Assembly: GCF_000143845.1 (NCBI RefSeq)
Contig: NC_014363.1
Span: 481,186 to 545,185 of the forward strand
Direction: 5' to 3'
DNA: 64,000 nt
Origin: Olsenella uli DSM 7084
GTDB lineage: Bacteria; Actinomycetota; Coriobacteriia; Coriobacteriales; Atopobiaceae
Shown here: piece by piece, positions 1 through 64,000 of the stretch
Layout of the letters: each line of letters starts with the position of its first letter
How positions within the stretch are numbered: position 1 is the stretch's first letter
Notes under the pieces: model-generated
Told to the model about the DNA's origin: nothing
Database searches by the model: none
What the model saw: the letters and a program-made list of their open reading frames with translations, nothing else
Position numbers and translations under genes: made by a program

Positions 1-840
1 GATGTAGGCGGCCAGCGAGACGGACAGCAGCGGGGTCAGGAACAGGTCGAACATGTCGGGGACGAGCTTGTGGAGGCGCTTCTCGAAGAAGCAGAGGATC
101 CAGACCCCCACGAGGATGGGGATGACGTGGCCCTGGTAGCCCACCCAGTCGATGCTGTAGAGGCCGGGGATGACGCTCAGGGTCACCATGCTGCCGTCCG
201 CGATGGCCGACGAGGCGTTGTAGGCGTTGACGAAGTCTGAGCTGATGAGCAGGGCACCGAGCGAGGCGCCCAGGTAGGGATTGCCCCCAAAGACCGTCGC
301 TGCGGAGAAGCCCAGAAGGATCTGCAGGTTGGCCAAGGCGCAGGCGTTGACCAGGGCTGCGATGCGCCACCAGACGGTGGTGGTGTCGAGCGTGAAGAAG
401 CCGGCCCCGTCCGGGGCGGGGGTGCCCATGTAGCTGATGGCGCCCATGATGCCCATGAGCATGCCGGACGCGACGATGGCGGGGATGATGGGGACGAAGA
501 CGTCCGAGAGGACCTTGATGGCGCGCTGGAGGGCGTTGCCCTTGTTGGCCGCGGCCTCCTTTGCCTCGTCCTTGGACGCGGCGGACACCCCGGACTGGGC
601 GATGAAGGCGTCAAAGACCTTGTTGACGGTTCCGGTGCCATAGATGACCTGCAGCTGGCCGGCTGCCTGGAAGTTCCCCTTGGCGCCGACGCAGTCGTCG
701 AGCTTGGCCTTGTCGACCTTGGAATCGTCGGCGATGACGAGGCGCAGGCGCGTTGCGCAGTGCGCCGCCGAGACGACGTTGCCGGCACCGCCCACCGCGT
801 CCAGGATCTCCCTCGCCGCTTGCGCGTGATCAAGTGCCAT
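1..840 (-). CDS. PTS sugar transporter EIIBC, sucrose/beta-glucoside family (C-terminus outside window)
   Basis: Phosphoenolpyruvate-dependent sugar permease in the cytoplasmic membrane; the IIB domain passes phosphate to sugar carried by IIC. I translated the reverse strand: it opens MALDHAQAAREILDAVGG and has the IIB phospho-cysteine motif HCATRLRL (Cys28), then a linker and hydrophobic IIC segments (VFVPIIPAIVASGMLMG and others) to the window edge, so about 280 residues are visible. The start is fixed by GGAGGACTCA just upstream of ATG at 840. The LacI regulator and GH32 hydrolase next door make sucrose or another fructoside the likely substrate. Family is sure; exact substrate is inferred. 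Confidence 0.9.
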   Translation of the reverse strand, partial: MALDHAQAAREILDAVGGAGNVVSAAHCATRLRLVIADDSKVDKAKLDDCVGAKGNFQAAGQLQVIYGTGTVNKVFDAFIAQSGVSAASKDEAKEAAANKGNALQRAIKVLSDVFVPIIPAIVASGMLMGIMGAISYMGTPAPDGAGFFTLDTTTVWWRIAALVNACALANLQILLGFSAATVFGGNPYLGASLGALLISSDFVNAYNASSAIADGSMVTLSVIPGLYSIDWVGYQGHVIPILVGVWILCFFEKRLHKLVPDMFDLFLTPLLSVSLAAYI

Positions 841-861
841 TGAGTCCTCCTGTCTCTGTTA

Positions 862-875
862 TGGAACCGTTCTCA
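862..875. promoter_or_regulatory. Putative LacI-type operator 1
   Basis: TGGAACCGTTCTCA lies between the PTS gene start and the LacI gene. It is an imperfect palindrome centred on CG, as is usual for LacI/GalR operators, and matches the site at 931-944 at 12 of 14 positions. Only 22 bases separate it from the PTS start codon, a good position for repression. Confidence 0.5.
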
Positions 876-908
876 CACCACTTTGCTCCTGCGACCGACT
901 CCAAATCA

Positions 909-944
909 ATCATACTGCCCTATCGTGATATGAAATCGTTCTCA
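909..944 (-). promoter_or_regulatory. Putative LacI-type operator 2 and -10 box of the PTS gene
   Basis: TGAAATCGTTCTCA at 931-944 is a second CG-centred imperfect palindrome close to the site at 862-875. On the reverse strand TATGAT (909-914) is a plausible -10 box for the PTS gene; I see no good -35 box, which would fall inside the operator. Binding by the adjacent LacI protein is inferred. Confidence 0.45.
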
Positions 945-1039
945 TATTCATACTAATACTCCCAGATGTGGGGATGCGCACCTCAGTGGGTGGGGCCGGA
1001 CGTGAACGGTATCTATCGCGCGGTGAGCGGTAGGCCCTC

Positions 1040-2026
1040 CTAGCGCGTGGAGCGTCTCCGACGCAGCTCGAAGCCCATCATGATCTGGCGCGCCACGTTG
1101 TCCGAGACATCGGCCATGGCCGCGACCAGCATCTTCGCGGCCTCGATGCCACTCGTCTTGTAGTAGTTGTGCACGGTGGTGAGGGAGGGGCTGATGATCT
1201 GGGAGAGGGTCCCGTCGCCTATGCCCGTCACCTGAACCTCGTCCGGCACGCCGTGGCCGTACTCGCGCAGGCAGGTCAGCGCCCCGTAGGCGACGCTGTC
1301 CGTGGCGCACACCACCGCGTCGACCTCGGGGTAGGCCTCGAGGAGCCCCTCGCAGCTGGTGTAGCCCGAATCCACGTCGAAGCCGCCTATGACCTGGGCC
1401 CGGTCGGGCACGTTGAGGCCCGCCTCCCTGCAGGCGGCAAGGAAGCCCTGGTGGCGGTGGCAGCCTGCGGAGAGGTCGTCCTCGCGTACGCCTATGAACG
1501 CGGGATGTGCGCTCTTCTCGGCAACCAGGCGCGTTATCTCGAGCGTGGCGCGGTAGTCGTCCTGGAACACGCAGGACCGCCCCTCCATCTGCTGTCCCAG
1601 CACGACCAGCGGCACCTTCAGCGCGTCGAGGGCCCTCTGGTGGGCGGGCGTGACGATCGTGCTGATGAGCACGACCCCGTCCACCTGGCTGCGCTCGGCG
1701 AACAGCTGCAGGAAGCGGATCTCCTCCTTGGCGTCGTTGTCGGTGTTCGCCAGGAGCATCTGGTAGCCGGCCTCGTTGAAGACCACGCTCAGCCCCGCCA
1801 CCATGCGCGAGACCGAATGGGAGTTGATCTTGGGGATGATGACGCCCACGAGCCTGGTCTTGCCGGTGCGCAGGGTCTGCGCCTGGGGGGAGGGCACGTA
1901 GCCGGTCTGGTCTATGACGCGCTTGATCAGGCGGCGCTTCTCCTCCGACACGTAACCGTCGTTGAGGTAGCGCGAGACGGTCGCGCGCGACACGCCTGCC
2001 ATCCTCGCAATGGTGTTGATGTCCAT
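1040..2026 (-). CDS. LacI-family transcriptional regulator
   Basis: DNA-binding sugar-responsive regulator, 328 residues. The N-terminus MDINTIARMAGVSRATVSRY is a typical LacI helix-turn-helix followed by the hinge (YVPSPQAQTLRTGKT) and a periplasmic-binding-protein-like effector domain (LVGVIIPKINSHSVSRM onward, ending near RRRRSTR). An ATG at 2068 is in frame, but ATG 2026 is preferred because the HTH begins there and GAGGAG precedes it. It lies between the PTS gene and the divergent GH32 gene, so it probably represses both, through the CG-centred sites upstream of the PTS gene. Ligand (sucrose-6-phosphate or fructose phosphate) is inferred. Confidence 0.92.
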   Translation of the reverse strand: MDINTIARMAGVSRATVSRYLNDGYVSEEKRRLIKRVIDQTGYVPSPQAQTLRTGKTRLVGVIIPKINSHSVSRMVAGLSVVFNEAGYQMLLANTDNDAKEEIRFLQLFAERSQVDGVVLISTIVTPAHQRALDALKVPLVVLGQQMEGRSCVFQDDYRATLEITRLVAEKSAHPAFIGVREDDLSAGCHRHQGFLAACREAGLNVPDRAQVIGGFDVDSGYTSCEGLLEAYPEVDAVVCATDSVAYGALTCLREYGHGVPDEVQVTGIGDGTLSQIISPSLTTVHNYYKTSGIEAAKMLVAAMADVSDNVARQIMMGFELRRRRSTR

Positions 2027-2101
2027 CCCGCACTCCTCGTCGAAAACCGCCAACGCCCATCGTATCATCTACACGACAAGCCGCAGCCCAAGGAGGCCAT
2101 C

Positions 2102-3550
2102 ATGGGTAACCCGCTCGCCAACGATCTCGAGACGCTTCGCCAGGCGGTCGAGAGGAACGCGCGCCCCGGGCGCTTCGCCCAGGCGTTCCACCTCGTCCCC
2201 CCGGTCGGCTGGCTCAACGACCCCAATGGCCTGTGCTGCTTCGATGGGGCCTATCATGCCTTCTTCCAGTACTCGCCCTTCAACTCGGAGGGTGGGGTCA
2301 AGATGTGGGGCCACTCCGTGAGCGATGACCTCATGGGCTGGGAGTACCTGGGGACGGCGCTCTATCCCGACCAGCCCTTCGACGTCTCGGGCGTCTACTC
2401 GGGCTGCGCCTACGTCGAGGACGGCGTGATGCACGTCTTCTACACCGGCAACGTCAAGCGCGAGGACGCGGACGGCTACGACTACGTCAACAGCGGCCGC
2501 GAGGCCAACACCGTCCACGTGGTGTCGACCGACGGCATGACCTTCGGCAACAAGCACCTGGTCATGACCAATGGGGACTATCCCCAGGATGACACCAACC
2601 ACGTGCGCGACCCCAAGGTCTGGCGCTCTGCCGACGGCTATCGCATGGTGCAGGGGGCCCGGCGCGAGGACGACAGGGGAGAGGTGCTGGTCTTTGGGTC
2701 CTCGGACCTCGACAGCTGGGAGCTCGTCAACCGCGTGTCGACGGAGTACCCCTTTGGCTACATGTGGGAGTGCCCGGACTACTTCGAGCTGGCCGACGCC
2801 CGCCGCACGGGCGCGGGGGCCACGGTGAAGGTGCTCTCCGTCTCGCCGCAGGGCCTCGAGGGGCAGGACTGGGACCGGCGCAACGTCTACCAGTCGGGCT
2901 ACTTCGTGCTGCAGGGAGACATCGTGGGCGCCTGCCGCCTGCACCCCTTCGCGCTCTGGGACGCGGGCTTCGACTTCTACGCCCCGCAGACCTTCGAGTC
3001 GGACGATGGACGGCGGATCCTCATCGGCTGGATGGGGATGCCGGACACCGACGAGTACGTGAACAAGACGGTGGAGGATGGCTGGCAGCACTGCTTCACC
3101 ATCCCGCGCGAGGTCACGGCCGCCAACGGGCGCGTCTTGCAGCGGCCCGTGCGCGAGCTGGACGCGCGGCATGCCAACGAGCGCCACGGTGAGGACGCGC
3201 TGAGCGCGGACGGCACGCGCTGCTTCGACCTGCTGGTAGACGAGTTCCCCCCGAGCCTGGACTTCGCCTACGTGCGCATTGCCGAGGACCTGGTCCTGAC
3301 CTGGGGCAGCGGAACCTTCGAGATGCGCTTCCTGGACGAGGGCAAGGACTCGGTCGGAGCCGGCCGTACGTGCCGCTACGAGCACCTCGACGGCCTGCGC
3401 AACATGCGCGTGGTGGGCGACGTCTCGTCGATCGAGGTCTTCCTCAACGACGGGGAGCTCACCTTCTCGACGCGGTACTACCCGGAGAGCTATGGCGTTC
3501 GCGTGGACGCCCCGGGCGCCAGCGTCACGCTCTGGGACGTCGAGGCGTAG
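2102..3550 (+). CDS. GH32 sucrose-6-phosphate hydrolase / beta-fructofuranosidase
   Basis: Cytoplasmic glycosidase of 482 residues that splits sucrose-6-phosphate (or fructosides) after PTS uptake. The three GH32 catalytic blocks are present: WLNDPNG with nucleophile Asp40, RDP at 169-171 (transition-state stabiliser) and ECPD with acid/base Glu223. A C-terminal beta-sandwich follows. There is no signal peptide, consistent with an intracellular enzyme. The frame is open far upstream, but AAGGAGG eight bases before ATG 2102 and the start of homology fix the start. It is transcribed divergently from the LacI gene. Confidence 0.95.
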   Translation: MGNPLANDLETLRQAVERNARPGRFAQAFHLVPPVGWLNDPNGLCCFDGAYHAFFQYSPFNSEGGVKMWGHSVSDDLMGWEYLGTALYPDQPFDVSGVYSGCAYVEDGVMHVFYTGNVKREDADGYDYVNSGREANTVHVVSTDGMTFGNKHLVMTNGDYPQDDTNHVRDPKVWRSADGYRMVQGARREDDRGEVLVFGSSDLDSWELVNRVSTEYPFGYMWECPDYFELADARRTGAGATVKVLSVSPQGLEGQDWDRRNVYQSGYFVLQGDIVGACRLHPFALWDAGFDFYAPQTFESDDGRRILIGWMGMPDTDEYVNKTVEDGWQHCFTIPREVTAANGRVLQRPVRELDARHANERHGEDALSADGTRCFDLLVDEFPPSLDFAYVRIAEDLVLTWGSGTFEMRFLDEGKDSVGAGRTCRYEHLDGLRNMRVVGDVSSIEVFLNDGELTFSTRYYPESYGVRVDAPGASVTLWDVEA

Positions 3551-3618
3551 GTGACGGGCGCACGTTCGGGCATGTGGCTTGCACGAGGGCGGGCTGCCGT
3601 GGCCAAGATTGGACTCAT

Positions 3619-4926
3619 ATGAGACGCTTCAGGCTCGACGACGATCGCTACTCGACCATCAGCCGCTACGTGGTCGCAACGGCTGCCGCCATCGTCGCCA
3701 TCGTGCTGGCGGCCGTCCACCTCGCCGAGATCGCGGATGCCGTCGGGACCTCACTCGCCTGGGTCTATGCCATCGTGAGTCCGCTCATCGTCGGAGGCCT
3801 GGCTGCCATCCTCCTGTATCCCGGGGTCAAGTGGTTCGCCCGGAGGCTGGGTCGCGTCCCCCTCCTCTCGGGGAGGGAGAAGCTCAGGCACGTGCTGGGA
3901 GTCCTCCTCGTCTGCGTGTGCTTCGTCCTGGCGCTGTCGGTCCTGGTGGCGCTGCTGCTCTCGGTCATCACGGGATCGATCCACCGCATCAGGTTCGAGA
4001 ACCTGGAGTCACTGGCCCAGTACCTGGCCTACGGGGCCGATGGCCTGTACAGGTGGCTCATCCGGCTCACGACGTCTCTGGGGGTCCCGCCCGATGACGT
4101 GAACGCGGCCCTGGAGCATGCGGAGACGTTCGTCTTTGGCGATGGCGACGGCTTGGGCCAGACGCTCACGAAGGGCGTCACGGCCGTGCGCAACGCCGCC
4201 TCGACCATGGTGTTCGCCGCGATCTTCGCGGTCTACCTGATGGTGGACGCGCCCCACCTGGCAAGCTATTGGAACGGGGTGCTGCGCTCCCTGATGGGGG
4301 AGAGGGGCTATGGGCGCTTCGCCGAGTTCCGTGCCGACGTGGTCTTTGCGTTCACGGGCTACATGCGCGGGCAGTTCATCGATGCCGTGCTGGTGGGGCT
4401 GATGGTGGGCGTCTCGCTCACGGTCGTGGGCGTGGACTTTGCACCGGTCATCGGCATCGCGACCGGCATCGGCAACCTGATCCCCTACATCGGTCCCATC
4501 GTCTCGTACGTGCTGACGGTCGCCGTCTGCGTGGTCAACGGCGACATCGGCCGCCTGGTCGTGGCTGCGGCCGTGCTGCTGGTCATCCAGTTCGTGGATG
4601 GGCAAGTCATCAACCCCAAGATCCTGAGCGACAGCGTCGAGGTGCATCCCATCCTGGTCCTGGTGGCCCTGACCGCAGGGGGCAGGCTGGGTGGCGTGCT
4701 GGGCATGTTCATCGCGGTGCCGTGCGCGGCGCTGGCGAAGATCTACTTCGAGAAGTTCGTGGCCTGGCGGCGCCGGATGCGCGTGGGTGGGGGCGGCGGC
4801 ACAGGGGCAGATGCCGGCACGAGCGGCGATGGCGGCACAGGGGCAGATGCACATGAGCGTGGGGGTGGCACGGCGAGTTGTGAAGACACGTCCACGGCGG
4901 TTGACATCAAAGGGGATGTCCCGTAG
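3619..4926 (+). CDS. AI-2E transporter family (PerM/TqsA-like) membrane protein
   Basis: Predicted inner-membrane protein of 435 residues. Hydrophobic segments lie near the N-terminus (VVATAAAIVAIVLAAVHL, IVSPLIVGGLAAILLYPGV, VLLVCVCFVLALSVLVALLL) and again in the second half. The second half carries the family-type stretch GNLIPYIGPIVSY and a following PKILSDSVEVHPILVLVAL. Members are reported as exporters or putative permeases; the substrate here is unknown. The tail is low-complexity, with a repeated GTGADA element. The start at 3619 has no strong ribosome site, so a GTG upstream cannot be excluded. Confidence 0.85.
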   Translation: MRRFRLDDDRYSTISRYVVATAAAIVAIVLAAVHLAEIADAVGTSLAWVYAIVSPLIVGGLAAILLYPGVKWFARRLGRVPLLSGREKLRHVLGVLLVCVCFVLALSVLVALLLSVITGSIHRIRFENLESLAQYLAYGADGLYRWLIRLTTSLGVPPDDVNAALEHAETFVFGDGDGLGQTLTKGVTAVRNAASTMVFAAIFAVYLMVDAPHLASYWNGVLRSLMGERGYGRFAEFRADVVFAFTGYMRGQFIDAVLVGLMVGVSLTVVGVDFAPVIGIATGIGNLIPYIGPIVSYVLTVAVCVVNGDIGRLVVAAAVLLVIQFVDGQVINPKILSDSVEVHPILVLVALTAGGRLGGVLGMFIAVPCAALAKIYFEKFVAWRRRMRVGGGGGTGADAGTSGDGGTGADAHERGGGTASCEDTSTAVDIKGDVP

Positions 4927-4958
4927 TATTTTTTTCCGCGCATGGTGCGCCCAGACAG

Positions 4959-5035
4959 TGCGGGGTGGAGCAGTCTGGTAGCTCGCCGGGCTCATAACCC
5001 GGAGGTCGTTGGTTCAAATCCAGCCCCCGCGACCA
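4959..5035 (+). tRNA. Initiator tRNA-Met (CAT anticodon)
   Basis: A 77-base cloverleaf with encoded CCA. The anticodon arm CCGGG-CTCATAA-CCCGG shows the run of G-C pairs next to the loop that marks initiator tRNAs. The T arm is GTTGG-TTCAAAT-CCAGC and the acceptor TGCGGGG pairs with CCCCGCG except for a weak 1:72 pair, again an initiator trait. Its 3' end is duplicated at 20307-20320, which suggests it served as an integration site. Confidence 0.93.
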
Positions 5036-5036
5036 A
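5023..5036 (+). repeat. Putative attL: 3' end of tRNA-Met
   Basis: GCCCCCGCGACCAA covers the acceptor 3' strand and CCA end of the tRNA. The identical 14-mer recurs at 20307-20320 next to a decayed integrase gene, the arrangement expected for left and right attachment sites of a tRNA-targeting island. Confidence 0.6.
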
Positions 5037-5044
5037 AAACACGT

Positions 5045-5074
5045 CCCCTACCTGGCAAAACAGGTGGGGGTTTT
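5045..5074 (+). terminator. Rho-independent terminator of the tRNA
   Basis: CCCCTACCTG, loop GCAAAA, then CAGGTGGGGG followed by TTTTC. The stem has one bulge and sits ten bases after the tRNA CCA end. Confidence 0.75.
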
Positions 5075-5078
5075 CTTT

Positions 5079-5110
5079 TGACCACCAACGTGACCACCAT
5101 TTGACCACCA
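5079..5110 (+). repeat. Three TGACCACCA direct repeats beside attL
   Basis: TGACCACCA occurs at 5079, 5091 and 5102, spaced 12 and 11 bases, right after the tRNA terminator. Such short repeats near an attachment site may be integrase arm sites; that is inference. From here to 5454 I see no gene. Confidence 0.5.
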
Positions 5111-5454
5111 AAAATTTTTTCTGGCAAGTCAAAAACCGCCCGGAAAACGGCGTAGCTGCCGCCTTGGCGAAACCTTCACTTTTCAACAACCGCCCCAGCG
5201 AAAGCTAACTACCGCCGTGGCGAAACCTATGTACCGCCCTGACGGTAGCTTCGGGCGGGTTACTCTCGCTCTGGCGGCACCTCTTATCTCCTTTATCTAT
5301 TTTTATAAAAAATCTCCGAGCGGTCTCGAAAGCGCGGCGCTCCTCCTCTGGCGCTCGCGCTTGCGTTAAGCCCGCTCGACTTTCGAGTGAAATCCACCAA
5401 CCCTAAAGCCCTCCTGCTAGCTTCTGCGTGAAGCCGAAGAACGGAGGGAAGTCC

Positions 5455-6018
5455 ATGGAGAACGTGAACGCAAGGGAAGACGAGGAAGAGGGCCGCGTCA
5501 TCACGCTGTCGGAGGCAGGAGAGATCCTCCACGCCTTGTATGCCACGGTGCTCAGGCTCGGCACCGACGGCGTGCTCTCGGCGAGCTTCGACCAGATGCT
5601 GAGATCGGCCGGCACCGTCACCATGCGCGACGTGGTGCACGGCGTCTGGGAGGCAGCGATCCTACCAATAGGCTGCGGCGTACTCTCGCTCACCTTCATC
5701 CTGCAGCTCATCCGCATCAGCCAGCGCATGGACGGCAACGCCTCCATGCCGGGCGTGAAGGAGGTCGTGTTCCTGCTCGTCTTCTACGCGGTCTTCCTCT
5801 TCGTGCTGCAGCACAGCTTCGAGCTCATGCAGTCTGTCTACGAGGTCTCGCGCATCGCGGTGTCGCGCGTGAGCGACCTCTTCGGGACGGGCTCGGCCTT
5901 GGACCTCCAGACCGTCTCCATCACCACGACCGACGACGACGTGGCCGCGCTTCTCGGCATGCTCGTCGTCGCGCTCGTGAAGAGCGGCGGCTGGGCGCGC
6001 GACGTCATGGGCGGCTAG
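5455..6018 (+). CDS. Conjugative-element-type small membrane protein
   Basis: 187 residues beginning MENVNAREDEEEG; the start is set by GGAGGGAAGTCC before ATG 5455. Two clear hydrophobic segments (AAILPIGCGVLSLTFILQLI and EVVFLLVFYAVFLFVLQHSF) flank a short loop, and a third weaker one (LGMLVVALVKS) is near the end. This layout resembles the start of TrbL/VirB6-like mating-pore proteins of Gram-positive integrative elements, but at 187 residues it would be short, and I cannot assign a function with confidence. It opens a short rightward cluster with the next genes. Confidence 0.55.
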   Translation: MENVNAREDEEEGRVITLSEAGEILHALYATVLRLGTDGVLSASFDQMLRSAGTVTMRDVVHGVWEAAILPIGCGVLSLTFILQLIRISQRMDGNASMPGVKEVVFLLVFYAVFLFVLQHSFELMQSVYEVSRIAVSRVSDLFGTGSALDLQTVSITTTDDDVAALLGMLVVALVKSGGWARDVMGG

Positions 6019-6044
6019 CAGCCGACCTGAGGAAGGAGGCGGCC

Positions 6045-6140
6045 ATGGTCACCTAGGCCGAGAAAGGCAAGAAGCAAGCAAGGACAAGGGCGGAGACCCC
6101 CGTGCCGCCGCAACGACAAGGAGGAAGAAATGGCAGATGA
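6045..6140 (+). pseudogene. Short gene start stopped by TAG at codon 4
   Basis: GGAAGGAGGCGGCC precedes an ATG at 6045, but the frame reads Met-Val-Thr-TAG (TAG at 6054-6056), then stays open as AEKGKKQARTRAETPVPPQRQ up to about 6140. A good ribosome site in front of an immediate stop suggests a decayed gene start, with CAG to TAG as the simplest change. Confidence 0.4.
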
Positions 6141-6633
6141 GAGAGGCCAGGGCAAAAATGTCTACCTCACGCTCCACGAGAACTTCGTGCGCGAGGACAT
6201 CGCCTACACCGACCGCGCCACGGGGGAACGAAAGACCTTCAACCAGGTGCGCCTTCCCGCCGGCACTGTCATCGACGGCAAGGACGTGGGCAGCTGCGAG
6301 TTCACCCCGCTCTTCGTGGACGCGTCGCGCTTCAAGGGGCCAGAGTGGCGCGACATCCCGCTTCTGGCGGACCGCGAGGTGTGGCTCAAGAGGTCGGTCC
6401 TCGACCCGGAGGGCCGCCCCGTCACCGATGCGGACGGCAAGCGCGTGAAGGACGTGATGAAGGTCATGCCGCAAGAGATCAAGGACGCGCTTACGGCTTC
6501 GAGGCGCGCATGGGCCGAGGAGCACGGCGACGACCCGCGCGCACTGGCCGACCGGGGACGCGCCGCCAGGGACTCCGCCGAGGCCATCGATCGCTCGGGG
6601 CGCACGCGCCCGGACGCGCGAGAGATTGGATAG
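6130..6633 (+). CDS. Uncharacterised conjugative-element protein
   Basis: 167 residues, soluble, charged, beginning MADERGQGKNVYLTLHENF, with AAGGAGGAAGAA as ribosome site. I recall similar proteins in integrative elements of gut actinobacteria and firmicutes but know no function. The first 120 residues look like a compact beta-rich domain (RLPAGTVIDGKDVGSCEFTP, WRDIPLL, REVWLKRSVLD); the tail is charged and low complexity. It follows the membrane protein and the broken gene in the same direction, probably one former operon. Confidence 0.55.
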   Translation: MADERGQGKNVYLTLHENFVREDIAYTDRATGERKTFNQVRLPAGTVIDGKDVGSCEFTPLFVDASRFKGPEWRDIPLLADREVWLKRSVLDPEGRPVTDADGKRVKDVMKVMPQEIKDALTASRRAWAEEHGDDPRALADRGRAARDSAEAIDRSGRTRPDAREIG

Positions 6634-6765
6634 GCGCGGCATGGAGAAGACGAAGGGGAGCTGTATCGCCACCTGCGAGGTGGTCATCATGCGCGACGCC
6701 GTGACCGTGGACTTGGGCACGCTCACCAACGACGCGCCGCCCACAAGACGCCTTCCGCGCCTGGC

Positions 6766-7302
6766 GTGCAGACCGAGACGATCGACGCAGACGACGGCGA
6801 CCACGAGGCCGTGGCCGACGACTCGGTGACCATCGTGGGCACCGTCTCCTACACGGGCCCCACGCCCGGCAAGGAGTACACGCTCACCGGCACGCTCGTG
6901 GACAGAGAGACCGGTGAGCCCGTACGCTCTGACGGCAAGGCCGTCACCTCCACCGTGGCCTTCGTGACCGATACGGCGAACGGCACACAGGAGGTCACCT
7001 TTACCTTCGGCGGCATGGAACTCGCAGGGAATGCGCTCGTGGCCTTCGAGTCGTTCGCCCTGGGCGGTCAGGAGGCCGCGGCACATGCCGGCGTGAACGA
7101 CGAGGGACAGACCGTAAGACTCGTGCCGCCTGAGACTCCCGAGGCGCCGACGCCCGGCAGCAAGCTCCCGCAGACGGGAGATGAGCTGCCGATAGCGGGC
7201 ATCTGCGTCCTGGCTGCGGAGGGCTGCGCCGCCTCCGTCATCGGCATCGCGCGCAGCATCGGTACGGGACATCGTGAGGAGGACGAGGGAGAGGAGGCCT
7301 AG
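6766..7302 (+). pseudogene. C-terminal fragment of a VaFE-repeat, LPXTG-anchored surface protein
   Basis: The frame encodes one VaFE-type repeat (DADDGDHEAV...VTIVGTVSYTGPTPGKEYTLTG...VAFESF) and a sortase signal LPQTGDE followed by a hydrophobic stretch and an acidic tail. Whole proteins of this type carry a signal peptide and many repeats; here only the last repeat and anchor remain and there is no export signal. A short frame from ATG 6641 (MEKTKGSCIATCEVVIMRDA) leads in but is out of frame, so the junction is a deletion scar. No secreted product is expected. Confidence 0.75.
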
Positions 7303-7489
7303 TATCGTCGCCTCATAGCCGGCTTCCTCTCCGGCTTCGTGGCGCTCGCCGCCTACGCCTGTTGCAGGGCGTCCGGCGCAGTGTCACGGGCTAAGGAACG
7401 GGAATAAAGAAAGCTTATTGAAGTGGTCTTTTGCGTCTATTTCTACGTGTCGCCATGAAAAGCTGCATACGTTAGACTGGCCATCACTG

Positions 7490-7861
7490 TCAGTAACTTG
7501 TCATAGCCTTTGCAAAAATCTCCAGCGTTTTCTTTGCAGCATGCTGTGGGATTAGTCCTTCATGGAAATAAGAGGCGAGCTCAACTTGATTTGCTTGCAC
7601 GCGTGCGACGATAAGAGCGGGAGGCGTTGGGACAGCGCCGCCTTTAATCAAGACGCTTACAATGCCCTTGTCTTCGTCCTCTTCTATGACCGTCCCCGCA
7701 TCGATAGCGCTATCGCGAACGGCCTTGAAAGGCCTATCGCAATGGAGCTCTATCTTGCAGAAAGCAGTATCCTTTTCCCTGATTTCTGCTATTGAAGAGT
7801 CTGTATGGCTCTCAATGGCTTTCTTCAGGAGCTGCTCCATCGTCTCCATTCCCGTCACCAT
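7490..7861 (-). CDS. Hypothetical partner of the YeeR-like protein
   Basis: 123 residues if read from ATG 7861; internal ATGs at 7849 and 7840 are also possible and none has an ideal ribosome site. Soluble, mixed alpha/beta (FCKIELHCDRPFKAVRDSAIDAGTV, GIVSVLIKGG). I do not recognise the family. It overlaps the end of the upstream gene by about 50 bases, so the two are translationally linked and probably act together. Confidence 0.6.
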   Translation of the reverse strand: MVTGMETMEQLLKKAIESHTDSSIAEIREKDTAFCKIELHCDRPFKAVRDSAIDAGTVIEEDEDKGIVSVLIKGGAVPTPPALIVARVQANQVELASYFHEGLIPQHAAKKTLEIFAKAMTSY

Positions 7862-9350
7862 CCTCTGTGGCTTCTTTCAGCACGGCTACCAAGCCGTTAG
7901 AGAGCATTTCGTCGATGTTGCCGTCAATCTCTATGCGGTTTCTAACCACCTCCTCTGTTGGAGGAAGTATGAGCACGCGGGCGAATTCTCTGCGGTTGTC
8001 CGATGCGTACATGTCCTTCAAGGTGCCGCCATTGCTCAAGGCATCCTGAATACTTTCAACAACCTCGTTTGCTTCGGATTCGCAGAGAAGATACTCGCTG
8101 CAAACGTCATTCATGACTTCGGTGATAATTGCCAGCATTTGGTCGGCATCGTCTTTGACGAAGTAGCCAACAGAAACTTCAATCAGCTTGCTCGCAGCGA
8201 CCCCGGCACCAAGTGAGCCGACTAGCCCACCGACGATCGTCCCCGGACCAGGGAATATTGCGGTTCCAAGTGCTGCGCCGCCGATCCAGCCGCCAGTTCC
8301 TCCAGCGACTGACCCGAAAGTCGTCGCGAGGTTTTTTGCTAGCTGCGCTGATGAGATTCGCCCACGAACGATGTCATAGATGTCTACGGAGGATAAGGCT
8401 ACCACGGTCAGACCGGCAACAACCGCATTACCACGAAGGAGCTTCGCCGCGCTCTTCATAGCTGCAGCGCCATATATGTTCGAGCCGGACCTGAAGGCGT
8501 TTACGATGGCCGCGCATGCCTTCGGGCCAAGTGCATTGGCAATCGCCTCCGTACCGGAAACCATCGCGCTATTAAGACCCGCTTTGAGAAGCTGCTGGGA
8601 GAGAACCGATACAAAGAAGGAGGTTCCTGCAACCTTGACGCCGCATAATGCAGCCTTCTTTGCTGCGATATCTAGGGAGTCCCCACTCCAGACGCTTGCG
8701 CAGAAGGCAATCACTGCACTTACGCCAAATGCTGATGCAGCAACAACAGCGCCATTCGTTGCATCGTACTTCAGCGAATCGATGTTGCCCGCCTTGGCGA
8801 TGTTTCGGGCCTGTTGGTAGGTGTAGTTTCCCTGCTTCACGATATTCTTAGCTTCGGCAGGGTCTGTGACGCCTTCTACCTGACCGTTTCTGATCTTCTC
8901 TTGCATCCGTTCAACGGCCTGGTCGTATATATTCTCGTCTTTGGGCACCTCAATGGTCATGGGGCTATCGTGTTTGCCTATATAGCGAAAGGCACCATCT
9001 CCGCCATCCTCGAAGCACGCGTCTATCGCCTGTCGTCCATTTTGGAAATACTTCGATTGGATCCACTCGCCATTTACGATGCGGTCCGGCCCGTTCTTTG
9101 CGTTGTCATCGCCAAGAATGCGGGCGTCTTTCCCGTGCAGCTTGTCATGTAACGTGTTCGCACGTTCCGCAGCGAATCCATGGCCTTGCCGGGCGTGGAA
9201 GCGCTCTTGCTCGTAAGACAGGTTTACATTTTGATATCTGGCTGCGCTATCGCCACTGAGCTCTGCCATCTTTGGAATCGTTGCGTTTTCCGCAACGATT
9301 CCATGAGGTGTGCTTGCGTGTACAGGGTCCTTTTTGGACTCGTTTTTCAT
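7812..9350 (-). CDS. YeeR-like protein: nuclease-like N-terminus plus glycine-rich membrane region
   Basis: 512 residues, start set by GGGGAGG before ATG 9350. The N-terminal third reads GHGFAAERANTLHDKL ... NAKNGPDRIVNGEWIQSKYF; the PD followed by a strand ending QSK resembles a PD-(D/E)XK nuclease core, which is my inference. The middle and C-terminal parts hold hydrophobic segments (VVAASAFGVSAVIAFCASV; LRGNAVVAGLTVVALSSVDI) and a glycine-zipper-like stretch (SVAGGTGGWIGGAALGTA) able to enter membranes. From memory the family matches proteins annotated inner membrane protein YeeR in prophage and defence islands. It forms a unit with the overlapping small gene. A toxin or anti-phage role is possible but unproven. 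Confidence 0.65.
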   Translation of the reverse strand: MKNESKKDPVHASTPHGIVAENATIPKMAELSGDSAARYQNVNLSYEQERFHARQGHGFAAERANTLHDKLHGKDARILGDDNAKNGPDRIVNGEWIQSKYFQNGRQAIDACFEDGGDGAFRYIGKHDSPMTIEVPKDENIYDQAVERMQEKIRNGQVEGVTDPAEAKNIVKQGNYTYQQARNIAKAGNIDSLKYDATNGAVVAASAFGVSAVIAFCASVWSGDSLDIAAKKAALCGVKVAGTSFFVSVLSQQLLKAGLNSAMVSGTEAIANALGPKACAAIVNAFRSGSNIYGAAAMKSAAKLLRGNAVVAGLTVVALSSVDIYDIVRGRISSAQLAKNLATTFGSVAGGTGGWIGGAALGTAIFPGPGTIVGGLVGSLGAGVAASKLIEVSVGYFVKDDADQMLAIITEVMNDVCSEYLLCESEANEVVESIQDALSNGGTLKDMYASDNRREFARVLILPPTEEVVRNRIEIDGNIDEMLSNGLVAVLKEATEDGDGNGDDGAAPEESH

Positions 9351-9559
9351 GCAACCATCCTCCCCTCAATAAGCGGGCGTTGGTTTATAAATCGTCCGTT
9401 TTATAGACTTGCTTTGTTGTAGACATTTTAGGTTATGGGGTGCTGAAAATGATTCATCAGCACACGCAAGCTAGACGATATGACCCGAACTGAGGGAGTG
9501 GAACTTATCTCTGGGTCGGGGCCCCAAGGGGACCTCCCGTGAGCCGGGATGGTTCCGTT

Positions 9560-10530
9560 GCGGCAGAACGGCGCCGAGGCGCCACGACCGACGGGAGGGT
9601 CCCCATGCCTATCTATCGTGCATACTTCGGGATCAACAGCCACCCGCGAACCACAACGATATGTGCGCCGGCGCCCGAGGACGACGAGCCGGGGACTCGC
9701 ACGTCCGAGGGAAGTGACTACGGGGAGATGGCCGAGTGGGCGGCCGACTTCCCACAGCCGTCCCACGGCGCGTGCGAGAGCGGCCGCGCGGATTCGTGCC
9801 GGCACGGATGCCGGCGCGTGGCGACACGCTGGCGGGGCCCGTGGCCTCCCCGAGGCCTCCCAGCTCGGCCGACTCGCGCCCCGGGAAGAACGACAGGCGC
9901 GACGCGGAGGGCCGTGCGCGGCTCGCCCTGGCCGGGGAGGCCGGCCCGAACCCGACGAGGCGCCGCGACCCGTCCTCACCGCACGCGATCGCCGCCGCCA
10001 CGCCCCTGGACCGCACGTGGCCCTCGTCGCGACAGTCGGGGTAGGTGGCGCCCGGCCACGGGTACGGGAACGCCATGCCCCCGAGGCGCCGCGCGCCTGG
10101 GGCGGCGACCTCCCCGTCGAGGTCCGCCGCCGTGCGCGAGACGCGCGAGGGGACCGGCGACGCGAGCCCGAGCGCGTCGGCGGCCTTCCCTGTCCTCCTG
10201 GCCGGGAGCCCGCGCACGCAGGCCTCCCGGACGACGCCGACCATGGCGCGGTCGACCCGCGAGTGGGGCCTGACGGGCCCGTCCGGGAAGTGCGTGCCCC
10301 TCGCGCAGCTTGGGTATGCGCAGCGTGATCTCGCCGACCGTGGCGGCCGGCCTGCGCTTGCGGCAGCCGCGGCTCCGGTTGCCCTCCCCGCACAGCTCGT
10401 CGGCCTGCCAGCCCGTGACCTGGTCGGCCATCGCCTCGAGCTGGCGCCCCGTCATCTCGTTGATGCCTGTCGTTCCGTCCTCGCGGATCGGCAGGTCTCG
10501 CAGAGCTTCCTTTTCCTGTAGAATATCCAT
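9560..10530 (-). pseudogene. IS256 (Mutator) family transposase remnant
   Basis: From ATG 10530 the reverse strand reads NEMTGRQLEAMADQVTGWQ ... RKRRPAATVGEITLRIPKLREG, a typical IS256-family N-terminus. A frameshift near 10290 moves homology to another frame (SRVDRAMVGVVREACVRGL ... MAFPYPWPGATYPDCRDEGH ... AIACGEDGSRRLVGFG), which ends about 9960; the rest of the catalytic domain is not recognisable. At least one frameshift and a truncation make it inactive. It separates the YeeR-like module from the next operon. Confidence 0.8.
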
Positions 10531-10653
10531 CGGTGGCCGTTGCCCCTCTCTTGAGTCGATTGCCTTCGCAAAGCTCGATTCTAGGCAATGGCCGCCTCTT
10601 CTCAAAGCGGCCCGTGACACCAACAATCGGCACACGATCGGAAGGAGGCGTTT

Positions 10654-11697
10654 GTGGCAGACGAAGACGACAAGAACGTAGACCGCAATGCCTCCTTTTC
10701 CGAGTTCGGATGGGAGTTTCAAACCAACGCAGCCATAGTGCTCTTCATTCAAAGGATTGAAGATGCCAGCAGCGTGAGGGTTGAGGGTGCCCACGAGGAC
10801 ATAGAGATCAGCCTAAATGACGGCACAGTCGTTTACGCTCAAGCAAAAGCGAGGACGGGCAATGAACCTGGGAAAGGTTCAACCGACCGGCTTGATGGTG
10901 CTCTGAAAACACTTGCGGATGATATCAAGCAAGGGAACTATCGCGAGCTCATCTTCGTCACCAATGATGATTACCCGTTTGGGAAATCGCACGACGTATC
11001 AGACCTGCATGGTGGAGGAACGCTAAGGTTCGATGAGCTGCCAGATGGGGTCCAGAACTACATCAGGGAAAAAGGCGCTGCGCATGGCATAGGGGATGAC
11101 GCCTATCCTGTCATGGCGGTAAGCGTAATAGGCTTCTATGGTGATGATCGAGATACGAGGCACAAGCACATCCGCGCGGCGATACAAGACCTGCTCTCTC
11201 GCTTAGACCTTGGCAGGCGTGGTGATGTCAACGATGGTCTGTTGCGTGACCAATGGGGCACGATGATGCAGGAAAACGCAGGCACGCTTGATACCGACAT
11301 CACTCTCAGCAAGGAAGATTTCGTTTGGCCTGTCATCGTTATGCTCTGCAAAGTCGATACCGATGACAAAGACTTTGAGCGTTTTGACGAGGAAGATGTG
11401 CAGGACGCTGTTAGGGAATACGGTTCGATCATCAATTACCACACACAGAAGTTCGAGTTTGTCACAAAAGTCTCCACCGACTTCGACAGATACCTAGCAG
11501 ATAACAGCGGCGGGAGAAAAGAGGTGCGAACGCGCTACATTGACGAACGTTGGGGCGATTACGTTGACATCCTTGGACTCGGCGAGATTGGCGACGGCGA
11601 GACGCGCGAGATTGTTGCAAAGCTCATCATGCGCAAGGTGCTCCGCAGAGAGGATGTAATCAAGCGCGTTAAGGACGGTGTCAACCTTGGTAATTGA
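10654..11697 (+). CDS. DUF4297/Cap4-like dsDNA endonuclease (defence effector)
   Basis: 347 residues; GTG start at 10654 with GGAAGGAGG seven bases upstream. The N-terminal domain has the Cap4/DUF4297 pattern: FSEFGWEFQTNAAIVLFIQ, then VRVEGAHEDIEI with Asp49, then VYAQAKA giving Gln63-X-Lys65, a PD-(D/E)XK-type catalytic core. The rest (from about 140) is an all-protein sensing or docking region without a motif I know. In Lamassu and related ABC-ATPase systems such a nuclease is the effector held in check by an SMC-like ATPase and released on invasion. Its 3' end overlaps the ATPase gene by 20 bases. Nuclease assignment is fairly sure; system membership is inferred from neighbours. Confidence 0.75.
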   Translation: MADEDDKNVDRNASFSEFGWEFQTNAAIVLFIQRIEDASSVRVEGAHEDIEISLNDGTVVYAQAKARTGNEPGKGSTDRLDGALKTLADDIKQGNYRELIFVTNDDYPFGKSHDVSDLHGGGTLRFDELPDGVQNYIREKGAAHGIGDDAYPVMAVSVIGFYGDDRDTRHKHIRAAIQDLLSRLDLGRRGDVNDGLLRDQWGTMMQENAGTLDTDITLSKEDFVWPVIVMLCKVDTDDKDFERFDEEDVQDAVREYGSIINYHTQKFEFVTKVSTDFDRYLADNSGGRKEVRTRYIDERWGDYVDILGLGEIGDGETREIVAKLIMRKVLRREDVIKRVKDGVNLGN

Positions 11698-13165
11698 GTC
11701 TCTTGATATCCACGAGGGGATGTTCGTCAAATCTTTCGCTTTTGGTGACGGTCTGACTGTGATTAGCAGCAACAACGTCAACAATGTTGGGAAGACGACC
11801 CTTGTTCGCTTGGTCCTCTATGCCCTGGGCGAAGAGGTCTCCATGACGCAGGGGTTCGATCCGCAGAAGCTTGTTACGCGCCTTGTGATTACTACCGATG
11901 CGGGCAAAAGGCTAGAGCTCGAACGCGAAGGCAACACCATTACAGTAACAGGCGATGGGGAGCCACAGCGATTCATACCGTCACTCGAGGCACGAGAAAT
12001 CAAGAAGTGCATCTACGGCATCGAGAACGGTGAGATAGCAGATAACCTCCTCGGCGCGCACTACATCGACCAGGACAGGGGTTGGACTCTGCTCAACCGT
12101 GGCAAGGTCATCGGGGACATACGCTTTTCCATCGAGGCATTGCTTCGGGGCCTGTCTGGAGGAGATTACGGCAGACAGCTTCTTAGGCTGCGAGAGCTTG
12201 ATGCGGAGATAGACAAGTACAAGTTCTTTGTGGAAGCAACAGGATACAAAGATCGGATGGTCGATATCCCTGATACAAAAGAGATGGCTCCTGATAAGAG
12301 CCGGGACCGCGAGCGCCTTACGCAGCTGCGCATACAGTCTGCGTCACTCAAGAAGCGCATAGCGACCATCCGACGCGCCCAAAACGGCAACAAGCGTTTC
12401 GTCGACTACATCGTTGACATGGGCCTCCGGGTTAGGACAGATGACGGGGAGGTTGCAATCACACCAGACAACCTCCTTTATTTCACAGATAACGACCGGT
12501 ATCTCAACGGCGAAGTGCTAGAGCTCACTACCGAGAAGAAGAGAGTCGACGAGCGTATAGAGGAGCTTAAAGCGCGGCTTCAGGAATACGAAGGCGCACT
12601 GTTCCCTGTTCCGCGTGTAGACACACGCGAATTTGATCGGCAAATTGCTGGGATGAAGCTTGACCTGCCTGCATATGAGGCGATTCTTAAGTCGCTCAGA
12701 GATGAGAAGGCAGCTATCAAGCGGGCAATGAAGCAGCCTTTCGCTGTAGGCAACGAGCTGTTCGATTCCATCACCACTACCATTGACGACTATTGTGCTG
12801 AGCTTGGGATTGAAGAGTACTTCAGGAAGGATTCAAAAGGGCTGCTCACCAAGACGTTGAAGCGAAAGAGCGGGACCAACTATCACTTGCTTGTATTCGC
12901 GTTCAGGCTTGCCTACGCAGATGCGGTAAGGCGCATTTGCAACGTCAGGCTGCCTTTGATCATAGACTCGATTCGCGGACGCGAGATGAGTCGGGAAAAC
13001 TTTGAAAAGTGCGTCGCCCTTCTCGAAGAGCATTTCTCTGACTACCAAATCATCATTGCTAGCATTTCGGCAGAAGGTATTTCTTCTGGTAGGACGATTG
13101 TTTTAACCAGCAAGGTTATGGAAGGCGCAGAGATAGACCCTGCGTTGGCAAGCGAGAGCGAGTAG
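11678..13165 (+). CDS. Small SMC/RecN-like ABC ATPase (LmuB-like)
   Basis: 495 residues read from GTG 11678; TTG 11687 is an alternative with better spacing from AAGGA. Walker A is NNVNNVGKTTL (Lys39), followed by the family-type DQDRGWTLLNRG. The middle is charged and helical (RDRERLTQLRIQSASLKKRI; TTEKKRVDERIEELKARLQEYE), a coiled coil much shorter than in true SMC proteins. The C-terminal ATPase half has NYHLLVFAFRLAYADA (signature-like) and LPLIIDSIRGREMS; the Walker B Asp is followed by Ser where classical ABC ATPases have Glu. It likely senses aberrant or foreign DNA ends and controls the nuclease encoded just upstream, to which it is translationally coupled. Confidence 0.78.
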   Translation: MSTLVIESLDIHEGMFVKSFAFGDGLTVISSNNVNNVGKTTLVRLVLYALGEEVSMTQGFDPQKLVTRLVITTDAGKRLELEREGNTITVTGDGEPQRFIPSLEAREIKKCIYGIENGEIADNLLGAHYIDQDRGWTLLNRGKVIGDIRFSIEALLRGLSGGDYGRQLLRLRELDAEIDKYKFFVEATGYKDRMVDIPDTKEMAPDKSRDRERLTQLRIQSASLKKRIATIRRAQNGNKRFVDYIVDMGLRVRTDDGEVAITPDNLLYFTDNDRYLNGEVLELTTEKKRVDERIEELKARLQEYEGALFPVPRVDTREFDRQIAGMKLDLPAYEAILKSLRDEKAAIKRAMKQPFAVGNELFDSITTTIDDYCAELGIEEYFRKDSKGLLTKTLKRKSGTNYHLLVFAFRLAYADAVRRICNVRLPLIIDSIRGREMSRENFEKCVALLEEHFSDYQIIIASISAEGISSGRTIVLTSKVMEGAEIDPALASESE

Positions 13166-13219
13166 CTCGTCGTTGCTATCGAGCTAGGTAGGGCTGCACA
13201 ACAAATCGAGGTGTAATCA

Positions 13220-14176
13220 ATGGATGAGTTGCCGCCGGTTGACGAGCGCATCGCAGAACAAATGGACATCCTCCGTGAGCTGAGGCACTATTACCTGCAC
13301 CTTCACCATGCAGGCCTTCATCCGCTTGACCCCGACGAGTATTACGAGCGCCAGATTGACCGGAGGGCATACAGGGAGCCCAGGGATAAAAGCAGGAGCC
13401 AAGCGAGAAAAGACGCAGGGGTGTCTCTGCTCCTTCGAGTACACGCCTTACTCAGCGAGACGGCGAAAGCCGAATTAGAACAACGTAAGACGCTCGCCGA
13501 CATCAAGGAACAAGAATACACAGCAGAGCACGCGCGGATGGTTGAGGAGGACCGTGCCGTCTACCTGAAGCAACAGGAGCAATGCAACCTGCAAATCGAC
13601 GAGCGTAGGCGCGCCTATCTTGATGGCGATCCCTTAGAAGTGATGGGTTATTTCGAAACAGTGCTGCATAACGATAGCTTTACTCTGGAATTCCCAGATC
13701 GACCTCAGCCCTATGAATCATGCGTGCAAGTCGTGAGCTATGACCAAGCTAAGAAGACATTATTCGTGCGGTACAGGGCTCCCAATGCTGACGAGATCTG
13801 CACCATCGACTCGTTCACCTTCAACGAAAAGGAATGGATGGTCGAAACGAAGGAATTACCTGCGCAGAATTCGCTCAGGGTGAGGGCCAGCGTCCTTCAT
13901 GCTATCATTGTGCGCACTGCTGCACTTGTGTTCTACTCAGATGCCTTTCATCTTGTCGACTCGCTCACCATCACCGGATATCTTGATTACTTCGATCCTG
14001 CCTATGGAACGAATCAGACCATTGACGTTCTCAAGACAACCGTTAGTGAAGAGGAGTTCCTCAAAGTTGACCTCGAACGAGCGAGGCTCGAAGACCTGTT
14101 TACCAGGCTTTTCAAATCCCACGTTGCTTCCGGGCTCTACAAGAAAAAACCCTACGAGCTCAAAGGCGTGACTTAG
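13220..14176 (+). CDS. Third component of the nuclease/ATPase operon, function unknown
   Basis: 318 residues; GAGGTG precedes ATG 13220. Residues 80-140 form a charged helix (KAELEQRKTLADIKEQEYTAEH). The second half (DPLEVMGYFETVLHNDSF ... LRVRASVLHAIIVRTAALVFYSD ... DSLTITGYLDYFDPAYGT ... VSEEEFLKVDLERARLEDLF) resembles, from memory, a domain found at the N-terminus of some restriction-endonuclease-like proteins, with the same order of conserved patches. No catalytic motif is visible. Position 55 bases after the ATPase gene, same strand, with no terminator between, argues that all three genes make one system. It differs from the short LmuC/middle-component proteins I know. Confidence 0.6.
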   Translation: MDELPPVDERIAEQMDILRELRHYYLHLHHAGLHPLDPDEYYERQIDRRAYREPRDKSRSQARKDAGVSLLLRVHALLSETAKAELEQRKTLADIKEQEYTAEHARMVEEDRAVYLKQQEQCNLQIDERRRAYLDGDPLEVMGYFETVLHNDSFTLEFPDRPQPYESCVQVVSYDQAKKTLFVRYRAPNADEICTIDSFTFNEKEWMVETKELPAQNSLRVRASVLHAIIVRTAALVFYSDAFHLVDSLTITGYLDYFDPAYGTNQTIDVLKTTVSEEEFLKVDLERARLEDLFTRLFKSHVASGLYKKKPYELKGVT

Positions 14177-14270
14177 TAATCCAGAATCGCCTCAGACGTG
14201 CAAAGAACCACTTTGTGACGGCCTTCTAACCTGCTCGCAGTGTTAGAGGGCCGATTTGTTTGTATCGGCC

Positions 14271-14558
14271 ATGACCGAAATGCAGGCCGACATGGCTGGT
14301 GATAACCATGACACAGAGACGCAGGAAGAGCCGCAAGCCTCGCAGCACATCGGGCAGCAGCAAGCGGCGCAAGAGCAGCCGCAGATGAGCGGCAAGGACT
14401 GGGAGAAGGCCATCGCCGAGCGCGACGGGCGCATCGCTGAGCTTGAGCAGTAGGTGACCGACGCCGCCAAGAATGCCGAGACGGCCGAGCAGCTGCGCAG
14501 CCAGATCGCCGAGCTGAAGACACAGGGCGAGAGCGACCGAATCGACTTTGAGCAGTAG
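14271..14558 (+). pseudogene. Phage capsid-scaffold-like protein remnant
   Basis: Reading from ATG 14271: MTEMQADMAGDNHDTETQEE, glutamine-rich linker, KDWEKAIAERDGRIAELEQ, a TAG stop (14451-14453), then VTDAAKNAETAEQLRSQIAELKTQGESDRIDFEQ and a second TAG (14556-14558). The pattern matches the start of actinobacterial phage scaffold (DUF4355-type) proteins. Both stops fit CAG to TAG. The IS21-type element begins immediately afterwards and removes the rest. Confidence 0.6.
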
Positions 14559-14560
14559 GG

Positions 14561-14623
14561 CGTCGCGGTACCGCCAATCTGGCGAGAGCGGTACCGCGAT
14601 TCCGGCCTAGGTGGTACCGCGCG
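14561..14623 (+). repeat. IS21-type terminal repeat, left end
   Basis: GGTACC at 14567, 14590 and 14613, each 23 bases apart, with the shared patch TTCGGCCTA-like between the inner two (here TTCCGGCCTAG). It mirrors the right end at 17008-17075. Confidence 0.8.
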
Positions 14624-15331
14624 TCACTCCCTCTTCGGGCGGTTGTCAGCGATCCGCTTCCTCATGTTCGGCCCGTCGATGTCGAGGTACCTGCAGGCCG
14701 ACGCGACGCGGCCGAGGATCGGGTCGGCGATGGGCTCGCCCCCTGTCCTCAGGTACCGCTCGTTCGGCCCCGGCTGCGAGGCGATCATCGTCGCGCGCCT
14801 GCCCTCCCTGGCCTCCGGGATCTCGAAGGGGTCGACGGAGCTGGCGGTCTCCATCGGCGTCGTGGGGGAGTCGTCGATGATGAGCGGCCTGATCGACCTG
14901 AGCCGGCCCGTCAGCCGGAGGTGGGCGCCGCCCTTGGCCAGGCGCGCCCTGTCGAGCCCTGCGCAGGGGTCGGCCGGCCGGGCGTGGCGCGTGGGCGGCA
15001 GCCTCCCGCGCGCCGCGCTTCCGATGGCCTGCGCCACGAGCGACTTCCCACGGCCGGTCTTCGAGATGGCCGCGAGCGCCTCGTCGTCCTCAGCCCACGG
15101 GCACTCGGCGAGCCTGGCGACGCGGCCCTTGCCCGACTTGCGCTCGGGCATGTGGACTATGCCCCCGACGCGGGCCGCGGGTTCCCTGAGGCGGGCCCCC
15201 CTCACCGGCCTCGCCACCCTCCTCGCCTGCCCGGCGGCCTCCCCGGCGTCGATCGTCCCCCTCGCCTTCCCCTCGAGGGCCCACGAGTCGTGCGACTCGC
15301 CCTCGCGCATCTCGCGCGGCCCCTGGCCCAT
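14624..15331 (-). pseudogene. istB-like transposition ATPase, decayed
   Basis: The frame keeps IstB landmarks: AAISKTGRGKSLVAQAIGSAA (Walker A in degraded form), LIIDDSPTTPMET (Walker B), FEIPEAREGRRATMIASQPG and IADPILGRVASACRYLDIDG near the end. Compared with relatives I remember, about 15-20 residues are missing just before Walker B and several conserved hydrophobics are replaced (for example IDDF to IDDS). The start near 15331 is approximate because the region is GC-rich and open in several frames. It is reported as a pseudogene since these losses hit the core. Confidence 0.65.
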
Positions 15332-15399
15332 GGCGCGCGCCCGGAAGGCGGCAGACTCGGCGAAGTCCCCCTCGGCGGGCACGCCACTCACCCCGTTCC

Positions 15400-16964
15400 C
15401 AGGCGTCGGCGCCCCCCGCGCGGCCGGCGGACTCGGCGCGGCCGACGGCGGCGGCCGCCGGCATGCCGGTGCCTGGGCCGGCAGGCGTGCCGTCGGCGCC
15501 CTCGGCCCTGGTGGTGGCGATCGTGCCCCTCGGCGCGGTGTGGCCGGGCACCGCGGGGCCGGCGACGAACCGCGCGCACGCCCTCTCCGGCAGCTCCGGC
15601 GAACGCGACCTGGAGAGCCCCGGGATGCTGCGGCAGGCGGCGAGCGCCCGCTCGACGACGGACCCGGGGGCGGGCACCCCCCGCACGCACTCGCCGGTCG
15701 CGGGCCCCACCCCGTCCGCCCGGGACCCGAGGCTCTCGCGCGACCGGGGGCCCCTCGCGTCGCGGTGCTCGGGCGGCATGTGCGACTCGTCGGTGGGGTA
15801 CCGGCCCCGCCCGCCCCGGGGCCCGGGGCGCCCGGCGACGACCTCGCCGCCGTCCATGACCCGCACGGCGCGGCCCGTGACGCCGACGCCCACGGTGCGG
15901 CCGACGGGCGCGAGCGGGACCGGGTGGCGCATGTGGCCGACGCGGACGTGGCAGTCGGGCGCCACCCTGGGCCGGCGCCAGCCGCAGACCTCGTGGCGCG
16001 ACGGCGGCGGCGGCAGGTGCGGCAGCCCCTCGAGCGGGCGCTCGTCGCGCGGCGCGCCGCAGCCGGGCACCTCGCGCGCGTTGGGCCAGCCGACCCCGTC
16101 GCCCAGGCAGTCGTTGAGCTCGCCGAGGCCGCGGAGGCGCGGCCCGCGCGAGGGGGCGATCGCCCACCGCCCGGCCATGTCGACCGTCCCCTCGGCCAGG
16201 CCCTTGTCCCTCGGCCTCCTGACGCGCTCGGGGAGGATCCCGCGGCCGTGGTGCCCGGCGAGGCGCCCATAGGCATCATTGGCCCCGGTGACGCCGGCGC
16301 CCGCCCGGTCGGTGGCCGTCGCACGGCTGCCTGGCACGGGCACGCGCGGAACGCCGCCGATGGCCTCGAGGGCCCGCATGCGCCCGTCCTGCCAGCCCCC
16401 CATGGGCATGCCGGCGTAGCCGCCCGCCCACACCCATCCGGACCGCGGCAGGCAGGTGACCGGCACGCACGCCTCGGCCCTCCCGCCCGTGGCTCGGCCG
16501 GTGGGCCAGGCGACATCCCCCGCCCAGCCTACGCAGGCCCTCTGGCCCGGCTCGCGCGCGAGGCGGGCGGGGGCGCCGGGCCTCCTCGCCCCCTCCGAGA
16601 AGGTCTCGCAGAGCCGGGGGCACGGGCACGGCAGCCTCCTCGCGGCGGATGCGGCCTCGCGGCGCTCGGCCCGCATGGGCCCGAGCGGAGGCCTGGGGTC
16701 CCCGGACCTTCCCTCGACCAGCGCCGGCGCGTCGACCTGGAGGCGCGACCCGTCACGACCCCCGGGGGGCGCGGCGAATGTCGAGGCGGCGTCGGCCCCG
16801 GACATCGCCTCGAGCTCCCCGGCGCCGATTCCGCTCCCCCGCAGGAACCTCGCGCACTCGCTCGCGTCCCCCTTGCCGCAGCCGACCATCGCGGCCACGT
16901 CGGCCTGGCTGTGCCCGCCCCTGGCGTGCATGGCCGGCACCCTCCTCCCCTTGGGCATATGCAT
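15400..16964 (-). pseudogene. istA-like DDE transposase, probably inactive
   Basis: From ATG 16964 (or 16958, better spaced from AAGGGGG) the frame gives an HTH (HSQADVAAMVGCGKGDASE), then GWAGDVAWPTGRATGG with the first catalytic Asp, CLPRSGWVWAGGYAGM, and RRPRDKGLAEGTVDMAGRW with the catalytic Glu. The second Asp normally lies in a VPDN block; here the sequence is VPGSRATATDR, so the Asp is replaced by Gly. There is no stop at the expected end near 15400 and the frame runs on into istB, so the 3' end given is approximate. Confidence 0.7.
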
Positions 16965-17007
16965 GCCCCCTTCTGCTCGGGGACCCCTTTGGCCCCTTCG
17001 CTGAAAG

Positions 17008-17075
17008 GGTCACACATGGTACCTGTTAGGCCGAAATGTCGGTACCATGCTCATCGGATGGGCGGTACCATCACA
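17008..17075 (-). repeat. IS21-type terminal repeat, right end
   Basis: GGTACC at 17018, 17041 and 17064, again exactly 23 bases apart. The outermost end reads TGTGATGGTACCGCCCAT on the reverse strand and aligns with GCGGTACCGCCAAT at the left end. Confidence 0.8.
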
Positions 17076-17328
17076 CGCTACCGCTCACGCTATGGCATTG
17101 TGCCTGGCGACGGGCTGAGAAGGCTACTCCGCTATCCCGTTGATTGTTCCGACGGGAGGTTGGCCTGAGCGGCTGTCCCTGCCTTCGGGCTCGGGGCAGG
17201 GCGACTTGGTGGGGCTACGCATAAAGAAGACCCGCCAGTGTGCGTGCCCGAAAGCAGAGGCCAGGCAGGTTTACTAGTTACAGTTTATCGCATTTGCCAA
17301 GCGTCAGGTTGGCTTTGGGGCTTAGGCG

Positions 17329-17357
17329 CTTTGAGGTCGCAGTTTGCGACCTCAAAG
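17329..17357. repeat. Orphan palindrome matching the ORF6N coding palindrome
   Basis: A perfect 13-base inverted repeat, CTTTGAGGTCGCA and its complement, around GTT. No T-run follows on either strand, so it is not a classical terminator. On the reverse strand one frame reads LRSQTATSK, which matches the conserved L-R-S/C-Q segment encoded by a palindrome inside the neighbouring ORF6N gene. Confidence 0.75.
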
Positions 17358-17377
17358 ATGTCACACGTTTTAATCTC

Positions 17378-18314
17378 CTACTCGCCAAGCGCGCCGCGAA
17401 TCGATTCAATGATGCTTGAGTCCTCAAGCTTGGCGACGGCGAAGCTCTTCTTGCCTGCGTCCTTCAGCGACGCCCCCCACCAGGTAGCCCTCGGCTCCGT
17501 CCAGGATGAGGAAACGGTCGTGAAACGAGGTCGTGTGTTTGACCTCGAGCGTCGGGTACTGCGCATTGAAGGTTGCCGCATCACGTGCGGTGAGGCTGGT
17601 CCTGGGGTGCGTCCACACGGTGACGGGGACGCCTGGCTGCTTCTTGGCGAGGATGTTGAGCGTTCCCGTGTCCACGTAGCCGTCGACCAGGACGATCTCG
17701 CGCCTTGCCCTCTGCACGAGGGAAACCAGGAGCTCGAAAGCGTCGTAGACCTGTCCCTCGAAGAAGACCTTCTGACTCGGCGCTTCGTGGGTCTCCATGT
17801 AGTCGAAGACGCGCTCGAAGCGCTCGTCGGTCGAGCGCTCGAGACTGTCCAGCCTATGGTCGATGCTCCTGATCTGCTCGAACATATGGGCGTTGTCCGC
17901 GATGAAGCGCCGCATCTCGACGAAGGCGCGCATGATGCGTACGCTTGTGTCGACCGCGGCCTTGCTGCGGAGCACGCCCGAGAGCATCGCCACGCCTTGC
18001 TCGGTGTACACATAAGGCATGTAACGACGACCGCCAGATGCGAATTCCCGCAGGTCATCGCTTGAGATGCCAATTTGGCATCTCAAGTTTTCGTGCTCAT
18101 CGTCAGTAAGCCTGAACCGGAAATCCTCAGGGAAACGATCCTCGTTGCGCTTGGCTGCACGGTTGAGTGCACCGGTCTCAACCTCGTACAGTTCGGCGAG
18201 ATCGCTGTCGAGCATCACCTGCTGTCCCCGCACGGTGTAGATCATGTCCCTGATCTGCGCGTCGCTTGAGAGAGCGATTGATGTCTCAGTCTTGGCAGGT
18301 TCTTTGTCGGGCAT
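17378..18314 (-). pseudogene. ORF6N-domain (KilA-N-like) protein with PLD-like tail, one-base frameshift
   Basis: Begins MPDKEPAKTETSIALSSDAQ; the ORF6N domain follows ([66 protein letters not shown]). The C-terminal part holds REIVLVDGYVDTGTLNILAKK and FHDRFLILDGAEGYLVG, a phospholipase-D-like fold with one HxxxxD-type block. At a run of six C (17473-17478) the frame shifts: read as is, translation ends RRQEELRRRQA at 17424; with one C fewer it continues GASLKDAGKKSFAVAKLEDS to 17378, the family-normal end. It may be a real mutation, slippage-based switching or a sequencing error. Confidence 0.75.
18061..18087. repeat. Perfect palindrome inside the ORF6N gene
   Basis: CTTGAGATGCCAA and its exact complement around a single T. 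It encodes the conserved LRCQIGISS segment between the ORF6N core and the GGRRYMPY block. Confidence 0.85.
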
Positions 18315-18607
18315 GGCCGTAGCCTTTCTCCTCGAACCATTGATGCAATTCTATCAAGCGCGTGCTCACATCCACCGCGAGACGGCGCGGAAGAGCCAGC
18401 GCACGAGACGCTCCCGATGTAGGAGACGTCGATGTCAACCGAGAGCCTCGGAACGTCGAGCATGAAGAGGTTGATCGCCGTGCCGCCGTGGAGCGCCAGC
18501 TTGCCCTTGAGGGAGGGGTGGCGCTCCATCTCGTCCAGGAGGTCGAGCAGGCGCTCGACCTTGTCCACGGTTCTCGGCTCGAACTCGTCGGTGCTCATGA
18601 TGTCCAT
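18242..18607 (-). pseudogene. AbiEii-like nucleotidyltransferase toxin, truncated
   Basis: Start ATG 18607 is set by GGGGAGG; ATG 18598 overlaps the upstream stop. About 67 residues are genuine (VDKVERLLDLLDEMERHPSL, then LHGGTAINLFML and LSVDIDVSYIGSV, the nucleotidyltransferase GG and DxD motifs). At 18407 the homology stops and the frame runs into a repeated 49-base segment. Normal AbiEii proteins are 250-300 residues, so most of the toxin is gone. The antitoxin gene directly upstream looks whole. Confidence 0.75.
18363..18411. repeat. 49-base direct repeat, copy A (also 19430-19478)
   Basis: TGCTCACATCCACCG...GAGACGGCGCGGAAGAGCC...GCGCACGA occurs here and at 19430-19478 with only a few differences. 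Copy A starts exactly where the AbiEii homology ends, so it marks a recombination joint. Copy B lies behind the integrase remnant. Confidence 0.8.
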
Positions 18608-19350
18608 GAGAGGACCTCCCCTTCCGTCTCGGGCAGGTACAGCTTCCATCGAAAGCTCCAGCCCCTGTTCTCCTTCGCCTTAGGATCGAGTTTGGACGGG
18701 CCATGCCCGAGCCTCTCTTCGAGCGACAGAAGCGTCTCGTCTGCCACGCCCCAGTCAGCTTGCTTTGCATCGAGGAGCCAGCCTGCGCGGGCGACGACGG
18801 CTGCAGGCGCGCCGCCGAGGATCTCAAGCAAGACATCGATGTCAAGATAGGGAAACGCCGAGCAGGACCGCACGGTCTCCTCAGCGCCGCCTGCCCTCCC
18901 GGGACTCGTCAGGCAATCGACGATGGTCTGCTCGCGCGTGGTCACGCTAGCCGTGCCATACGACCTTGAGCGCATGGCCTGCGTCCGGGGGCTATCGCCG
19001 AGGTCGTATGGAACGTAGCGGATGCCCCCGTACTCGAACGGCGAGCGTACTTTTGCGGATCTGAAGGCACACTCGAAGCCGACGTTGTGCGCGACGCCGT
19101 GGGCGACGAGGGCAGAGTGGTACGAGATCACGGCCTCGGGGTCGGCGGTCCTGGCAACGAGGAACGGGTCGGGCGCCTCGCCGGTAAACTTGCCGGTCTT
19201 GGACACGTAGACGCCTCGTCGCACACGCTCCACCTTGCCGGATTTGACGGCGCGCCGTAGCTGCGTGTGTGCGGCCTCCACCGCCGCTATGGCGTAGACG
19301 TCCCCCGTCGTGAACGCCTGGTGCGATTCTATGTAGTCTTTGAACTTCAT
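18595..19350 (-). CDS. AbiEi-like antitoxin / transcriptional regulator of type IV TA system
   Basis: 251 residues starting MKFKDYIESHQAFTTGDVYA. It has the winged-helix start of the AbiEi family (QLRRAVKSGKVERVRRGVYV) and its C-terminal half (ISYHSALVAHGVAHNVGFECAF, TTREQTIVDCLTSPGRAGG, ILGGAPAAVVARAGWLLDAK). In AbiE systems this protein represses the operon and neutralises the nucleotidyltransferase toxin. Here the partner is truncated, so the antitoxin is an orphan. There is no ribosome site; a promoter ends right at the start codon, implying a leaderless message. Confidence 0.82.
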   Translation of the reverse strand: MKFKDYIESHQAFTTGDVYAIAAVEAAHTQLRRAVKSGKVERVRRGVYVSKTGKFTGEAPDPFLVARTADPEAVISYHSALVAHGVAHNVGFECAFRSAKVRSPFEYGGIRYVPYDLGDSPRTQAMRSRSYGTASVTTREQTIVDCLTSPGRAGGAEETVRSCSAFPYLDIDVLLEILGGAPAAVVARAGWLLDAKQADWGVADETLLSLEERLGHGPSKLDPKAKENRGWSFRWKLYLPETEGEVLSWTS

Positions 19351-19358
19351 ACAGACGA

Positions 19359-19387
19359 AGTATAGTAGAAACGGGTACAAAATGTAA
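19359..19387 (-). promoter_or_regulatory. Promoter for leaderless antitoxin transcript
   Basis: On the reverse strand TTACAT (19382-19387), 17 bases, then TATACT (19359-19364). The start codon begins nine bases after the -10 box, so the message would have no or nearly no leader. Confidence 0.65.
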
Positions 19388-19432
19388 CCGTATCCATGAA
19401 TTATAAACTGTAAATCAGCGTATTTCATCTGC

Positions 19433-19501
19433 TCACATCCACCGTGAGACGGCGCGGAAGAGCCGGCGCACGAAGCGCCAGACGAGCCTAAGGACGCCCA
19501 T
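19433..19501 (-). CDS. 22-residue basic peptide ORF, doubtful
   Basis: Reads MGVLRLVWRFVRRLFRAVSRWM and stops. It overlaps the end of the integrase remnant, and its last 15 codons lie within the 49-base repeat; copy A keeps the tail LFRAVSRWM plus stop in the same form. Conservation of the reading frame in both copies hints at a real small peptide, but no ribosome site is clear. Confidence 0.25.
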   Translation of the reverse strand: MGVLRLVWRFVRRLFRAVSRWM

Positions 19502-20080
19502 GTGAAGCCTCCTTCTCCTCTGCGGCGGCGAGCATGGCCTTGAGCTGGTCCACCGAGAAGCTGAGCGCGGGCTCGCGTCGCTTTGGCGCGCCAATGGCGC
19601 TGTCCATGATGGCGTCGCCGTAGCCGCTCATCTCCGCGTCGAAGCCCTCCTCGACCTTGCTCACGGCGGCGCGCTTGGCCTCCGGGTCCACGTCTGCGTA
19701 GATGTCCAGGGCTCCTTCACGTAGAAGCCGCCGTCGCCGTTTCCCAGGGCGCGGCTCACGGTTATGGTGCCGTCGTCCGAGAGGTCGGACCACCTGAGCG
19801 CGCAGACCTCTCCGCGCCTCATGCCCGTGGTGAGGGCGAGCTCTATGGCTATGCCCAGGGGCGCGGGCTGGGCGCGCCTCGCCAGCTCGAGCATGCGCGT
19901 GCGCTCCTCGCGCGAGAGGGCGTTGATGGGCGTCCTCGCGCGCTTGGGCGGCTTGCAGAAGTCGCAGGGGTTCTTGGTGATGGGGCCCTGCGCCACGGTC
20001 CACCTGAGCGCCTCCCAGCGGCCGGCGTTGCGCCTCCACCTCAGCGACCTGCTGGTGTACCTGGAGCCCACGTCTCCTCC
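19488..20080 (-). pseudogene. Tyrosine recombinase (island integrase), frameshifted and internally deleted
   Basis: One frame gives a SAM-like region (GRWEALRWTVAQGPITKNPCDFCKPPKR) and the first half of the catalytic domain (INALSREERTRMLELAR, ELALTTGMRRGEVCALRWSDL with the first catalytic Arg). Near 19690 homology jumps frame to LDIYADVDPEAKRAAVSKVEEGF, the family C-terminus with the likely nucleophile Tyr. The segment with the HxxR box is missing. N-terminal homology ends near 20080. It lies beside the attR-like repeat, as expected for the island integrase, and cannot be active as it stands. Confidence 0.8.
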
Positions 20081-20264
20081 CAACGAGTCTTCCACGGCCG
20101 TCCGTGGCCGACATCGCGGCCGCCGAAGCGGCCGCCAAGCCGAAGATGGAGGCACGGGGGCCGCGGGCTTCGGAGGTGCGGGGGATTGGAGGAGCCACAG
20201 GCCAGGGGCCGCTCGCCTGCGGCTTCGGCGCAAGCAGAAAGGGGAGGGCGTCAGTGGAACGCCC

Positions 20265-20322
20265 CCTGGGTCGCCCATGGCCCGGAGGCTGCGGGTTCGA
20301 GCCCCTGCCCCCGCGACCAAGA
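20265..20322 (+). repeat. attR-like partial tRNA-Met 3' half
   Basis: GCCCATGGCCCGGAGG...GGTTCGAGCCCCTGCCCCCGCGACCA resembles the anticodon-to-CCA half of the tRNA at 4959-5035. The last 14 bases (20307-20320) are identical; the T arm has diverged and no acceptor 5' strand exists, so it is not a functional tRNA. Confidence 0.6.
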
Positions 20323-20332
20323 CGTTGTCGTA

Positions 20333-20367
20333 GGCCAGCTGGCTTCTTGAGTTGCTGGCCCGTTTTT
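20333..20367 (+). terminator. Rho-independent terminator beyond attR
   Basis: GGCCAGC, 14-base loop, GCTGGCC, then CGTTTTTG. It fits the original terminator of whatever tRNA-like gene end was copied here. Confidence 0.6.
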
Positions 20368-20485
20368 GTGTCTCGGTTTGCCCCTGTTAGCGGACGCAGA
20401 GGGACGGAAATTGGTATTTCGGGCATTGTCCGACATGTGTCCTAGCACGTCCGCTATTCTCCCATCCCCCTCCGGCCCCTCTCGG

Positions 20486-21019
20486 TCATCTCGTAGTGAG
20501 CCCCTCCGCCACGAGTGAGGCTCCAACCAGGTATCCCTCCGTTCCGTTCAGGAAGGAAGCGGTCGTCGGTCGAGCGCTCCAGGCTGTCCAGCCTGCGGTC
20601 GAAGTTCCTGACCTGGGCCAGCAGCTCGGAGTTGTCTGTTAGGAAGTGGCGCATCTCGACGAAGGCGTCCATGATGCGCACGCTCACGTCGATGACCGTG
20701 TCGCTGCGCAGTACTGCGGAGAGCATCGACCTTCCTGCTCGGTGAAGACTCTCAGGGGCTTTCGCCTGCCGCCCCAGCTTCTCGAACTTGAAATCACAGA
20801 TTATGACTTCAAGATCTCTGACTCCTCACTTGTGAGCTTGAGACAGAAGCGTTCTGGAAAACGTCCCGGGTTTCTCGTGACAGCCTGGTTGAGCGTTCTT
20901 GTCTCGACCTTGTACAGCTCGGCAAGGTCGCTGTCGAGCATGACCTGTTTGCCCCGTACGGTGTAGATCATGTCCCTGATTTGCACGTCATCGCATGCGA
21001 TGATTGCTGCTTCGTTCAT
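20486..21019 (-). pseudogene. Second ORF6N-domain gene, multiply broken
   Basis: Starts [20 protein letters not shown] and keeps [30 protein letters not shown] in short form, then hits TAA in the LKS-stop-SVISS segment (20801-20803). After it come GGRRKPLRVFTEQ, a frameshift, MLSAVLRSDTVIDVSVRIMDAF and LERSTDDRF. There the sequence jumps directly to FLNGTEGYLVGASL, the end of the PLD-like tail, so the middle of that domain has been lost between two short DRF-coding repeats. A paralogue of the gene at 17378-18314. Confidence 0.8.
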
Positions 21020-21331
21020 ATCCTGCATGACCAAGGTGAAACGGGGTGGGGTCCTGTGGGGGGTAGCACGCGGGAACGTGTCGATGCGGTCTTTACGGGG
21101 CTTGCGCGCCCGTGTGACGGGCCATGACCGTAGTGGCGCCTGGGTACGCTTCTGGCCATCGTGGCGTTGTTCGTGTGCGGCGTGGTGGGAGTCAGCGCAC
21201 AAAGCGCCCGAAGAGCCTAATACTCAAGCTGCTCCCATTCTTATATTAATGTTAATAGCGATATTTCGTAAAAAAATTGCAAAATAGTGCGATACTCATT
21301 ACACTATGAGTTGCGAAAGGAGGGCAAAGGT

Positions 21332-22522
21332 ATGTACAAACTCGTGTCGCTCACGGTAGGCAACTTTCGGTCGTTCTGCGACCCACAGACCCTCACCCTC
21401 GATGGGCGCAGTGCTCATTCGGTGACTGCGGTTTTCGGTCCCAATGCCGGAGGCAAGTCGAATATCGCCAAGGCGCTCGTTGCTCTTATCAACTGCATCA
21501 GGAGGTCTTCCGACCCCAACTTCCGGCTTCCCTATGAGCCCTTTCTGCTCAAAGCGGGCATGGACGAGAGGCCGTCTATGCTCGGCATGGCCTTCTCCTT
21601 GGACGGAAGACGTTACGAGTACTCTGTCAGCTTCTTGGCTCATAAAGTTACCCATGAGCTGCTAAGAGAGCAATCTGATAAGACGAACCGAATGAACAAG
21701 GTGCTCGAACGAACGGATGACAAACTCAATCCCTACGCGCGCCAGTACGGCTTCGGTAAGAGGCTTCTCGACAGAACGCGCGAGGACACCCTGCTCATCA
21801 CAAAGGGCCGTGAGGATAACAACGCATACTCCAATATCATCTTCGGCCTCCTCGACCATATCAGCATTGTCTCTCCCAGCCCGGATGCGCCCACGCCTCT
21901 CTTCGTGGAAATGCTCAAGAACGATGTGAGCCTGCGCTCCAAGACTCTTGAGCTGTTGAAGCGATGCGACTTCTCCATCAGAGACATCAAGTTCACTGAT
22001 GTGGCTTTGCCAGAAGACATTTTCGATCAGCTGCCTGTTCAGATTCCCCCCGATATCAGGAGGGCGATGATAGAGCAAGGCACCACGACCTTCACCACGG
22101 TGCATGCTGTCCGTGATGAGGAGCAGGCGATTGTCGGCTCGCGTGACCTCGACTTCTGGGCCCAGGAGTCAATGGGCACCCAAAAGTTCTTTGAGGTAGC
22201 CGTCCCCATCATCGACGCACTGGAGAACGGCAAGACCATCTTCATCGATGAGTTCGGCACCTATATCCATCCCATGCTGACCCATGCCATCGTGTCGCTG
22301 TTTGGGGAGTCCAGCAGTGATGACGCCTACATGGTCCTCATGACACATGGCACGACGATGCTGCGGGAGCTTACGCGCGACGAGGTTGTGCTCGTTGAGA
22401 AGAGCCACACCGAGGAGTCTCTTATCATACCCCTGACCGATCTGGGAGTCCGCGACGGCGAGGCCTTTGAGAAACGCTATCTCGCGGGGCTCTACGGTGG
22501 CGTTCCAATCATCGAGGGTTAG
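21332..22522 (+). CDS. rloA: RloA/AbiLi-like AAA ATPase of an abortive-infection pair
   Basis: 396 residues; AAGGAGG precedes ATG 21332. OLD/RecF-like ATPase: LTVGNFRSF start, Walker A GPNAGGKSN (Lys42), DLDFWAQESMGTQKFFEV (signature-like) and Walker B KTIFIDEFGTYIHPML followed by MVLMTHGTTML. This order matches RloA/AbiLi proteins, which work with a TOPRIM-type partner to abort phage infection. The partner rloB starts eight bases after the stop. No truncation seen. Confidence 0.85.
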   Translation: MYKLVSLTVGNFRSFCDPQTLTLDGRSAHSVTAVFGPNAGGKSNIAKALVALINCIRRSSDPNFRLPYEPFLLKAGMDERPSMLGMAFSLDGRRYEYSVSFLAHKVTHELLREQSDKTNRMNKVLERTDDKLNPYARQYGFGKRLLDRTREDTLLITKGREDNNAYSNIIFGLLDHISIVSPSPDAPTPLFVEMLKNDVSLRSKTLELLKRCDFSIRDIKFTDVALPEDIFDQLPVQIPPDIRRAMIEQGTTTFTTVHAVRDEEQAIVGSRDLDFWAQESMGTQKFFEVAVPIIDALENGKTIFIDEFGTYIHPMLTHAIVSLFGESSSDDAYMVLMTHGTTMLRELTRDEVVLVEKSHTEESLIIPLTDLGVRDGEAFEKRYLAGLYGGVPIIEG

Positions 22523-22529
22523 GAATGCG

Positions 22530-23126
22530 ATGGTGAGCAAGAAAAACGGGAGAAGGTATCTGCTCATCTGTTGCGAGGGGAAGACGGAGAGGGAGTATTT
22601 TTTGATTCTAAGGAGGCTCTACCGTATTTCCGCAGCACAGGTTTCGGTTATTGGCGAAAAGGGTCAGCACAAGGCACTCGTCGACAGAACGCTCGAAGAG
22701 CGCGACAAGCTTTGTGAAGACATGTGTATTGATCAGGACGAGGTCGAGTGCTGGGCAGTTTGCGATGATGACAACATGCCATTCTCCTATGCGGAGCTTA
22801 AGGATTACGCTGAGAAACGTAAGGTAAAACTTGCCTTCTCCCGTCCACAGTTTGAGGCGTACCTGCTCCAGCATTTCGAGCAGTCCTCGCTGCATGACCA
22901 GAAGGGGCTTTATACGAGACTCAGCGACCTTGCGTCAGGCGCTGCTGGTCAAAGTGAGGAATACGATAAGGCGAATTTGAAGTGGCTAGACGTAGCAATT
23001 GATGCTAAGCCTAAGCTTGTGGATATCGCTCTCGTTAATGCCGACCAGAGAACAAGGCAGTCAGGTAAGGTCTTCCTTACTGTGCAAAACCTTGTTAGGC
23101 GTATGAAGGAGCTTGGTAAGCATTAA
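22530..23126 (+). CDS. rloB: RloB/AbiLii-like TOPRIM-type effector
   Basis: 198 residues starting MVSKKNGRRYLLICCEGKTE. EGKTEREYF (Glu16) and CDDDNMP (Asp79-Asp81) are the metal-binding motifs of the RloB fold, which is TOPRIM-like; SRPQFEAYLLQHF is the usual RloB block before the C-terminal helices. Probably an RNA/DNA-cutting effector controlled by the ATPase encoded just upstream, as in AbiL and the related PARIS design; this is inferred from the family. A terminator follows the gene. Confidence 0.85.
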   Translation: MVSKKNGRRYLLICCEGKTEREYFLILRRLYRISAAQVSVIGEKGQHKALVDRTLEERDKLCEDMCIDQDEVECWAVCDDDNMPFSYAELKDYAEKRKVKLAFSRPQFEAYLLQHFEQSSLHDQKGLYTRLSDLASGAAGQSEEYDKANLKWLDVAIDAKPKLVDIALVNADQRTRQSGKVFLTVQNLVRRMKELGKH

Positions 23127-23160
23127 CTGCATGCTGGTTTTTCAACAGTTTTAATCGAGC

Positions 23161-23200
23161 CCGCGTCTCGCTCATTCCTGAGAGAGACGCGGTCCGGTTT
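23161..23200 (+). terminator. Terminator of the rloAB operon
   Basis: CCGCGTCTC...GAGACGCGG with an inner CTC/GAG extension and a six-base loop, followed by TCCGGTTTT. Confidence 0.75.
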
Positions 23201-23237
23201 TAACAAAACGGTCTCAACGACTGTTACGTCAATAGGT

Positions 23238-24050
23238 TTACAGAAATATTGAAGGGCATTCATGGAGCACCTTCGCCGCCAGATAAGGGTTGTTGAACTT
23301 GCGGTACATGCTCGGCCCGCGCCTCAACAGCTCCGCCACCAGTCTGTAGGACCACAGAAGCGTCAGTGGGTCACGGAGCAGCAGATTCAACTGATCGAGG
23401 TTCTCGAATTCTAGAGAGAATACGTTGTCGGCATTTGCGTATTCGGCAGGCCTGGCTAATCGTCTCGCTGATTGCCCGTTCAGTGCGACTATGGTGTTGC
23501 CACGAAACCTCCAGCCGGCGCGTTTCATTGGTGCCATGTCGTGCTTTATGCACTCTTCGAGCTTCTCGTCAGGTACGTCCTTGCCGTTGATGAAGCCGCT
23601 TCCGTCCCTGCCGATGACGAGAACCTCAAGGTTCTGGCAGCTGAGTGTTGCCGCCCTCGTCCTCCTCGCCGTCGATGGCAGCGCGGTGACCGTCCACAAA
23701 ATCCCGGCGCCCCCGGGCAGGTCGGTCTTCATGATGTTGCGGAGATCCCATCCGTGTGAGCCAAACCATGCGATTGCGTCGGTCTCTGCGCGGTCGAGCA
23801 CTTCAGGGTTATCGCCGGAGACGTGCGCGAACAGCATCTCGGCGACCTTCGGGCTTCCTTCCATGTGCCGGTACTCGTGTGCGTGCTGCACATAGCGCTT
23901 GCGGACGTCCTCGGATTTGCCGACGCAGCACGTTCCGTCTTCGAACTTGTAAACGTATATGCCGCGGGCATCCACATCGGATATGTCCCCTGCGATCGAG
24001 GACTTCCCGTCGATAGTCAAATGTTTGAAATCCAGTTCCGCAGCATTCAT
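23238..24050 (-). CDS. GIY-YIG-like domain protein
   Basis: 270 residues; AAGGGG precedes ATG 24050. Residues 30-55 read GIYVYKFEDGTCCVGKSEDVRKRYVQH, a GIY-YIG nuclease start (second motif CVGKS instead of YIGKS) with the usual Arg. Downstream DRAETDAIAWFG and LRNIMKTDLPGGAG match the Glu and Asn patches of the family. The C-terminal 120 residues are unknown. It stands alone, convergent with rloAB, in the accessory region, so a defence or mobile-element role is possible. Nuclease activity is inferred. Confidence 0.65.
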   Translation of the reverse strand: MNAAELDFKHLTIDGKSSIAGDISDVDARGIYVYKFEDGTCCVGKSEDVRKRYVQHAHEYRHMEGSPKVAEMLFAHVSGDNPEVLDRAETDAIAWFGSHGWDLRNIMKTDLPGGAGILWTVTALPSTARRTRAATLSCQNLEVLVIGRDGSGFINGKDVPDEKLEECIKHDMAPMKRAGWRFRGNTIVALNGQSARRLARPAEYANADNVFSLEFENLDQLNLLLRDPLTLLWSYRLVAELLRRGPSMYRKFNNPYLAAKVLHECPSIFL

Positions 24051-24525
24051 GCTACTGCCCCTTTCTCGCAAATGTGCGAGCGCGCCCAATCTCTAAACGG
24101 GTGATTGGAATGCAGAAGCGCAGGTCGTTTTTTAAACCGCCGTTTGCCACTGCGTTTGCCACTGTACTTTTGCGACTCTCCAAAAAGCAGGCTTGGCAAC
24201 CTTCCGGCGCAGCCATCTGGCGAGAAGTTCTTTTGAATAGAAGAAGGGACTCAGGAAGGGACTCAGCGTACCCTTTCGAAGCAGCATGGTAGTGCACTGT
24301 CCTCCGCAAGCGGTTCGCGTTTTCGTTTCGGAGGAACGAAGCGGCACGACAGAGCAATGAGGCCAGATTGTAAAGACGAAACCACGCGCAACGGAGGGCA
24401 CCTTTCTCCCAAGGCGTCCATATCGATAGCTTTTGGGCGCCCTGAACAGATCAAAGGGGCATAAGCGGGACAGATGGCATCGAGGGCAGCAAGGAGGCGG
24501 CGGAAGCGCTGGCACGGGGCTGGGG

Positions 24526-24625
24526 CAGACGAGGTTCTCCCTGATCGCGCCCTCGTACAGCCAGATATCCTGAAGCACCATGCCAAACCGCCCGCGCAGC
24601 CCGTATCGGGACATCTTCCCATCGC
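24526..24625 (-). pseudogene. Fragment of an ABC exporter ATPase
   Basis: About 28 residues on the reverse strand, YGLRGRFGMVLQDIWLYEGA followed by IRENLV, match the Q-loop region of ABC exporter nucleotide-binding domains. Nothing before or after fits, so this is a short relic. The rest of 24051-24689 holds no gene I can support. Confidence 0.6.
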
Positions 24626-24689
24626 CCTGTTTTGCTATCCTGACTGGCGTGAAGTCCCTGGTGAGAAAGTAGGGGAGGCTGAGAAAGGC

Positions 24690-25388
24690 ATGGACCGCTA
24701 TCTTGAGGCGACGCCCCTGCTTGACTTCCATGATCGCCGGATTCAGGGTCTTTTGGCGAGACGAGGCTGGCGGACCCTGTCCACGCCCACGTGCATGCGG
24801 GCCATCTACGACTTCGTGCGAGATGAGATCCTCTTTGGCTACAACGAGGATGACAACATCCCTGCTTCGCAGGTGCTTCTCGAGGGCTATGGTCAGTGCA
24901 ACACCAAGGCCACCCTGTGCATGGCCCTGTTCCGGGCCTGTGGCATTCCCTGCAGGATCCATGGCTTCACGATCGACAAGCGCCTGCAAAAGGGCGTGAT
25001 GATGGGCTTGGTTTACCGCAAGGCTCCCGCACACGTCTTGCACAGCTGGGTGGAAGCCTGCCTTGATGGGTGCTGGTACCAACTTGAGGGCCTGATATTG
25101 GACTCGGCCTACCTGCAGAAGCTCCAGGCGCGCTTTTCAGGTCATGGGGGACCGTTCTGCGGCTTCGGCGTCGCCACGGCAGACCTTCAGCATCCCCAGG
25201 TGGATTTCGACCTATGCGACACTTATATCCAGCGAGACGGCATAGACCAGGACTTCGGCCTGTACGACAGCCCGGACGACCTCTACGCCCACCATCGCCA
25301 GGCAATGAGCCCCCTGAAGCGCTGTGCCTACCAGCACCTGGGTCGTCGGCAGATGAACCGCAAGGTACGCCAGATCCGCGAGGGCTAG
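24690..25388 (+). CDS. Transglutaminase-like cysteine protein
   Basis: 232 residues from ATG 24690, preceded by GGGGAGGCTGAGAAAGG. The transglutaminase core is clear: Cys70 in EGYGQCNTKATL, His118 in VLHSWVEACLDG and an acidic residue in the following WYQLEGLILD. No signal peptide, so it acts in the cytosol; such proteins cut or cross-link peptides, but the substrate is unknown. The frame is open upstream to 24474 without homology. A 10-base hairpin (GCCCACCAGC, at about 25454) lies after the gene. Confidence 0.75.
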   Translation: MDRYLEATPLLDFHDRRIQGLLARRGWRTLSTPTCMRAIYDFVRDEILFGYNEDDNIPASQVLLEGYGQCNTKATLCMALFRACGIPCRIHGFTIDKRLQKGVMMGLVYRKAPAHVLHSWVEACLDGCWYQLEGLILDSAYLQKLQARFSGHGGPFCGFGVATADLQHPQVDFDLCDTYIQRDGIDQDFGLYDSPDDLYAHHRQAMSPLKRCAYQHLGRRQMNRKVRQIREG

Positions 25389-25469
25389 GGCAAATCGGGC
25401 AGCCTCTGGAGGACTTGTCGGCATCTTCGGGGCATGTTGCGAATCGTTTCGGTGCCGGATCGCCCACCA

Positions 25470-25680
25470 GCTTATTTGGCTGGTGGGCGCACGCCCGCCG
25501 CTTCTCCTCGGGCGCGACGTCCAAGCCGTACTCGGCGAAGAAGCGCGGCTGGAGCGAGAACCACACGCTCTCCGAGCCCACGAGGACGTCGTTCATGTCG
25601 AAGATGACGGTGCGAACGGTCGTGCCCGGGACCGCAGGCCGATCAGACGGAGCTTTCGAGGGGCTAGTAGTCGTAGGCAT
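25470..25680 (-). pseudogene. HAD-superfamily phosphatase, N-terminal fragment
   Basis: The reverse strand from ATG 25680 reads RTVIFDMNDVLVGSESVWFS then PRFFAEYGLDVAPEEKRRAC. This is the start of a beta-phosphoglucomutase-like HAD protein, but the nucleophile block DxD is changed to DMN and homology ends near 25480. The fragment overlaps the end of the GntR gene. Confidence 0.6.
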
Positions 25681-26443
25681 ATCCTCCACGGTCCCCCCTC
25701 GTGTAGCTGCACGCGTACTCGATCGCCTGGCCGAGCGCGTCGTACGAGACGCACTCCAGAAGCAGCGCCGCCGATCCGGCCGCGACGCCCAGGAGGCCCG
25801 CGTCACGCCCTCCCAGCTCCACGATGTCGAGCTTCTCCTGCGTCTGCGCGACCATATGGCCGAGGTGCCTGTACGTCTCGTACAGGCTGAAGACCTGGAT
25901 GTCCACGTCCTCCACGCCAGGTAGGATGGATAGCGGTACCAGCGTGTTCTCGATGGTCAGCGGCTCGGCGTCCACGCTGTTGAGACGGCGCAGGCTGTAT
26001 AGCAGGTCGTCTGGCCTGATGCCGAAGAGCCACGCATAGTACTCACCCGCGCGACGCTTCCTGCGTGAGAGTACGCGCACCGACGGCTTGCGTCCTAGGA
26101 TGCGGGCCGTCTCGCGGAAGCCGCCTCGTGAGGTGCCCTCCGGATCGAGCAGCCCCGGGGTCACGAAGGTGCCCTTGCCTTGGATGCGACGGACGCGGCC
26201 CTGGTCTACGAGTCCGTCGGTGGCATTACGAATCGTGAGCCGCGTCGTGCCGAACTCGGAGGCGAGGTCGTTCTCGGAGGGCAGCGCGGCACCCACGGCG
26301 TAGGCGCCGCGCTCGATACGCTCGGCGAGCGCACGTCGGACGCGTAGGTACGATGGCATATCTGTGTCGGGAGTCGAGACGGGTGCGTCCCCTTGGCCAC
26401 CCCGGGCGATCGTGGTGCGGGCCCCCGCTATGACCTCAGCCAT
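25664..26443 (-). CDS. GntR/HutC-family regulator (UTRA domain), copy 1
   Basis: 259 residues; GGAGGTG precedes ATG 26443. Winged HTH at 30-95 (YLRVRRALAERIERG, LPSENDLASEFGTTRLTIRN, GKGTFVTP) followed by a UTRA ligand domain (YYAWLFGIRPDDLLYSLRRL, GVAAGSAALLLECVSYD, ACSYTRGDRGGYAYDY). It starts within the end of the second GntR gene (16-base overlap), so both are co-transcribed with the SIS protein gene upstream. It probably senses a phosphorylated sugar intermediate of the locus. Confidence 0.9.
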   Translation of the reverse strand: MAEVIAGARTTIARGGQGDAPVSTPDTDMPSYLRVRRALAERIERGAYAVGAALPSENDLASEFGTTRLTIRNATDGLVDQGRVRRIQGKGTFVTPGLLDPEGTSRGGFRETARILGRKPSVRVLSRRKRRAGEYYAWLFGIRPDDLLYSLRRLNSVDAEPLTIENTLVPLSILPGVEDVDIQVFSLYETYRHLGHMVAQTQEKLDIVELGGRDAGLLGVAAGSAALLLECVSYDALGQAIEYACSYTRGDRGGYAYDY

Positions 26444-27249
26444 GCTGTGTTCACCTCCACATGCACGTCGTCCGTCTCGTCCTCGACGCTTGCGAAGCGG
26501 TAGCGACTTGGGAGAATCACGGACGTGACGTACTCCACCGTGACCCCGTCCTCGGTGCGTGCGAGGCTACGCTCGAAGAAGGCCGGCTCTCCGACGCGCG
26601 CCCCCAACACGTCGGCCTCACCCTCGTTGACCTGCGTGATGCTTACGCGCTGGTAGCCACGGACGGGTATGATGCCGTACTCTTCCTCGAGGACGGCGTA
26701 GAGGCTCTCTCGGCTGAAGTCGTGCCGATCGATGTCCGGGCAGAGCGCAACGTTGACGCGGGCCGTCTCAATGCCCACGGGCTCGTCGTCGGCTGTCCGC
26801 ATCCGGCGCAGGACGAAGGTCGCGGCGCCGGCGGCAATCCCGAGGTGGTTGGCGACGCCTTCGTCGGAGGCCGTGATTCGGGCCTCCAGCACGCGCGAGC
26901 CAGGCCTCATGCCTGCCTCGCGAACCGTGTCGGAGAAGGACCCGGAGCATTGGAAGACGGACTGCGGCTTGCGAGCACAGACGTATGTGCCCGATCCCTG
27001 GCGACTCTCCAGCTCGTGCTGGCTCACGAGTATCGCGATGCCAGCCCGTAGGGCCGTGCGCGAGACGCCTAGCCGACGGCTCAATTCACGCTCGACGGGC
27101 AGACGGTCGCCTGCGCCAAGCTCCTGGCTGTGTATCAGCCACTCGATGCCCTCGACGGCACGGTCCTTGGGCGGTATGGCATACGGGTCTCGCACGTGCG
27201 GGCCTCCCTCCTTGTGGGGCGAGCGTCTCGGGTGCCGTTCCCATGGCAT
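26428..27249 (-). CDS. GntR/HutC-family regulator (UTRA domain), copy 2
   Basis: 273 residues read from ATG 27249 (AAAGG upstream). HTH: GDRLPVERELSRRLGVSRTA, then GSGTYVCARKP; UTRA: VREAGMRPGSRVLEARITAS, HLGIAAGAATFVLRRMRTAD, YVTSVILPSRYRFASVEDE. The two regulators share fold but little sequence. Having two tandem UTRA regulators in one sugar locus suggests that they answer to two different metabolites or act at different operators (see 29201-29368). Confidence 0.88.
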   Translation of the reverse strand: MPWERHPRRSPHKEGGPHVRDPYAIPPKDRAVEGIEWLIHSQELGAGDRLPVERELSRRLGVSRTALRAGIAILVSQHELESRQGSGTYVCARKPQSVFQCSGSFSDTVREAGMRPGSRVLEARITASDEGVANHLGIAAGAATFVLRRMRTADDEPVGIETARVNVALCPDIDRHDFSRESLYAVLEEEYGIIPVRGYQRVSITQVNEGEADVLGARVGEPAFFERSLARTEDGVTVEYVTSVILPSRYRFASVEDETDDVHVEVNTAWLRS

Positions 27250-27378
27250 AGGGGTGCCTTTCGGTGGCGGCGTCCAGGGGTTCGCTTCGCCTTGCGTTAC
27301 CCCAACCTTAGCAACTCTACCCTCCTGCAAGCCACGGGGAAGACGCCCCTCGACGCCTTCCCCGTGGCTTGGGCCTCC

Positions 27379-28524
27379 TCAGAGGTACGGCATGAACCGG
27401 AGGATGTCGTTCGTCTTGGACGGCACGAGGTCCTCGGTCTCGGCCACTAGGGGCAGCTCGTCCCACGACCCCTTCTCCTCTGTCGCCCGGTAGGCGATGA
27501 TCTGGAAGAAGGGCAGCAGGTAGAGCGGTAACAGAAGCGGGTCAGCGGGACGCTCCTCCGGGAGAGGGAAGACGTTGCCGTCCGTACCGGCAGCCCCGTC
27601 CGTCGCGGTGGCGGTGAGCAGGAATGCGTGGTCGGTCACGTGGCGGCAGGCCCGGTACAGGGCCACCATGCGCTCGTGGCCCCGTGCGAGGTCGTCTACC
27701 AGAAAGACGGTGTATGCGGGCGTCATCTGGAGGTTAGGACCATGGTTGAACTCCTCGGCCTCATAGGCGAAGGCCGGGACCTTGACCGTCTCGCCGAGCT
27801 TGAGCGCACCCTCCAGCGCGACGCCCCAGGCCTGGTCGAAGCCGAGCACGTAGCACGGACCCATGCCCAACAAGTCGCGACGGTGTGTCCGGTAGAACTT
27901 GTCTGCGCTGGCCTGCAGGGCGCGATGGGCCTCAGGTACGAGCCTCATCTGAGCGAGGGTCGCGTCCCGTTCCCCGTTCCCCATCCGTCCGGTGGCCACG
28001 GCTGCGTCAAGTGCGAAGAGCATCAGGTACTGCGCGAGCGTCACGACCCCCTTCGTGACGTAGCCCACCTGCTCCTCTCCGCAGCCGAAGTCGAAGACGG
28101 CATCCGCATGGCTGTGCACCTCCGCCTCAGGGTTCGCCGTGAGGGCGAGGGCGGGGGCGCCCGTCCCCCGCAGACGGTCCAACACGGCGAGGGCGTTCGT
28201 CGAGCAACCCGATTGGGTCACGACCAGGTGGAAGGTGCCGCGCACGGGGAAGGTTTCGGAGACGAGGCACGTCCCTGGTGTGGACACCGTCACGCGCGCT
28301 CCCAGCGCCCGTCGCATCAGCGGTGCCGCGCACTCCGCCGCGTTGCGGCTTGACCCGCAGGCCACGAGCACCACGTTTCCGGTTGACGTCCCGTCGGATG
28401 ACTCGGCGACGTAGCGCGCGACGAGCGGGCCGCACAACGTCTCGTGGTTGGTGAGAGCGCACTCGAGAGCCTCGGGAGACTCATGCACGTAGTCGAGCAT
28501 CGTCGGGTGCTTCTCGGTAGTCAT
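27379..28524 (-). CDS. SIS-domain sugar isomerase/deglycase (GfrE/FrlB-like)
   Basis: 381 residues; GGGAGGT precedes ATG 28524. Two SIS domains like the isomerase half of GlmS: VVLVACGSSRNAAECAAPLM and VVTQSGCSTNALAVLDRL in the first, YVLGFDQAWGVALEGALKLG with EAEEFNHGP in the second. In Gfr and Frl pathways such enzymes split 6-phospho-glycated amino acids into sugar phosphate and amino acid. A second SIS protein, at 29401, and a mannose-type PTS support that role. The 28521 gene overlaps its start by ATGA. Exact substrate unknown. Confidence 0.8.
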   Translation of the reverse strand: MTTEKHPTMLDYVHESPEALECALTNHETLCGPLVARYVAESSDGTSTGNVVLVACGSSRNAAECAAPLMRRALGARVTVSTPGTCLVSETFPVRGTFHLVVTQSGCSTNALAVLDRLRGTGAPALALTANPEAEVHSHADAVFDFGCGEEQVGYVTKGVVTLAQYLMLFALDAAVATGRMGNGERDATLAQMRLVPEAHRALQASADKFYRTHRRDLLGMGPCYVLGFDQAWGVALEGALKLGETVKVPAFAYEAEEFNHGPNLQMTPAYTVFLVDDLARGHERMVALYRACRHVTDHAFLLTATATDGAAGTDGNVFPLPEERPADPLLLPLYLLPFFQIIAYRATEEKGSWDELPLVAETEDLVPSKTNDILRFMPYL

Positions 28525-29129
28525 AATCTGGACCTCCCATGCTTCTTCTGGGCGTTCCTCCTGATCGACGAGGCCTTGTCGGCTGAGCTGCCGCCGTCGG
28601 GTGCCGCGCCGTGTTCGGTGCTCCTCTCGCTGACCGCCGTCCGTGCGCTCACGATCATCGCGTCGAAGGTCTCCTTGACGTGGTCGGCGGCGGCTCTGAG
28701 CTCGTGGTACACCGGTGAGGAGCGTCGTGTGGGACGCGTGATGTAGGGCAGCTGAATCGTCACGTCGGCTCCATGCACCGCGATGACGACGCCGAGCGAG
28801 AAGCACCTGTCGCCACGTTTGGACGCGTTCGCCTGCGAGTAGCGCATCGGGTTTGCCACAAGCGAGGCGAGACTACCCTCGCGCTCTATCCGGGTGCGCT
28901 CCGCGGCACCGTCGTCGTCCGCCACGCGGCACGCAAGGACGTCCTCGAAGGAGTAGATGCGCGGTGACGCCCCAGACAGGCGCACCGCCCAGCGGTGATG
29001 CCCTCGGTCGAGGTAGATGCTGGGGGCAGGTACGAGCGCGGGCGGCTCGTAGAGCACCTCATCTACGGTGAAGTTGGTTCCCGCGAAGAAGCGCTGCGGG
29101 TCCTTGCCGCCGAATGCCGCCATAGGCAT
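28521..29129 (-). CDS. Uncharacterised protein of the glycated-compound locus
   Basis: 202 residues; GGAGGGAGGG precedes ATG 29129. Core: PSIYLDRGHHRWAVRLSG, YSFEDVLACRVADDDG, CFSLGVVIAVHGADVTIQLP and an Ala/Ser-rich charged tail. The beta-rich part recalls, from memory, the region found downstream of small zinc ribbons in DUF4428-type proteins, but no zinc ribbon is present. Its stop overlaps the SIS gene start (ATGA), so the two are translated together. Function unknown. Confidence 0.7.
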   Translation of the reverse strand: MPMAAFGGKDPQRFFAGTNFTVDEVLYEPPALVPAPSIYLDRGHHRWAVRLSGASPRIYSFEDVLACRVADDDGAAERTRIEREGSLASLVANPMRYSQANASKRGDRCFSLGVVIAVHGADVTIQLPYITRPTRRSSPVYHELRAAADHVKETFDAMIVSARTAVSERSTEHGAAPDGGSSADKASSIRRNAQKKHGRSRL

Positions 29130-29200
29130 TCCCTCCCTCCTGACGCACGGCGCATGCATGCGCCGTGCGCGTATGTCGTGCGACGAACTAGATAGGTAAG

Positions 29201-29368
29201 AAAAACCTCATACCAATCTGCTCATATTGTGCCATAGAATGACTTGTTGAAATTTAAGACCATTTACCGATGGTGGACTGCCGTTCACCCAGGAAGGATC
29301 CGTTCCCAGGAATTGGTCTGAAAAAGGCATTATCTTATCAAGTCAAGATCACAGATTGGTATGAAAAA
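29201..29368. promoter_or_regulatory. Divergent control region with three GATTGGTATGA-type sites
   Basis: Copies: reverse strand 29201-29218 (GATTGGTATGAGGTTTTT), forward 29311-29325 (AATTGGTCTGAAAAA) and forward 29354-29368 (GATTGGTATGAAAAA). They lie between the leftward SIS/GntR genes and the rightward PTS operon, one near each start. They are probably operators of one of the two GntR regulators; I could not place -35/-10 boxes with confidence. Confidence 0.6.
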
Positions 29369-29400
29369 GACAAAACTTGACTCTGAAGGGAGCATATACG

Positions 29401-30462
29401 ATGGCAGTGACCGAGAATGTGGAGATCATGCACTTCGACCAGGAGGGATACTTGGCCGGTGGTGCTGCGGCAGCGGCCGCCGGTGACGTGATGGAGGGCT
29501 TTGCCGACCGCGTGGCGGCTGAGGGCTACGACGCGATCTTCCTGCTGGGAGTCGGCGGGACCTGGGACGAGTTCATGCAGCTCGAGTACTTCATGAATAA
29601 ATACGGTGACAAGGACCTGGAGTGCTACCTCATCCACGCCGCTGAGTTCAACGTGTCCGGCCATAGGCGCATGACCAACCGATCGGTCGTGCTTACCGCC
29701 TCGGAGTCTGGGACCACCCCCGAGGTGCTCGAGGCCGTGCGCAAGCTCAAGGACATGGGCGTCCGGGTGTTTGCCATGACCAAGCCCGACGGCAAGATCG
29801 GCCAGGCTGTGGGCGCCGAGAACTGCCTCGACATGGCGTCAGACCATGCCGACGGCGGCTGCGAGATGGGCTACTACCTCGCGGACCGCTTTGGCCTCAA
29901 GCTCCTCAACCTGCGCGGCTGCTTCCCCAAGTACCACGAGTTCGTCGAGCAGACTCGTGGCATCTGGCCCGCCTTCCTCGACATTCGCAAGCAGTTCGAG
30001 CCCAAGGCCGAGGCGTTCGCTCGCTCGTACGCACTCGCGCCGTACACGATGTTCATCGGTTCCGGCGCCCTTTGGGGCGAGACGATCCTCTTCGCGATGT
30101 GCATCCTCGAGGAGATGCAGTGGAAGCGCACGCGCTACATCAGCTCGGCGGACTTCTTTCACGGGACTCTGGAGCTCGTCGAGCCGGGCGTGCCCGTCGT
30201 ACTCTTCAAGGGCGAGGACGAGTGCCGCAAGCTCGACGACCGTGTCGAGGCCTTCCTAAAGACCGGTCGCACCGGTGACGCCGACGTCACCGTCATCGAC
30301 ACGGCCGAGTATGCGCTGCCCGGTCTTGACCCGGACTTCCGTCCGCTGCTGAGCCCCTGGATTCTTTCCTCGATCATCACGGACCGTCTCTCGGCTTACT
30401 ACGAGCTCGTCACGAAGCACAACCTCGACTACCGCCGCTACTACCACCAGTTCGACTACTAA
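29401..30462 (+). CDS. SIS-domain deglycase (FrlB/GfrF-like), first gene of PTS operon
   Basis: 353 residues; GAAGGGAG precedes ATG 29401. Two SIS domains with YDAIFLLGVGGTWDEFMQLE, SVVLTASESGTTPEVLEAVR in the first and APYTMFIGSGALWGETILFA, SSADFFHGTLELVEPGVPVV in the second. This resembles fructoselysine-6-phosphate deglycase, which splits the phosphorylated Amadori compound to glucose-6-phosphate and lysine. It heads the operon with an FrlC-like epimerase and four PTS genes. A 9-base hairpin (30473-30505) before the next gene may trim or balance the message. Confidence 0.82.
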   Translation: MAVTENVEIMHFDQEGYLAGGAAAAAAGDVMEGFADRVAAEGYDAIFLLGVGGTWDEFMQLEYFMNKYGDKDLECYLIHAAEFNVSGHRRMTNRSVVLTASESGTTPEVLEAVRKLKDMGVRVFAMTKPDGKIGQAVGAENCLDMASDHADGGCEMGYYLADRFGLKLLNLRGCFPKYHEFVEQTRGIWPAFLDIRKQFEPKAEAFARSYALAPYTMFIGSGALWGETILFAMCILEEMQWKRTRYISSADFFHGTLELVEPGVPVVLFKGEDECRKLDDRVEAFLKTGRTGDADVTVIDTAEYALPGLDPDFRPLLSPWILSSIITDRLSAYYELVTKHNLDYRRYYHQFDY

Positions 30463-30472
30463 CGATGGGTGG

Positions 30473-30505
30473 GAGGGACCGTCTCTCCCAGCGAGGCGGT
30501 CCCTC
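30473..30505 (+). other. Intercistronic hairpin
   Basis: GAGGGACCG, 15-base loop, CGGTCCCTC, without a T-run. It lies between the deglycase and epimerase genes and may stabilise the upstream message or allow partial termination. Confidence 0.5.
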
Positions 30506-30529
30506 TTCCGGCTTTGGGAGGGGGTCCAT

Positions 30530-31384
30530 ATGCCAGCTCGCCTTGCGGCCATGAATTGCTCACATCGCTTCTTTGACCTGGAAGAGTTCTTTGCGAGTGC
30601 TGACGCCGCGGGCTTCGAGGGTGTGGAGCTCTGGACCGGCCCGATGCACTTCTTCATGGATGCACACGGGTACGATCCCGTCTCGCGCCTCGTGGGTCTG
30701 GAGAGGCGCTATGATCTCCCGATCATTGGGGTCTGCCCTGAACAGGCTAACCCCAAGCCGCACAATATCGCCGTGCGCGGTGAGACGGGACGGGCCCGCA
30801 CGCTTGCGTACTTCACAAATGCGCTCGAGGTGGCTCGCGAGCTAGGTGCGAGCCAGGTCGTCGTCACGAGCGGTTGGGGCTACCTTAACGAGCCAGTTGA
30901 GGTCGCCTGGGAGCGCAGCGTGACAATGCTCAGTGCCATAGCGCGGCGCGCCGAGGCGATAGGCGTACCGCTTGCGATTGAGGCGCTCCAACCCGACGAG
31001 TCCAACCTCGCGCATACGGCTGCCGACCTTTTGCGCCTCGTGGCCGAGGTGGACTCGCCCGCCCTCGGTGTCTGCCTTGACCTGGGCGCGATGGCCGTTG
31101 CTGGTGACACGATCGAGGGCTACTTCGCGACCTTCGCCGGCCGCATCATCCACGTGCACTTCGTTGACGTGGGGCACGGTATGACGCACCTCGCCTGGGG
31201 CGACGGCGAGAGGGACATGACCTCCGACCTCGCTGCACTTGCGCGCTGTGGCTACGAGGGGTGGCTCTCGTCCGAGACGGTGGACCCCGAGCGTTTCGCA
31301 GGTCCGGCTGCCGCCGACGCCCAGACTATGGCCGCGTTCCGTACGGCCCAGGAACAGCTTCGAAGGGGGGTGAGGCATCTGTGA
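30530..31384 (+). CDS. FrlC-like sugar-phosphate isomerase/epimerase (TIM barrel)
   Basis: 284 residues; GGGAGGGGG precedes ATG 30530. AP-endonuclease-2 type TIM barrel: AAMNCSHRFFDLEEFFASAD at the start, AGFEGVELWTGP, QVVVTSGWGYL, LAIEALQPDESNL with the metal Glu, LGVCLDLGAMAVAG with Asp, IIHVHFVDVG with His and GWLSSETVDP with the last Glu. FrlC interconverts fructoselysine and psicoselysine, so the locus may accept both epimers. Its stop overlaps the start of the EIIA gene (GTGA). Confidence 0.82.
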   Translation: MPARLAAMNCSHRFFDLEEFFASADAAGFEGVELWTGPMHFFMDAHGYDPVSRLVGLERRYDLPIIGVCPEQANPKPHNIAVRGETGRARTLAYFTNALEVARELGASQVVVTSGWGYLNEPVEVAWERSVTMLSAIARRAEAIGVPLAIEALQPDESNLAHTAADLLRLVAEVDSPALGVCLDLGAMAVAGDTIEGYFATFAGRIIHVHFVDVGHGMTHLAWGDGERDMTSDLAALARCGYEGWLSSETVDPERFAGPAAADAQTMAAFRTAQEQLRRGVRHL

Positions 31385-31803
31385 GACAGATCGTCATCGC
31401 AACCCACACGCACCTCGCGGCGGGACTGGCTGAGGCTGTGACGTTCCTCGCGGGAGAGCACGGCAACGTCCGCGTTCTCAATCTCTTTGTCGACGGCGAG
31501 GACGATGTGGCGGCAGCGGCCCGGCGCGTCATCGACCAGACGCCCTCAGGCGACGACCTCGTCGTCTGTACGGACCTGCTCGGTGGCTCGGTCAACAACG
31601 AGTTCGCCAAGCTCGCTCAGATCGACCCGCGCATCCTGCTTGTTACGAACGCAAACCTGCCTGTCGTTCTACAGCTCGTGCTTGCTGCCGGTGACGAGCC
31701 CACCGTCGAGCTCGTCCGACAGGTTGTGAGCGCCGAGGAGTCGAGGCCCGTCCTCGTGAATGACCTCCTGGTCGCCGAGTCGGACGGTGAGGACGAGTTC
31801 TAG
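31381..31803 (+). CDS. PTS EIIA, mannose family
   Basis: 140 residues with GTG start at 31381 behind GGGGGGTGAG. The N-terminal ATHTHLAAGLAEAV carries the phospho-histidine (His9 by alignment with Man-family IIA), and DLLGGSVNNEF is the family's second conserved block. Soluble dimeric phosphocarrier that receives phosphate from HPr and passes it to the separate EIIB. Overlaps frlC-like gene by four bases. Confidence 0.92.
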   Translation: MRQIVIATHTHLAAGLAEAVTFLAGEHGNVRVLNLFVDGEDDVAAAARRVIDQTPSGDDLVVCTDLLGGSVNNEFAKLAQIDPRILLVTNANLPVVLQLVLAAGDEPTVELVRQVVSAEESRPVLVNDLLVAESDGEDEF

Positions 31804-31875
31804 CGGGACGACGCCGACCTATGCGACACGCACCGCCAGCATGTCACGTACACGCATCCCTGGGGAGGGAGCACA

Positions 31876-32352
31876 ATGATTCTACTCACTCGTGTGGACC
31901 ACCGGCTGCTCCACGGTCAGGTGGCCGTTTCGTGGGTCAACGGTCTCAAGGCCAACTGCGTCTTCGTCGTGGGCGATCACGTCGCCAACGACCCTGTGTG
32001 GAAGACGACGCTCAGGCTGGGCAAGCCTGCTGGTTGCAAGCTCGTGGTCAAGGACATGGCCCGTGCAATCGAGTCGTTGAAGTCGGGCGTCACCGACAAG
32101 TACCGGATGATCATCTGCGTCGGATCGATCGCCGAGGCCAAGCAGCTCGCCGAGGGCTACCAGAAGATCCGCTCGATCAACCTCGGCAACACCAAGGAGA
32201 GCCCCACCACCCGAACGCTCACGAAGCAGGTCTTCGTGGAGCCGGATGAGGAGCAAATGCTGCGCGATATGGCGGCCGACGGCATCGAGCTGGAGTACCG
32301 CGCCCTCGCCGACGATCCCAAAGTCGACGTCGCAAAGCTTCTCGATGAGTAG
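31876..32352 (+). CDS. PTS EIIB, mannose family
   Basis: 158 residues. MILLTRVDHRLLHGQVAVSW contains the phospho-histidine of Man-type IIB (HGQ, His14), and VKDMARAIESLKSG and RSINLGNTKESP are family patches. Phosphorylates the incoming sugar moiety, here probably on the 6-hydroxyl of a glycated amino acid. Start fixed by GGGAGGGAG. Confidence 0.92.
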   Translation: MILLTRVDHRLLHGQVAVSWVNGLKANCVFVVGDHVANDPVWKTTLRLGKPAGCKLVVKDMARAIESLKSGVTDKYRMIICVGSIAEAKQLAEGYQKIRSINLGNTKESPTTRTLTKQVFVEPDEEQMLRDMAADGIELEYRALADDPKVDVAKLLDE

Positions 32353-32448
32353 GGAGTTACGTGTGGGAGGGCATCGCGCAAGCACGATGCGCGACGTCCG
32401 ACTCGTGCGAGGATCGCAGGTCATGCAACACACAGAACGGAGGAGGCA

Positions 32449-33222
32449 ATGCTTGGCACATCTTTGATGCTGGGAATCGTATACTGGACCTTTGCGTACT
32501 TCGATTACCAACTTGGCACGCTCTACGCCTTCAGGCCCATCGTGGTCGCCCCAGTCGTTGGGGCCTTGCTCGGTGACGTCCAGACGGGCCTGGCCATTGG
32601 GGCGAGCTTGGAGCTGCTCTTCATGGGGTCGGTCTCGATTGGCGCCTATGTTCCGCCCGACGCCACGGCGTCAGCCGTCCTCTGCACCGCGTACGTGATC
32701 CTCACCGGTATCGAGCCCGCGGTGGCCGTCGGTCTCGCGATGCCCGTGGGGACGTTGCTCGGTGCCCTCGAGAACCTTCTCCAGCCGCTCCAGAACTGGC
32801 TGCTCGCCTTCATCCCCAAGTTCGCGCGGGAGGGCGCCAGCCGCAAGATTATGGCTCTGCACTGGGCAGTCGGCTTGGTTACTGCCCCAATCTACATTGC
32901 TGCCATCACAGCCTCCGTCTACTTTGGGTCGGACGCCGTCAACTGGCTCGTGGAGGTCATCCCCGCCTTCGTGCTCGACGGCTTTGCCTGCGCGGCAAAC
33001 ATTCTGCCCGTCATGGGCTTCGCGATGCTCGCCCGCATGATCCTGACGAAGCAGCTCGTCCCGTTCTACTTCCTGGGCTTCCTACTCACTGCCTACCTCA
33101 ACGTCCCAGTACTTGGCGTGGCGCTGCTCGCGATCATCATCGCGATCGAGAAGCTCGACCTGTTCAACAACAACCCTGAGCCCGCGCTCGCCGTAGAGGG
33201 GGATGACGACGATGACTTCTGA
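32449..33222 (+). CDS. PTS EIIC, mannose family
   Basis: 257 residues, integral membrane. Family hallmarks: RPIVVAPVVGALLGDVQTGL and GASLELLFMGSVSIGAYVPP near the start, then several hydrophobic helices and an acidic tail (EGDDDDDF). Start ATG 32449 follows GGAGGAGGC. The 3' end overlaps the EIID gene. Confidence 0.92.
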   Translation: MLGTSLMLGIVYWTFAYFDYQLGTLYAFRPIVVAPVVGALLGDVQTGLAIGASLELLFMGSVSIGAYVPPDATASAVLCTAYVILTGIEPAVAVGLAMPVGTLLGALENLLQPLQNWLLAFIPKFAREGASRKIMALHWAVGLVTAPIYIAAITASVYFGSDAVNWLVEVIPAFVLDGFACAANILPVMGFAMLARMILTKQLVPFYFLGFLLTAYLNVPVLGVALLAIIIAIEKLDLFNNNPEPALAVEGDDDDDF

Positions 33223-34042
33223 TCGCAAGAGTGACTTCGGCATCACCAAGAATGACTTGGTCAAGACCTCGCTCAACGTTGGCTCGCTGGGCATGGAGTT
33301 CTCTTGGACCTACGTCAACCAGATGGGCCTCGCCTTCTGCGTGATGATCATGAACTGCCTGAAGAAGATCTGGGGTGAGGGCACCGAGGGATACAAACAG
33401 GCCCTCGAGCGCAACGCGGCCTTCTTCAACATCACGGTGCAGCTCGCGCCCTTCGTCGGCGGGATCACGATTGCGATGGAAGAGGGCGTCGCCAAGGGCA
33501 AGGTCGACCCGAAGGCCATCAATGACGTTAAGGCCGCCCTCATGGGGCCGCTCTCCGGCATCGGCGACTCGATTTTCCTCACGACTCTTCGTGTGATTGC
33601 CGCTGGCGTGGGCATCTCGATGTGTCAGGCCGGCAACCTCGCCGGTCCCCTCGTCTTCCTGCTCATCTACAACATTCCGGCGTTCTGGCTGCGTGTGGTG
33701 GGCATCCGGTACGGCTACGAGATGGGTACGAGCCTGCTCGACCGGGCCGAGAAGTCTGGCATCATGGAGAAGGTCTTGGCCGCTGCGGGTATCGTCGGCA
33801 TCATGGTCATCGGTTCGATGACCAAGGACATGTTCGGGGCTGAGCTTGCAATCGGGTTCGGTGCTGGCGACGACGCCACCACGCTCCAGGCGGTGCTCGA
33901 CGGCATTATGCCCGGTATGGTGGGCCTCGGTTTCATGTGGCTCTACTACTGGCTGCTCGGCAAGAAGATCAGCCCCTCCGTGCTGGTTCTCGGCACGATG
34001 CTCCTGGGCGTCATCCTGGTCTACTTCGGGATTATGGCCTAG
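33212..34042 (+). CDS. PTS EIID, mannose family
   Basis: 276 residues if started at ATG 33212, nine bases after GAGGGGG; ATG 33203 is in frame but touches the ribosome site. SDFGITKNDLVKTSLNVGSL is the typical IID opening, followed by FNITVQLAPFVGGITIAMEE, LMGPLSGIGDSIFLTTLRV and C-terminal membrane helices. With EIIC it forms the transmembrane channel of the complex. Confidence 0.92.
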   Translation: MTSDRKSDFGITKNDLVKTSLNVGSLGMEFSWTYVNQMGLAFCVMIMNCLKKIWGEGTEGYKQALERNAAFFNITVQLAPFVGGITIAMEEGVAKGKVDPKAINDVKAALMGPLSGIGDSIFLTTLRVIAAGVGISMCQAGNLAGPLVFLLIYNIPAFWLRVVGIRYGYEMGTSLLDRAEKSGIMEKVLAAAGIVGIMVIGSMTKDMFGAELAIGFGAGDDATTLQAVLDGIMPGMVGLGFMWLYYWLLGKKISPSVLVLGTMLLGVILVYFGIMA

Positions 34043-34194
34043 CCATGCCGTTCTCGTCCGCGCGCTCGCTGGCGCGCGGACGAACTCGTGGGCACAGGAT
34101 GCCCTCCCAGGGAAGAGGCGGTGCTCCGTGGGCACGTCCGTGGCGTGCCGCCCTCGTCTCTCCAACCCAAAGACATTAGCGAGCGGAGTGAACA

Positions 34195-35397
34195 ATGGAC
34201 AAAAAGAATGGCAGCAGGTTGCCGTGGCTCGTGATCGCGATCATGTCCGCAATCGTTGCGATCATGTGCGCTGTCGGTCAACCTGGGGCAGGCGCCGAGG
34301 ATGACGAGGGCATCTGGGACCTGCACCGGGCCTATGGTGACCTCTACGTCAATCTTGGCGACACGGTGACCTTCGCGGTGGATGTGGTGGACTACGACAC
34401 AGCCGAGGTCATCGGAGACAACGCAACGGAGGTGATCGCCGAGTCCGCAGACGCCGAGGGCGAGGGCGATCAGGCCGCCGAGGGGGAGTCTGAGGCTGAG
34501 CCCCGCGAGCAGTCCGAGGACGGCAAGGGTGACGGTGAGGAGAAGCCCGAGGACGGGGAGATCGACCTCTCGCAGTTCAAGTTCCAGTGGTATTGGTGCC
34601 AGCATAACGACGAGACCGGCGAGATCATGTACGAACCCATTGAGGGCGCGAACGAACCCACGTACACGATTGACCGCGTGAGCGAGGTCGACCTCTACGA
34701 CAACAACGAGCTCGAGTTCGTCTGTGCCCTCTTCCCGGCGGATGCGACGGACCTCTCCTACGGCAACCGCATCAACGTGTCATCCATCTGGTTCTCCCTG
34801 TCGCTGATGCCGGACGACTACGTGCAGACCGGAACCACCCAGCACGTAACCGTCAACCCCGAGGGTCAGGACTCCAAGGGCGGCTACGTGGCCTTCGTGA
34901 CCAACGAGGCCGGGACCTTCGACTTCCAGGTCTCGGGCGTCTCCGACGCCGCTACGTCACCGAGCGTCTACGTCGCCGCCATACAGGGCGACTGCGTGGT
35001 TGCTGAGTACGAGTCCGACAAGACGAGCTTCTCGCTTGCGTGCGACCCGGCCTACACCTACGTGATCAGCTGGTCCGCCGACGCTACGAAGCCCGTGAGC
35101 TTCGACTACACGATCTCCGGCGAGGCGAGCGAGCCCGCGTACGTGGACCTCAACGAGTCGCTCGAGCCGACGGACGAAGGCCTCAACGTCTACGTGGACG
35201 CCGTGACGCTGCGTGAGGACGGCGAGTACCAACTCACCGTCGCGAACCCATGGGTGGACGCCGACTACTCGATTGACAACGAGTCCGTGGCTACCGTCTC
35301 GGATGACGGTAAGATTTGGGCTGTGGGACCCGGTGAGGCCACCATCACGGTCACACAGGGTGACGAGACGGCAGCCGTCGCCGTAAACGTGGGATAA
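34195..35397 (+). CDS. Exported protein with C-terminal Big2-like domain
   Basis: 400 residues. N-terminal signal/anchor: basic MDKKNGSRLPWLVIAIMSAI then hydrophobic VAIMCAVGQPGAGA. A glutamate-rich spacer (residues 80-125) leads to two beta domains and a C-terminal Big2-type Ig repeat (VDADYSIDNESVATVSDDGK ... GEATITVTQGD). There is no LPXTG motif, so it is either released or held by the N-terminal helix. It is 152 bases behind EIID on the same strand with no terminator, so it may be part of the operon, perhaps binding glycated peptides at the surface. Function is inferred only from position. Confidence 0.75.
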   Translation: MDKKNGSRLPWLVIAIMSAIVAIMCAVGQPGAGAEDDEGIWDLHRAYGDLYVNLGDTVTFAVDVVDYDTAEVIGDNATEVIAESADAEGEGDQAAEGESEAEPREQSEDGKGDGEEKPEDGEIDLSQFKFQWYWCQHNDETGEIMYEPIEGANEPTYTIDRVSEVDLYDNNELEFVCALFPADATDLSYGNRINVSSIWFSLSLMPDDYVQTGTTQHVTVNPEGQDSKGGYVAFVTNEAGTFDFQVSGVSDAATSPSVYVAAIQGDCVVAEYESDKTSFSLACDPAYTYVISWSADATKPVSFDYTISGEASEPAYVDLNESLEPTDEGLNVYVDAVTLREDGEYQLTVANPWVDADYSIDNESVATVSDDGKIWAVGPGEATITVTQGDETAAVAVNVG

Positions 35398-35426
35398 CGC
35401 GCGGTTCCCACACCACGAATGGCGAG

Positions 35427-35455
35427 GCGCCTCCGGGAATTGTGTTCCGGGGGCG
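35427..35455 (+). terminator. Strong hairpin after the PTS operon
   Basis: GCGCCTCCGGGAA, short TTGT loop, TTCCGGGGGCGC. No T-run, but the position after the last gene suggests a terminator. Confidence 0.45.
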
Positions 35456-35469
35456 CTGACGGTAGGGGG

Positions 35470-35569
35470 CGTTCTCCTCGACCGTCCGGGCGGTCTCCCT
35501 CGTGGCGATCGCATAGGCGTTGTCGGTCGTGAACACCTGGTGCGATTCTATGCGCTTCTTAAATTTCAT
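35470..35569 (-). pseudogene. AbiEi-like antitoxin, N-terminal fragment
   Basis: From ATG 35569 the reverse strand reads MKFKKRIESHQVFTTDNAYA, matching the first 20 residues of the antitoxin at 18595-19350 at 14 positions, and homology ends after about 33 codons. The promoter present at the intact copy is not preserved. Confidence 0.7.
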
Positions 35570-36138
35570 ACAGATAGAGAGCCGCTCCGCTGCGAACGTG
35601 ATGCTGCCAGCATCGGTCACCGGACGCGACGCCTGTCTCGGTGAGTACGTCCCGGCTAACCGAGTGCCTGGCCGCCAGCGCGTCGAAGGACTTGTCGCGT
35701 CGGCTCTCTGCCACCTTCCTCAGAGACTCCAAATGTCATTTGGCCGTCACACCGACCGTCAAAGCAATTATCGATCAAGTGAAAAAGCGGCAAAATCGAG
35801 ACGCAGCCCTTTCTCGGAGATGCAGCGGGGATGGGTTGAGCGCGCGGTAGGATGTTCCCCACCAAGTATTAGGAAGGCACGAGCAACAGCCAATCGCCCG
35901 CGACGATCCTGAGCTCTTCTCTACCGAACGGGAGAATCAGTGCTTCGATCGAAAGAGCTCCCGCAAGGACGAGAAGGAAGCTGCCAGTTTGGCGGCATCA
36001 CCTTTCAGCTATGGCAGGGAAAAGTTTCACGAATGGCAAAGGCATGCCGACCAGCTAGCCCTACCGTTGCGGTTGCAGTTACCAACTGACGATCGCATAG
36101 GAGGCCGGAAGGATGATCGGCATGCCAATGATAAGAAT
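35570..36138. other. No gene recognised
   Basis: Several short frames are open but none has family-like sequence or a ribosome site. The stretch lies between two relics and is probably rearranged debris. Confidence 0.5.
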
Positions 36139-36365
36139 ATAAGGGAGATGTCCCGCAAGTGGCTGTCCAACGCGGAAATCCATCGCGGGACGGGGATCTC
36201 GCAGCCGACGACTCGCAAGCATATCGCGATGGACGACTTCTCGTCCCAGGTGTCCAGGGCCCAAGGGCACCCCTCGGTGCTCGACCTGTACAAGCCCTTT
36301 GTCGACAGTATTCTGATGGAGGACCGGCGCGCCCACGCGCATCGTCGACAGGAAAGCCTACATAT
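36139..36365 (+). pseudogene. IS21-family istA, N-terminal fragment
   Basis: The frame gives IREMSRKWLSNAEIHRGTGI (HTH), RKHIAMDDFSSQVSRAQGHP and SVLDLYKPFVDSILMEDRRA, a typical IstA N-terminus, and stops matching at about 36365 where the surface-protein gene end begins. It is a different subgroup from the element at 14561-17075. Confidence 0.65.
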
Positions 36366-36383
36366 CAGACGCGGCCCCGCCCC

Positions 36384-38749
36384 CTACGCCCGCCTCCTCG
36401 AGAGCGCCAGCGCGGCCGCGGCGCCGATCAGGCAGACCCCCGCGGCCGTCGCCGCCAGGGCGCCCCGGCCCCCGGCCCTGGGCATGGAGACGTTCGGGTA
36501 GTTGGGCAGCGCGAGGGCGCCGGCGCCGGGCCCGGGCCTGAACGCCGGCGGCATGTCGCCGGCGGGCGAGGCGTGGGCGGTGATCCTGACCCTCGGGTCG
36601 GCCCTGGGGTCGACCTCCACGAGCCACTGCCCGTAGGGGGCCGCGAGCCCCGCGGGCGCCTCGGTCTCGGCGAGCATCCAGGCGCCCGCCGGCAGCTCCC
36701 CGAAGTCCACGGTCCCGTCGGGGCCCGAGACGGCGCGCCTGAAGGGCGACGAGACCACCCAGCAGCCCGCGGCCTCCGAGGCGGCCGAGGCCAGCGGCCA
36801 CAGGGAGTGGTCGCAGCCCGCCGGGCAGGCGTAGAGCTCGAAGGCGGCGCCGGCCAGCGGCGCGCCGTCCCTGTCGACCTTCACGAAGGAGAAGGGGGCC
36901 TGGGAGGCGCGTCCTCGAAGGAGAGCTCCACGACGGCGCCGGCGGCGGCGAAGGCGTCGCCCGCCACCGTCTGGTCGGGGGCGGCCTCGTATCCCGCCGG
37001 GACCCGGGTCTCGGAGACCGTGTAGGCGTCGGAGGCCCTGCCGTAGGGGACGTTGGCGATGGTGTAGGTGCCGTCGCCGTTGTCGGCGGACGTCAGCGAG
37101 AAGGCGCCGTGGACGCTGGAGGTTCCCGAGCACGTGAACTCGGCGCCCGCCAGGGGCTCGCCCGTCGACGCGTCGGCCTTCTTGATGGTGACGGTGCCGG
37201 TGACAGGGGTGTAGTACGCTTCTACGAACCCATCGGCGTTTAGACTGTTTATGTAGAAGGAGTTGTTTGAGGAATTGAACGTGCTGTTTATCGTCGCGCC
37301 ATTGTAGGTGACATCGGAACGGTAGAACCCCTCCGATGGGACCGCGTTCAACGGAACCGCTTTCCCGTTCCCTGCATACCTCGTCAGATACCCGGTGGAT
37401 GCCGCCGCTCCCACAGACCAGCTCAACCACGCTTGATCTGCGTAGTCGTGGATCTGGATGCCGCCACCTGTCGAACCGAGCACCCATCCGGAAAGGGTGC
37501 CGTTGTTGTAGGCCCTGTAATACGGCGCTGCTTTGATCGCAACGGCCTTCGTTATCAACCCGCCCCCGTGAGCGCCGGAGGCGCGGAACCTCTCTATGAC
37601 ATGGGAGCCCGCCAGCATGGAGAAGCAGTTTGCGGCGGCGCCGTACTGGGCGGTCGTCGCCGGGGAGTTTTGGGAGGCCCGTATCCACAGTCCGTTCGCG
37701 TCGGGCGTCGCGCTTGACCCCGCTATGTCCACGGCGACCCCCGACGTCCGGGGGATGTATGCCTTAGACTGCGCTCCGTAATCTATGACGAAGCCCTCGC
37801 AATAGGCACCCGCAAATGTGGACGTTGCGTAGGACACCGCGTCGGGGCCGTCGATCTCGTTCTGCTGCCAGATTAACTTGGATCCTACATGCTCGGTGCC
37901 GTCCTTATTCAAGACCTGCATATCGACTTTCGTTTGAATCCCTATTCCGGAATTCATCGGCCTCCCGGTGCCGTTCCAGGCGAACAGGCAGGGGGCGTGT
38001 CCGTTCCAGACAAACGTCTGCGTGGGATAGCTGCTTACCAGCGCGTCATTTATCACGAAGTCTTCGATCGTCAGCTGGATTCTCACATCTCCGTGCGACC
38101 CGTCTGAAAACTCTGCGGCATCGTAGAAGAGCAGGGTAGCCGTCGCGTTCGGCGAGGCGTTCTGGGTGATCGGCGCCGTCCAGCAAATTGCATGCACCGT
38201 GTCTCCCTGGCCTGTGATATCGGAGGTTGAAAGAACCAGGTTTGGATTTGAAGACGCGAAGGAATACGTGCTGCCGCTCGGTCCATGCGTTGCCGTGTTT
38301 ATCTTGCCCGGATCGATCCTCGCATCGGTGAACGCGAAAGACGACATGTAATCGTCGTGGTTCCCTGCCACCACGACCTTGCTCCCGCCATTGTTTATCG
38401 TCGCGTCGGTCACCCTGATCTCGACCACGTCGCCGTCCGGGAACGTGCAGGAGAGCCTCTCCTCGGTGGAGAAGGGCGCGAGCGACGCCAGCCTCCAGTC
38501 GTCCCCCTCCCGCCCCACGGAAAGGAGGGCCGGGTCGCTGAACTCGCAGGAGACGACGTCGGAGGCCTCGCGGCCCACCGACAGGCGGGAGAAGACCTCG
38601 GAGAGCAGGACCGAGGACTCGCCGGCGATGGAGAACGTCCCTCCGTCGAAGCGGAAGTCCACCGTCCAGGTCACCGCGCAGGTCGGGAAGGCCTTGCGGG
38701 GAGAGACGAGGCGTTCCGCATGACAGTCCGTCGATAGCCTTTTCAGCAA
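36384..38749 (-). pseudogene. SpaA/Cna-B-type surface adhesin, frameshifted and without signal peptide
   Basis: Upstream frame (from 38749): AVTWTVDFRFDGGTFSIAGE, LLSEVFSRLSVGREASDVVS, a long beta domain, then a SpaA repeat (GTVTIKKADASTGEPLAGAE ... YTVSETRVPAGYEAAP). Near 36905 one base is gained or lost; the next frame continues APFSFVKVDRDGAPLAGAAF ... LAETEAPAGLA, the sorting region VSMPRAGGRG, a hydrophobic helix and SRRRA. The N-terminus lacks an export signal and the anchor motif deviates from LPXTG. With the frameshift no wall-anchored product is expected. Relatives are large pilin-like proteins of Coriobacteriia. Confidence 0.75.
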
Positions 38750-38766
38750 TACTATTATGTTTCCGT

Positions 38767-38778
38767 TATACTATTGGC
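38767..38778 (+). promoter_or_regulatory. -10 box of a leaderless antitoxin message
   Basis: TATACT at 38767-38772 ends six bases before ATG 38779; no ribosome site lies upstream. The same layout is seen at the AbiEi gene starting at 19350. The -35 region is poor. Confidence 0.5.
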
Positions 38779-39309
38779 ATGACGAAGTTCGATGACATAT
38801 ACGAGGAGGCAGTCGATAGCCACGGGCTCATCACGTCCGCGCGCGCGGCGGAGCTCGGCGTCACCAATAACGAGCTCGTGCAATACGCGAGGCGCGGACG
38901 CCTCGAGAGGGTCGGTCACGGGCTCTACCGTCTGGCAAGGCGCGTTCCGGAGGACAATGATCCCTACGCGCTCGCGGTCGCTCTCGCCGGGCCTGGGGCG
39001 TATCTTTTCGGCGAATCCGTGATCGCTATGCTCGGCCTTGCGCCCACCAACCCGAGCCGCCTCCATGTTGCCGTTCCTGGGCGCATCCGCAGAAGGCTTC
39101 CTGACGGGCTCGTCGTGGAACGCGGGGACGGGATGGGGACGACGGCCTACGACGGCATATCCTCTCAGACAGCCGAAGCTGCCATACGGGCCTGCAGGGG
39201 CAGGATGATGCCCGAGAGGCTCGTGCAGGCGGCGGGGGCCGCTAGGCGCGAGGGCTACGTCGATGAGGTGGAGTACGGCAGGCTGATAGAAGAAGTCGAG
39301 GGGTCATGA
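38779..39309 (+). CDS. AbiEi-like antitoxin (type IV TA)
   Basis: 176 residues, MTKFDDIYEEAVDSHGLITS; winged-helix segment ARAAELGVTNNELVQYARRG RLERVGHGLYRL as in AbiEi-type regulators, then DPYALAVALAGPGAYLFGES and a C-terminal AIRACRGRMMPERL. Likely represses its own operon and blocks the co-encoded nucleotidyltransferase. Stop overlaps the toxin start by ATGA. Intact by eye. Confidence 0.85.
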   Translation: MTKFDDIYEEAVDSHGLITSARAAELGVTNNELVQYARRGRLERVGHGLYRLARRVPEDNDPYALAVALAGPGAYLFGESVIAMLGLAPTNPSRLHVAVPGRIRRRLPDGLVVERGDGMGTTAYDGISSQTAEAAIRACRGRMMPERLVQAAGAARREGYVDEVEYGRLIEEVEGS

Positions 39310-40100
39310 AGAAGCCGAACAGCAGGAGGAACCTCGACGTTGCCATAGAGAGGGCGTTCGGGCGCGGTCGCTCGTTCACGAGGGCCCGAGCTACCATCGC
39401 GAACGTCATAGTCGGCCAGATGCTTCCCGACGGTGCCGTGAAGGGTGGCAGCTCCATAAAGCTCCGCCTCGGCGAGGGCGCCACACGCTACACCACCGAT
39501 CTCGACGTCGCGAGGGCGTCAGATCTGGAGGACTGGATCGCACGCCTCCGGAGCTCGCTTGCCGAAGGCTGGGAGGGCTTCACCGGCCGCGTCGTGACAC
39601 GCGAACCGGCGTCGCCCGAGGGGGTGCCTGCAGCCTACGTCATGCAACCGTTTGCCGTAAAGCTCGACTACAACGGCAAGCCCTGGGTAACCGTCGACCT
39701 TGAAGTCGGCCACAACGAGATAGGGGATGCCGACGAACCTGACCTCTGCCTTCCCCGCTTCGTCGTGGAGATGTTCGAGTCCATCGGGCTGCCCAGCCCC
39801 GGTCCCGTTCCCCTCATGCCTGTTTCCCACCAGATAGCCCAGAAACTCCACGGGCTGAGCGAGCCCGGCAGCAGACGCGCGCACGACCTCATCGATCTGC
39901 AACTGCTCGTGGCAGGGTGCGACGTCGATTACGCGAAGACCCGCTCTGTCTGTGAGCGCCTCTTCGCCTATCGCCAGATGCAATCCTGGCCACCGAAGAT
40001 CGATGGAAGTGCCGATTGGAACGACCTGTACCGTGAGCAGTCAGGCGAGCTCGACGTCGTCGATGATGTCGAGCTCGCAGTGACATACATGACCATATAG
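39306..40100 (+). CDS. AbiEii-like nucleotidyltransferase toxin
   Basis: 264 residues. VKGGSSIKLRLG followed by TRYTTDLDVARA is the nucleotidyltransferase GS...DxD motif; VDLEVGHNEIGD and SHQIAQKLHGLSEPGSRRAHDLIDL complete the AbiEii pattern. In AbiE systems it modifies tRNA or nucleotides and stops growth on phage attack unless held by the antitoxin. Translationally coupled to the gene before. Its 3' end may overlap the convergent ATPase relic. Confidence 0.85.
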   Translation: MKKPNSRRNLDVAIERAFGRGRSFTRARATIANVIVGQMLPDGAVKGGSSIKLRLGEGATRYTTDLDVARASDLEDWIARLRSSLAEGWEGFTGRVVTREPASPEGVPAAYVMQPFAVKLDYNGKPWVTVDLEVGHNEIGDADEPDLCLPRFVVEMFESIGLPSPGPVPLMPVSHQIAQKLHGLSEPGSRRAHDLIDLQLLVAGCDVDYAKTRSVCERLFAYRQMQSWPPKIDGSADWNDLYREQSGELDVVDDVELAVTYMTI

Positions 40101-40104
40101 GCGG

Positions 40105-40908
40105 GAAGGTGAGCCACTTTGCCCGAGACGTGCACATTCGCCTCGCAGAGCACGACGGCCTGATCGATGCGGTAGTTCTCTACCTTCATCACATTATCCA
40201 GGGCGCTGTGTCTCTTGTAGGTCTTGCCGCTTTTCACTTCGATAGGCAGCACATGGCAGCCTTTACGCTCCGTCACGAAGTCGAGCTCCCCGACCCCTTT
40301 CTTCCTGAAGAAGCGAAGTCGGTGTCCATGGGCCTTGAGCTCCTGCGCGATGGCGTTCTCATAAATCGATCCATAGTTGACGCCCAGGTTGTCGCTGACG
40401 ATGCCCTTTGGTACCTCCATGCCGCACATGGCGCTGAGCAGGCCCACGTCGTTGGCGAACAATTTGAAGAAGGCACGGTTTTCCGCCATCTTGAGGGGAT
40501 GGCGGGGTTTTGTCACGTTGACGACTGCGTTGGCCACGCCGGCATCCACGATCCACATGAAGTCTTCTTGGTAGCGCTCGTAGGTGCCCTTGGGAGCCAG
40601 GGCTGAGAAGTTGAACCTCTTCGACTGGGAGTCCAGCTGGGAGGGAATCTGATCGAAGATCTCGCGGATCACCAGCCTGCGTGAGCGGGCGTACTTGGAT
40701 ATATCGGCGCGGTAGAGCCTGACGATGTCGTCCTGGACCTTCTTCACTTCGGCGATGCTGTCGGTCTCCAGGAAGCGCGTCACTGCCGCCGGCATGCCAC
40801 CCACCATGAGGTAGAGATGGAAGAGGGATAGCATTCGTTGATGAACGGGTTCTATGACGGGCCGGGACTCCGCGAAGCAGTCCCGCGCATGGCATAGGGC
40901 CTCCTTCC
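40105..40908 (-). pseudogene. DUF4143-type ATPase, 5'-truncated
   Basis: The reverse strand encodes the C-terminal DUF4143 part: LFHLYLMVGGMPAAVTRFLE, DDIVRLYRADISKYARSRRL, SIYENAIAQELKAHGHRLRF, FFRKKGVGELDFV and LPIEVKSGKTYKRHSALDNV. The AAA part with Walker motifs is absent; homology begins near 40908. No natural stop is seen at the expected end near 40105 and the frame runs into the toxin gene on the other strand. Confidence 0.78.
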
Positions 40909-40911
40909 TAT

Positions 40912-41375
40912 ATTGTGAGGGGCGGGTGGCCCGGAAGCCGGGGCATGGACTTGGGCGAGGCCATGCAGATTCCGGTGGATTATCTGAGGAACGTGCCGGA
41001 CGATATGGAAAGAAGCGATGGCAAGAAGAGGGATGCGAGGAAGGTCCAGTCGCTTTTGCGGGCGTTGGGGCGCGCGGAGAGCAACATGACTTCGATGAGG
41101 TCGTTGCAGAGGGACATGGAGGAATACGCCGAAGACCGCGACGCTGCATATGAGGCTTCCGTCAACATGATCGCCGACTACCTCGATTGCTTCACAAGGT
41201 CGGGTTCAACCAGGTTGAGGCCGCCGCGGCGGAGCTGCTGGCCCTCAGGAAAAAATTCAATGCGGAGACGGGGTCGAGCCCCTCGTTCCTATGCGTCATC
41301 TGCGGAATGTCAAATGCGGCATTCAGGAGGCCCGACGGGGTCATCGTGGTGCCGATTACATCGCTTGGCACATAG
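40912..41375 (+). pseudogene. Second DUF4143-type ATPase, both ends present, middle lost
   Basis: GGWPGSRGMDLGEAMQIPVD and RKVQSLLRALGRAESNMTSM, SVNMIADYLDCF belong to the middle of a DUF4143 ATPase; after a deletion and frameshift the C-terminus follows (FNQVEAAAAELLALRKKFNA, FLCVICGMSNAAFRRPDGVI, VVPITSLGT). The AAA domain and the nuclease-like core are missing. It abuts the other relic head to head. Confidence 0.78.
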
Positions 41376-41505
41376 TTCCGGATGTCCGACATGTCGAACA
41401 ATATGAAGCCAAGACGCCGAAGAGCGACCGTTCTCCCAGGTGATCGACTGTCGTGACGTCGCGGTGAGGTCGGATGTAGTCGCGCCGTGCGGCCCGCCCC
41501 GCCTG

Positions 41506-42513
41506 TCAGCGCAGCTCGACGGCTCGGACCGGATCGTCCGAGAACGCGACGCGCGCGAGCTTGCGGAACGTGCGGGGAGGCGTTCCGACGCGCTTCGAGA
41601 ACAGCGCCGAGAAGCTCGTCGCGCGCGCGAAGCCGCACATGCGCGCGATCTGGCCGACGCTCAGTTCGCTCGAGGCGAGCAGCCGCTTCGCCCGCTCGAC
41701 GCGCTCTGTCGCGATGAACTCGGTGGTGGTGGTCCCGGTCAGCTGCCGGAAGAGCCGTTTGAACTTGGTCGTGCCCATCTGCGCCATGTCGGCGAGCTCC
41801 CCGAGACGGGGCGGGGCGTCGATGTTGGCCCGGATGTGGTCGGCCACGAGCACGATCGCCCGGCGGTCCCCGTCGTCGACCGCCTCGGAAAAACGGTCCT
41901 CCATGGCCAGCATACGCCCCATCACCTCGTTCGCGATACCCGCGAAAAGCAGTTCGGCCGCCCTGCCGTGCGCCTCGGTGCCGCCGATCGCCTCGAGCAG
42001 GCGCGGAATCTGCGGGTCCCACATGCCCTCGCCGCGCATTGCGCCAAGGCATGCGGAAAGGTGGGCCAACGACTCGGAGCACCCGCTGCCGAACGCCTTC
42101 TCGAAATACCCGTCGTAGTACTCGATCTCGGTGTAGGCGACGTGCGTGCCCGTCGGCATCACGACGCGACCGGTGCGAGGCCTGGTCTCCAGGAACGCCA
42201 TGACCTGCGCTGGCGGGAAGATGCCGGCGCTCTCGTGGCGAATCGCGAAGTAGTTGGTGAAATCGAATGCGAATGGAACTCGTTTGAGCAGCCTGAAGTC
42301 GCAGCTTGCCACGACGAGGTCTCGATCGAGCGACCACGCGTGGTACCAGCCCTCAGAAGCCTCCCCGTCGCCCGCGAAGAACACGCCGCAGCCTCGTGGG
42401 TTCTCGTGCGAGGGGACGAGCCCGACATTCGCCAGAGGGGCGGTAAAGAGCGAGCCAGCCCAGGATCCGCCGGGGACGTCGGGGTCGGACATTTGCGATC
42501 GGACGCGATGCAT
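41506..42513 (-). CDS. AraC-family transcriptional regulator
   Basis: 335 residues from ATG 42513 (AAGGA upstream). N-terminal ligand part of about 215 residues (GWYHAWSLDRDLVVASCDFR, TRPRTGRVVMPTGTHVAYTE), then a two-HTH AraC domain (LGELADMAQMGTTKFKRLFR; VGQIARMCGFARATSFSALF). Divergent from the ECF operon; such regulators next to MptD/ECF and YbtPQ-like ABC genes usually switch on uptake of a metal chelate, so it probably activates the operon. Confidence 0.88.
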   Translation of the reverse strand: MHRVRSQMSDPDVPGGSWAGSLFTAPLANVGLVPSHENPRGCGVFFAGDGEASEGWYHAWSLDRDLVVASCDFRLLKRVPFAFDFTNYFAIRHESAGIFPPAQVMAFLETRPRTGRVVMPTGTHVAYTEIEYYDGYFEKAFGSGCSESLAHLSACLGAMRGEGMWDPQIPRLLEAIGGTEAHGRAAELLFAGIANEVMGRMLAMEDRFSEAVDDGDRRAIVLVADHIRANIDAPPRLGELADMAQMGTTKFKRLFRQLTGTTTTEFIATERVERAKRLLASSELSVGQIARMCGFARATSFSALFSKRVGTPPRTFRKLARVAFSDDPVRAVELR

Positions 42514-42554
42514 GCCCGTAGAGTCCTTTTCCTCCGAGAGCCTCGTCAGCGACA

Positions 42555-42570
42555 GTTAGCGATAGCTAAC
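42555..42570. promoter_or_regulatory. Inverted repeat in the AraC/ECF divergent promoter
   Basis: GTTAGC GATA GCTAAC, a perfect 6-base inverted repeat with a 4-base centre. The arms recall DtxR/IdeR iron-box half sites (TTAGG/CCTAA type), but the fit is partial. It may instead bind the AraC protein. Confidence 0.5.
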
Positions 42571-42619
42571 ATCCTCATGATACACCCAATGGGCCACGCG
42601 GAGAGCGAAAGGGCGACAA

Positions 42620-43357
42620 GTGGCTTTGACCGACGACAACGGACTCTGCAGCCGTCTCGACGTGCGCACCAAGCTTGCGGTGCTCCTTGCGCTCATCGTC
42701 ACCGGCGCGTTCGTCAAAGACTTCGCGTGGGGCAGCATGGTCTTCGCCTTCGCGTGCATGCTGACCTTCGCGATTGGGCGGAGGAAGATGGCGCTGTCGT
42801 TCGCGGCAAGCTATGTGCTCATCATGCTCGTCTTCTGGGTCACCTTGTCCTTGCCGCGGAGCGTGTCGGGGGCCATGGGCTCGGCCGTCCTGCTGGCGCG
42901 CACGTGCATGCCGGTATTCCTGTTCGCCGCAGCGTTCGTGTCGTCGACCAAGATCGGAGACCTCACGGCGGCGCTGTATGGTCTGCGCCTGCCGCGCGCT
43001 TTGGTGGTGCCGCTCGCGGTGTGCGTCCGTTTCTTCCCGACGCTCGGCCAGGAGGCCGGCGCCGTGCTCACCTCGATGCACCTGCGCGGGCTGGGCCTTT
43101 CGCCGCGCAACGTCGTCGCGCACCCGGTTCTCACGTTCGAATCGCTGCTGGTGCCCCTCATGCTGCGCTGCGCGAAGATAGCCGACGAGCTCGCGGCGTC
43201 GGCGGTGGCGCGCGGCATCGACCGGCCGGGCCTCCGCACGTCGTACAGCCCCATCCGCATCACGGCGGCCGACGTCGCCGTGCTGGCGAGCACCGTCGCC
43301 TGGTGCGCCGGCGTCGCCGCCGCCAAAGCGTATTTCGAAGGCGGCCTGGTCGTATGA
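42620..43357 (+). CDS. ECF transporter transmembrane component EcfT
   Basis: 245 residues, GTG start at 42620 behind AAAGGGC. Hydrophobic with the EcfT coupling motifs: LRLPRALVVPLAVCVRFFPT and MHLRGLGLSP (Ala-Arg-Gly type) plus SAVARGIDRPG. It links the two ATPase domains encoded next to the S component. Overlaps the next gene by ATGA. Confidence 0.88.
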   Translation: MALTDDNGLCSRLDVRTKLAVLLALIVTGAFVKDFAWGSMVFAFACMLTFAIGRRKMALSFAASYVLIMLVFWVTLSLPRSVSGAMGSAVLLARTCMPVFLFAAAFVSSTKIGDLTAALYGLRLPRALVVPLAVCVRFFPTLGQEAGAVLTSMHLRGLGLSPRNVVAHPVLTFESLLVPLMLRCAKIADELAASAVARGIDRPGLRTSYSPIRITAADVAVLASTVAWCAGVAAAKAYFEGGLVV

Positions 43358-44772
43358 GCGTGCCGGTCATCGAGTTCGAGGGCGTGTCGTTCACGTATGC
43401 AGGCGCCGACGAGGCCTCGGTGAAGAAGGTCTCGCTTGCGGTCGAGGCAGGGGAGTGCGTGGTCCTGTGCGGGCGCTCGGGCTGCGGCAAGACCACCCTG
43501 ACCCGCCTTGCCAACGGGCTGGCCGGCGGCTTTTGGGAGGGAAGGCGTACAGGCGCGGTGCGCGTCGAAGGGCGAAACGTCGACGAATTCGAAGAATGGC
43601 AGCTCGCCGAGCATATAGGCAGCGTGTTTCAGAACCCCCGCACGCAGTTCTTCAACCTCGACACGACGGGCGAGATCGCCTTCGCCCTCGAGAACCTGGG
43701 CGTCCCGCGCGACGAGATGCATGCGCGCGTGGCACGCGTGGCAGACGAGCTGGGTGCGACCGACCTGCTCGATCGCTCGATCTTCAAGCTCTCGGGCGGC
43801 CAGATGCAGTCGATCGCCTTCGCAAGCGTTTCGGTCTGCGAGCCAAGGGCCTACGTGCTCGACGAGCCGTCGAGCAACCTGGATCCCGTCGGCATGGAGC
43901 GGCTCGCTGCACTCATCGCCAAGGCGAAGGCCGCGGGTTCCGCGGTGCTTGTCGCCGAGCATCGCCTGGCCTACCTCTCAGATGCCGCCGACACGTACGT
44001 CCTCATCGAAGAGGGTCGGGTCGCGCACGCATGGACCCCGAGCGAGTTCGAAGCGCTCTCTGCCCTGGAACGCACCCGTATGGGCCTGCGCTCGCCGGCA
44101 CCGCCGCGCACGGCCGATCTCGTCGCACGGCTTCGCATCGGTGCGACGTCGGCGTTTCCGGCACTTGAGGCGCGCGGCGTCGTCGCGGAGTACGACCGCG
44201 ACGACGAGGTGCTGCGCAACGTGACCGCGGGCTTCGAGGCCGGGCACGTCACCGGCGTCGTAGCGCCGAACGGGACGGGCAAGTCCACGCTGTTCAAATG
44301 CCTGGCCGGCGTGCACCCCGAGGTGCTGGGGCACGTGCGCATCGACGGGGCCGTTACGATTCCCAGGAAGCGCGCGGACAATGTCTTCCTAGTAATGCAG
44401 GACCCCGACTATCAGCTGTTCAGACCGACGGTTCGCGACGAGCTCACGACGCTTCCCCGCGTCGAGGGCGGCATCGACCCTGCACGCGCCGACGCGATGC
44501 TCGAGCGATTCGGGCTGGCTTCGGTTGCGGATCGCCATCCCGCCTCGCTTTCGGGCGGTCAGAAGCAGCGCGTCGCATGCGCCTTGGCTGCGCTCTCGGA
44601 CGCCCGCGCGCTGCTGTTCGACGAGCCGACGAGCGGCCTTGACCTGGACAACATGCGCCGACTTGCGCGAACCATGCGCGAGCTGGCGGACGAAGGCCGA
44701 GCGGTCGTGGTGGCAACCCATGATCCCGAACTGCTCTCGGAGGCATGCGATCGGATTATCACGCTTGGATGA
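43354..44772 (+). CDS. ECF transporter double ATPase (EcfA1-EcfA2 fused)
   Basis: 472 residues. Domain 1: Walker A GRSGCGKTT, signature LSGGQMQ, Walker B YVLDEPSSNLD. Domain 2: Walker A APNGTGKST, Q-loop VMQDPDYQLF, signature LSGGQKQR, Walker B LLFDEPTSGLD. The fusion replaces the usual two ATPases. The open frame extends far upstream, but ATG 43354 overlapping the ecfT stop is the real start. Confidence 0.92.
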   Translation: MSVPVIEFEGVSFTYAGADEASVKKVSLAVEAGECVVLCGRSGCGKTTLTRLANGLAGGFWEGRRTGAVRVEGRNVDEFEEWQLAEHIGSVFQNPRTQFFNLDTTGEIAFALENLGVPRDEMHARVARVADELGATDLLDRSIFKLSGGQMQSIAFASVSVCEPRAYVLDEPSSNLDPVGMERLAALIAKAKAAGSAVLVAEHRLAYLSDAADTYVLIEEGRVAHAWTPSEFEALSALERTRMGLRSPAPPRTADLVARLRIGATSAFPALEARGVVAEYDRDDEVLRNVTAGFEAGHVTGVVAPNGTGKSTLFKCLAGVHPEVLGHVRIDGAVTIPRKRADNVFLVMQDPDYQLFRPTVRDELTTLPRVEGGIDPARADAMLERFGLASVADRHPASLSGGQKQRVACALAALSDARALLFDEPTSGLDLDNMRRLARTMRELADEGRAVVVATHDPELLSEACDRIITLG

Positions 44773-44832
44773 CCTGCGCAGACGCGCTTCATCAAGAGAG
44801 ACCTGAACCTGCAAGCAGAAAGGACATCGCAC

Positions 44833-45438
44833 ATGGAAGCAAACGTTGAAGAGAGGAAGCTCACCTCGAGGGATCTCATCGCGCTCGGCGTCTTCTCGCT
44901 GCTCTTCATGATCGTGAGCATGCTCGTCGTCGGCCTCACCTCGATAAGCGTCATCGCCTACTGCGGCTGCTGTGCCATCGCGGCCATCCCCGCGGGCATC
45001 GTCTGGACCTACATGCACGTGCGCATCCCACGCGCGGGCACGTCGCTCGTCATGGCCGCCGTCTTCGCCATCGTCGTGTTCGCCGTCGGCAGCGGCTGGC
45101 CGGTCGCCCTGGGCCTCCTGATCGGCGGCGGCGTCTCCGAGTTGGTGCGTAAAGCGGTCGGTCGCAGGCGCTTTTCGGGGATCGCCGTCGGCTACGCGCT
45201 GTTCGAGACCTGCTGGGCCGCCGGCATCTTCGTCCCCATGTTCGCGGATCAGGACTACTATCGCGCACTCATGGGATCGAACAACATCGATCCGTCCTAC
45301 ATGGAGTCGATGCTCTCGTTCGTGACGCCCCAGACGTTCGCCGCCATCGCCGCCGTCACCATCGTCGGGGCGCTCATCGGCGCCTTCCTAGGGCGCGCCG
45401 TCTTCAAGAAGCACTTCGAGCGCGCCGGCATCGCATAA
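44833..45438 (+). CDS. ECF substrate-specific component, Trep_Strep/MptD family
   Basis: 201 residues, five to six hydrophobic helices (LIALGVFSLLFMIVSMLVVG, TSLVMAAVFAIVVFAVGS, ALGLLIGGGVSELVRKAVG, FAAIAAVTIVGALIGAFLG). It matches the Trep_Strep (MptD) S-component family, which accompanies AraC and paired ABC exporter-like genes in many gut bacteria. Substrate unproven; a siderophore or metal complex is the usual guess. Confidence 0.85.
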   Translation: MEANVEERKLTSRDLIALGVFSLLFMIVSMLVVGLTSISVIAYCGCCAIAAIPAGIVWTYMHVRIPRAGTSLVMAAVFAIVVFAVGSGWPVALGLLIGGGVSELVRKAVGRRRFSGIAVGYALFETCWAAGIFVPMFADQDYYRALMGSNNIDPSYMESMLSFVTPQTFAAIAAVTIVGALIGAFLGRAVFKKHFERAGIA

Positions 45439-45461
45439 GGAGCAGGAAGGGAGTGGACCGC

Positions 45462-48400
45462 ATGAAAGAGCAGGATGCCATGCAGGTCGAGCCTGCGGCC
45501 GGGGTCGCAGGCAAGATCTCGGCCGGATCCGCGGACGGCAAGGGCAGACAGCCCAAACGGCCCGGGGTGTTCACGCGCTGCATGGCGTTCGCCGGGCCGC
45601 GCAAGCCCCTCATCGTGCTGTCGATGCTGCTGGCCGCGCTGTCCTTGGCGGCGTCGTTCGTGCCCTACGTCGCCATCTATGCGACGATATCGGCGATCGT
45701 GTCTGTCTATCCGGACCTGTCTGCGCTCGACGCGCGCCAGCTCTCGGGCTACGGCATGCTGGCGCTGGCGGGAGTCGTCGCCGATGTGGGGTGCTACCTG
45801 TGCGCACTGCTGTGCTCGCATGCGGCTGCGTTCGACACGCAGTACCGCATCAAGATCGGCATCGTCGACCATCTGGGCAAGGTGCCGCTGGGGCACGTCG
45901 CCCGGCTGGGAACGGGACGCATCTCCAAGATCATGGACGAGGCGGTCGACGGCATAGAGCAGTTCATCGGGCACTCGATCCCCGATTTGGCCGCCACCGC
46001 CGTCGCGCCCGTCGTGCTCATCGTGCTGCTCTTCGTGTTCGACTGGCGCTTCGGCGTGGCGACCATCGTCGCGGTCGCCGTTGCCTGCATCGTGCAGTTC
46101 TCGTGCTACGCCGACAAGCGCCTCATGAGCCAGATGGGGCGCTACCAGCAGGTCAAGGAGGAAATGGGCAACGCCGCCGTCGAATACGTGCGCGGCATGC
46201 GCGTCGTCAAGGCGTTCGGGCAGACCGCACGCTCGTTCAGGAAGCTCGCCGAGGCCGTCAAGGACTACACGGGGCTGGCGCTGGACGTCACGTTCTTCTT
46301 CCAGAACTCCATGCCGGGCTTCACCGCGCTGCTCAACAGCGCCTACCTGTTCGTCCTGCCAGTGGGCATCCTGCTCGCCCCCGGAGCGGACGACTGGCCG
46401 GCCTTCGTCCTCTCGCTCGTCTTCTACCTGCTGTTCGTGCATTCGATATCGAGCGTGTTCCAGAAGATCCTCTATGTGAGCGAGGACTCCATGATCGCCG
46501 GCGCGAGCATCGGCCGCATCGATTCGGTGCTGAAGCTCGACGGGCTTTCCTCCGCCGGCGAAGCGCAGACCCCGCGCGATGCCTCGGTGGAGTTCGAGAA
46601 CGTGAGCTTCGCGTACGAGGAAGGCGGCCCGCAAGCGCTCGAGAACGTGAGCTTCACCGTGCCCGCCGGAAGCGTGTGCGCGGTCGTCGGGCCGTCCGGT
46701 TCGGGCAAATCGACGCTCGCGAACCTCCTCGCGCGTTTCTGGGACGTCGATCGCGGCTGCATCCGCATAGGCGGCGCCGACGTGCGCTCGATGGGATCCG
46801 ACGAGCTCATGGAACAGCTGAGCCTGGTGTTCCAGGACTTCCACCTGTTTCGCGAAAGCATCGCGGACAACATACGCCGCGGCCGCGCCGGCGCCACGGA
46901 CGCCGACGTGATCGCGGCGGCGAAGGCGGCCCAGGCGCACGACTTCATCGAGCGGTTGCCCTCCGGATACGACACCGTCGTGGGCGCCGCGGGCATCCAT
47001 CTGTCCGGCGGCGAGGGCCAGCGCATCGCCCTGGCACGGGCGATCCTCTCGGATGCCCCTGTCGTGGTGCTCGACGAGGCCACCGCGTTCGCCGACCCCG
47101 AGAACGAGTGGCTCATCCAGAAGGCGTTCGAGGGGCTCATGGACGGCAAGACGGTGCTGATGATCGCGCATCGGCTGTCGACGGTGGTCGGCGCCGACAA
47201 GATCGTCGTCATGGACGACGGCAAGGTGGCGGAAGAGGGCACGCACGCCGAGCTGCTCGCTTCGGGCGGCACCTACGCACGGATGTGGGAACGCTACGAG
47301 CAGTCGCTCGCTTGGGGCATCGGCTCCGACGGCGGCGCGCGAATCGCTGCGGCGCCGCCTGCCGCAGCCCTTCCGCCCGAGGCGGTGGCTGCGAAGTCCG
47401 CTGCCGCTGCTACTACGACCGCATCCGCAGCCGCCGCAAGCGCCGATAGAGACGAGGATGCCCCGGGCAAGAAGCAGCCGTGGCTCAAGCGGCTTCTGAG
47501 CCTTTCGGACGAAGGATACAGGAGCCTGGCGCGCTCGTCGGTCGCCTGCACCCTTACCGACCTGTCGCTCATGATCCCGTTCATGTGCACGGTCGCCGCG
47601 TTCTCCATCCTCGTCGGAACGCTCGCGGGCGAGCCGTTCGAGGCCGGGAAGCTGTGGGCGGTGTTCGTCTGCGGCATCGCGGGCCTCGTCGTCACCTTCA
47701 TCGCCGCGAAGAACGACTACAGGAAGACGTACGTCGCCGCCTACACCGAATCGGAATCGATGCGCCTGTCCCTTGCCGAGCATCTGCGCCGGCTGCCCAT
47801 GAGCTTCTTCAACCGGCGTGGGATCGCCGATGTCGCCGACCGCATCATGAGCGATGTGACCGCGCAGGAAACGATGCTTTCGAGCACGGTGCCGCAGCTC
47901 GTGGCCGGATGCGTCTCGACGGTCGCGATCTGCGTGCTGCTCGCGTTCTTCAACTGGATGCTTGCGTTCTGCGTGCTCGTGACGCTGCCGATCGCCGCGC
48001 TGATCGTCCTTGCCAGCCATCGGCGCGAGAAGCGCCTGTTCGAGCGCCAGCAGGATGCGCGCATCGAATCGCTCGCCTGCATCCAGGATTATCTCGAGGG
48101 TCTCAAAGACATCCGCGCCTGCCATATGGTCGGCGAGAAATCGCACGAGATGAACGAGGCGCTCCTGTCGCTCAAGCGCATGACCATGAAAGTCGAGCTG
48201 GCGGTCGACCTATCGGTATCGCTCGCCAACGCGATCCTGCGCTCGGGCGTAGGGCTTACGGTGTTCGTCGGCACCGCCTTGCTTGCGGGCGGCAGCGTCG
48301 ACTTCATGACGCTGCTCATGTTCCTCCTCATCGCCTCGCGCGTGTACGGGCCGATCCTCATGCTGGTCTCCAAGCTGCCCAGCGTGCTGAGCCTTTCGAC

Positions 48401-49220
48401 CAAGACCGCGCGCCTCAGGGCCATCATGGACGAGCCCGAGGCATGCGGCGACGCGGAAGTCCTGGTGGACAGCCATCAGATCGCCTTCGAGGACGTGCGC
48501 TTCGCCTACGAGGAAAAGGAGGTGCTGCACGGCGTGAGCTTCGTCGCGCGCGAGGGGCAGGTGACGGCGCTGGTTGGGCCGTCCGGCTCGGGCAAGTCGA
48601 CCTGCGCCCAGCTCGCGGCCCGATTCTGGATACCCGGCGGGGGACGTGTGACCTGCGGCGGACGCGACATAGCGGGTTTTTACGAGGAATCGTGGCTGTC
48701 GCATGTCTCGATGGTGTTCCAGGACGTGCTGCTCTTCGACGACACGGTGGCGGGCAACATCCGCATCGGGCGCGAGGACGCGACCGATGACGAGGTGCGC
48801 GCCGCGGCGGAGACGGCATGCTGTACCGAGTTCATCGACAGGCTTCCCGACGGCTTCGACACCATGCTGGGCGAGAACGGGGCAGCGCTTTCGGGCGGCG
48901 AGCGCCAGCGCCTCTCGATTGCCCGCGCCCTGCTCAAGGACGCGCCGGTGATCCTGCTCGACGAGGCCACGGCCTCGCTCGACCCTGAGAGCGAGACGTT
49001 GGTCCAGCAGGCCGTGGGGCGCCTGTGCGCCGGCAAGACGGTCATCGTGATCGCCCACCGCATGCGCACGGTGGCAGGGGCCGACCATATCGTGGTGATC
49101 GACGACGGCCGCGTTGTCGAGGAAGGGAGCCATGGGCTTTTGCTCGAACGGCAGGGCCTCTATGCCCGGCTGTGGGAGCTGCAGCACGAGAGCGCCGGCT
49201 GGAACGTCGAGAGGCGCTAA
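45462..49220 (+). CDS. Fused pair of ABC exporter-type half transporters (YbtP/YbtQ- or IrtAB-like)
   Basis: 1252 residues; ATG 45462 is preferred over GTG 45453 because GGAAGGGAG sits too close to the latter. Half 1: membrane domain, Walker A VGPSGSGKST, signature LSGGEGQR, Walker B VVLDEATAFAD. An Ala-rich linker (residues about 635-670) then connects to half 2: membrane domain, VGPSGSGKST, LSGGERQR, ILLDEATASLD. Homologues are normally two genes. With the ECF genes and AraC it probably imports an iron or metal chelate, since several exporter-like pairs of this clade are importers. Confidence 0.88.
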   Translation: MKEQDAMQVEPAAGVAGKISAGSADGKGRQPKRPGVFTRCMAFAGPRKPLIVLSMLLAALSLAASFVPYVAIYATISAIVSVYPDLSALDARQLSGYGMLALAGVVADVGCYLCALLCSHAAAFDTQYRIKIGIVDHLGKVPLGHVARLGTGRISKIMDEAVDGIEQFIGHSIPDLAATAVAPVVLIVLLFVFDWRFGVATIVAVAVACIVQFSCYADKRLMSQMGRYQQVKEEMGNAAVEYVRGMRVVKAFGQTARSFRKLAEAVKDYTGLALDVTFFFQNSMPGFTALLNSAYLFVLPVGILLAPGADDWPAFVLSLVFYLLFVHSISSVFQKILYVSEDSMIAGASIGRIDSVLKLDGLSSAGEAQTPRDASVEFENVSFAYEEGGPQALENVSFTVPAGSVCAVVGPSGSGKSTLANLLARFWDVDRGCIRIGGADVRSMGSDELMEQLSLVFQDFHLFRESIADNIRRGRAGATDADVIAAAKAAQAHDFIERLPSGYDTVVGAAGIHLSGGEGQRIALARAILSDAPVVVLDEATAFADPENEWLIQKAFEGLMDGKTVLMIAHRLSTVVGADKIVVMDDGKVAEEGTHAELLASGGTYARMWERYEQSLAWGIGSDGGARIAAAPPAAALPPEAVAAKSAAAATTTASAAAASADRDEDAPGKKQPWLKRLLSLSDEGYRSLARSSVACTLTDLSLMIPFMCTVAAFSILVGTLAGEPFEAGKLWAVFVCGIAGLVVTFIAAKNDYRKTYVAAYTESESMRLSLAEHLRRLPMSFFNRRGIADVADRIMSDVTAQETMLSSTVPQLVAGCVSTVAICVLLAFFNWMLAFCVLVTLPIAALIVLASHRREKRLFERQQDARIESLACIQDYLEGLKDIRACHMVGEKSHEMNEALLSLKRMTMKVELAVDLSVSLANAILRSGVGLTVFVGTALLAGGSVDFMTLLMFLLIASRVYGPILMLVSKLPSVLSLSTKTARLRAIMDEPEACGDAEVLVDSHQIAFEDVRFAYEEKEVLHGVSFVAREGQVTALVGPSGSGKSTCAQLAARFWIPGGGRVTCGGRDIAGFYEESWLSHVSMVFQDVLLFDDTVAGNIRIGREDATDDEVRAAAETACCTEFIDRLPDGFDTMLGENGAALSGGERQRLSIARALLKDAPVILLDEATASLDPESETLVQQAVGRLCAGKTVIVIAHRMRTVAGADHIVVIDDGRVVEEGSHGLLLERQGLYARLWELQHESAGWNVERR

Positions 49221-49531
49221 CGCGGTTCGCAACGGCGTACGGTGCCCGCCCTCACCAGCCGCAGCGTGCTGGAGGTGTGCCCGGTGGGCGGTATGGTCCT
49301 CGGCGAGTCCGAGGTCTTGGGCTCCTTCACGCAGGGGCCTCCGCCGCCGTCTCCAAGGGCGTGGGCCACGGTCATGCCGCCGCCGTCTGAGGGGACGTTT
49401 AGGGAATGGGTGGCATACCAGTTCCCCAAGATGCCGATCGCCGAACCGACCCCAGAGACCACGCCAAACGAGATCATGATGGGCGGCTCCACTGTCTCGC
49501 TCGGTCTCTCGAGCGAGACACACCGCTTCCC
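49221..49531. other. Intergenic; one doubtful small ORF
   Basis: Reverse-strand ATG 49477 behind GGAG reads MISFGVVSGVGSAIGILGNW YATHSL, a short hydrophobic start, then a Gly-rich and non-descript tail to 49217. I cannot tell a small membrane peptide from chance, so it is not annotated as a gene. Confidence 0.3.
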
Positions 49532-50389
49532 TCAGCGTTGGCGTACTGCGGCGATGCGTCGTGCGTTCTGCTTCGATCGTCCGACGTTCGTCTCGTAGTT
49601 TTGCTGGAAGACCCAGCAGTAGAGGCAGTCAAGGATAAAGTGCACCGCGTTGAACGACGCGAAGCCCTCGATCTTGGTCGAGAACGAGCTGTCCTCGCCG
49701 ACGTGGGTGAGGATGGTGTCATCGGCCATGCGTGCGACCGTGCTCTGCGGATGTGCGGTGATGGCGAGCGTGCGCCTCCCCAGACTCCGGAGAATCTGGA
49801 CGCACTCGACAATGGCGGGCGTCTCACCCGAGTGTGAGACGAGCAGGTCAAACGAGTCCTTTCCACCAAGGAAGGCGTAGCTTGGAAGCAGGGACGAGTT
49901 CTCCTCGATGTTGGTCTGCTTGCCCAGCCTGACCATCTTCTGCTTGAAGTCGAGGGCTGCGGTGGCAGAGACCCCGACAGCGTAGATGTTGACGCTATCC
50001 GCTGACGCCATGCGTTCCACGACGCCTTCGAGCCTGCGGTAGTCGAAGCCCTGGAGGGCGTTGTTCATGGCGCTCGCCGCCAAGTTGGCCATGCTGAAGG
50101 CAACCTCCCGAAGCGGGTCCGTGGCCGAGAAGGGCAGGTTTGCGTCGACGCTCTTGCGTCGGGAGGCCTCCTCGAGCTCTGCCGCAAAGACGATGCGGAA
50201 GTCACGGTAGCCTGACAGGCCCAGCTTGCGGCAGAGGCGGGTTATGGTCGCGGGGGAGGAGTAGGTCCTTCTGGCGAGCTCCGAGATCCCCAGGTTCCTG
50301 ATATCGTGGGCATTCACGAGGAGGTAATCCGCGATCTTGGCCTCGGAGGCGGTGAGGCTGCCCTTCATTTTGAGCGCGTCCATGATCAT
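49532..50389 (-). CDS. RpiR-family regulator (HTH + SIS)
   Basis: 285 residues from ATG 50389 with GAGGC upstream. HTH_6 domain: MKGSLTASEAKIADYLLVNA, ISELARRTYSSPATITRLCR; SIS domain: NIYAVGVSATAALDFKQKM, DLLVSHSGETPAIVECVQIL. Last gene of a leftward cluster with an EIIBC and an oxidoreductase; it likely senses a phosphosugar made by that pathway. Confidence 0.9.
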   Translation of the reverse strand: MIMDALKMKGSLTASEAKIADYLLVNAHDIRNLGISELARRTYSSPATITRLCRKLGLSGYRDFRIVFAAELEEASRRKSVDANLPFSATDPLREVAFSMANLAASAMNNALQGFDYRRLEGVVERMASADSVNIYAVGVSATAALDFKQKMVRLGKQTNIEENSSLLPSYAFLGGKDSFDLLVSHSGETPAIVECVQILRSLGRRTLAITAHPQSTVARMADDTILTHVGEDSSFSTKIEGFASFNAVHFILDCLYCWVFQQNYETNVGRSKQNARRIAAVRQR

Positions 50390-50441
50390 CGTATGCCTCG
50401 TTTCTGACGTGTGACGCGGATCCCGCATGGGACAGGTGCCG

Positions 50442-53202
<2,761 letters not shown>

Positions 53203-53758
53203 GCCCTGTCACCTCCCTTGCATCGCCGTCCTCTGCCGGCAAGGATAGGTGACGGGTCGGTGGGAGAAGCCCTTGGGGGTCAAGTTGTTGAATTGCTTTC
53301 AGCTCTGAGGCGAGAAAGTGCCTCCGACATGAAAATGCTTTTCAGACAAGGGGGAGTGGGGGAGAGGAAGGTCTCCATCGCGCTCACCGAGGCTGACGTC
53401 ATGGGCGCCAGACGCGGCGGGTCCGCCTACAACCCCACATCGGGCGATGTGGGCGCCCACTAGGTCCCCCGCGCCTGCCCCGCGAGGGACGTCGCGTTTG
53501 CCCCGCGAGGGGACGTCTTGCCTGTTCAGATTTGTCGCAGTCGGCACGACGCCTTGGGATGCGACGCCTTGGGATGCGACGCCTTGGGATAGATGCTATA
53601 AATAGGCACGGGCGCGCCGATTGGTGCGCCCACGAGGTGCCTGGCATGGCAGCCTTGGTGAGCCCTTGCCCCTCCTGGGGAATTATGATCGGGCATCAAT
53701 CTGCCAGGCGCGAAGAGAGGACGGCAGGGGGCCGTCCGAGACCCAGGGGGGACATAAC
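53203..53758. other. Intergenic region before the P-type ATPase
   Basis: No gene recognised. It contains the 15-base tandem repeat at 53548-53590 and AT-rich TATAAAT at about 53598, a possible -10 element for the ATPase gene. A repeated patch, CCCCGCGAGGGACGTC, occurs twice in slightly different form near 53478-53518. Confidence 0.5.
53548..53590 (+). repeat. 15-base tandem repeat, nearly three copies
   Basis: GACGCCTTGGGATGC at 53548 and 53563, then 13 bases of a third copy at 53578. No coding frame covers it. Confidence 0.85.
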
Positions 53759-56440
53759 GTGAGAGAGTACCTGGTAAGCGCGTCGGACGTGCTCGAGGAG
53801 TGCGCAACCGATGCCGAGCAGGGCCTTGGTGCCGGTGTCGCAGAGGAGCTGCTCAGGCAGAACGGCCCAAACAAGCTCAAGGAGGCCGAGAGGACCCCAC
53901 TCTGGATCCGCTTCTTCCAGCAGATGGGCGATCCCATGGTCATCATGCTGATCGTGGCTGCGGTCATCTCGGCCGCAACGAGCGTGGTGCAGGGCGAGGC
54001 CGACTTCGCCGACGTGGTCATCATCATGTTCGTCGTCATCCTCAACTCCGTCCTCGGCGTCGTGCAGGAGGCCAAGTCCGAGGAGGCGCTCGCGGCGCTC
54101 CAGGAGATGGCCGCCGCCACGAGCAAGGTCATCCGGGACGGCAAGCAGGTCGAGGTCCACTCGCAGGACCTCGTCGTGGGTGACGTCGTGATCCTCGAGG
54201 CCGGCGACTCCGTGCCGGCGGACTGCCGCATCCTCGAGAGCGCGTCCATGAAGGTCGAGGAGGCGGCCCTCACGGGCGAGTCCGTGCCCGTGACGAAGCA
54301 CGCGGACGCGATCAGCCTTCCCGAGGGCGAGGACGACGTTCCTCTCGGCGATCGCAAGAACATGTGCTACATGGGCTCCACCGTGGTCTTTGGCCGTGGC
54401 CGTGCCGTGGTCGTGGCGACGGGCATGCAGACCGAGATGGGCAAGATCGCCGGCGCCATCGCCGAGGCACAGGACGAGGAGACCCCGCTGCAGGTCAAGC
54501 TCGACGAGCTCTCCCACATCCTGACCATCCTCGTCGTCATCATCTGCGCCGTCGTGTTCCTCACGGGCTTCTTCAAGCATGGCATGGGCTTCGTCTCAAA
54601 CCTCGACCTGGTGCTCGACACCTTCATGGTCGCCGTGGCACTTGCCGTCGCCGCCATCCCCGAGGGACTGGTCGCCGTCGTGACCATCGTGCTCTCCATG
54701 GGCGTCACCAAGATGAGCCAGCGTCACGCCATCATCCGCAAGCTCTCGGCCGTCGAGACCTTGGGCTGCACCCAGATCATCTGCTCCGACAAGACGGGCA
54801 CCCTCACCCAGAACCGCATGACCGTCGTGGAGCACGCCACCGAGAACCTCACCTCCCACGTCCGCACCATGGCGCTCGCCTCCGACGCCAAGTGGGACGA
54901 GGCCACCGGAGCCGCCCTCGGCGAGCCGACCGAGGCCGCGCTTGTGACCGACGCCGCCAAGCTGGGCTTCACGACCTCCCACCTGTCCCAGTCCCGCCCG
55001 CGCATCGGCGAGGCCCCGTTCGACTCTGGCCGCAAGATGATGTCCGTCGTGGTTCGCGGCAGGGATGGCGTCATGCAGCACACCAAGGGCGGTCCCGACG
55101 TCGTGCTGGCCCGCTGCACCAGGTACCTGGCCGAGGACGGCGTCGTCCCCATGACCGACGAGCTGCGCGCCCAGGTCATGGAGCAGAACAAGGCCATGGC
55201 CGACCGCGCGTTGCGCGTCATGGCGGCGGCGCGCCGCGACTGGGGCGACAGCGAGCCCGAGAGCTACGATGCCTCCTACCTCGAGCAGGACCTCACCTTC
55301 GTTGGGCTCTCCGGCATGATCGACCCGGTCCGTCCCGAGGTCAAGGCGGCCATCGAGGAGGCCCGCTCCGCAGGGATCCGTGTCGTCATGATCACCGGCG
55401 ACCACGTCGATACCGCCGTGGCCATCGCCCGCGAGCTGGGCCTCGTCGAAGGGCGTGGGCAGGCCATCACCGGTGCCGAGCTTGACCGCCTCTCCAACGA
55501 GGAGCTCACCGAACGCATCGCGGACTTTGGCGTCTACGCCCGTGTCCAGCCCGAGCACAAGACCCGCATCGTCGACGCGTGGAAGAAGGAGGGCGAGGTC
55601 GTCGGCATGACCGGCGACGGCGTCAACGATGCCCCCTCCATCAAGCGCGCCGACATCGGCATCGGCATGGGCATCACCGGCACAGACGTCACCAAGAACG
55701 TCGCCGACATGGTTCTGGCTGACGACAACTTCGCCACCATCATCGGCGCGGTCGAAGAGGGCCGTCGCATCTACGACAACATCCGCAAGTGCATCCAGTT
55801 CCTGCTGTCCAGCAACCTCGCCGAGGTGATTGCGGTCTTCGTGGCCTCGCTCGTCGGCTTCACGATCCTCGAGCCCACGCACCTCTTGTGGATCAACCTC
55901 ATCACCGACTCGCTGCCCGCCCTCGCCATGGCGACGGAGGGCGCCGAGAAGGACATCATGGAACGCCGTCCGCGCGACGCCAAGGACGGCATCTTCGCCG
56001 GGGGGATGGGTGCCGACACGATCTTCCAGGGCGTCGTCATCTCCCTGCTGACGATCGCCGCCTACTTCATCGGCATCAGCTCCGTTGGTGCCTCCGTCGC
56101 GGACGTCGTTGCCAGCGATAGGGCAGGTCTCACGGGCATGACCATGGCGTTTCTGACGCTCTCGATGGTCGAGATGTTCCACTCGCTCAACATGCGCAGC
56201 CTGCGCGGCTCCATCTTCACGCTCAAGGGTCAGAACAAGTGGCTGTGGGGGTCCCTCGCGATTGCGCTGCTCCTGACCTTCGTCGTGATCGAGACCCCGC
56301 TCTCCGTCGCCTTTGACTTCGCCGAGCTGGATCTGGAGCACTATGCCATCTCGATGGGTCTGGCCATCCTGATCATCCCCATCGTCGAGCTGGAGAAACT
56401 CGTCATGCGCTCGATCGAGAAGGGCGAGAGGCGCGGTTAG
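53759..56440 (+). CDS. Cation-transporting P-type ATPase (Ca2+ type, P2)
   Basis: 893 residues from GTG 53759 behind CAGGGGGG. N-terminal cation-ATPase region (AEELLRQNGPNKLKEAERTP), actuator TGES (AALTGESVPV), M4 motif AAIPEGLVAVVTI, phosphorylation site ICSDKTGTLT (Asp344), nucleotide-binding domain (KGGPDVVLARC), hinge MTGDGVNDAPSIKRADIGI and C-terminal helices. AAIPEGL plus the C-terminal pattern point to Ca2+ export (PMCA/SERCA-like). Monocistronic. Confidence 0.93.
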   Translation: MREYLVSASDVLEECATDAEQGLGAGVAEELLRQNGPNKLKEAERTPLWIRFFQQMGDPMVIMLIVAAVISAATSVVQGEADFADVVIIMFVVILNSVLGVVQEAKSEEALAALQEMAAATSKVIRDGKQVEVHSQDLVVGDVVILEAGDSVPADCRILESASMKVEEAALTGESVPVTKHADAISLPEGEDDVPLGDRKNMCYMGSTVVFGRGRAVVVATGMQTEMGKIAGAIAEAQDEETPLQVKLDELSHILTILVVIICAVVFLTGFFKHGMGFVSNLDLVLDTFMVAVALAVAAIPEGLVAVVTIVLSMGVTKMSQRHAIIRKLSAVETLGCTQIICSDKTGTLTQNRMTVVEHATENLTSHVRTMALASDAKWDEATGAALGEPTEAALVTDAAKLGFTTSHLSQSRPRIGEAPFDSGRKMMSVVVRGRDGVMQHTKGGPDVVLARCTRYLAEDGVVPMTDELRAQVMEQNKAMADRALRVMAAARRDWGDSEPESYDASYLEQDLTFVGLSGMIDPVRPEVKAAIEEARSAGIRVVMITGDHVDTAVAIARELGLVEGRGQAITGAELDRLSNEELTERIADFGVYARVQPEHKTRIVDAWKKEGEVVGMTGDGVNDAPSIKRADIGIGMGITGTDVTKNVADMVLADDNFATIIGAVEEGRRIYDNIRKCIQFLLSSNLAEVIAVFVASLVGFTILEPTHLLWINLITDSLPALAMATEGAEKDIMERRPRDAKDGIFAGGMGADTIFQGVVISLLTIAAYFIGISSVGASVADVVASDRAGLTGMTMAFLTLSMVEMFHSLNMRSLRGSIFTLKGQNKWLWGSLAIALLLTFVVIETPLSVAFDFAELDLEHYAISMGLAILIIPIVELEKLVMRSIEKGERRG

Positions 56441-56510
56441 GGCAGAGGTGGTCGTGCGGCTGTGCAGGGCGTGCGATTGTGCAGCGGTTCCGCGGCCATC
56501 GTATAAGCAT

Positions 56511-56545
56511 AACGACCGGTAACTTGTGGTAGGTTACCGGTCGTT
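56511..56545. terminator. Perfect hairpin after the P-type ATPase
   Basis: AACGACCGGTAAC, nine-base loop, GTTACCGGTCGTT. A 13-base perfect stem 70 bases after the stop; only a weak T/C tract follows, so it could also be a regulatory site. Confidence 0.6.
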
Positions 56546-56570
56546 CCTATCTGTCCACAGGTTCCTATCC

Positions 56571-56610
56571 GCAGGTACTCGCAGGTATTCGCAGGTACTT
56601 GCAGGTCCAA
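56571..56610 (+). repeat. Four 10-base direct repeats (GCAGGTAYTY)
   Basis: GCAGGTACTC, GCAGGTATTC, GCAGGTACTT and GCAGGTCCAA follow one another in exact register. The 10-base period puts each copy on the same face of the helix. Confidence 0.8.
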
Positions 56611-56680
56611 GTAACAAAAACTCCTGAGGGACTTTTGGCACTTTTGGCAATTTATGGGTATCTACCTGTGTAAACATGCG

Positions 56681-56717
56681 AAAGTAGCAAAAGTCCCTGA
56701 GTGACTTTTGCTACTTT
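56681..56717. repeat. 15-base perfect inverted repeat
   Basis: AAAGTAGCAAAAGTC, loop CCTGAGT, GACTTTTGCTACTTT. A related half (GGGACTTTTGGCACTTTTGG) lies 50 bases upstream. Bidirectional terminator or regulatory element between the convergent ATPase and phosphorylase genes. The rest of 56441-56889 shows no gene. Confidence 0.75.
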
Positions 56718-56889
56718 CCGCTGTGTGGGTCACCTTGCTGCTGACGTTGCTCGCGTGGGTTATCCTGCCTCTATGGGTTACCCTACCGCCTACGTCCCGC
56801 AATTGTCGGCCGGTTCGTGCGCACCGCATAGCGACCCGCAGCCGCCGTCACTTGCGAGCCGCCGTCACTCGCGACCGCAGCTGCCGCTG

Positions 56890-59172
56890 TCATTCGCAAC
56901 CGCGGCTGCTGTCGACGCCCAGGTGCCAGATGTCGCGGTTGTACTGCTCTATGGTGCGGTCAGACGAGAAGAACCCGGCCTTTGCGATGTTCACCAGGGC
57001 CTTGCGCTGCCAGCTATGCTGGTCAGCCACGTCATTCAGGACGCGGGCCTTCTCGGTCAGGTAGGAGTCGAAGTCCGGGAAGGTCATGAACCAGTCCTTG
57101 CCCAGGAGCTCCTCCGTCAGACGCTCGAGGCTTTCCGCATTGCCCACCTCAAGCATCTGCGGTCCGCGCAGGAAGTCGACGGCCTCCTTGAGGCGCTCGT
57201 CCCCCTCGTAGTAGCTGCGCGGGTCGTAGTCGCCACGCTGGTAGCGCGCGATGACCTCGTCGGAGCCCTCGCCAAAGGTGTAGATGTTCCCCTTGCCCAC
57301 GAGCTCCGCGATCTCCACGTTGGCGCCGTCCATCGTGCCCAGCGTCAGGGCTCCGTTGAGCATGAACTTCATATTGCTGGTGCCCGACGCCTCCTTGGAG
57401 GCCAGCGAGATCTGCTCCGAGACGTCGGCGGCGGGGATGAGTCGCTCCGCAGCGGTGACGTTGTAGTTCTCGATCATCACGACCTGCAGGTACTGGCTCG
57501 CCACGGGGTCTGCGGCAACGACCTTGCCCAGGCAGATGATGGCATGGATGATGTCCTTGGCGATGGTGTAGGCCGGGGCCGCCTTGGCCCCAAAGAGCAT
57601 GCATACCTTGCGCTCGGGCAACTTGCCGGCTTTGACTTGCAGGTACGTGTTCGTGGCCCACAGCAGGTTGAGCTGCTGGCGCTTGTACTCGTGCAGTCGC
57701 TTGGACTGCACGTCGAAGATGGCGTCGGGATCGACCTCGGTACCCTGGTGAGCACGCAGCCATGCGGCGAAGCGCTCCTTGTTGTGGCGTTTGATCTTGC
57801 TCAGCTGGTCGAGAAGGCCGTCGTCATCCTGGTGCGCGAGCAGGTCCTCCAGCCGGGTGGCGTCGTGCTTCCAATCGTCTCCGATGGTCTGGGTGATGAG
57901 GCCTGCGAGCTCGGGGTTGCACTCGATGCACCAGCGGCGGAAGGTGATGCCGTTGGTCTTGTTGTTGAACTTCTCGGGATAGAGCTTGTAGAACGGTGCC
58001 AGCTCGACGTCTTCCAGGATCTTGGTATGGAGCGCCGCCACGCCGTTGACGGAGTGGCTGAAGTGTATGTCGATGTTGGCCATGTGGACGTTGCCGTGCT
58101 CGTCGATCACCTGGACGAAGGGGTCCTCGCAGCTGTCGCGCACCAGCTTGTCCAGCTGGTCGATGATGGGGATGAGCTGCGGGGCGACCTGCTCGATGAA
58201 GTGCTTGGGCCAGGTCTCCAGCGCCTCGGCGAGGATGGTGTGGTTGGTGTAGGCGCACACGTCGCGCGCGATCGAGACGGCCTCGTCGAAGGCGATGCCG
58301 TGCTCTCCCAGCAGGCGGATGAGCTCGGGGATGACCATCGTGGGGTGCGTGTCGTTGATCTGGATTGCGGCGTAGTCGGCAAGGTCGTGCAGGTTGCTGC
58401 CGCGCGCCTGGCACTCGTCCAGGATGAGCTGCGCGCCGTTGGAGACCATGAAGTACTCCTGGTAGACGCGCAGGAGCCGGCCGGCATCGTCCGAGTCGTC
58501 GGGGTAGAGGAAGAGCGTCAGGTTCTTGGTGACGTCGTCCTTGTCGAAGGAGATGCCGCTGTGGATGACGCGCTCGTCTGCGCTGTCCACGTCGAACAGG
58601 CGCAGCTTGCCGCTTTTGCCCTCGTAGCCGGTGACGTCGATCTCGTAGAGGGTCGAGGTGACGTCGAAGCCGCCAAAGCTCACGCGGAAGTGTCGCGACG
58701 TCCTTCTCAGCCAGCTGTCCTGCCCCCACCTGAGCCAGTAGTCGGGCGACTCGCACTGGCGGTTGTCCGCAAAGTTCTGGCGGAAGAGCCCGCAGTGGTA
58801 GGCCAGGCCGATGCCGTCGGCGGGCAGGCCCAGGGTCGCGCAGGAGTCCAGGAAGCAGGCGGCAAGGCGGCCCAGGCCACCGTTTCCCAGCGACGGCTCC
58901 AGCTCCATCTCCTCGAGGGCGGAGAGGTCGCGGCCACAGGCGGCGAGCTCGTCTCGGACGCTGTCGTAGAGACCGAGGTTGATGAGGTTGTTGCTCAGGA
59001 GCTTGCCGATGAGGAACTCTGCGGAGATGTAGTAGAGCCTCTTCTTCCCCTGGTTGTAGCCGCGCTCGCGCGTGGCATCCGCGACGAGGGACAAAAGCGC
59101 GTTGAAGAGCTCGAGGTCGGTGCAGTCCGCAAGGGGCTTGTCGGTGTACGAGGAGAGCGTGGCGATCTTCAT
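56890..59172 (-). CDS. glgP: Glycogen/maltodextrin phosphorylase
   Basis: 760 residues from ATG 59172 behind GGAAGGAAGG. Releases glucose-1-phosphate from alpha-1,4-glucan using phosphate and PLP. Landmarks: YYISAEFLIGKLLSNNLINL, EPSLGNGGLGRLAACFLDS, INDTHPTMVIPELIRLL, NGITFRRWCIECNPELAGLI, QSKRLHEYKRQQLNLLW and the PLP-lysine site ASGTSNMKFMLNGALTLGT. Length is close to typical bacterial enzymes. Divergent from an AraC regulator that may control it. Confidence 0.96.
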   Translation of the reverse strand: MKIATLSSYTDKPLADCTDLELFNALLSLVADATRERGYNQGKKRLYYISAEFLIGKLLSNNLINLGLYDSVRDELAACGRDLSALEEMELEPSLGNGGLGRLAACFLDSCATLGLPADGIGLAYHCGLFRQNFADNRQCESPDYWLRWGQDSWLRRTSRHFRVSFGGFDVTSTLYEIDVTGYEGKSGKLRLFDVDSADERVIHSGISFDKDDVTKNLTLFLYPDDSDDAGRLLRVYQEYFMVSNGAQLILDECQARGSNLHDLADYAAIQINDTHPTMVIPELIRLLGEHGIAFDEAVSIARDVCAYTNHTILAEALETWPKHFIEQVAPQLIPIIDQLDKLVRDSCEDPFVQVIDEHGNVHMANIDIHFSHSVNGVAALHTKILEDVELAPFYKLYPEKFNNKTNGITFRRWCIECNPELAGLITQTIGDDWKHDATRLEDLLAHQDDDGLLDQLSKIKRHNKERFAAWLRAHQGTEVDPDAIFDVQSKRLHEYKRQQLNLLWATNTYLQVKAGKLPERKVCMLFGAKAAPAYTIAKDIIHAIICLGKVVAADPVASQYLQVVMIENYNVTAAERLIPAADVSEQISLASKEASGTSNMKFMLNGALTLGTMDGANVEIAELVGKGNIYTFGEGSDEVIARYQRGDYDPRSYYEGDERLKEAVDFLRGPQMLEVGNAESLERLTEELLGKDWFMTFPDFDSYLTEKARVLNDVADQHSWQRKALVNIAKAGFFSSDRTIEQYNRDIWHLGVDSSRGCE

Positions 59173-59346
59173 GTCTGGCCTTCCTTCCGGTTCGGCGGGC
59201 GCCTGGGTGCACGCGTGGTGTCCGCATGGGACGCTAATAGACACTATAGTTGCGCATATAGGAGAAAATCTTGCACCATAGCAGCGAAAAGTAGTACTAA
59301 ACTAGCAAATAGCTTCACTTGGGGCCGTGCTTGCGGGGAGGTGGCC

Positions 59347-60234
59347 ATGGAGACGGGGGAGTACGAGCGCTATCGCGAGCGCAAGCTCCACGAGCGCGCC
59401 GGCTTCGCCTACGACACCTACCTCTGCACGATCCCGCAGGACTTCGATCGCGTCCCGCCGCACTGGCATGAGCAGATGGAAGTCATCTACGTGAAGCGGG
59501 GCTCGGGTGCGGTGTCGCTCAACTTCGAGCGCCTGCCGGTCGTCGCGGGGTCGATCGTCGTGGTGTGCCCGGGGCAGATCCATGCGATCGAGGGGGACCC
59601 GGGCGTGCGCATGGAGTACGAGAACATCATCTTCTCGCTCTCGGCGCTCGACAGCGCGGCGGAGGAGGACTGGTGCCGCACGAACGTGCTGGTCCCCTTG
59701 CGCAGGGGGACGTTGGGGATCCCCAACCCGCTTTCGCCGGGGTCCGAGCTCCACCAGGAGGCGGCGCGCGCCCTGGACCGGGCGGACGCCGCCTCGTCAG
59801 AGCGGGTAGCGGGCAACTCGCTGCTCGTCAGGAGCGCGATGCTGCTCTTCCTGCATGCACTCTACGTCCACGCGAGAAGGGACGAGCCCGTCGGTCCGGA
59901 CATGGCCATCGAGCGCCTGAGGCCGGTGTTCGACGAGGTGAGGCTCCACTACGACCGTCCGCTCGACGTCGCGGGGGCCGCCCGCCTGAGCGGCTACAGC
60001 AAGGCCCACTTCATGCGCATCTTCAAGCAGGAGACGGGACAGACCTTCGTGGGCTACCTGAGCGACTACCGCCTGTCCGAGGCGGAGTCCCTCCTGCGAA
60101 GGACGAACGAGTCCGTGACGACTGTCGCACGTGGCTGCGGGTTCGACAACCTCTCGTACTTCACGCGTCGCTTCCGTGCCAAGTACGGCATGCCGCCCAG
60201 CGCGTACCGCAAGCACTGGATGGAGCGAACGTGA
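59347..60234 (+). CDS. AraC-family regulator with cupin-type sensor
   Basis: 295 residues; GGGGAGGTGGCC precedes ATG 59347 (the frame is open far upstream but has no homology there). N-terminal cupin-like sensor PPHWHEQMEVIYVKRGSGAV, VVAGSIVVVCPGQIHAIEG; C-terminal AraC HTH pair (LDVAGAARLSGYSKAHFMRI; VTTVARGCGFDNLSYFTRRF, YGMPPSAYRKH). Resembles regulators of sugar/glycan use. It diverges from glgP with about 175 bases between, which hold AT-rich promoter-like sequence. Confidence 0.88.
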   Translation: METGEYERYRERKLHERAGFAYDTYLCTIPQDFDRVPPHWHEQMEVIYVKRGSGAVSLNFERLPVVAGSIVVVCPGQIHAIEGDPGVRMEYENIIFSLSALDSAAEEDWCRTNVLVPLRRGTLGIPNPLSPGSELHQEAARALDRADAASSERVAGNSLLVRSAMLLFLHALYVHARRDEPVGPDMAIERLRPVFDEVRLHYDRPLDVAGAARLSGYSKAHFMRIFKQETGQTFVGYLSDYRLSEAESLLRRTNESVTTVARGCGFDNLSYFTRRFRAKYGMPPSAYRKHWMERT

Positions 60235-60236
60235 CG

Positions 60237-61106
60237 CTAGGCCGTGACGTCGCAGGAACCGGTTGCGCCCCCTCGCTTGGCATCGATGGCGCTGCAGGCG
60301 ATGCGAACGGCCTCCTCTACGCTGTCGGTCATGCTGACGAGGTGAAGGTCACCAGGTGACATCATTCCCCTCTCGACCATGGTGCCCTGTATCCAGTCTA
60401 TGAGACCCTGCCAGTAGCCAGACCCGAAGAGCACGATGGGTATGGCGGGAGACTTGTGGGTCTGGACGAGGGTGAGCAGCTCGAAGGCCTCGTCCATGGT
60501 ACCAAGCCCGCCTGGGAAGATGATGGCCCCCTGCGAGTACTTCACGAACATGGTCTTGCGCACGAAGAAGTAGCGAAACCCCATCCCCAGGTTGACCCAC
60601 TTGTTGACGCCCTCCTCGAAGGGCAGCTCGATTCCCAGGCCGACGGAGACCCCGCCCATCTCGGCGGCACCGCAGTTGGCGGCCTCCATGATGCCGGGAC
60701 CTCCGCCCGTTATCACCGCGACGCCCCTCTGGGCCATGAGCCGTCCACTCTGACGGGCTGCCTGGTAGTCGGGATGGTCCTGGCTGGTGCGGGCGGATCC
60801 GTAGACCGACACGGCGGGGCCGAGCTCGGCCAGCGCGCCAAAGCCGTCCACGAACTCCGACTGTATGCGGAGCACGCGCCAGGGATCGCTGTGGAGCCAT
60901 TCGGTGTCCTGCATGGGTTCGAGCAGATGCTCGTTGGTGCTGTCCTCGGGGATCATCTTGCCGCGCAGGAGCACGGGCCCGCGTCGGTAGGCGGGACCCA
61001 GGGGCTGGTCCGCGCTGCGTCGCCCCACGGCGTCTCCTCCCGTCGTGCCGTGCTCTCCAGCGCCACGCCCGTCTGCGCCACGCCCGTCAATCGTCATCGG
61101 ATCCAT
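60237..61106 (-). CDS. LOG-family (TIGR00730) nucleotide-binding protein
   Basis: 289 residues from ATG 61106 behind GAGGGACCC. Rossmann-like lysine-decarboxylase-type fold: AVSVYGSARTSQDHPDYQ, VAVITGGGPGIMEAANCGA and the PGGxGTxxE motif in FPGGLGTMDEAFELL. Members hydrolyse nucleoside monophosphates (cytokinin-like LOG activity) or have unknown roles. The first 40 residues are a low-complexity extension. Convergent with the AraC gene. Confidence 0.9.
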   Translation of the reverse strand: MDPMTIDGRGADGRGAGEHGTTGGDAVGRRSADQPLGPAYRRGPVLLRGKMIPEDSTNEHLLEPMQDTEWLHSDPWRVLRIQSEFVDGFGALAELGPAVSVYGSARTSQDHPDYQAARQSGRLMAQRGVAVITGGGPGIMEAANCGAAEMGGVSVGLGIELPFEEGVNKWVNLGMGFRYFFVRKTMFVKYSQGAIIFPGGLGTMDEAFELLTLVQTHKSPAIPIVLFGSGYWQGLIDWIQGTMVERGMMSPGDLHLVSMTDSVEEAVRIACSAIDAKRGGATGSCDVTA

Positions 61107-61217
61107 GGGTCCCTCTTTCGCCGTCTCACGCATCGACGCGCGCGTCACCCCGTGTCCGAGCCGACAACCTACGGACGCGGTGACGTGACAGCCCTAGAAT
61201 GTGATAACCCCATCAGT

Positions 61218-62477
61218 TTACCCGAGAGGGGCAAGGCGTTGGGGGAGCCCGTCCTCCCAGGCGAGGGAGGGCTCGCCGGCAATGAGCGGTCGCGCGTAGC
61301 GCTCGAAGTCGACGGTGAGCCCCATGCCGTCTGCGGTGATCCAGCTCGTGGGGACGGGTTTGGTCCGGTTGGCGACGGCGTGGACGTCCACCGTCTCGAT
61401 TGAGCAGCCGTAAGGGGCGTCCCCGCTGCGCCTGAGGGCGCACATCCGCTCGCTCCCGCCGCGCTCCGCCGCCTCGACGCCAGCTGCGCCCAGCGCGAAG
61501 GCCTCGTCCAGATCCGTCGCGCTTGCGCAGTGACTGGCGCAGCGCTGCAGGGTCGAGATCTCGACCGCACGGGCCTTGACGCCCAGGCGCTCCCTCACGA
61601 GCTGCGCCAGGTACCGGCTGGTGCCCGAGAGCGCCGCCAGGTGGCCGAAGGCGTCGCGCCGGGTCCCGGGCGCGTTGGTCCGCTCGGCTACGAGGCGCCC
61701 GTCAGGCGTGCGTGCGCCTTCGCTCGCGGCGAGGATGACGCTGCTCTTCTCGGCCAGGAGCCCCTCAAGCCTGCCGAGCAGGGCGTCGACCTCGAGCGGC
61801 GCCTCGGGCAGGAGGATGACGTCGGCCGCGGGGACGCCGCCTTGTGTGGCGAGCGCCGCCGCCGCGGCGAGCCAGCCTGCGTCGCGGCCCATGATCTCGA
61901 CCACGGTGACGCCCTTGAGGTCATAGACGTCCGAGTCGCAGGACAGCTCGCCGATGGAGGTCGCCACGTACTTGGCCGCCGAGCCGTAGCCCGGGGTGTG
62001 GTCCGTCCCGACCAGGTCGTTGTCGATCGTCTTGGGGATGCCGACGAAGCGGACGCCGCTGCCGACGCGTGAGCCCCAGGCGCCGAGCTTGGCGATGGTG
62101 TCCATGGAGTCGTTGCCGCCGATGTAGAGCACCGCGTCGACCTGCTGGCGCTCGAAGGCCGAGAAGAGCCTCTCGTAGGTGCCGGCGTCTTCCGATGCGT
62201 CCGGGAGCTTGTACCGGCAGCTGCCCAGCCAGCTGGCAGGCGTGTGGCGCAGCAGCTCGAGCTCGACGCTCGTGGGGAGCGCAGCGTCCAGGTCGACGGT
62301 GCGACCGGCCAGGAAGCCCTCTATGCCGTAGCGCATGCCGACGGCGTGGGCTCCCTGCCTGCGGGCGGCACTCACTACGCCGGCGAGACTGGCGTTGATG
62401 GCGGCCGTCGGGCCGCCCGACTGGCCTACGAGGACGTTGCGAAGGGTGCCGTGCGTATCGCAAGGGGTGCCGTACAT
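61218..62477 (-). CDS. 6-phosphofructokinase, PfkA superfamily (possibly PPi-dependent)
   Basis: 419 residues from ATG 62477 behind GGGAGGT. VLVGQSGGPTAAINASLAGV, LYIGGNDSMDT, PKTIDNDLVGTDHTPGYGSA and EIMGRDAGWLAAAAALA are the family motifs. The GGND block, where ATP enzymes have GGDG, and the length above 400 suggest a pyrophosphate-type or clade-X enzyme; phosphate donor cannot be settled by eye. Central glycolytic enzyme. Confidence 0.9.
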   Translation of the reverse strand: MYGTPCDTHGTLRNVLVGQSGGPTAAINASLAGVVSAARRQGAHAVGMRYGIEGFLAGRTVDLDAALPTSVELELLRHTPASWLGSCRYKLPDASEDAGTYERLFSAFERQQVDAVLYIGGNDSMDTIAKLGAWGSRVGSGVRFVGIPKTIDNDLVGTDHTPGYGSAAKYVATSIGELSCDSDVYDLKGVTVVEIMGRDAGWLAAAAALATQGGVPAADVILLPEAPLEVDALLGRLEGLLAEKSSVILAASEGARTPDGRLVAERTNAPGTRRDAFGHLAALSGTSRYLAQLVRERLGVKARAVEISTLQRCASHCASATDLDEAFALGAAGVEAAERGGSERMCALRRSGDAPYGCSIETVDVHAVANRTKPVPTSWITADGMGLTVDFERYARPLIAGEPSLAWEDGLPQRLAPLG

Positions 62478-62543
62478 GCCACATACCTCCCGGGGGACGG
62501 TGCGAAGTAGAACGCTGCAGAGGGAAACGCCGTGGAGGCGACG

Positions 62544-63338
62544 CTACGACAGGAGCATGCGGTCGTTCGCGAGCTCGCCGCCCGAGGCCTCCTCGAACTT
62601 CTGGAGCAGGTCGTGGACGCGCAGACGGCGCTTCTCGTCGTCGCGCGCATCGAAGATGACGTTGCCCTCGTGCATCATGATCAGGCGGTTGCCCAGGCGT
62701 ATGGCGTCGTTCATGTTGTGCGTGACCATGAGCGTGGTGAGGCCATGCCCCCCCACGAGCCTCTCGGTCAGGGCCAGGACCTTGGAGGCGGTCTTGGGGT
62801 CGAGGGCGGCGGTGTGCTCGTCCAGAAGCAGCAGCTTGGGCTTCTTGAGGATGGCCATGAGCAGGGTGAGCGCCTGGCGCTGACCGCCGGAGAGCAGGCC
62901 CACCTTGGAGGTCAAGCGCTCCTCGAGCCCCAGATCGAGCTCGGCCAGGCGCTCTCGGTAGGAGGCGCGCTCGTCTCTGGTGATGCCCCAGCTCAGGCCG
63001 CGACTCTCGCCACGCCTGGCCGCGAGGGCGAGGTTCTCGACGATCTGCATGTCTGCGGCAGTGCCGCGCATGGGGTCCTGGAAGACGCGCCCCAGGTCAG
63101 TGGCCCGCCTGTGCTCGGGCAGCCGGCTGACGTCGCGACCGTCCAGAATGACCTGCCCGCCGTCGAGCGCGAAGACGCCCGCGATGCTGTTGAGCAGCGT
63201 GGACTTGCCGGCGCCGTTGCCACCGATGACGGTGACGAAGTCGCCGGGCTCGAGGTGGAGGTCGACACCGGTGAGCGCGGGCTTCTCGTTGACCGTGCCC
63301 TTGTTGAAGGTCTTGGTGACACCCTTGAGGACTAGCAC
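62544..63338 (-). CDS. ABC transporter ATP-binding protein (TrpZ-type uptake system)
   Basis: 264 residues. Walker A GGNGAGKSTLLN, signature LSGGQRQALTLLMAI, Walker B LLLLDEHTAALDP, switch His in MVTHNMNDAIRLGNRL. Belongs to the ABC systems that pair with a permease of the branched-chain-amino-acid type, such as tryptophan/tyrosine uptake systems. Its start overlaps the permease stop by seven bases. Confidence 0.88.
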   Translation of the reverse strand: MLVLKGVTKTFNKGTVNEKPALTGVDLHLEPGDFVTVIGGNGAGKSTLLNSIAGVFALDGGQVILDGRDVSRLPEHRRATDLGRVFQDPMRGTAADMQIVENLALAARRGESRGLSWGITRDERASYRERLAELDLGLEERLTSKVGLLSGGQRQALTLLMAILKKPKLLLLDEHTAALDPKTASKVLALTERLVGGHGLTTLMVTHNMNDAIRLGNRLIMMHEGNVIFDARDDEKRRLRVHDLLQKFEEASGGELANDRMLLS

Positions 63339-64000
63339 GAGCGCTCGCCCCCCTTCGCGTAGGCCCGGCGTTGCCGACCTCGCTCCCAGACGACGGGCAC
63401 GACCAGCGCGAGCGCGACGATGATGGCGGACAGGAGCTTCATGTCGTTGGCGTCCATGCCCAGCTGCAGCACGACGGCGCGGATGAGGAAGTAGACGACG
63501 GATCCCACCACGGCGGAGGCCAGGCGGCTACCGAAGGCCTGCAGCTTACCGGGGGTCAGGCGGCCAAGCACCTCGCCGATGACGATGGCGGCCAGGCCGA
63601 TGACGATGGCACCCGTCCCCATGCCGATGTCCGCGTACTTCTGGCTCTGGCAGATGAGCGCACCGGACAGGCCCACGAGGCCGTTGGAGAGCATGAGGGC
63701 GATGAGCTTGGCGACGCGCACGTCGATGCCCAGGGCACGGCACATGTCCTCGTTCTGGCCGGTGGCGCGCAGCGCGGAGCCGATCTCGGTGCCAAAGAAC
63801 CAGTAGAGGAGGACGATGGCCAGGACCGCGACGACGATGCCCACGACGAGCGCCGCCATGCCCTGCGTGACGTGCAGAAGCGATGCCACGCGGGTGAAGA
63901 CCGTGTCGGCGTTCAGGAGCGGGGTGTTGGACTTGCCCATAACGCGCAGGTTGATGGACCAGAGCGCGATCTGGGTCAGGATGCCCGCAAGGATCGCCGG
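63332..64000 (-). CDS. ABC transporter permease (partial, N-terminus outside window)
   Basis: The frame is open to the window edge (PAILAGILTQIALWSINLRV before Met-Gly-Lys at 63940), so about 222 residues are visible. Hydrophobic segments such as GMAALVVGIVVAVLAIVLLY and LALVVPVV, plus the EAA-like region SALRATGQNEDMCRALGIDV, resemble ABC permeases of the LivH/RbsC type. Works with the ATPase just downstream; the binding protein is presumably beyond the edge. Confidence 0.88.
   Translation of the reverse strand, partial: PAILAGILTQIALWSINLRVMGKSNTPLLNADTVFTRVASLLHVTQGMAALVVGIVVAVLAIVLLYWFFGTEIGSALRATGQNEDMCRALGIDVRVAKLIALMLSNGLVGLSGALICQSQKYADIGMGTGAIVIGLAAIVIGEVLGRLTPGKLQAFGSRLASAVVGSVVYFLIRAVVLQLGMDANDMKLLSAIIVALALVVPVVWERGRQRRAYAKGGERSC

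Follow-up and report, generated by a model that had tools for sequence, protein, structure and literature searches.

Amadori compounds, which arise in heated food and in ageing protein, serve as a carbon and nitrogen source for some microbes only. Among the described systems close to the locus presented here is Gfr of Salmonella (gfrABCDEF) with its enterobacterial relatives, which likewise assembles the A–D subunits of a mannose-family PTS, a GfrF-type deglycase and a second SIS enzyme in one locus. The Frl system of Escherichia coli (frlABCDR) offers a different likeness, namely a SIS deglycase, the epimerase FrlC and a GntR/UTRA-type regulator, frlR, which matches the regulator model of the window. 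However, it relies on the permease FrlA and the kinase FrlD where the window has a PTS, and its FrlC is of the non-PTS type. A third system is the Gfr-like operon of Faecalibacterium prausnitzii, which according to the available text of PMC12136445 comprises seven genes, with a PTS and gfrF without gfrE, one additional gene that has no homologue in the Salmonella gfr operon, and different regulators.

The window, i.e., the whole stretch of 64,000 nucleotides from Olsenella uli DSM 7084 that was analyzed, contains all the genes that a first-pass annotation had named between positions 25664 and 35397, as judged from the open reading frames, Pfam and NCBIfam (Table 1). The mannose-family PTS A/B/C/D, two SIS proteins, an FrlC-like epimerase and two GntR/UTRA regulators were each confirmed with Pfam. 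The same genes are found in synteny across relatives, a recurrence that exceeds chance. Compared with Salmonella Gfr, the locus has a GntR/UTRA pair and no sigma-54-type activator gene, its IIC, IID and SIS1 belong to sister branches, it additionally encodes FrlC and a PH-like protein, and its gene order is divergent. With the F. prausnitzii operon, as far as the available part of its description goes, it has in common the PTS, gfrF without gfrE, the different regulators and an additional gene foreign to Salmonella gfr, while a second SIS gene sets it apart. Neither an FrlA permease nor an FrlD kinase was found with Pfam among the 10 genes scanned. Loci of Collinsella aerofaciens (NZ_OY725717) and Collinsella intestinalis DSM 13280 share SIS2 (74–78% identity), the PTS, the GntR pair, the PH-like protein and the operator, but their genes all run in one direction, and the C. 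aerofaciens locus differs further in that SIS2 is present twice and a gene for an MFS transporter accompanies it.

Table 1. Features of the Olsenella uli locus (positions refer to the window).
Feature	Coordinates	Strand	Evidence or remark
HAD remnant (beta-phosphoglucomutase/hexitol-phosphatase type)	25480..25620	-	tblastn with HAD proteins of relatives, best E 4e-8 over 45 aa
GntR/UTRA regulator 1	25664..26443	-	PF00392 + PF07702
GntR/UTRA regulator 2 (start uncertain)	26428..27330	-	PF00392 + PF07702
SIS1, SIS-domain protein whose clade lies next to GfrE	27379..28524	-	PF01380, alignment, tree
PH-like protein, 200 aa	28521..29123	-	predicted-structure neighbours; no significant Pfam match
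Operator-like site CAGATTGGTATGA	29208..29220	-	upstream of the PH-like/SIS1 unit
Operator-like site ATTGGTCTGAAAAAGGCA	29312..29329	+	
Operator-like site AGATTGGTATGAAAAAGACA	29353..29372	+	upstream of SIS2
SIS2, predicted GfrF-type fructosamine-6-phosphate deglycase	29401..30462	+	PDB match, alignments, tree
FrlC-like ketose 3-epimerase, PTS-linked clade	30530..31384	+	AP_endonuc_2; NF007360; tree; residues; model
PTS EIIA, mannose family	31381..31803	+	PF03610; GTG start assigned in the present analysis
PTS EIIB	31876..32352	+	PF03830
PTS EIIC	32449..33222	+	PF03609, tree
PTS EIID	33203..34042	+	PF03613, tree
Big_2 Ig-like protein	34195..35397	+	PF02368

Several of these genes are tightly packed: frlC and the EIIA gene overlap by 4 bp, as do the PH-like gene and the start of SIS1, and the two regulator genes by 16 bp. 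In 16 of 38 coriobacterial stretches, a HAD gene is found no more than 8 kb from SIS2, and open copies occur near the locus in relatives. Two genes within the span, those of the PH-like and the Big_2 proteins, had been passed over earlier. The Big_2 Ig-like protein, with homologues in only two of the 38 stretches, is probably secreted or anchored and probably stands outside the pathway.

It appears rather probable that the locus provides for the PTS uptake of fructoselysine and psicoselysine, which would be epimerised as 6-phosphates and deglycated by SIS2. As its family membership suggests, EIIABCD would import the Amadori compound and phosphorylate it at C6. SIS2 would then split fructoselysine-6-phosphate into glucose-6-phosphate and lysine, in keeping with its relationship to GfrF and its retained Glu/His pair. 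On the basis of pathway logic and clade-specific basic residues, FrlC would handle the 3-epimer, probably converting psicoselysine-6-phosphate to fructoselysine-6-phosphate. SIS1, no established GfrE, may act as a further deglycase, its substrate being a related 6-phospho conjugate, perhaps of the glucoselysine/Heyns type. The conserved ATTGGTATNAAAA sites (29208–29372) would be bound by the GntR/UTRA pair, which would thereby control both divergent units. Since the scores of SIS2, FrlC and the PTS all lie below the NCBIfam cut-offs, the assignment of the exact substrate is weakened.

The first-pass annotation had described a complete Gfr/Frl-like locus with two SIS deglycases, after the pair that known Gfr systems have for glucoselysine and fructoselysine, and had suggested use of fructose- and psicose-type epimers as well. 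Its Amadori-type character stands: a single operon encodes a deglycase of the GfrF type together with an FrlC-like epimerase, and SIS2 groups with GfrF. The case for GfrE and glucoselysine is weak. For SIS1 to be a functional GfrE, in a system complete for both compounds, speak its end-to-end alignment with GfrE-type proteins and the retained pair Glu245/His261. Nevertheless, the identity of SIS1 to the three proteins compared from the GfrE side is 25–29%, against 34–47% to five proteins of its own side, and the two sides form separate clades in the tree with supports of 0.995 and 0.967. SIS1 thus does not qualify as a GfrE orthologue, and because its clade stands beside GfrE at such identity, glucoselysine is unproven. 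With SIS1 beside GfrE in the trees, the complete Gfr system was set aside as unlikely, although it retains some plausibility.

By sequence, SIS2 is a predicted fructoselysine-6-phosphate deglycase of the GfrF type. While its Pfam SIS match is sub-threshold (23.0 bits against a cut-off of 25), NCBIfam and PDB matches place it with fructosamine-6-phosphate deglycases, and its best PDB match, 2a3n (E 4.6e-72), shares 90% identity with the final gene of a Citrobacter operon that follows the gfr order. It clusters with enterobacterial GfrF, the fructoselysine-6-phosphate deglycase, with a support of 0.92 in a tree built without FraB, in which E. coli FrlB falls outside; the alignments show the catalytic Glu/His pair of LEE..FFHG to be retained. 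It is no FrlB equivalog (NF008481, 79 bits against a cut-off of 430), and its identity to the E. coli Frl SIS deglycase is 26%. The same machinery might instead act on α-linked Amadori compounds (fructose-asparagine, fructose-valine, glycated peptides), given that deglycases sharing a fold differ in the amino acid they serve and that SIS2 is just 38% identical to Klebsiella GfrF. Its clustering with GfrF and not FrlB argues against this substitution, as does C. intestinalis DSM 13280, whose SIS2 orthologues are 75–78% identical. In the available portion of one paper, fructoselysine or processed whey protein raises this species, and in that of another it degrades dietary AGEs. As frlC was not found in the C. 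intestinalis stretches examined, this link to a phenotype covers only SIS2 and the PTS. Overall, we regard α-linked substrates as improbable.

E. coli FrlC acts on the free, unphosphorylated compound; a PTS delivers its substrate phosphorylated, so the FrlC of the window should act on the 6-phosphate and would differ in this respect, a point missed by the earlier annotation. The protein is 31% identical to E. coli FrlC over 250 aa, and its best NCBIfam family, NF007360, is reached at 134 bits, below the equivalog cut-off of 305. Its model has the TIM-barrel fold of ketose 3-epimerases, and it retains E151, D184, H210 and E249, which we take to be the metal ligands of a Glu/Asp/His/Glu site. 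In the tree it sits in a PTS-linked clade, in which K76 and R228 are present in 27 of 27 members and in none of the 18 other FrlCs; this pattern suggests, at the level of sequence, the epimerisation of a 6-phosphate. With all PTS-linked FrlCs in a single clade, K76/R228 counts as one evolutionary event, and the model predicts the loop around K76 poorly (residues 74–78, pLDDT below 50). The fold is shared by UlaE (Z 27.6), which is named an L-xylulose-5-phosphate 3-epimerase, but comparing folds does not tell epimerases of phosphorylated substrates from the others, and aligning UlaE with FrlC at 22% identity gave nothing usable on common phosphate-binding residues.

Alternatively, FrlC could work in the E. 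coli manner on unphosphorylated psicoselysine imported by another permease, its position in the PTS operon being a regulatory convenience. The frlC gene of E. coli does lie within a permease/kinase operon, and at 1.62 Mb the O. uli genome has a second locus, which encodes an amino-acid permease as well as a PfkB kinase. That locus, however, carries its own FrlC-like gene, whose product has Tyr at the K76 position, while the FrlC of the window belongs to the PTS-linked clade, which has invariant residues of its own. Moreover, no kinase occurs among the 10 genes scanned, so one would have to be supplied from elsewhere ahead of SIS2. This arrangement seems quite improbable, and we retain epimerisation of the 6-phosphate.

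As in Gfr, the mannose-family PTS consists of separate IIA, IIB, IIC and IID (Pfam), and the O. uli genome contains matches to both HPr and the Enzyme I/PEP-utilising family. HPr and Enzyme I are required by any PTS. No PTS subunit of the locus reaches an NCBIfam cut-off. That it is an amino-sugar PTS of the Aga/Man type with SIS isomerase/deaminase enzymes, as the best though below-cut-off matches of IIA and IIC to AgaF and AgaW and the GlmS-like and weakly AgaS-like NCBIfam scores of SIS1 could suggest, is very improbable and was set aside, because the scores of the PTS against Klebsiella Gfr exceed those against E. coli ManXYZ and AgaB/V/C/D (EIIA being compared with ManX only), SIS2 is a deglycase-clade protein, and no deacetylase occurs among the 10 genes scanned. 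Nor is the permease a member of the GfrCD branch itself: in the tree, IIC and IID fall into a sister branch of GfrCD, outside the Gfr branch. Outside Coriobacteriia, frlC lies near EIID in 9 of 12 cases in the window's branch and in 0 of 39 in the Gfr branch (Fisher 7e-8, with tips that are not independent); within Coriobacteriia, the corresponding figures are just 20 of 37 EIIDs for the window's branch and 3 of 10 for the Gfr branch. In several Firmicutes relatives the PTS adjoins a gene for a DeoC-type aldolase, an enzyme for which a plain Amadori pathway has no use.

The two UTRA regulators noticed at first pass are no mere extra: such a pair is adjacent in 31 of the 38 coriobacterial stretches, and overlapping in 29 of these. 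The operator is conserved in coriobacterial loci (68 sites against 2.2 expected from permuted matrices) and not enriched in 15 loci of Firmicutes that carry such a pair of regulators (1 site against 0.74 expected). The sigma-54-dependent activator domain PF00158 has no match in the window and five weak matches in the rest of the genome, and there is no ORF of about 900 aa between 22000 and 39000. The PH-like protein genuinely belongs to the locus. It is encoded in 46 of 396 Coriobacteriia genomes, 42 of which also have SIS2. Its model has a pLDDT of 87, and the PH reading rests on structural neighbours whose titles are mostly of PH/PTB/FERM type, with a best Z of 9.6 (rmsd 2.5 over 101 residues) in a second structure comparison. 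Foldseek returned no match at E ≤0.001, and the sequence profile of the protein gave only two matches among PDB sequences (E 0.24 and 0.29).

Contrary to the initial impression that the locus is rare in Coriobacteriia, SIS2 with an identity of ≥65% occurs in no fewer than 44 of 396 genomes, C. intestinalis included. Across the 38 coriobacterial stretches the locus is a mosaic: SIS1 occurs in 18, frlC in 19 and both in 8, without association between the two (Fisher 0.75).

Somewhat tentatively, the locus may represent a distinct and widespread Gfr-like branch that combines a mannose-family PTS with a dedicated 6-phospho-Amadori 3-epimerase, FrlC, having K76/R228 as putative phosphate ligands and, in Coriobacteriia, the GntR/UTRA pair as one unit together with the PH-like protein. 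New here are the PTS of the GfrCD sister branch, its link to frlC, the K76/R228 signature, the operator and the PH-like protein. Such loci should not be labelled complete glucoselysine/fructoselysine systems. If the proposal is correct, PTS uptake can be coupled to an epimerisation that follows phosphorylation, and a residue signature would be available to tell the two kinds of FrlC apart in genomes. It would also link Amadori use with a regulon motif and with a family of proteins as yet unnamed, and extend this trait to an oral species.

All the genes attributed to the locus (two SIS proteins, an FrlC-like epimerase, PTS subunits A to D and two GntR/UTRA regulators) are real and could be placed in the window, where they form two divergent units facing each other across 29124-29400 (see table). 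The window belongs to a single genome of 2,051,896 bases of Olsenella uli, whose type strain came from human gingival crevices according to an excerpt of PMC3035265. The genome also has HPr and Enzyme I/PEP-utilising family matches, which lie outside the locus.

Features of the Gfr/Frl-like locus and its flanks
Feature	Coordinates	Strand	Remarks
HAD phosphatase/phosphomutase-type gene remnant, 45 aa	25480-25620	-	beyond GntR/UTRA 1; open copies near the locus in relatives
GntR/UTRA 1	25664-26443	-	leftward unit, after GntR/UTRA 2; 16-bp overlap of the two ORFs
GntR/UTRA 2	26428-27330	-	leftward unit, downstream of SIS1
SIS1	27379-28524	-	leftward unit
Small protein, 200 aa	28521-29123	-	leftward unit; overlaps SIS1
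SIS2	29401-30462	+	rightward unit, first gene
FrlC-like	30530-31384	+	rightward unit; overlaps EIIA
EIIA	31381-31803	+	rightward unit
EIIB, EIIC, EIID (in that order)		+	rightward unit, after EIIA
Big_2 Ig-like protein	34195-35397	+	downstream of EIID; homologues in only 2/38 related stretches

The closest solved structure to SIS2 is 2a3n (E 4.6e-72), which we take to be Salmonella STM4540/GfrF; in Citrobacter youngae, a gene whose product is 90% identical to 2a3n closes an operon ordered 921-aa ORF, EIIA, EIIB, EIIC, EIID, SIS, SIS. A Klebsiella plasmid operon has the same order and begins with a gene annotated as encoding a sigma-54-dependent regulator. The tree joins SIS2 to the enterobacterial GfrFs with a support of 0.92, and neither E. 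coli FrlB nor the GfrF-like protein encoded in a sigma-54-type operon of E. faecium belongs to this group; all 13 aligned proteins, E. coli and B. subtilis FrlB among them, retain the second Glu of LEE and the FFHG His. Every PTS subunit scores higher against Klebsiella Gfr (identity A 31%, B 43%, C 39%, D 41%) than against E. coli ManXYZ, AgaB, AgaV, AgaC and AgaD (for EIIA, ManX only), and the EIIC and EIID trees place the window's proteins in a sister branch of Gfr. A function in the use of glycated amino acids (Amadori compounds) is therefore likely. As excerpted, PMC12675984 assigns gfrE to glucoselysine-6-phosphate and gfrF to fructoselysine-6-phosphate in its text, with one figure legend swapping the two, and reports residual growth of a gfrF mutant on fructoselysine.

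The first-pass annotation had described a complete Gfr/Frl-like locus. The grouping of SIS2 with GfrF agrees with this, but the textbook version is rejected on account of SIS1. With AgaS as the outgroup, the tree separates a clade of GfrE-type proteins (0.995) from a clade (0.967) that unites SIS1 with proteins from other Coriobacteriia, an E. faecium plasmid, Erysipelotrichaceae, Lachnospiraceae and Lactobacillus; support for the order of these two clades at the root is lacking (0.16). SIS1 of the window shares 25-29% identity with three GfrE-side proteins and 34-47% with five of its own side.

Nor does the supposed rarity in Coriobacteriia hold, as SIS2 is present at 65% identity or more in at least 44 of the 396 genomes searched, which include the window's own (in 6 of the 44 as fragments only); at E 1e-20 or better, 100 genomes have a match. 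Collinsella intestinalis DSM 13280 (NZ_GG692710.1) and C. aerofaciens TSDC17.2 (NZ_OY725717.1) are among the genomes with a SIS2 match. Passages of two papers citing Wolf et al. 2019 state, respectively, that C. intestinalis is increased by processed whey protein or fructoselysine, and that it can degrade dietary AGEs.

Of 40 stretches retrieved, the 38 (35 genomes) from outside the window's genome were compared for gene content; these were picked by their SIS2 match (a few at 32-53% only), and several are close relatives. EIIC and EIID occur in 38/38, EIIB in 36, EIIA in 34, gntR2 in 35, gntR1 in 34, the small protein in 29, frlC in 19 and SIS1 in 18; both SIS genes, frlC, the PTS and both regulators coincide in 8/38. 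Beyond the class, this full set is present in Erysipelotrichaceae bacterium MTC7 (L116); in Breznakia (L119), Longicatena (L122) and a Lachnospiraceae bacterium (L124), SIS2 and frlC are combined with the PTS and the pair of regulators. In 16 of the 38 stretches, a HAD-type gene is no more than 8 kb away from SIS2. MFS transporter genes are present in 16/38 and EamA genes in 6/38 (L041, L046, L070 and others); these transporters may export the released amino acid. A DeoC-type aldolase gene, whose role in an Amadori pathway is not obvious, sits near the PTS/SIS2 genes in L116, L119, L122, L124, L148, L043 and L051. Two similar SIS2 genes stand a few kb apart in the Collinsella-type loci L041, L044, L046, L070, L077 and L078, and such pairs are perhaps the reason why SIS2 appears only as fragments in some other assemblies. 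The E. faecium plasmid pC10-7-1 (L079), typed as conjugative, carries PTS, SIS2-kind, SIS1-kind and HAD genes; related gene sets thus sit on plasmids too.

In 31/38 coriobacterial stretches, both GntR/UTRA genes sit next to each other on the same strand (overlapping in 29, by longest-ORF starts), as they do in 15/82 other loci. Three sites in the divergent promoter region of the window share ATTGGT[A/C]TGA. Scanned with a matrix built from these three sites alone, the 179 upstream stretches of the 38 loci yielded 68 sites, with at least one in 29 loci, compared with a mean of 2.2 (maximum 15) for 200 column-permuted matrices; after removal of similar stretches, 44 sites remained in 130 upstream stretches versus 1.8 expected. 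The rest of the sequence held 37 sites, and an even spread would put 4.4 upstream. Inverted-repeat arms can be seen in some relatives, for example ATTGGTA...TACCAAT in L055. The 15 Firmicutes loci with a regulator pair showed no enrichment (1 site versus 0.74 expected).

The small protein (family A3) occurs once each in 46/396 Coriobacteriia genomes, 42 of which are among the at least 44 with SIS2 at the 65% threshold; G130, G148, G164 and G165 have A3 with no listed match at this threshold, and G154 and G306 have SIS2 and lack A3. Both genes share a contig in 38 genomes, never more than 4.7 kb apart. No A3 homologue was found in the non-coriobacterial loci compared. Pfam gave nothing significant for any member of the family, the best E value being 0.037 for a single member. 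The structure of the small protein is predicted with confidence (pLDDT 87); Foldseek returned no significant match, and a further structure comparison listed entries whose titles mostly name PH-type domains, led by 3hsa (Z 9.6, rmsd 2.5 over 101 residues). As a guess, the protein might act with the regulators or the PTS, in signalling or as a scaffold.

Among non-coriobacterial loci, 9/12 EIIDs of the window's branch have frlC no further than 6.5 kb away, versus 0/39 (36 loci) of the Gfr branch, each EIID being typed by its better score against one reference per branch (Fisher 7e-8, many of the 39 being closely related enterobacterial ones); for Coriobacteriia, the figures are 20/37 versus 3/10. 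PTS-linked FrlCs form a single clade, in which K76 and R228 are invariant (27/27, counting L130, whose contig ends within PTS genes); neither residue occurs in 18/18 non-PTS FrlCs. Tyr stands at the K76 position in the FrlC-like protein of the permease/kinase locus of the same genome. This second, Frl-like locus (L066, G000:C1:1616001-1634000, about 3.0-10.5 kb) comprises genes for a PfkB kinase, an amino-acid permease, an FrlB-like SIS protein (33% to SIS2), an FrlC-like protein and a short-chain-dehydrogenase-like protein.

A PTS delivers its substrate as the 6-phosphate, and no kinase gene was found among the locus genes scanned, so the epimerase here should use a 6-phosphate. The FrlC-like enzyme would then epimerise the phosphorylated compound delivered by the PTS, and K76 and R228, judging from their conservation, may serve this reaction. 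Its model (pLDDT 87, pTM 0.88; residues 74-78, the K76 loop, poorly predicted) matches both ketose 3-epimerases whose substrates carry no phosphate (Z up to 29) and UlaE, whose substrate does (Z 27.6), values too close for the fold to tell the two kinds apart. In the one literature collection searched on psicoselysine-6-phosphate/fructoselysine epimerase, none of the matching papers contained a 6-phosphate term. An epimerase for phosphorylated Amadori compounds would be the most testable new claim arising from this locus.
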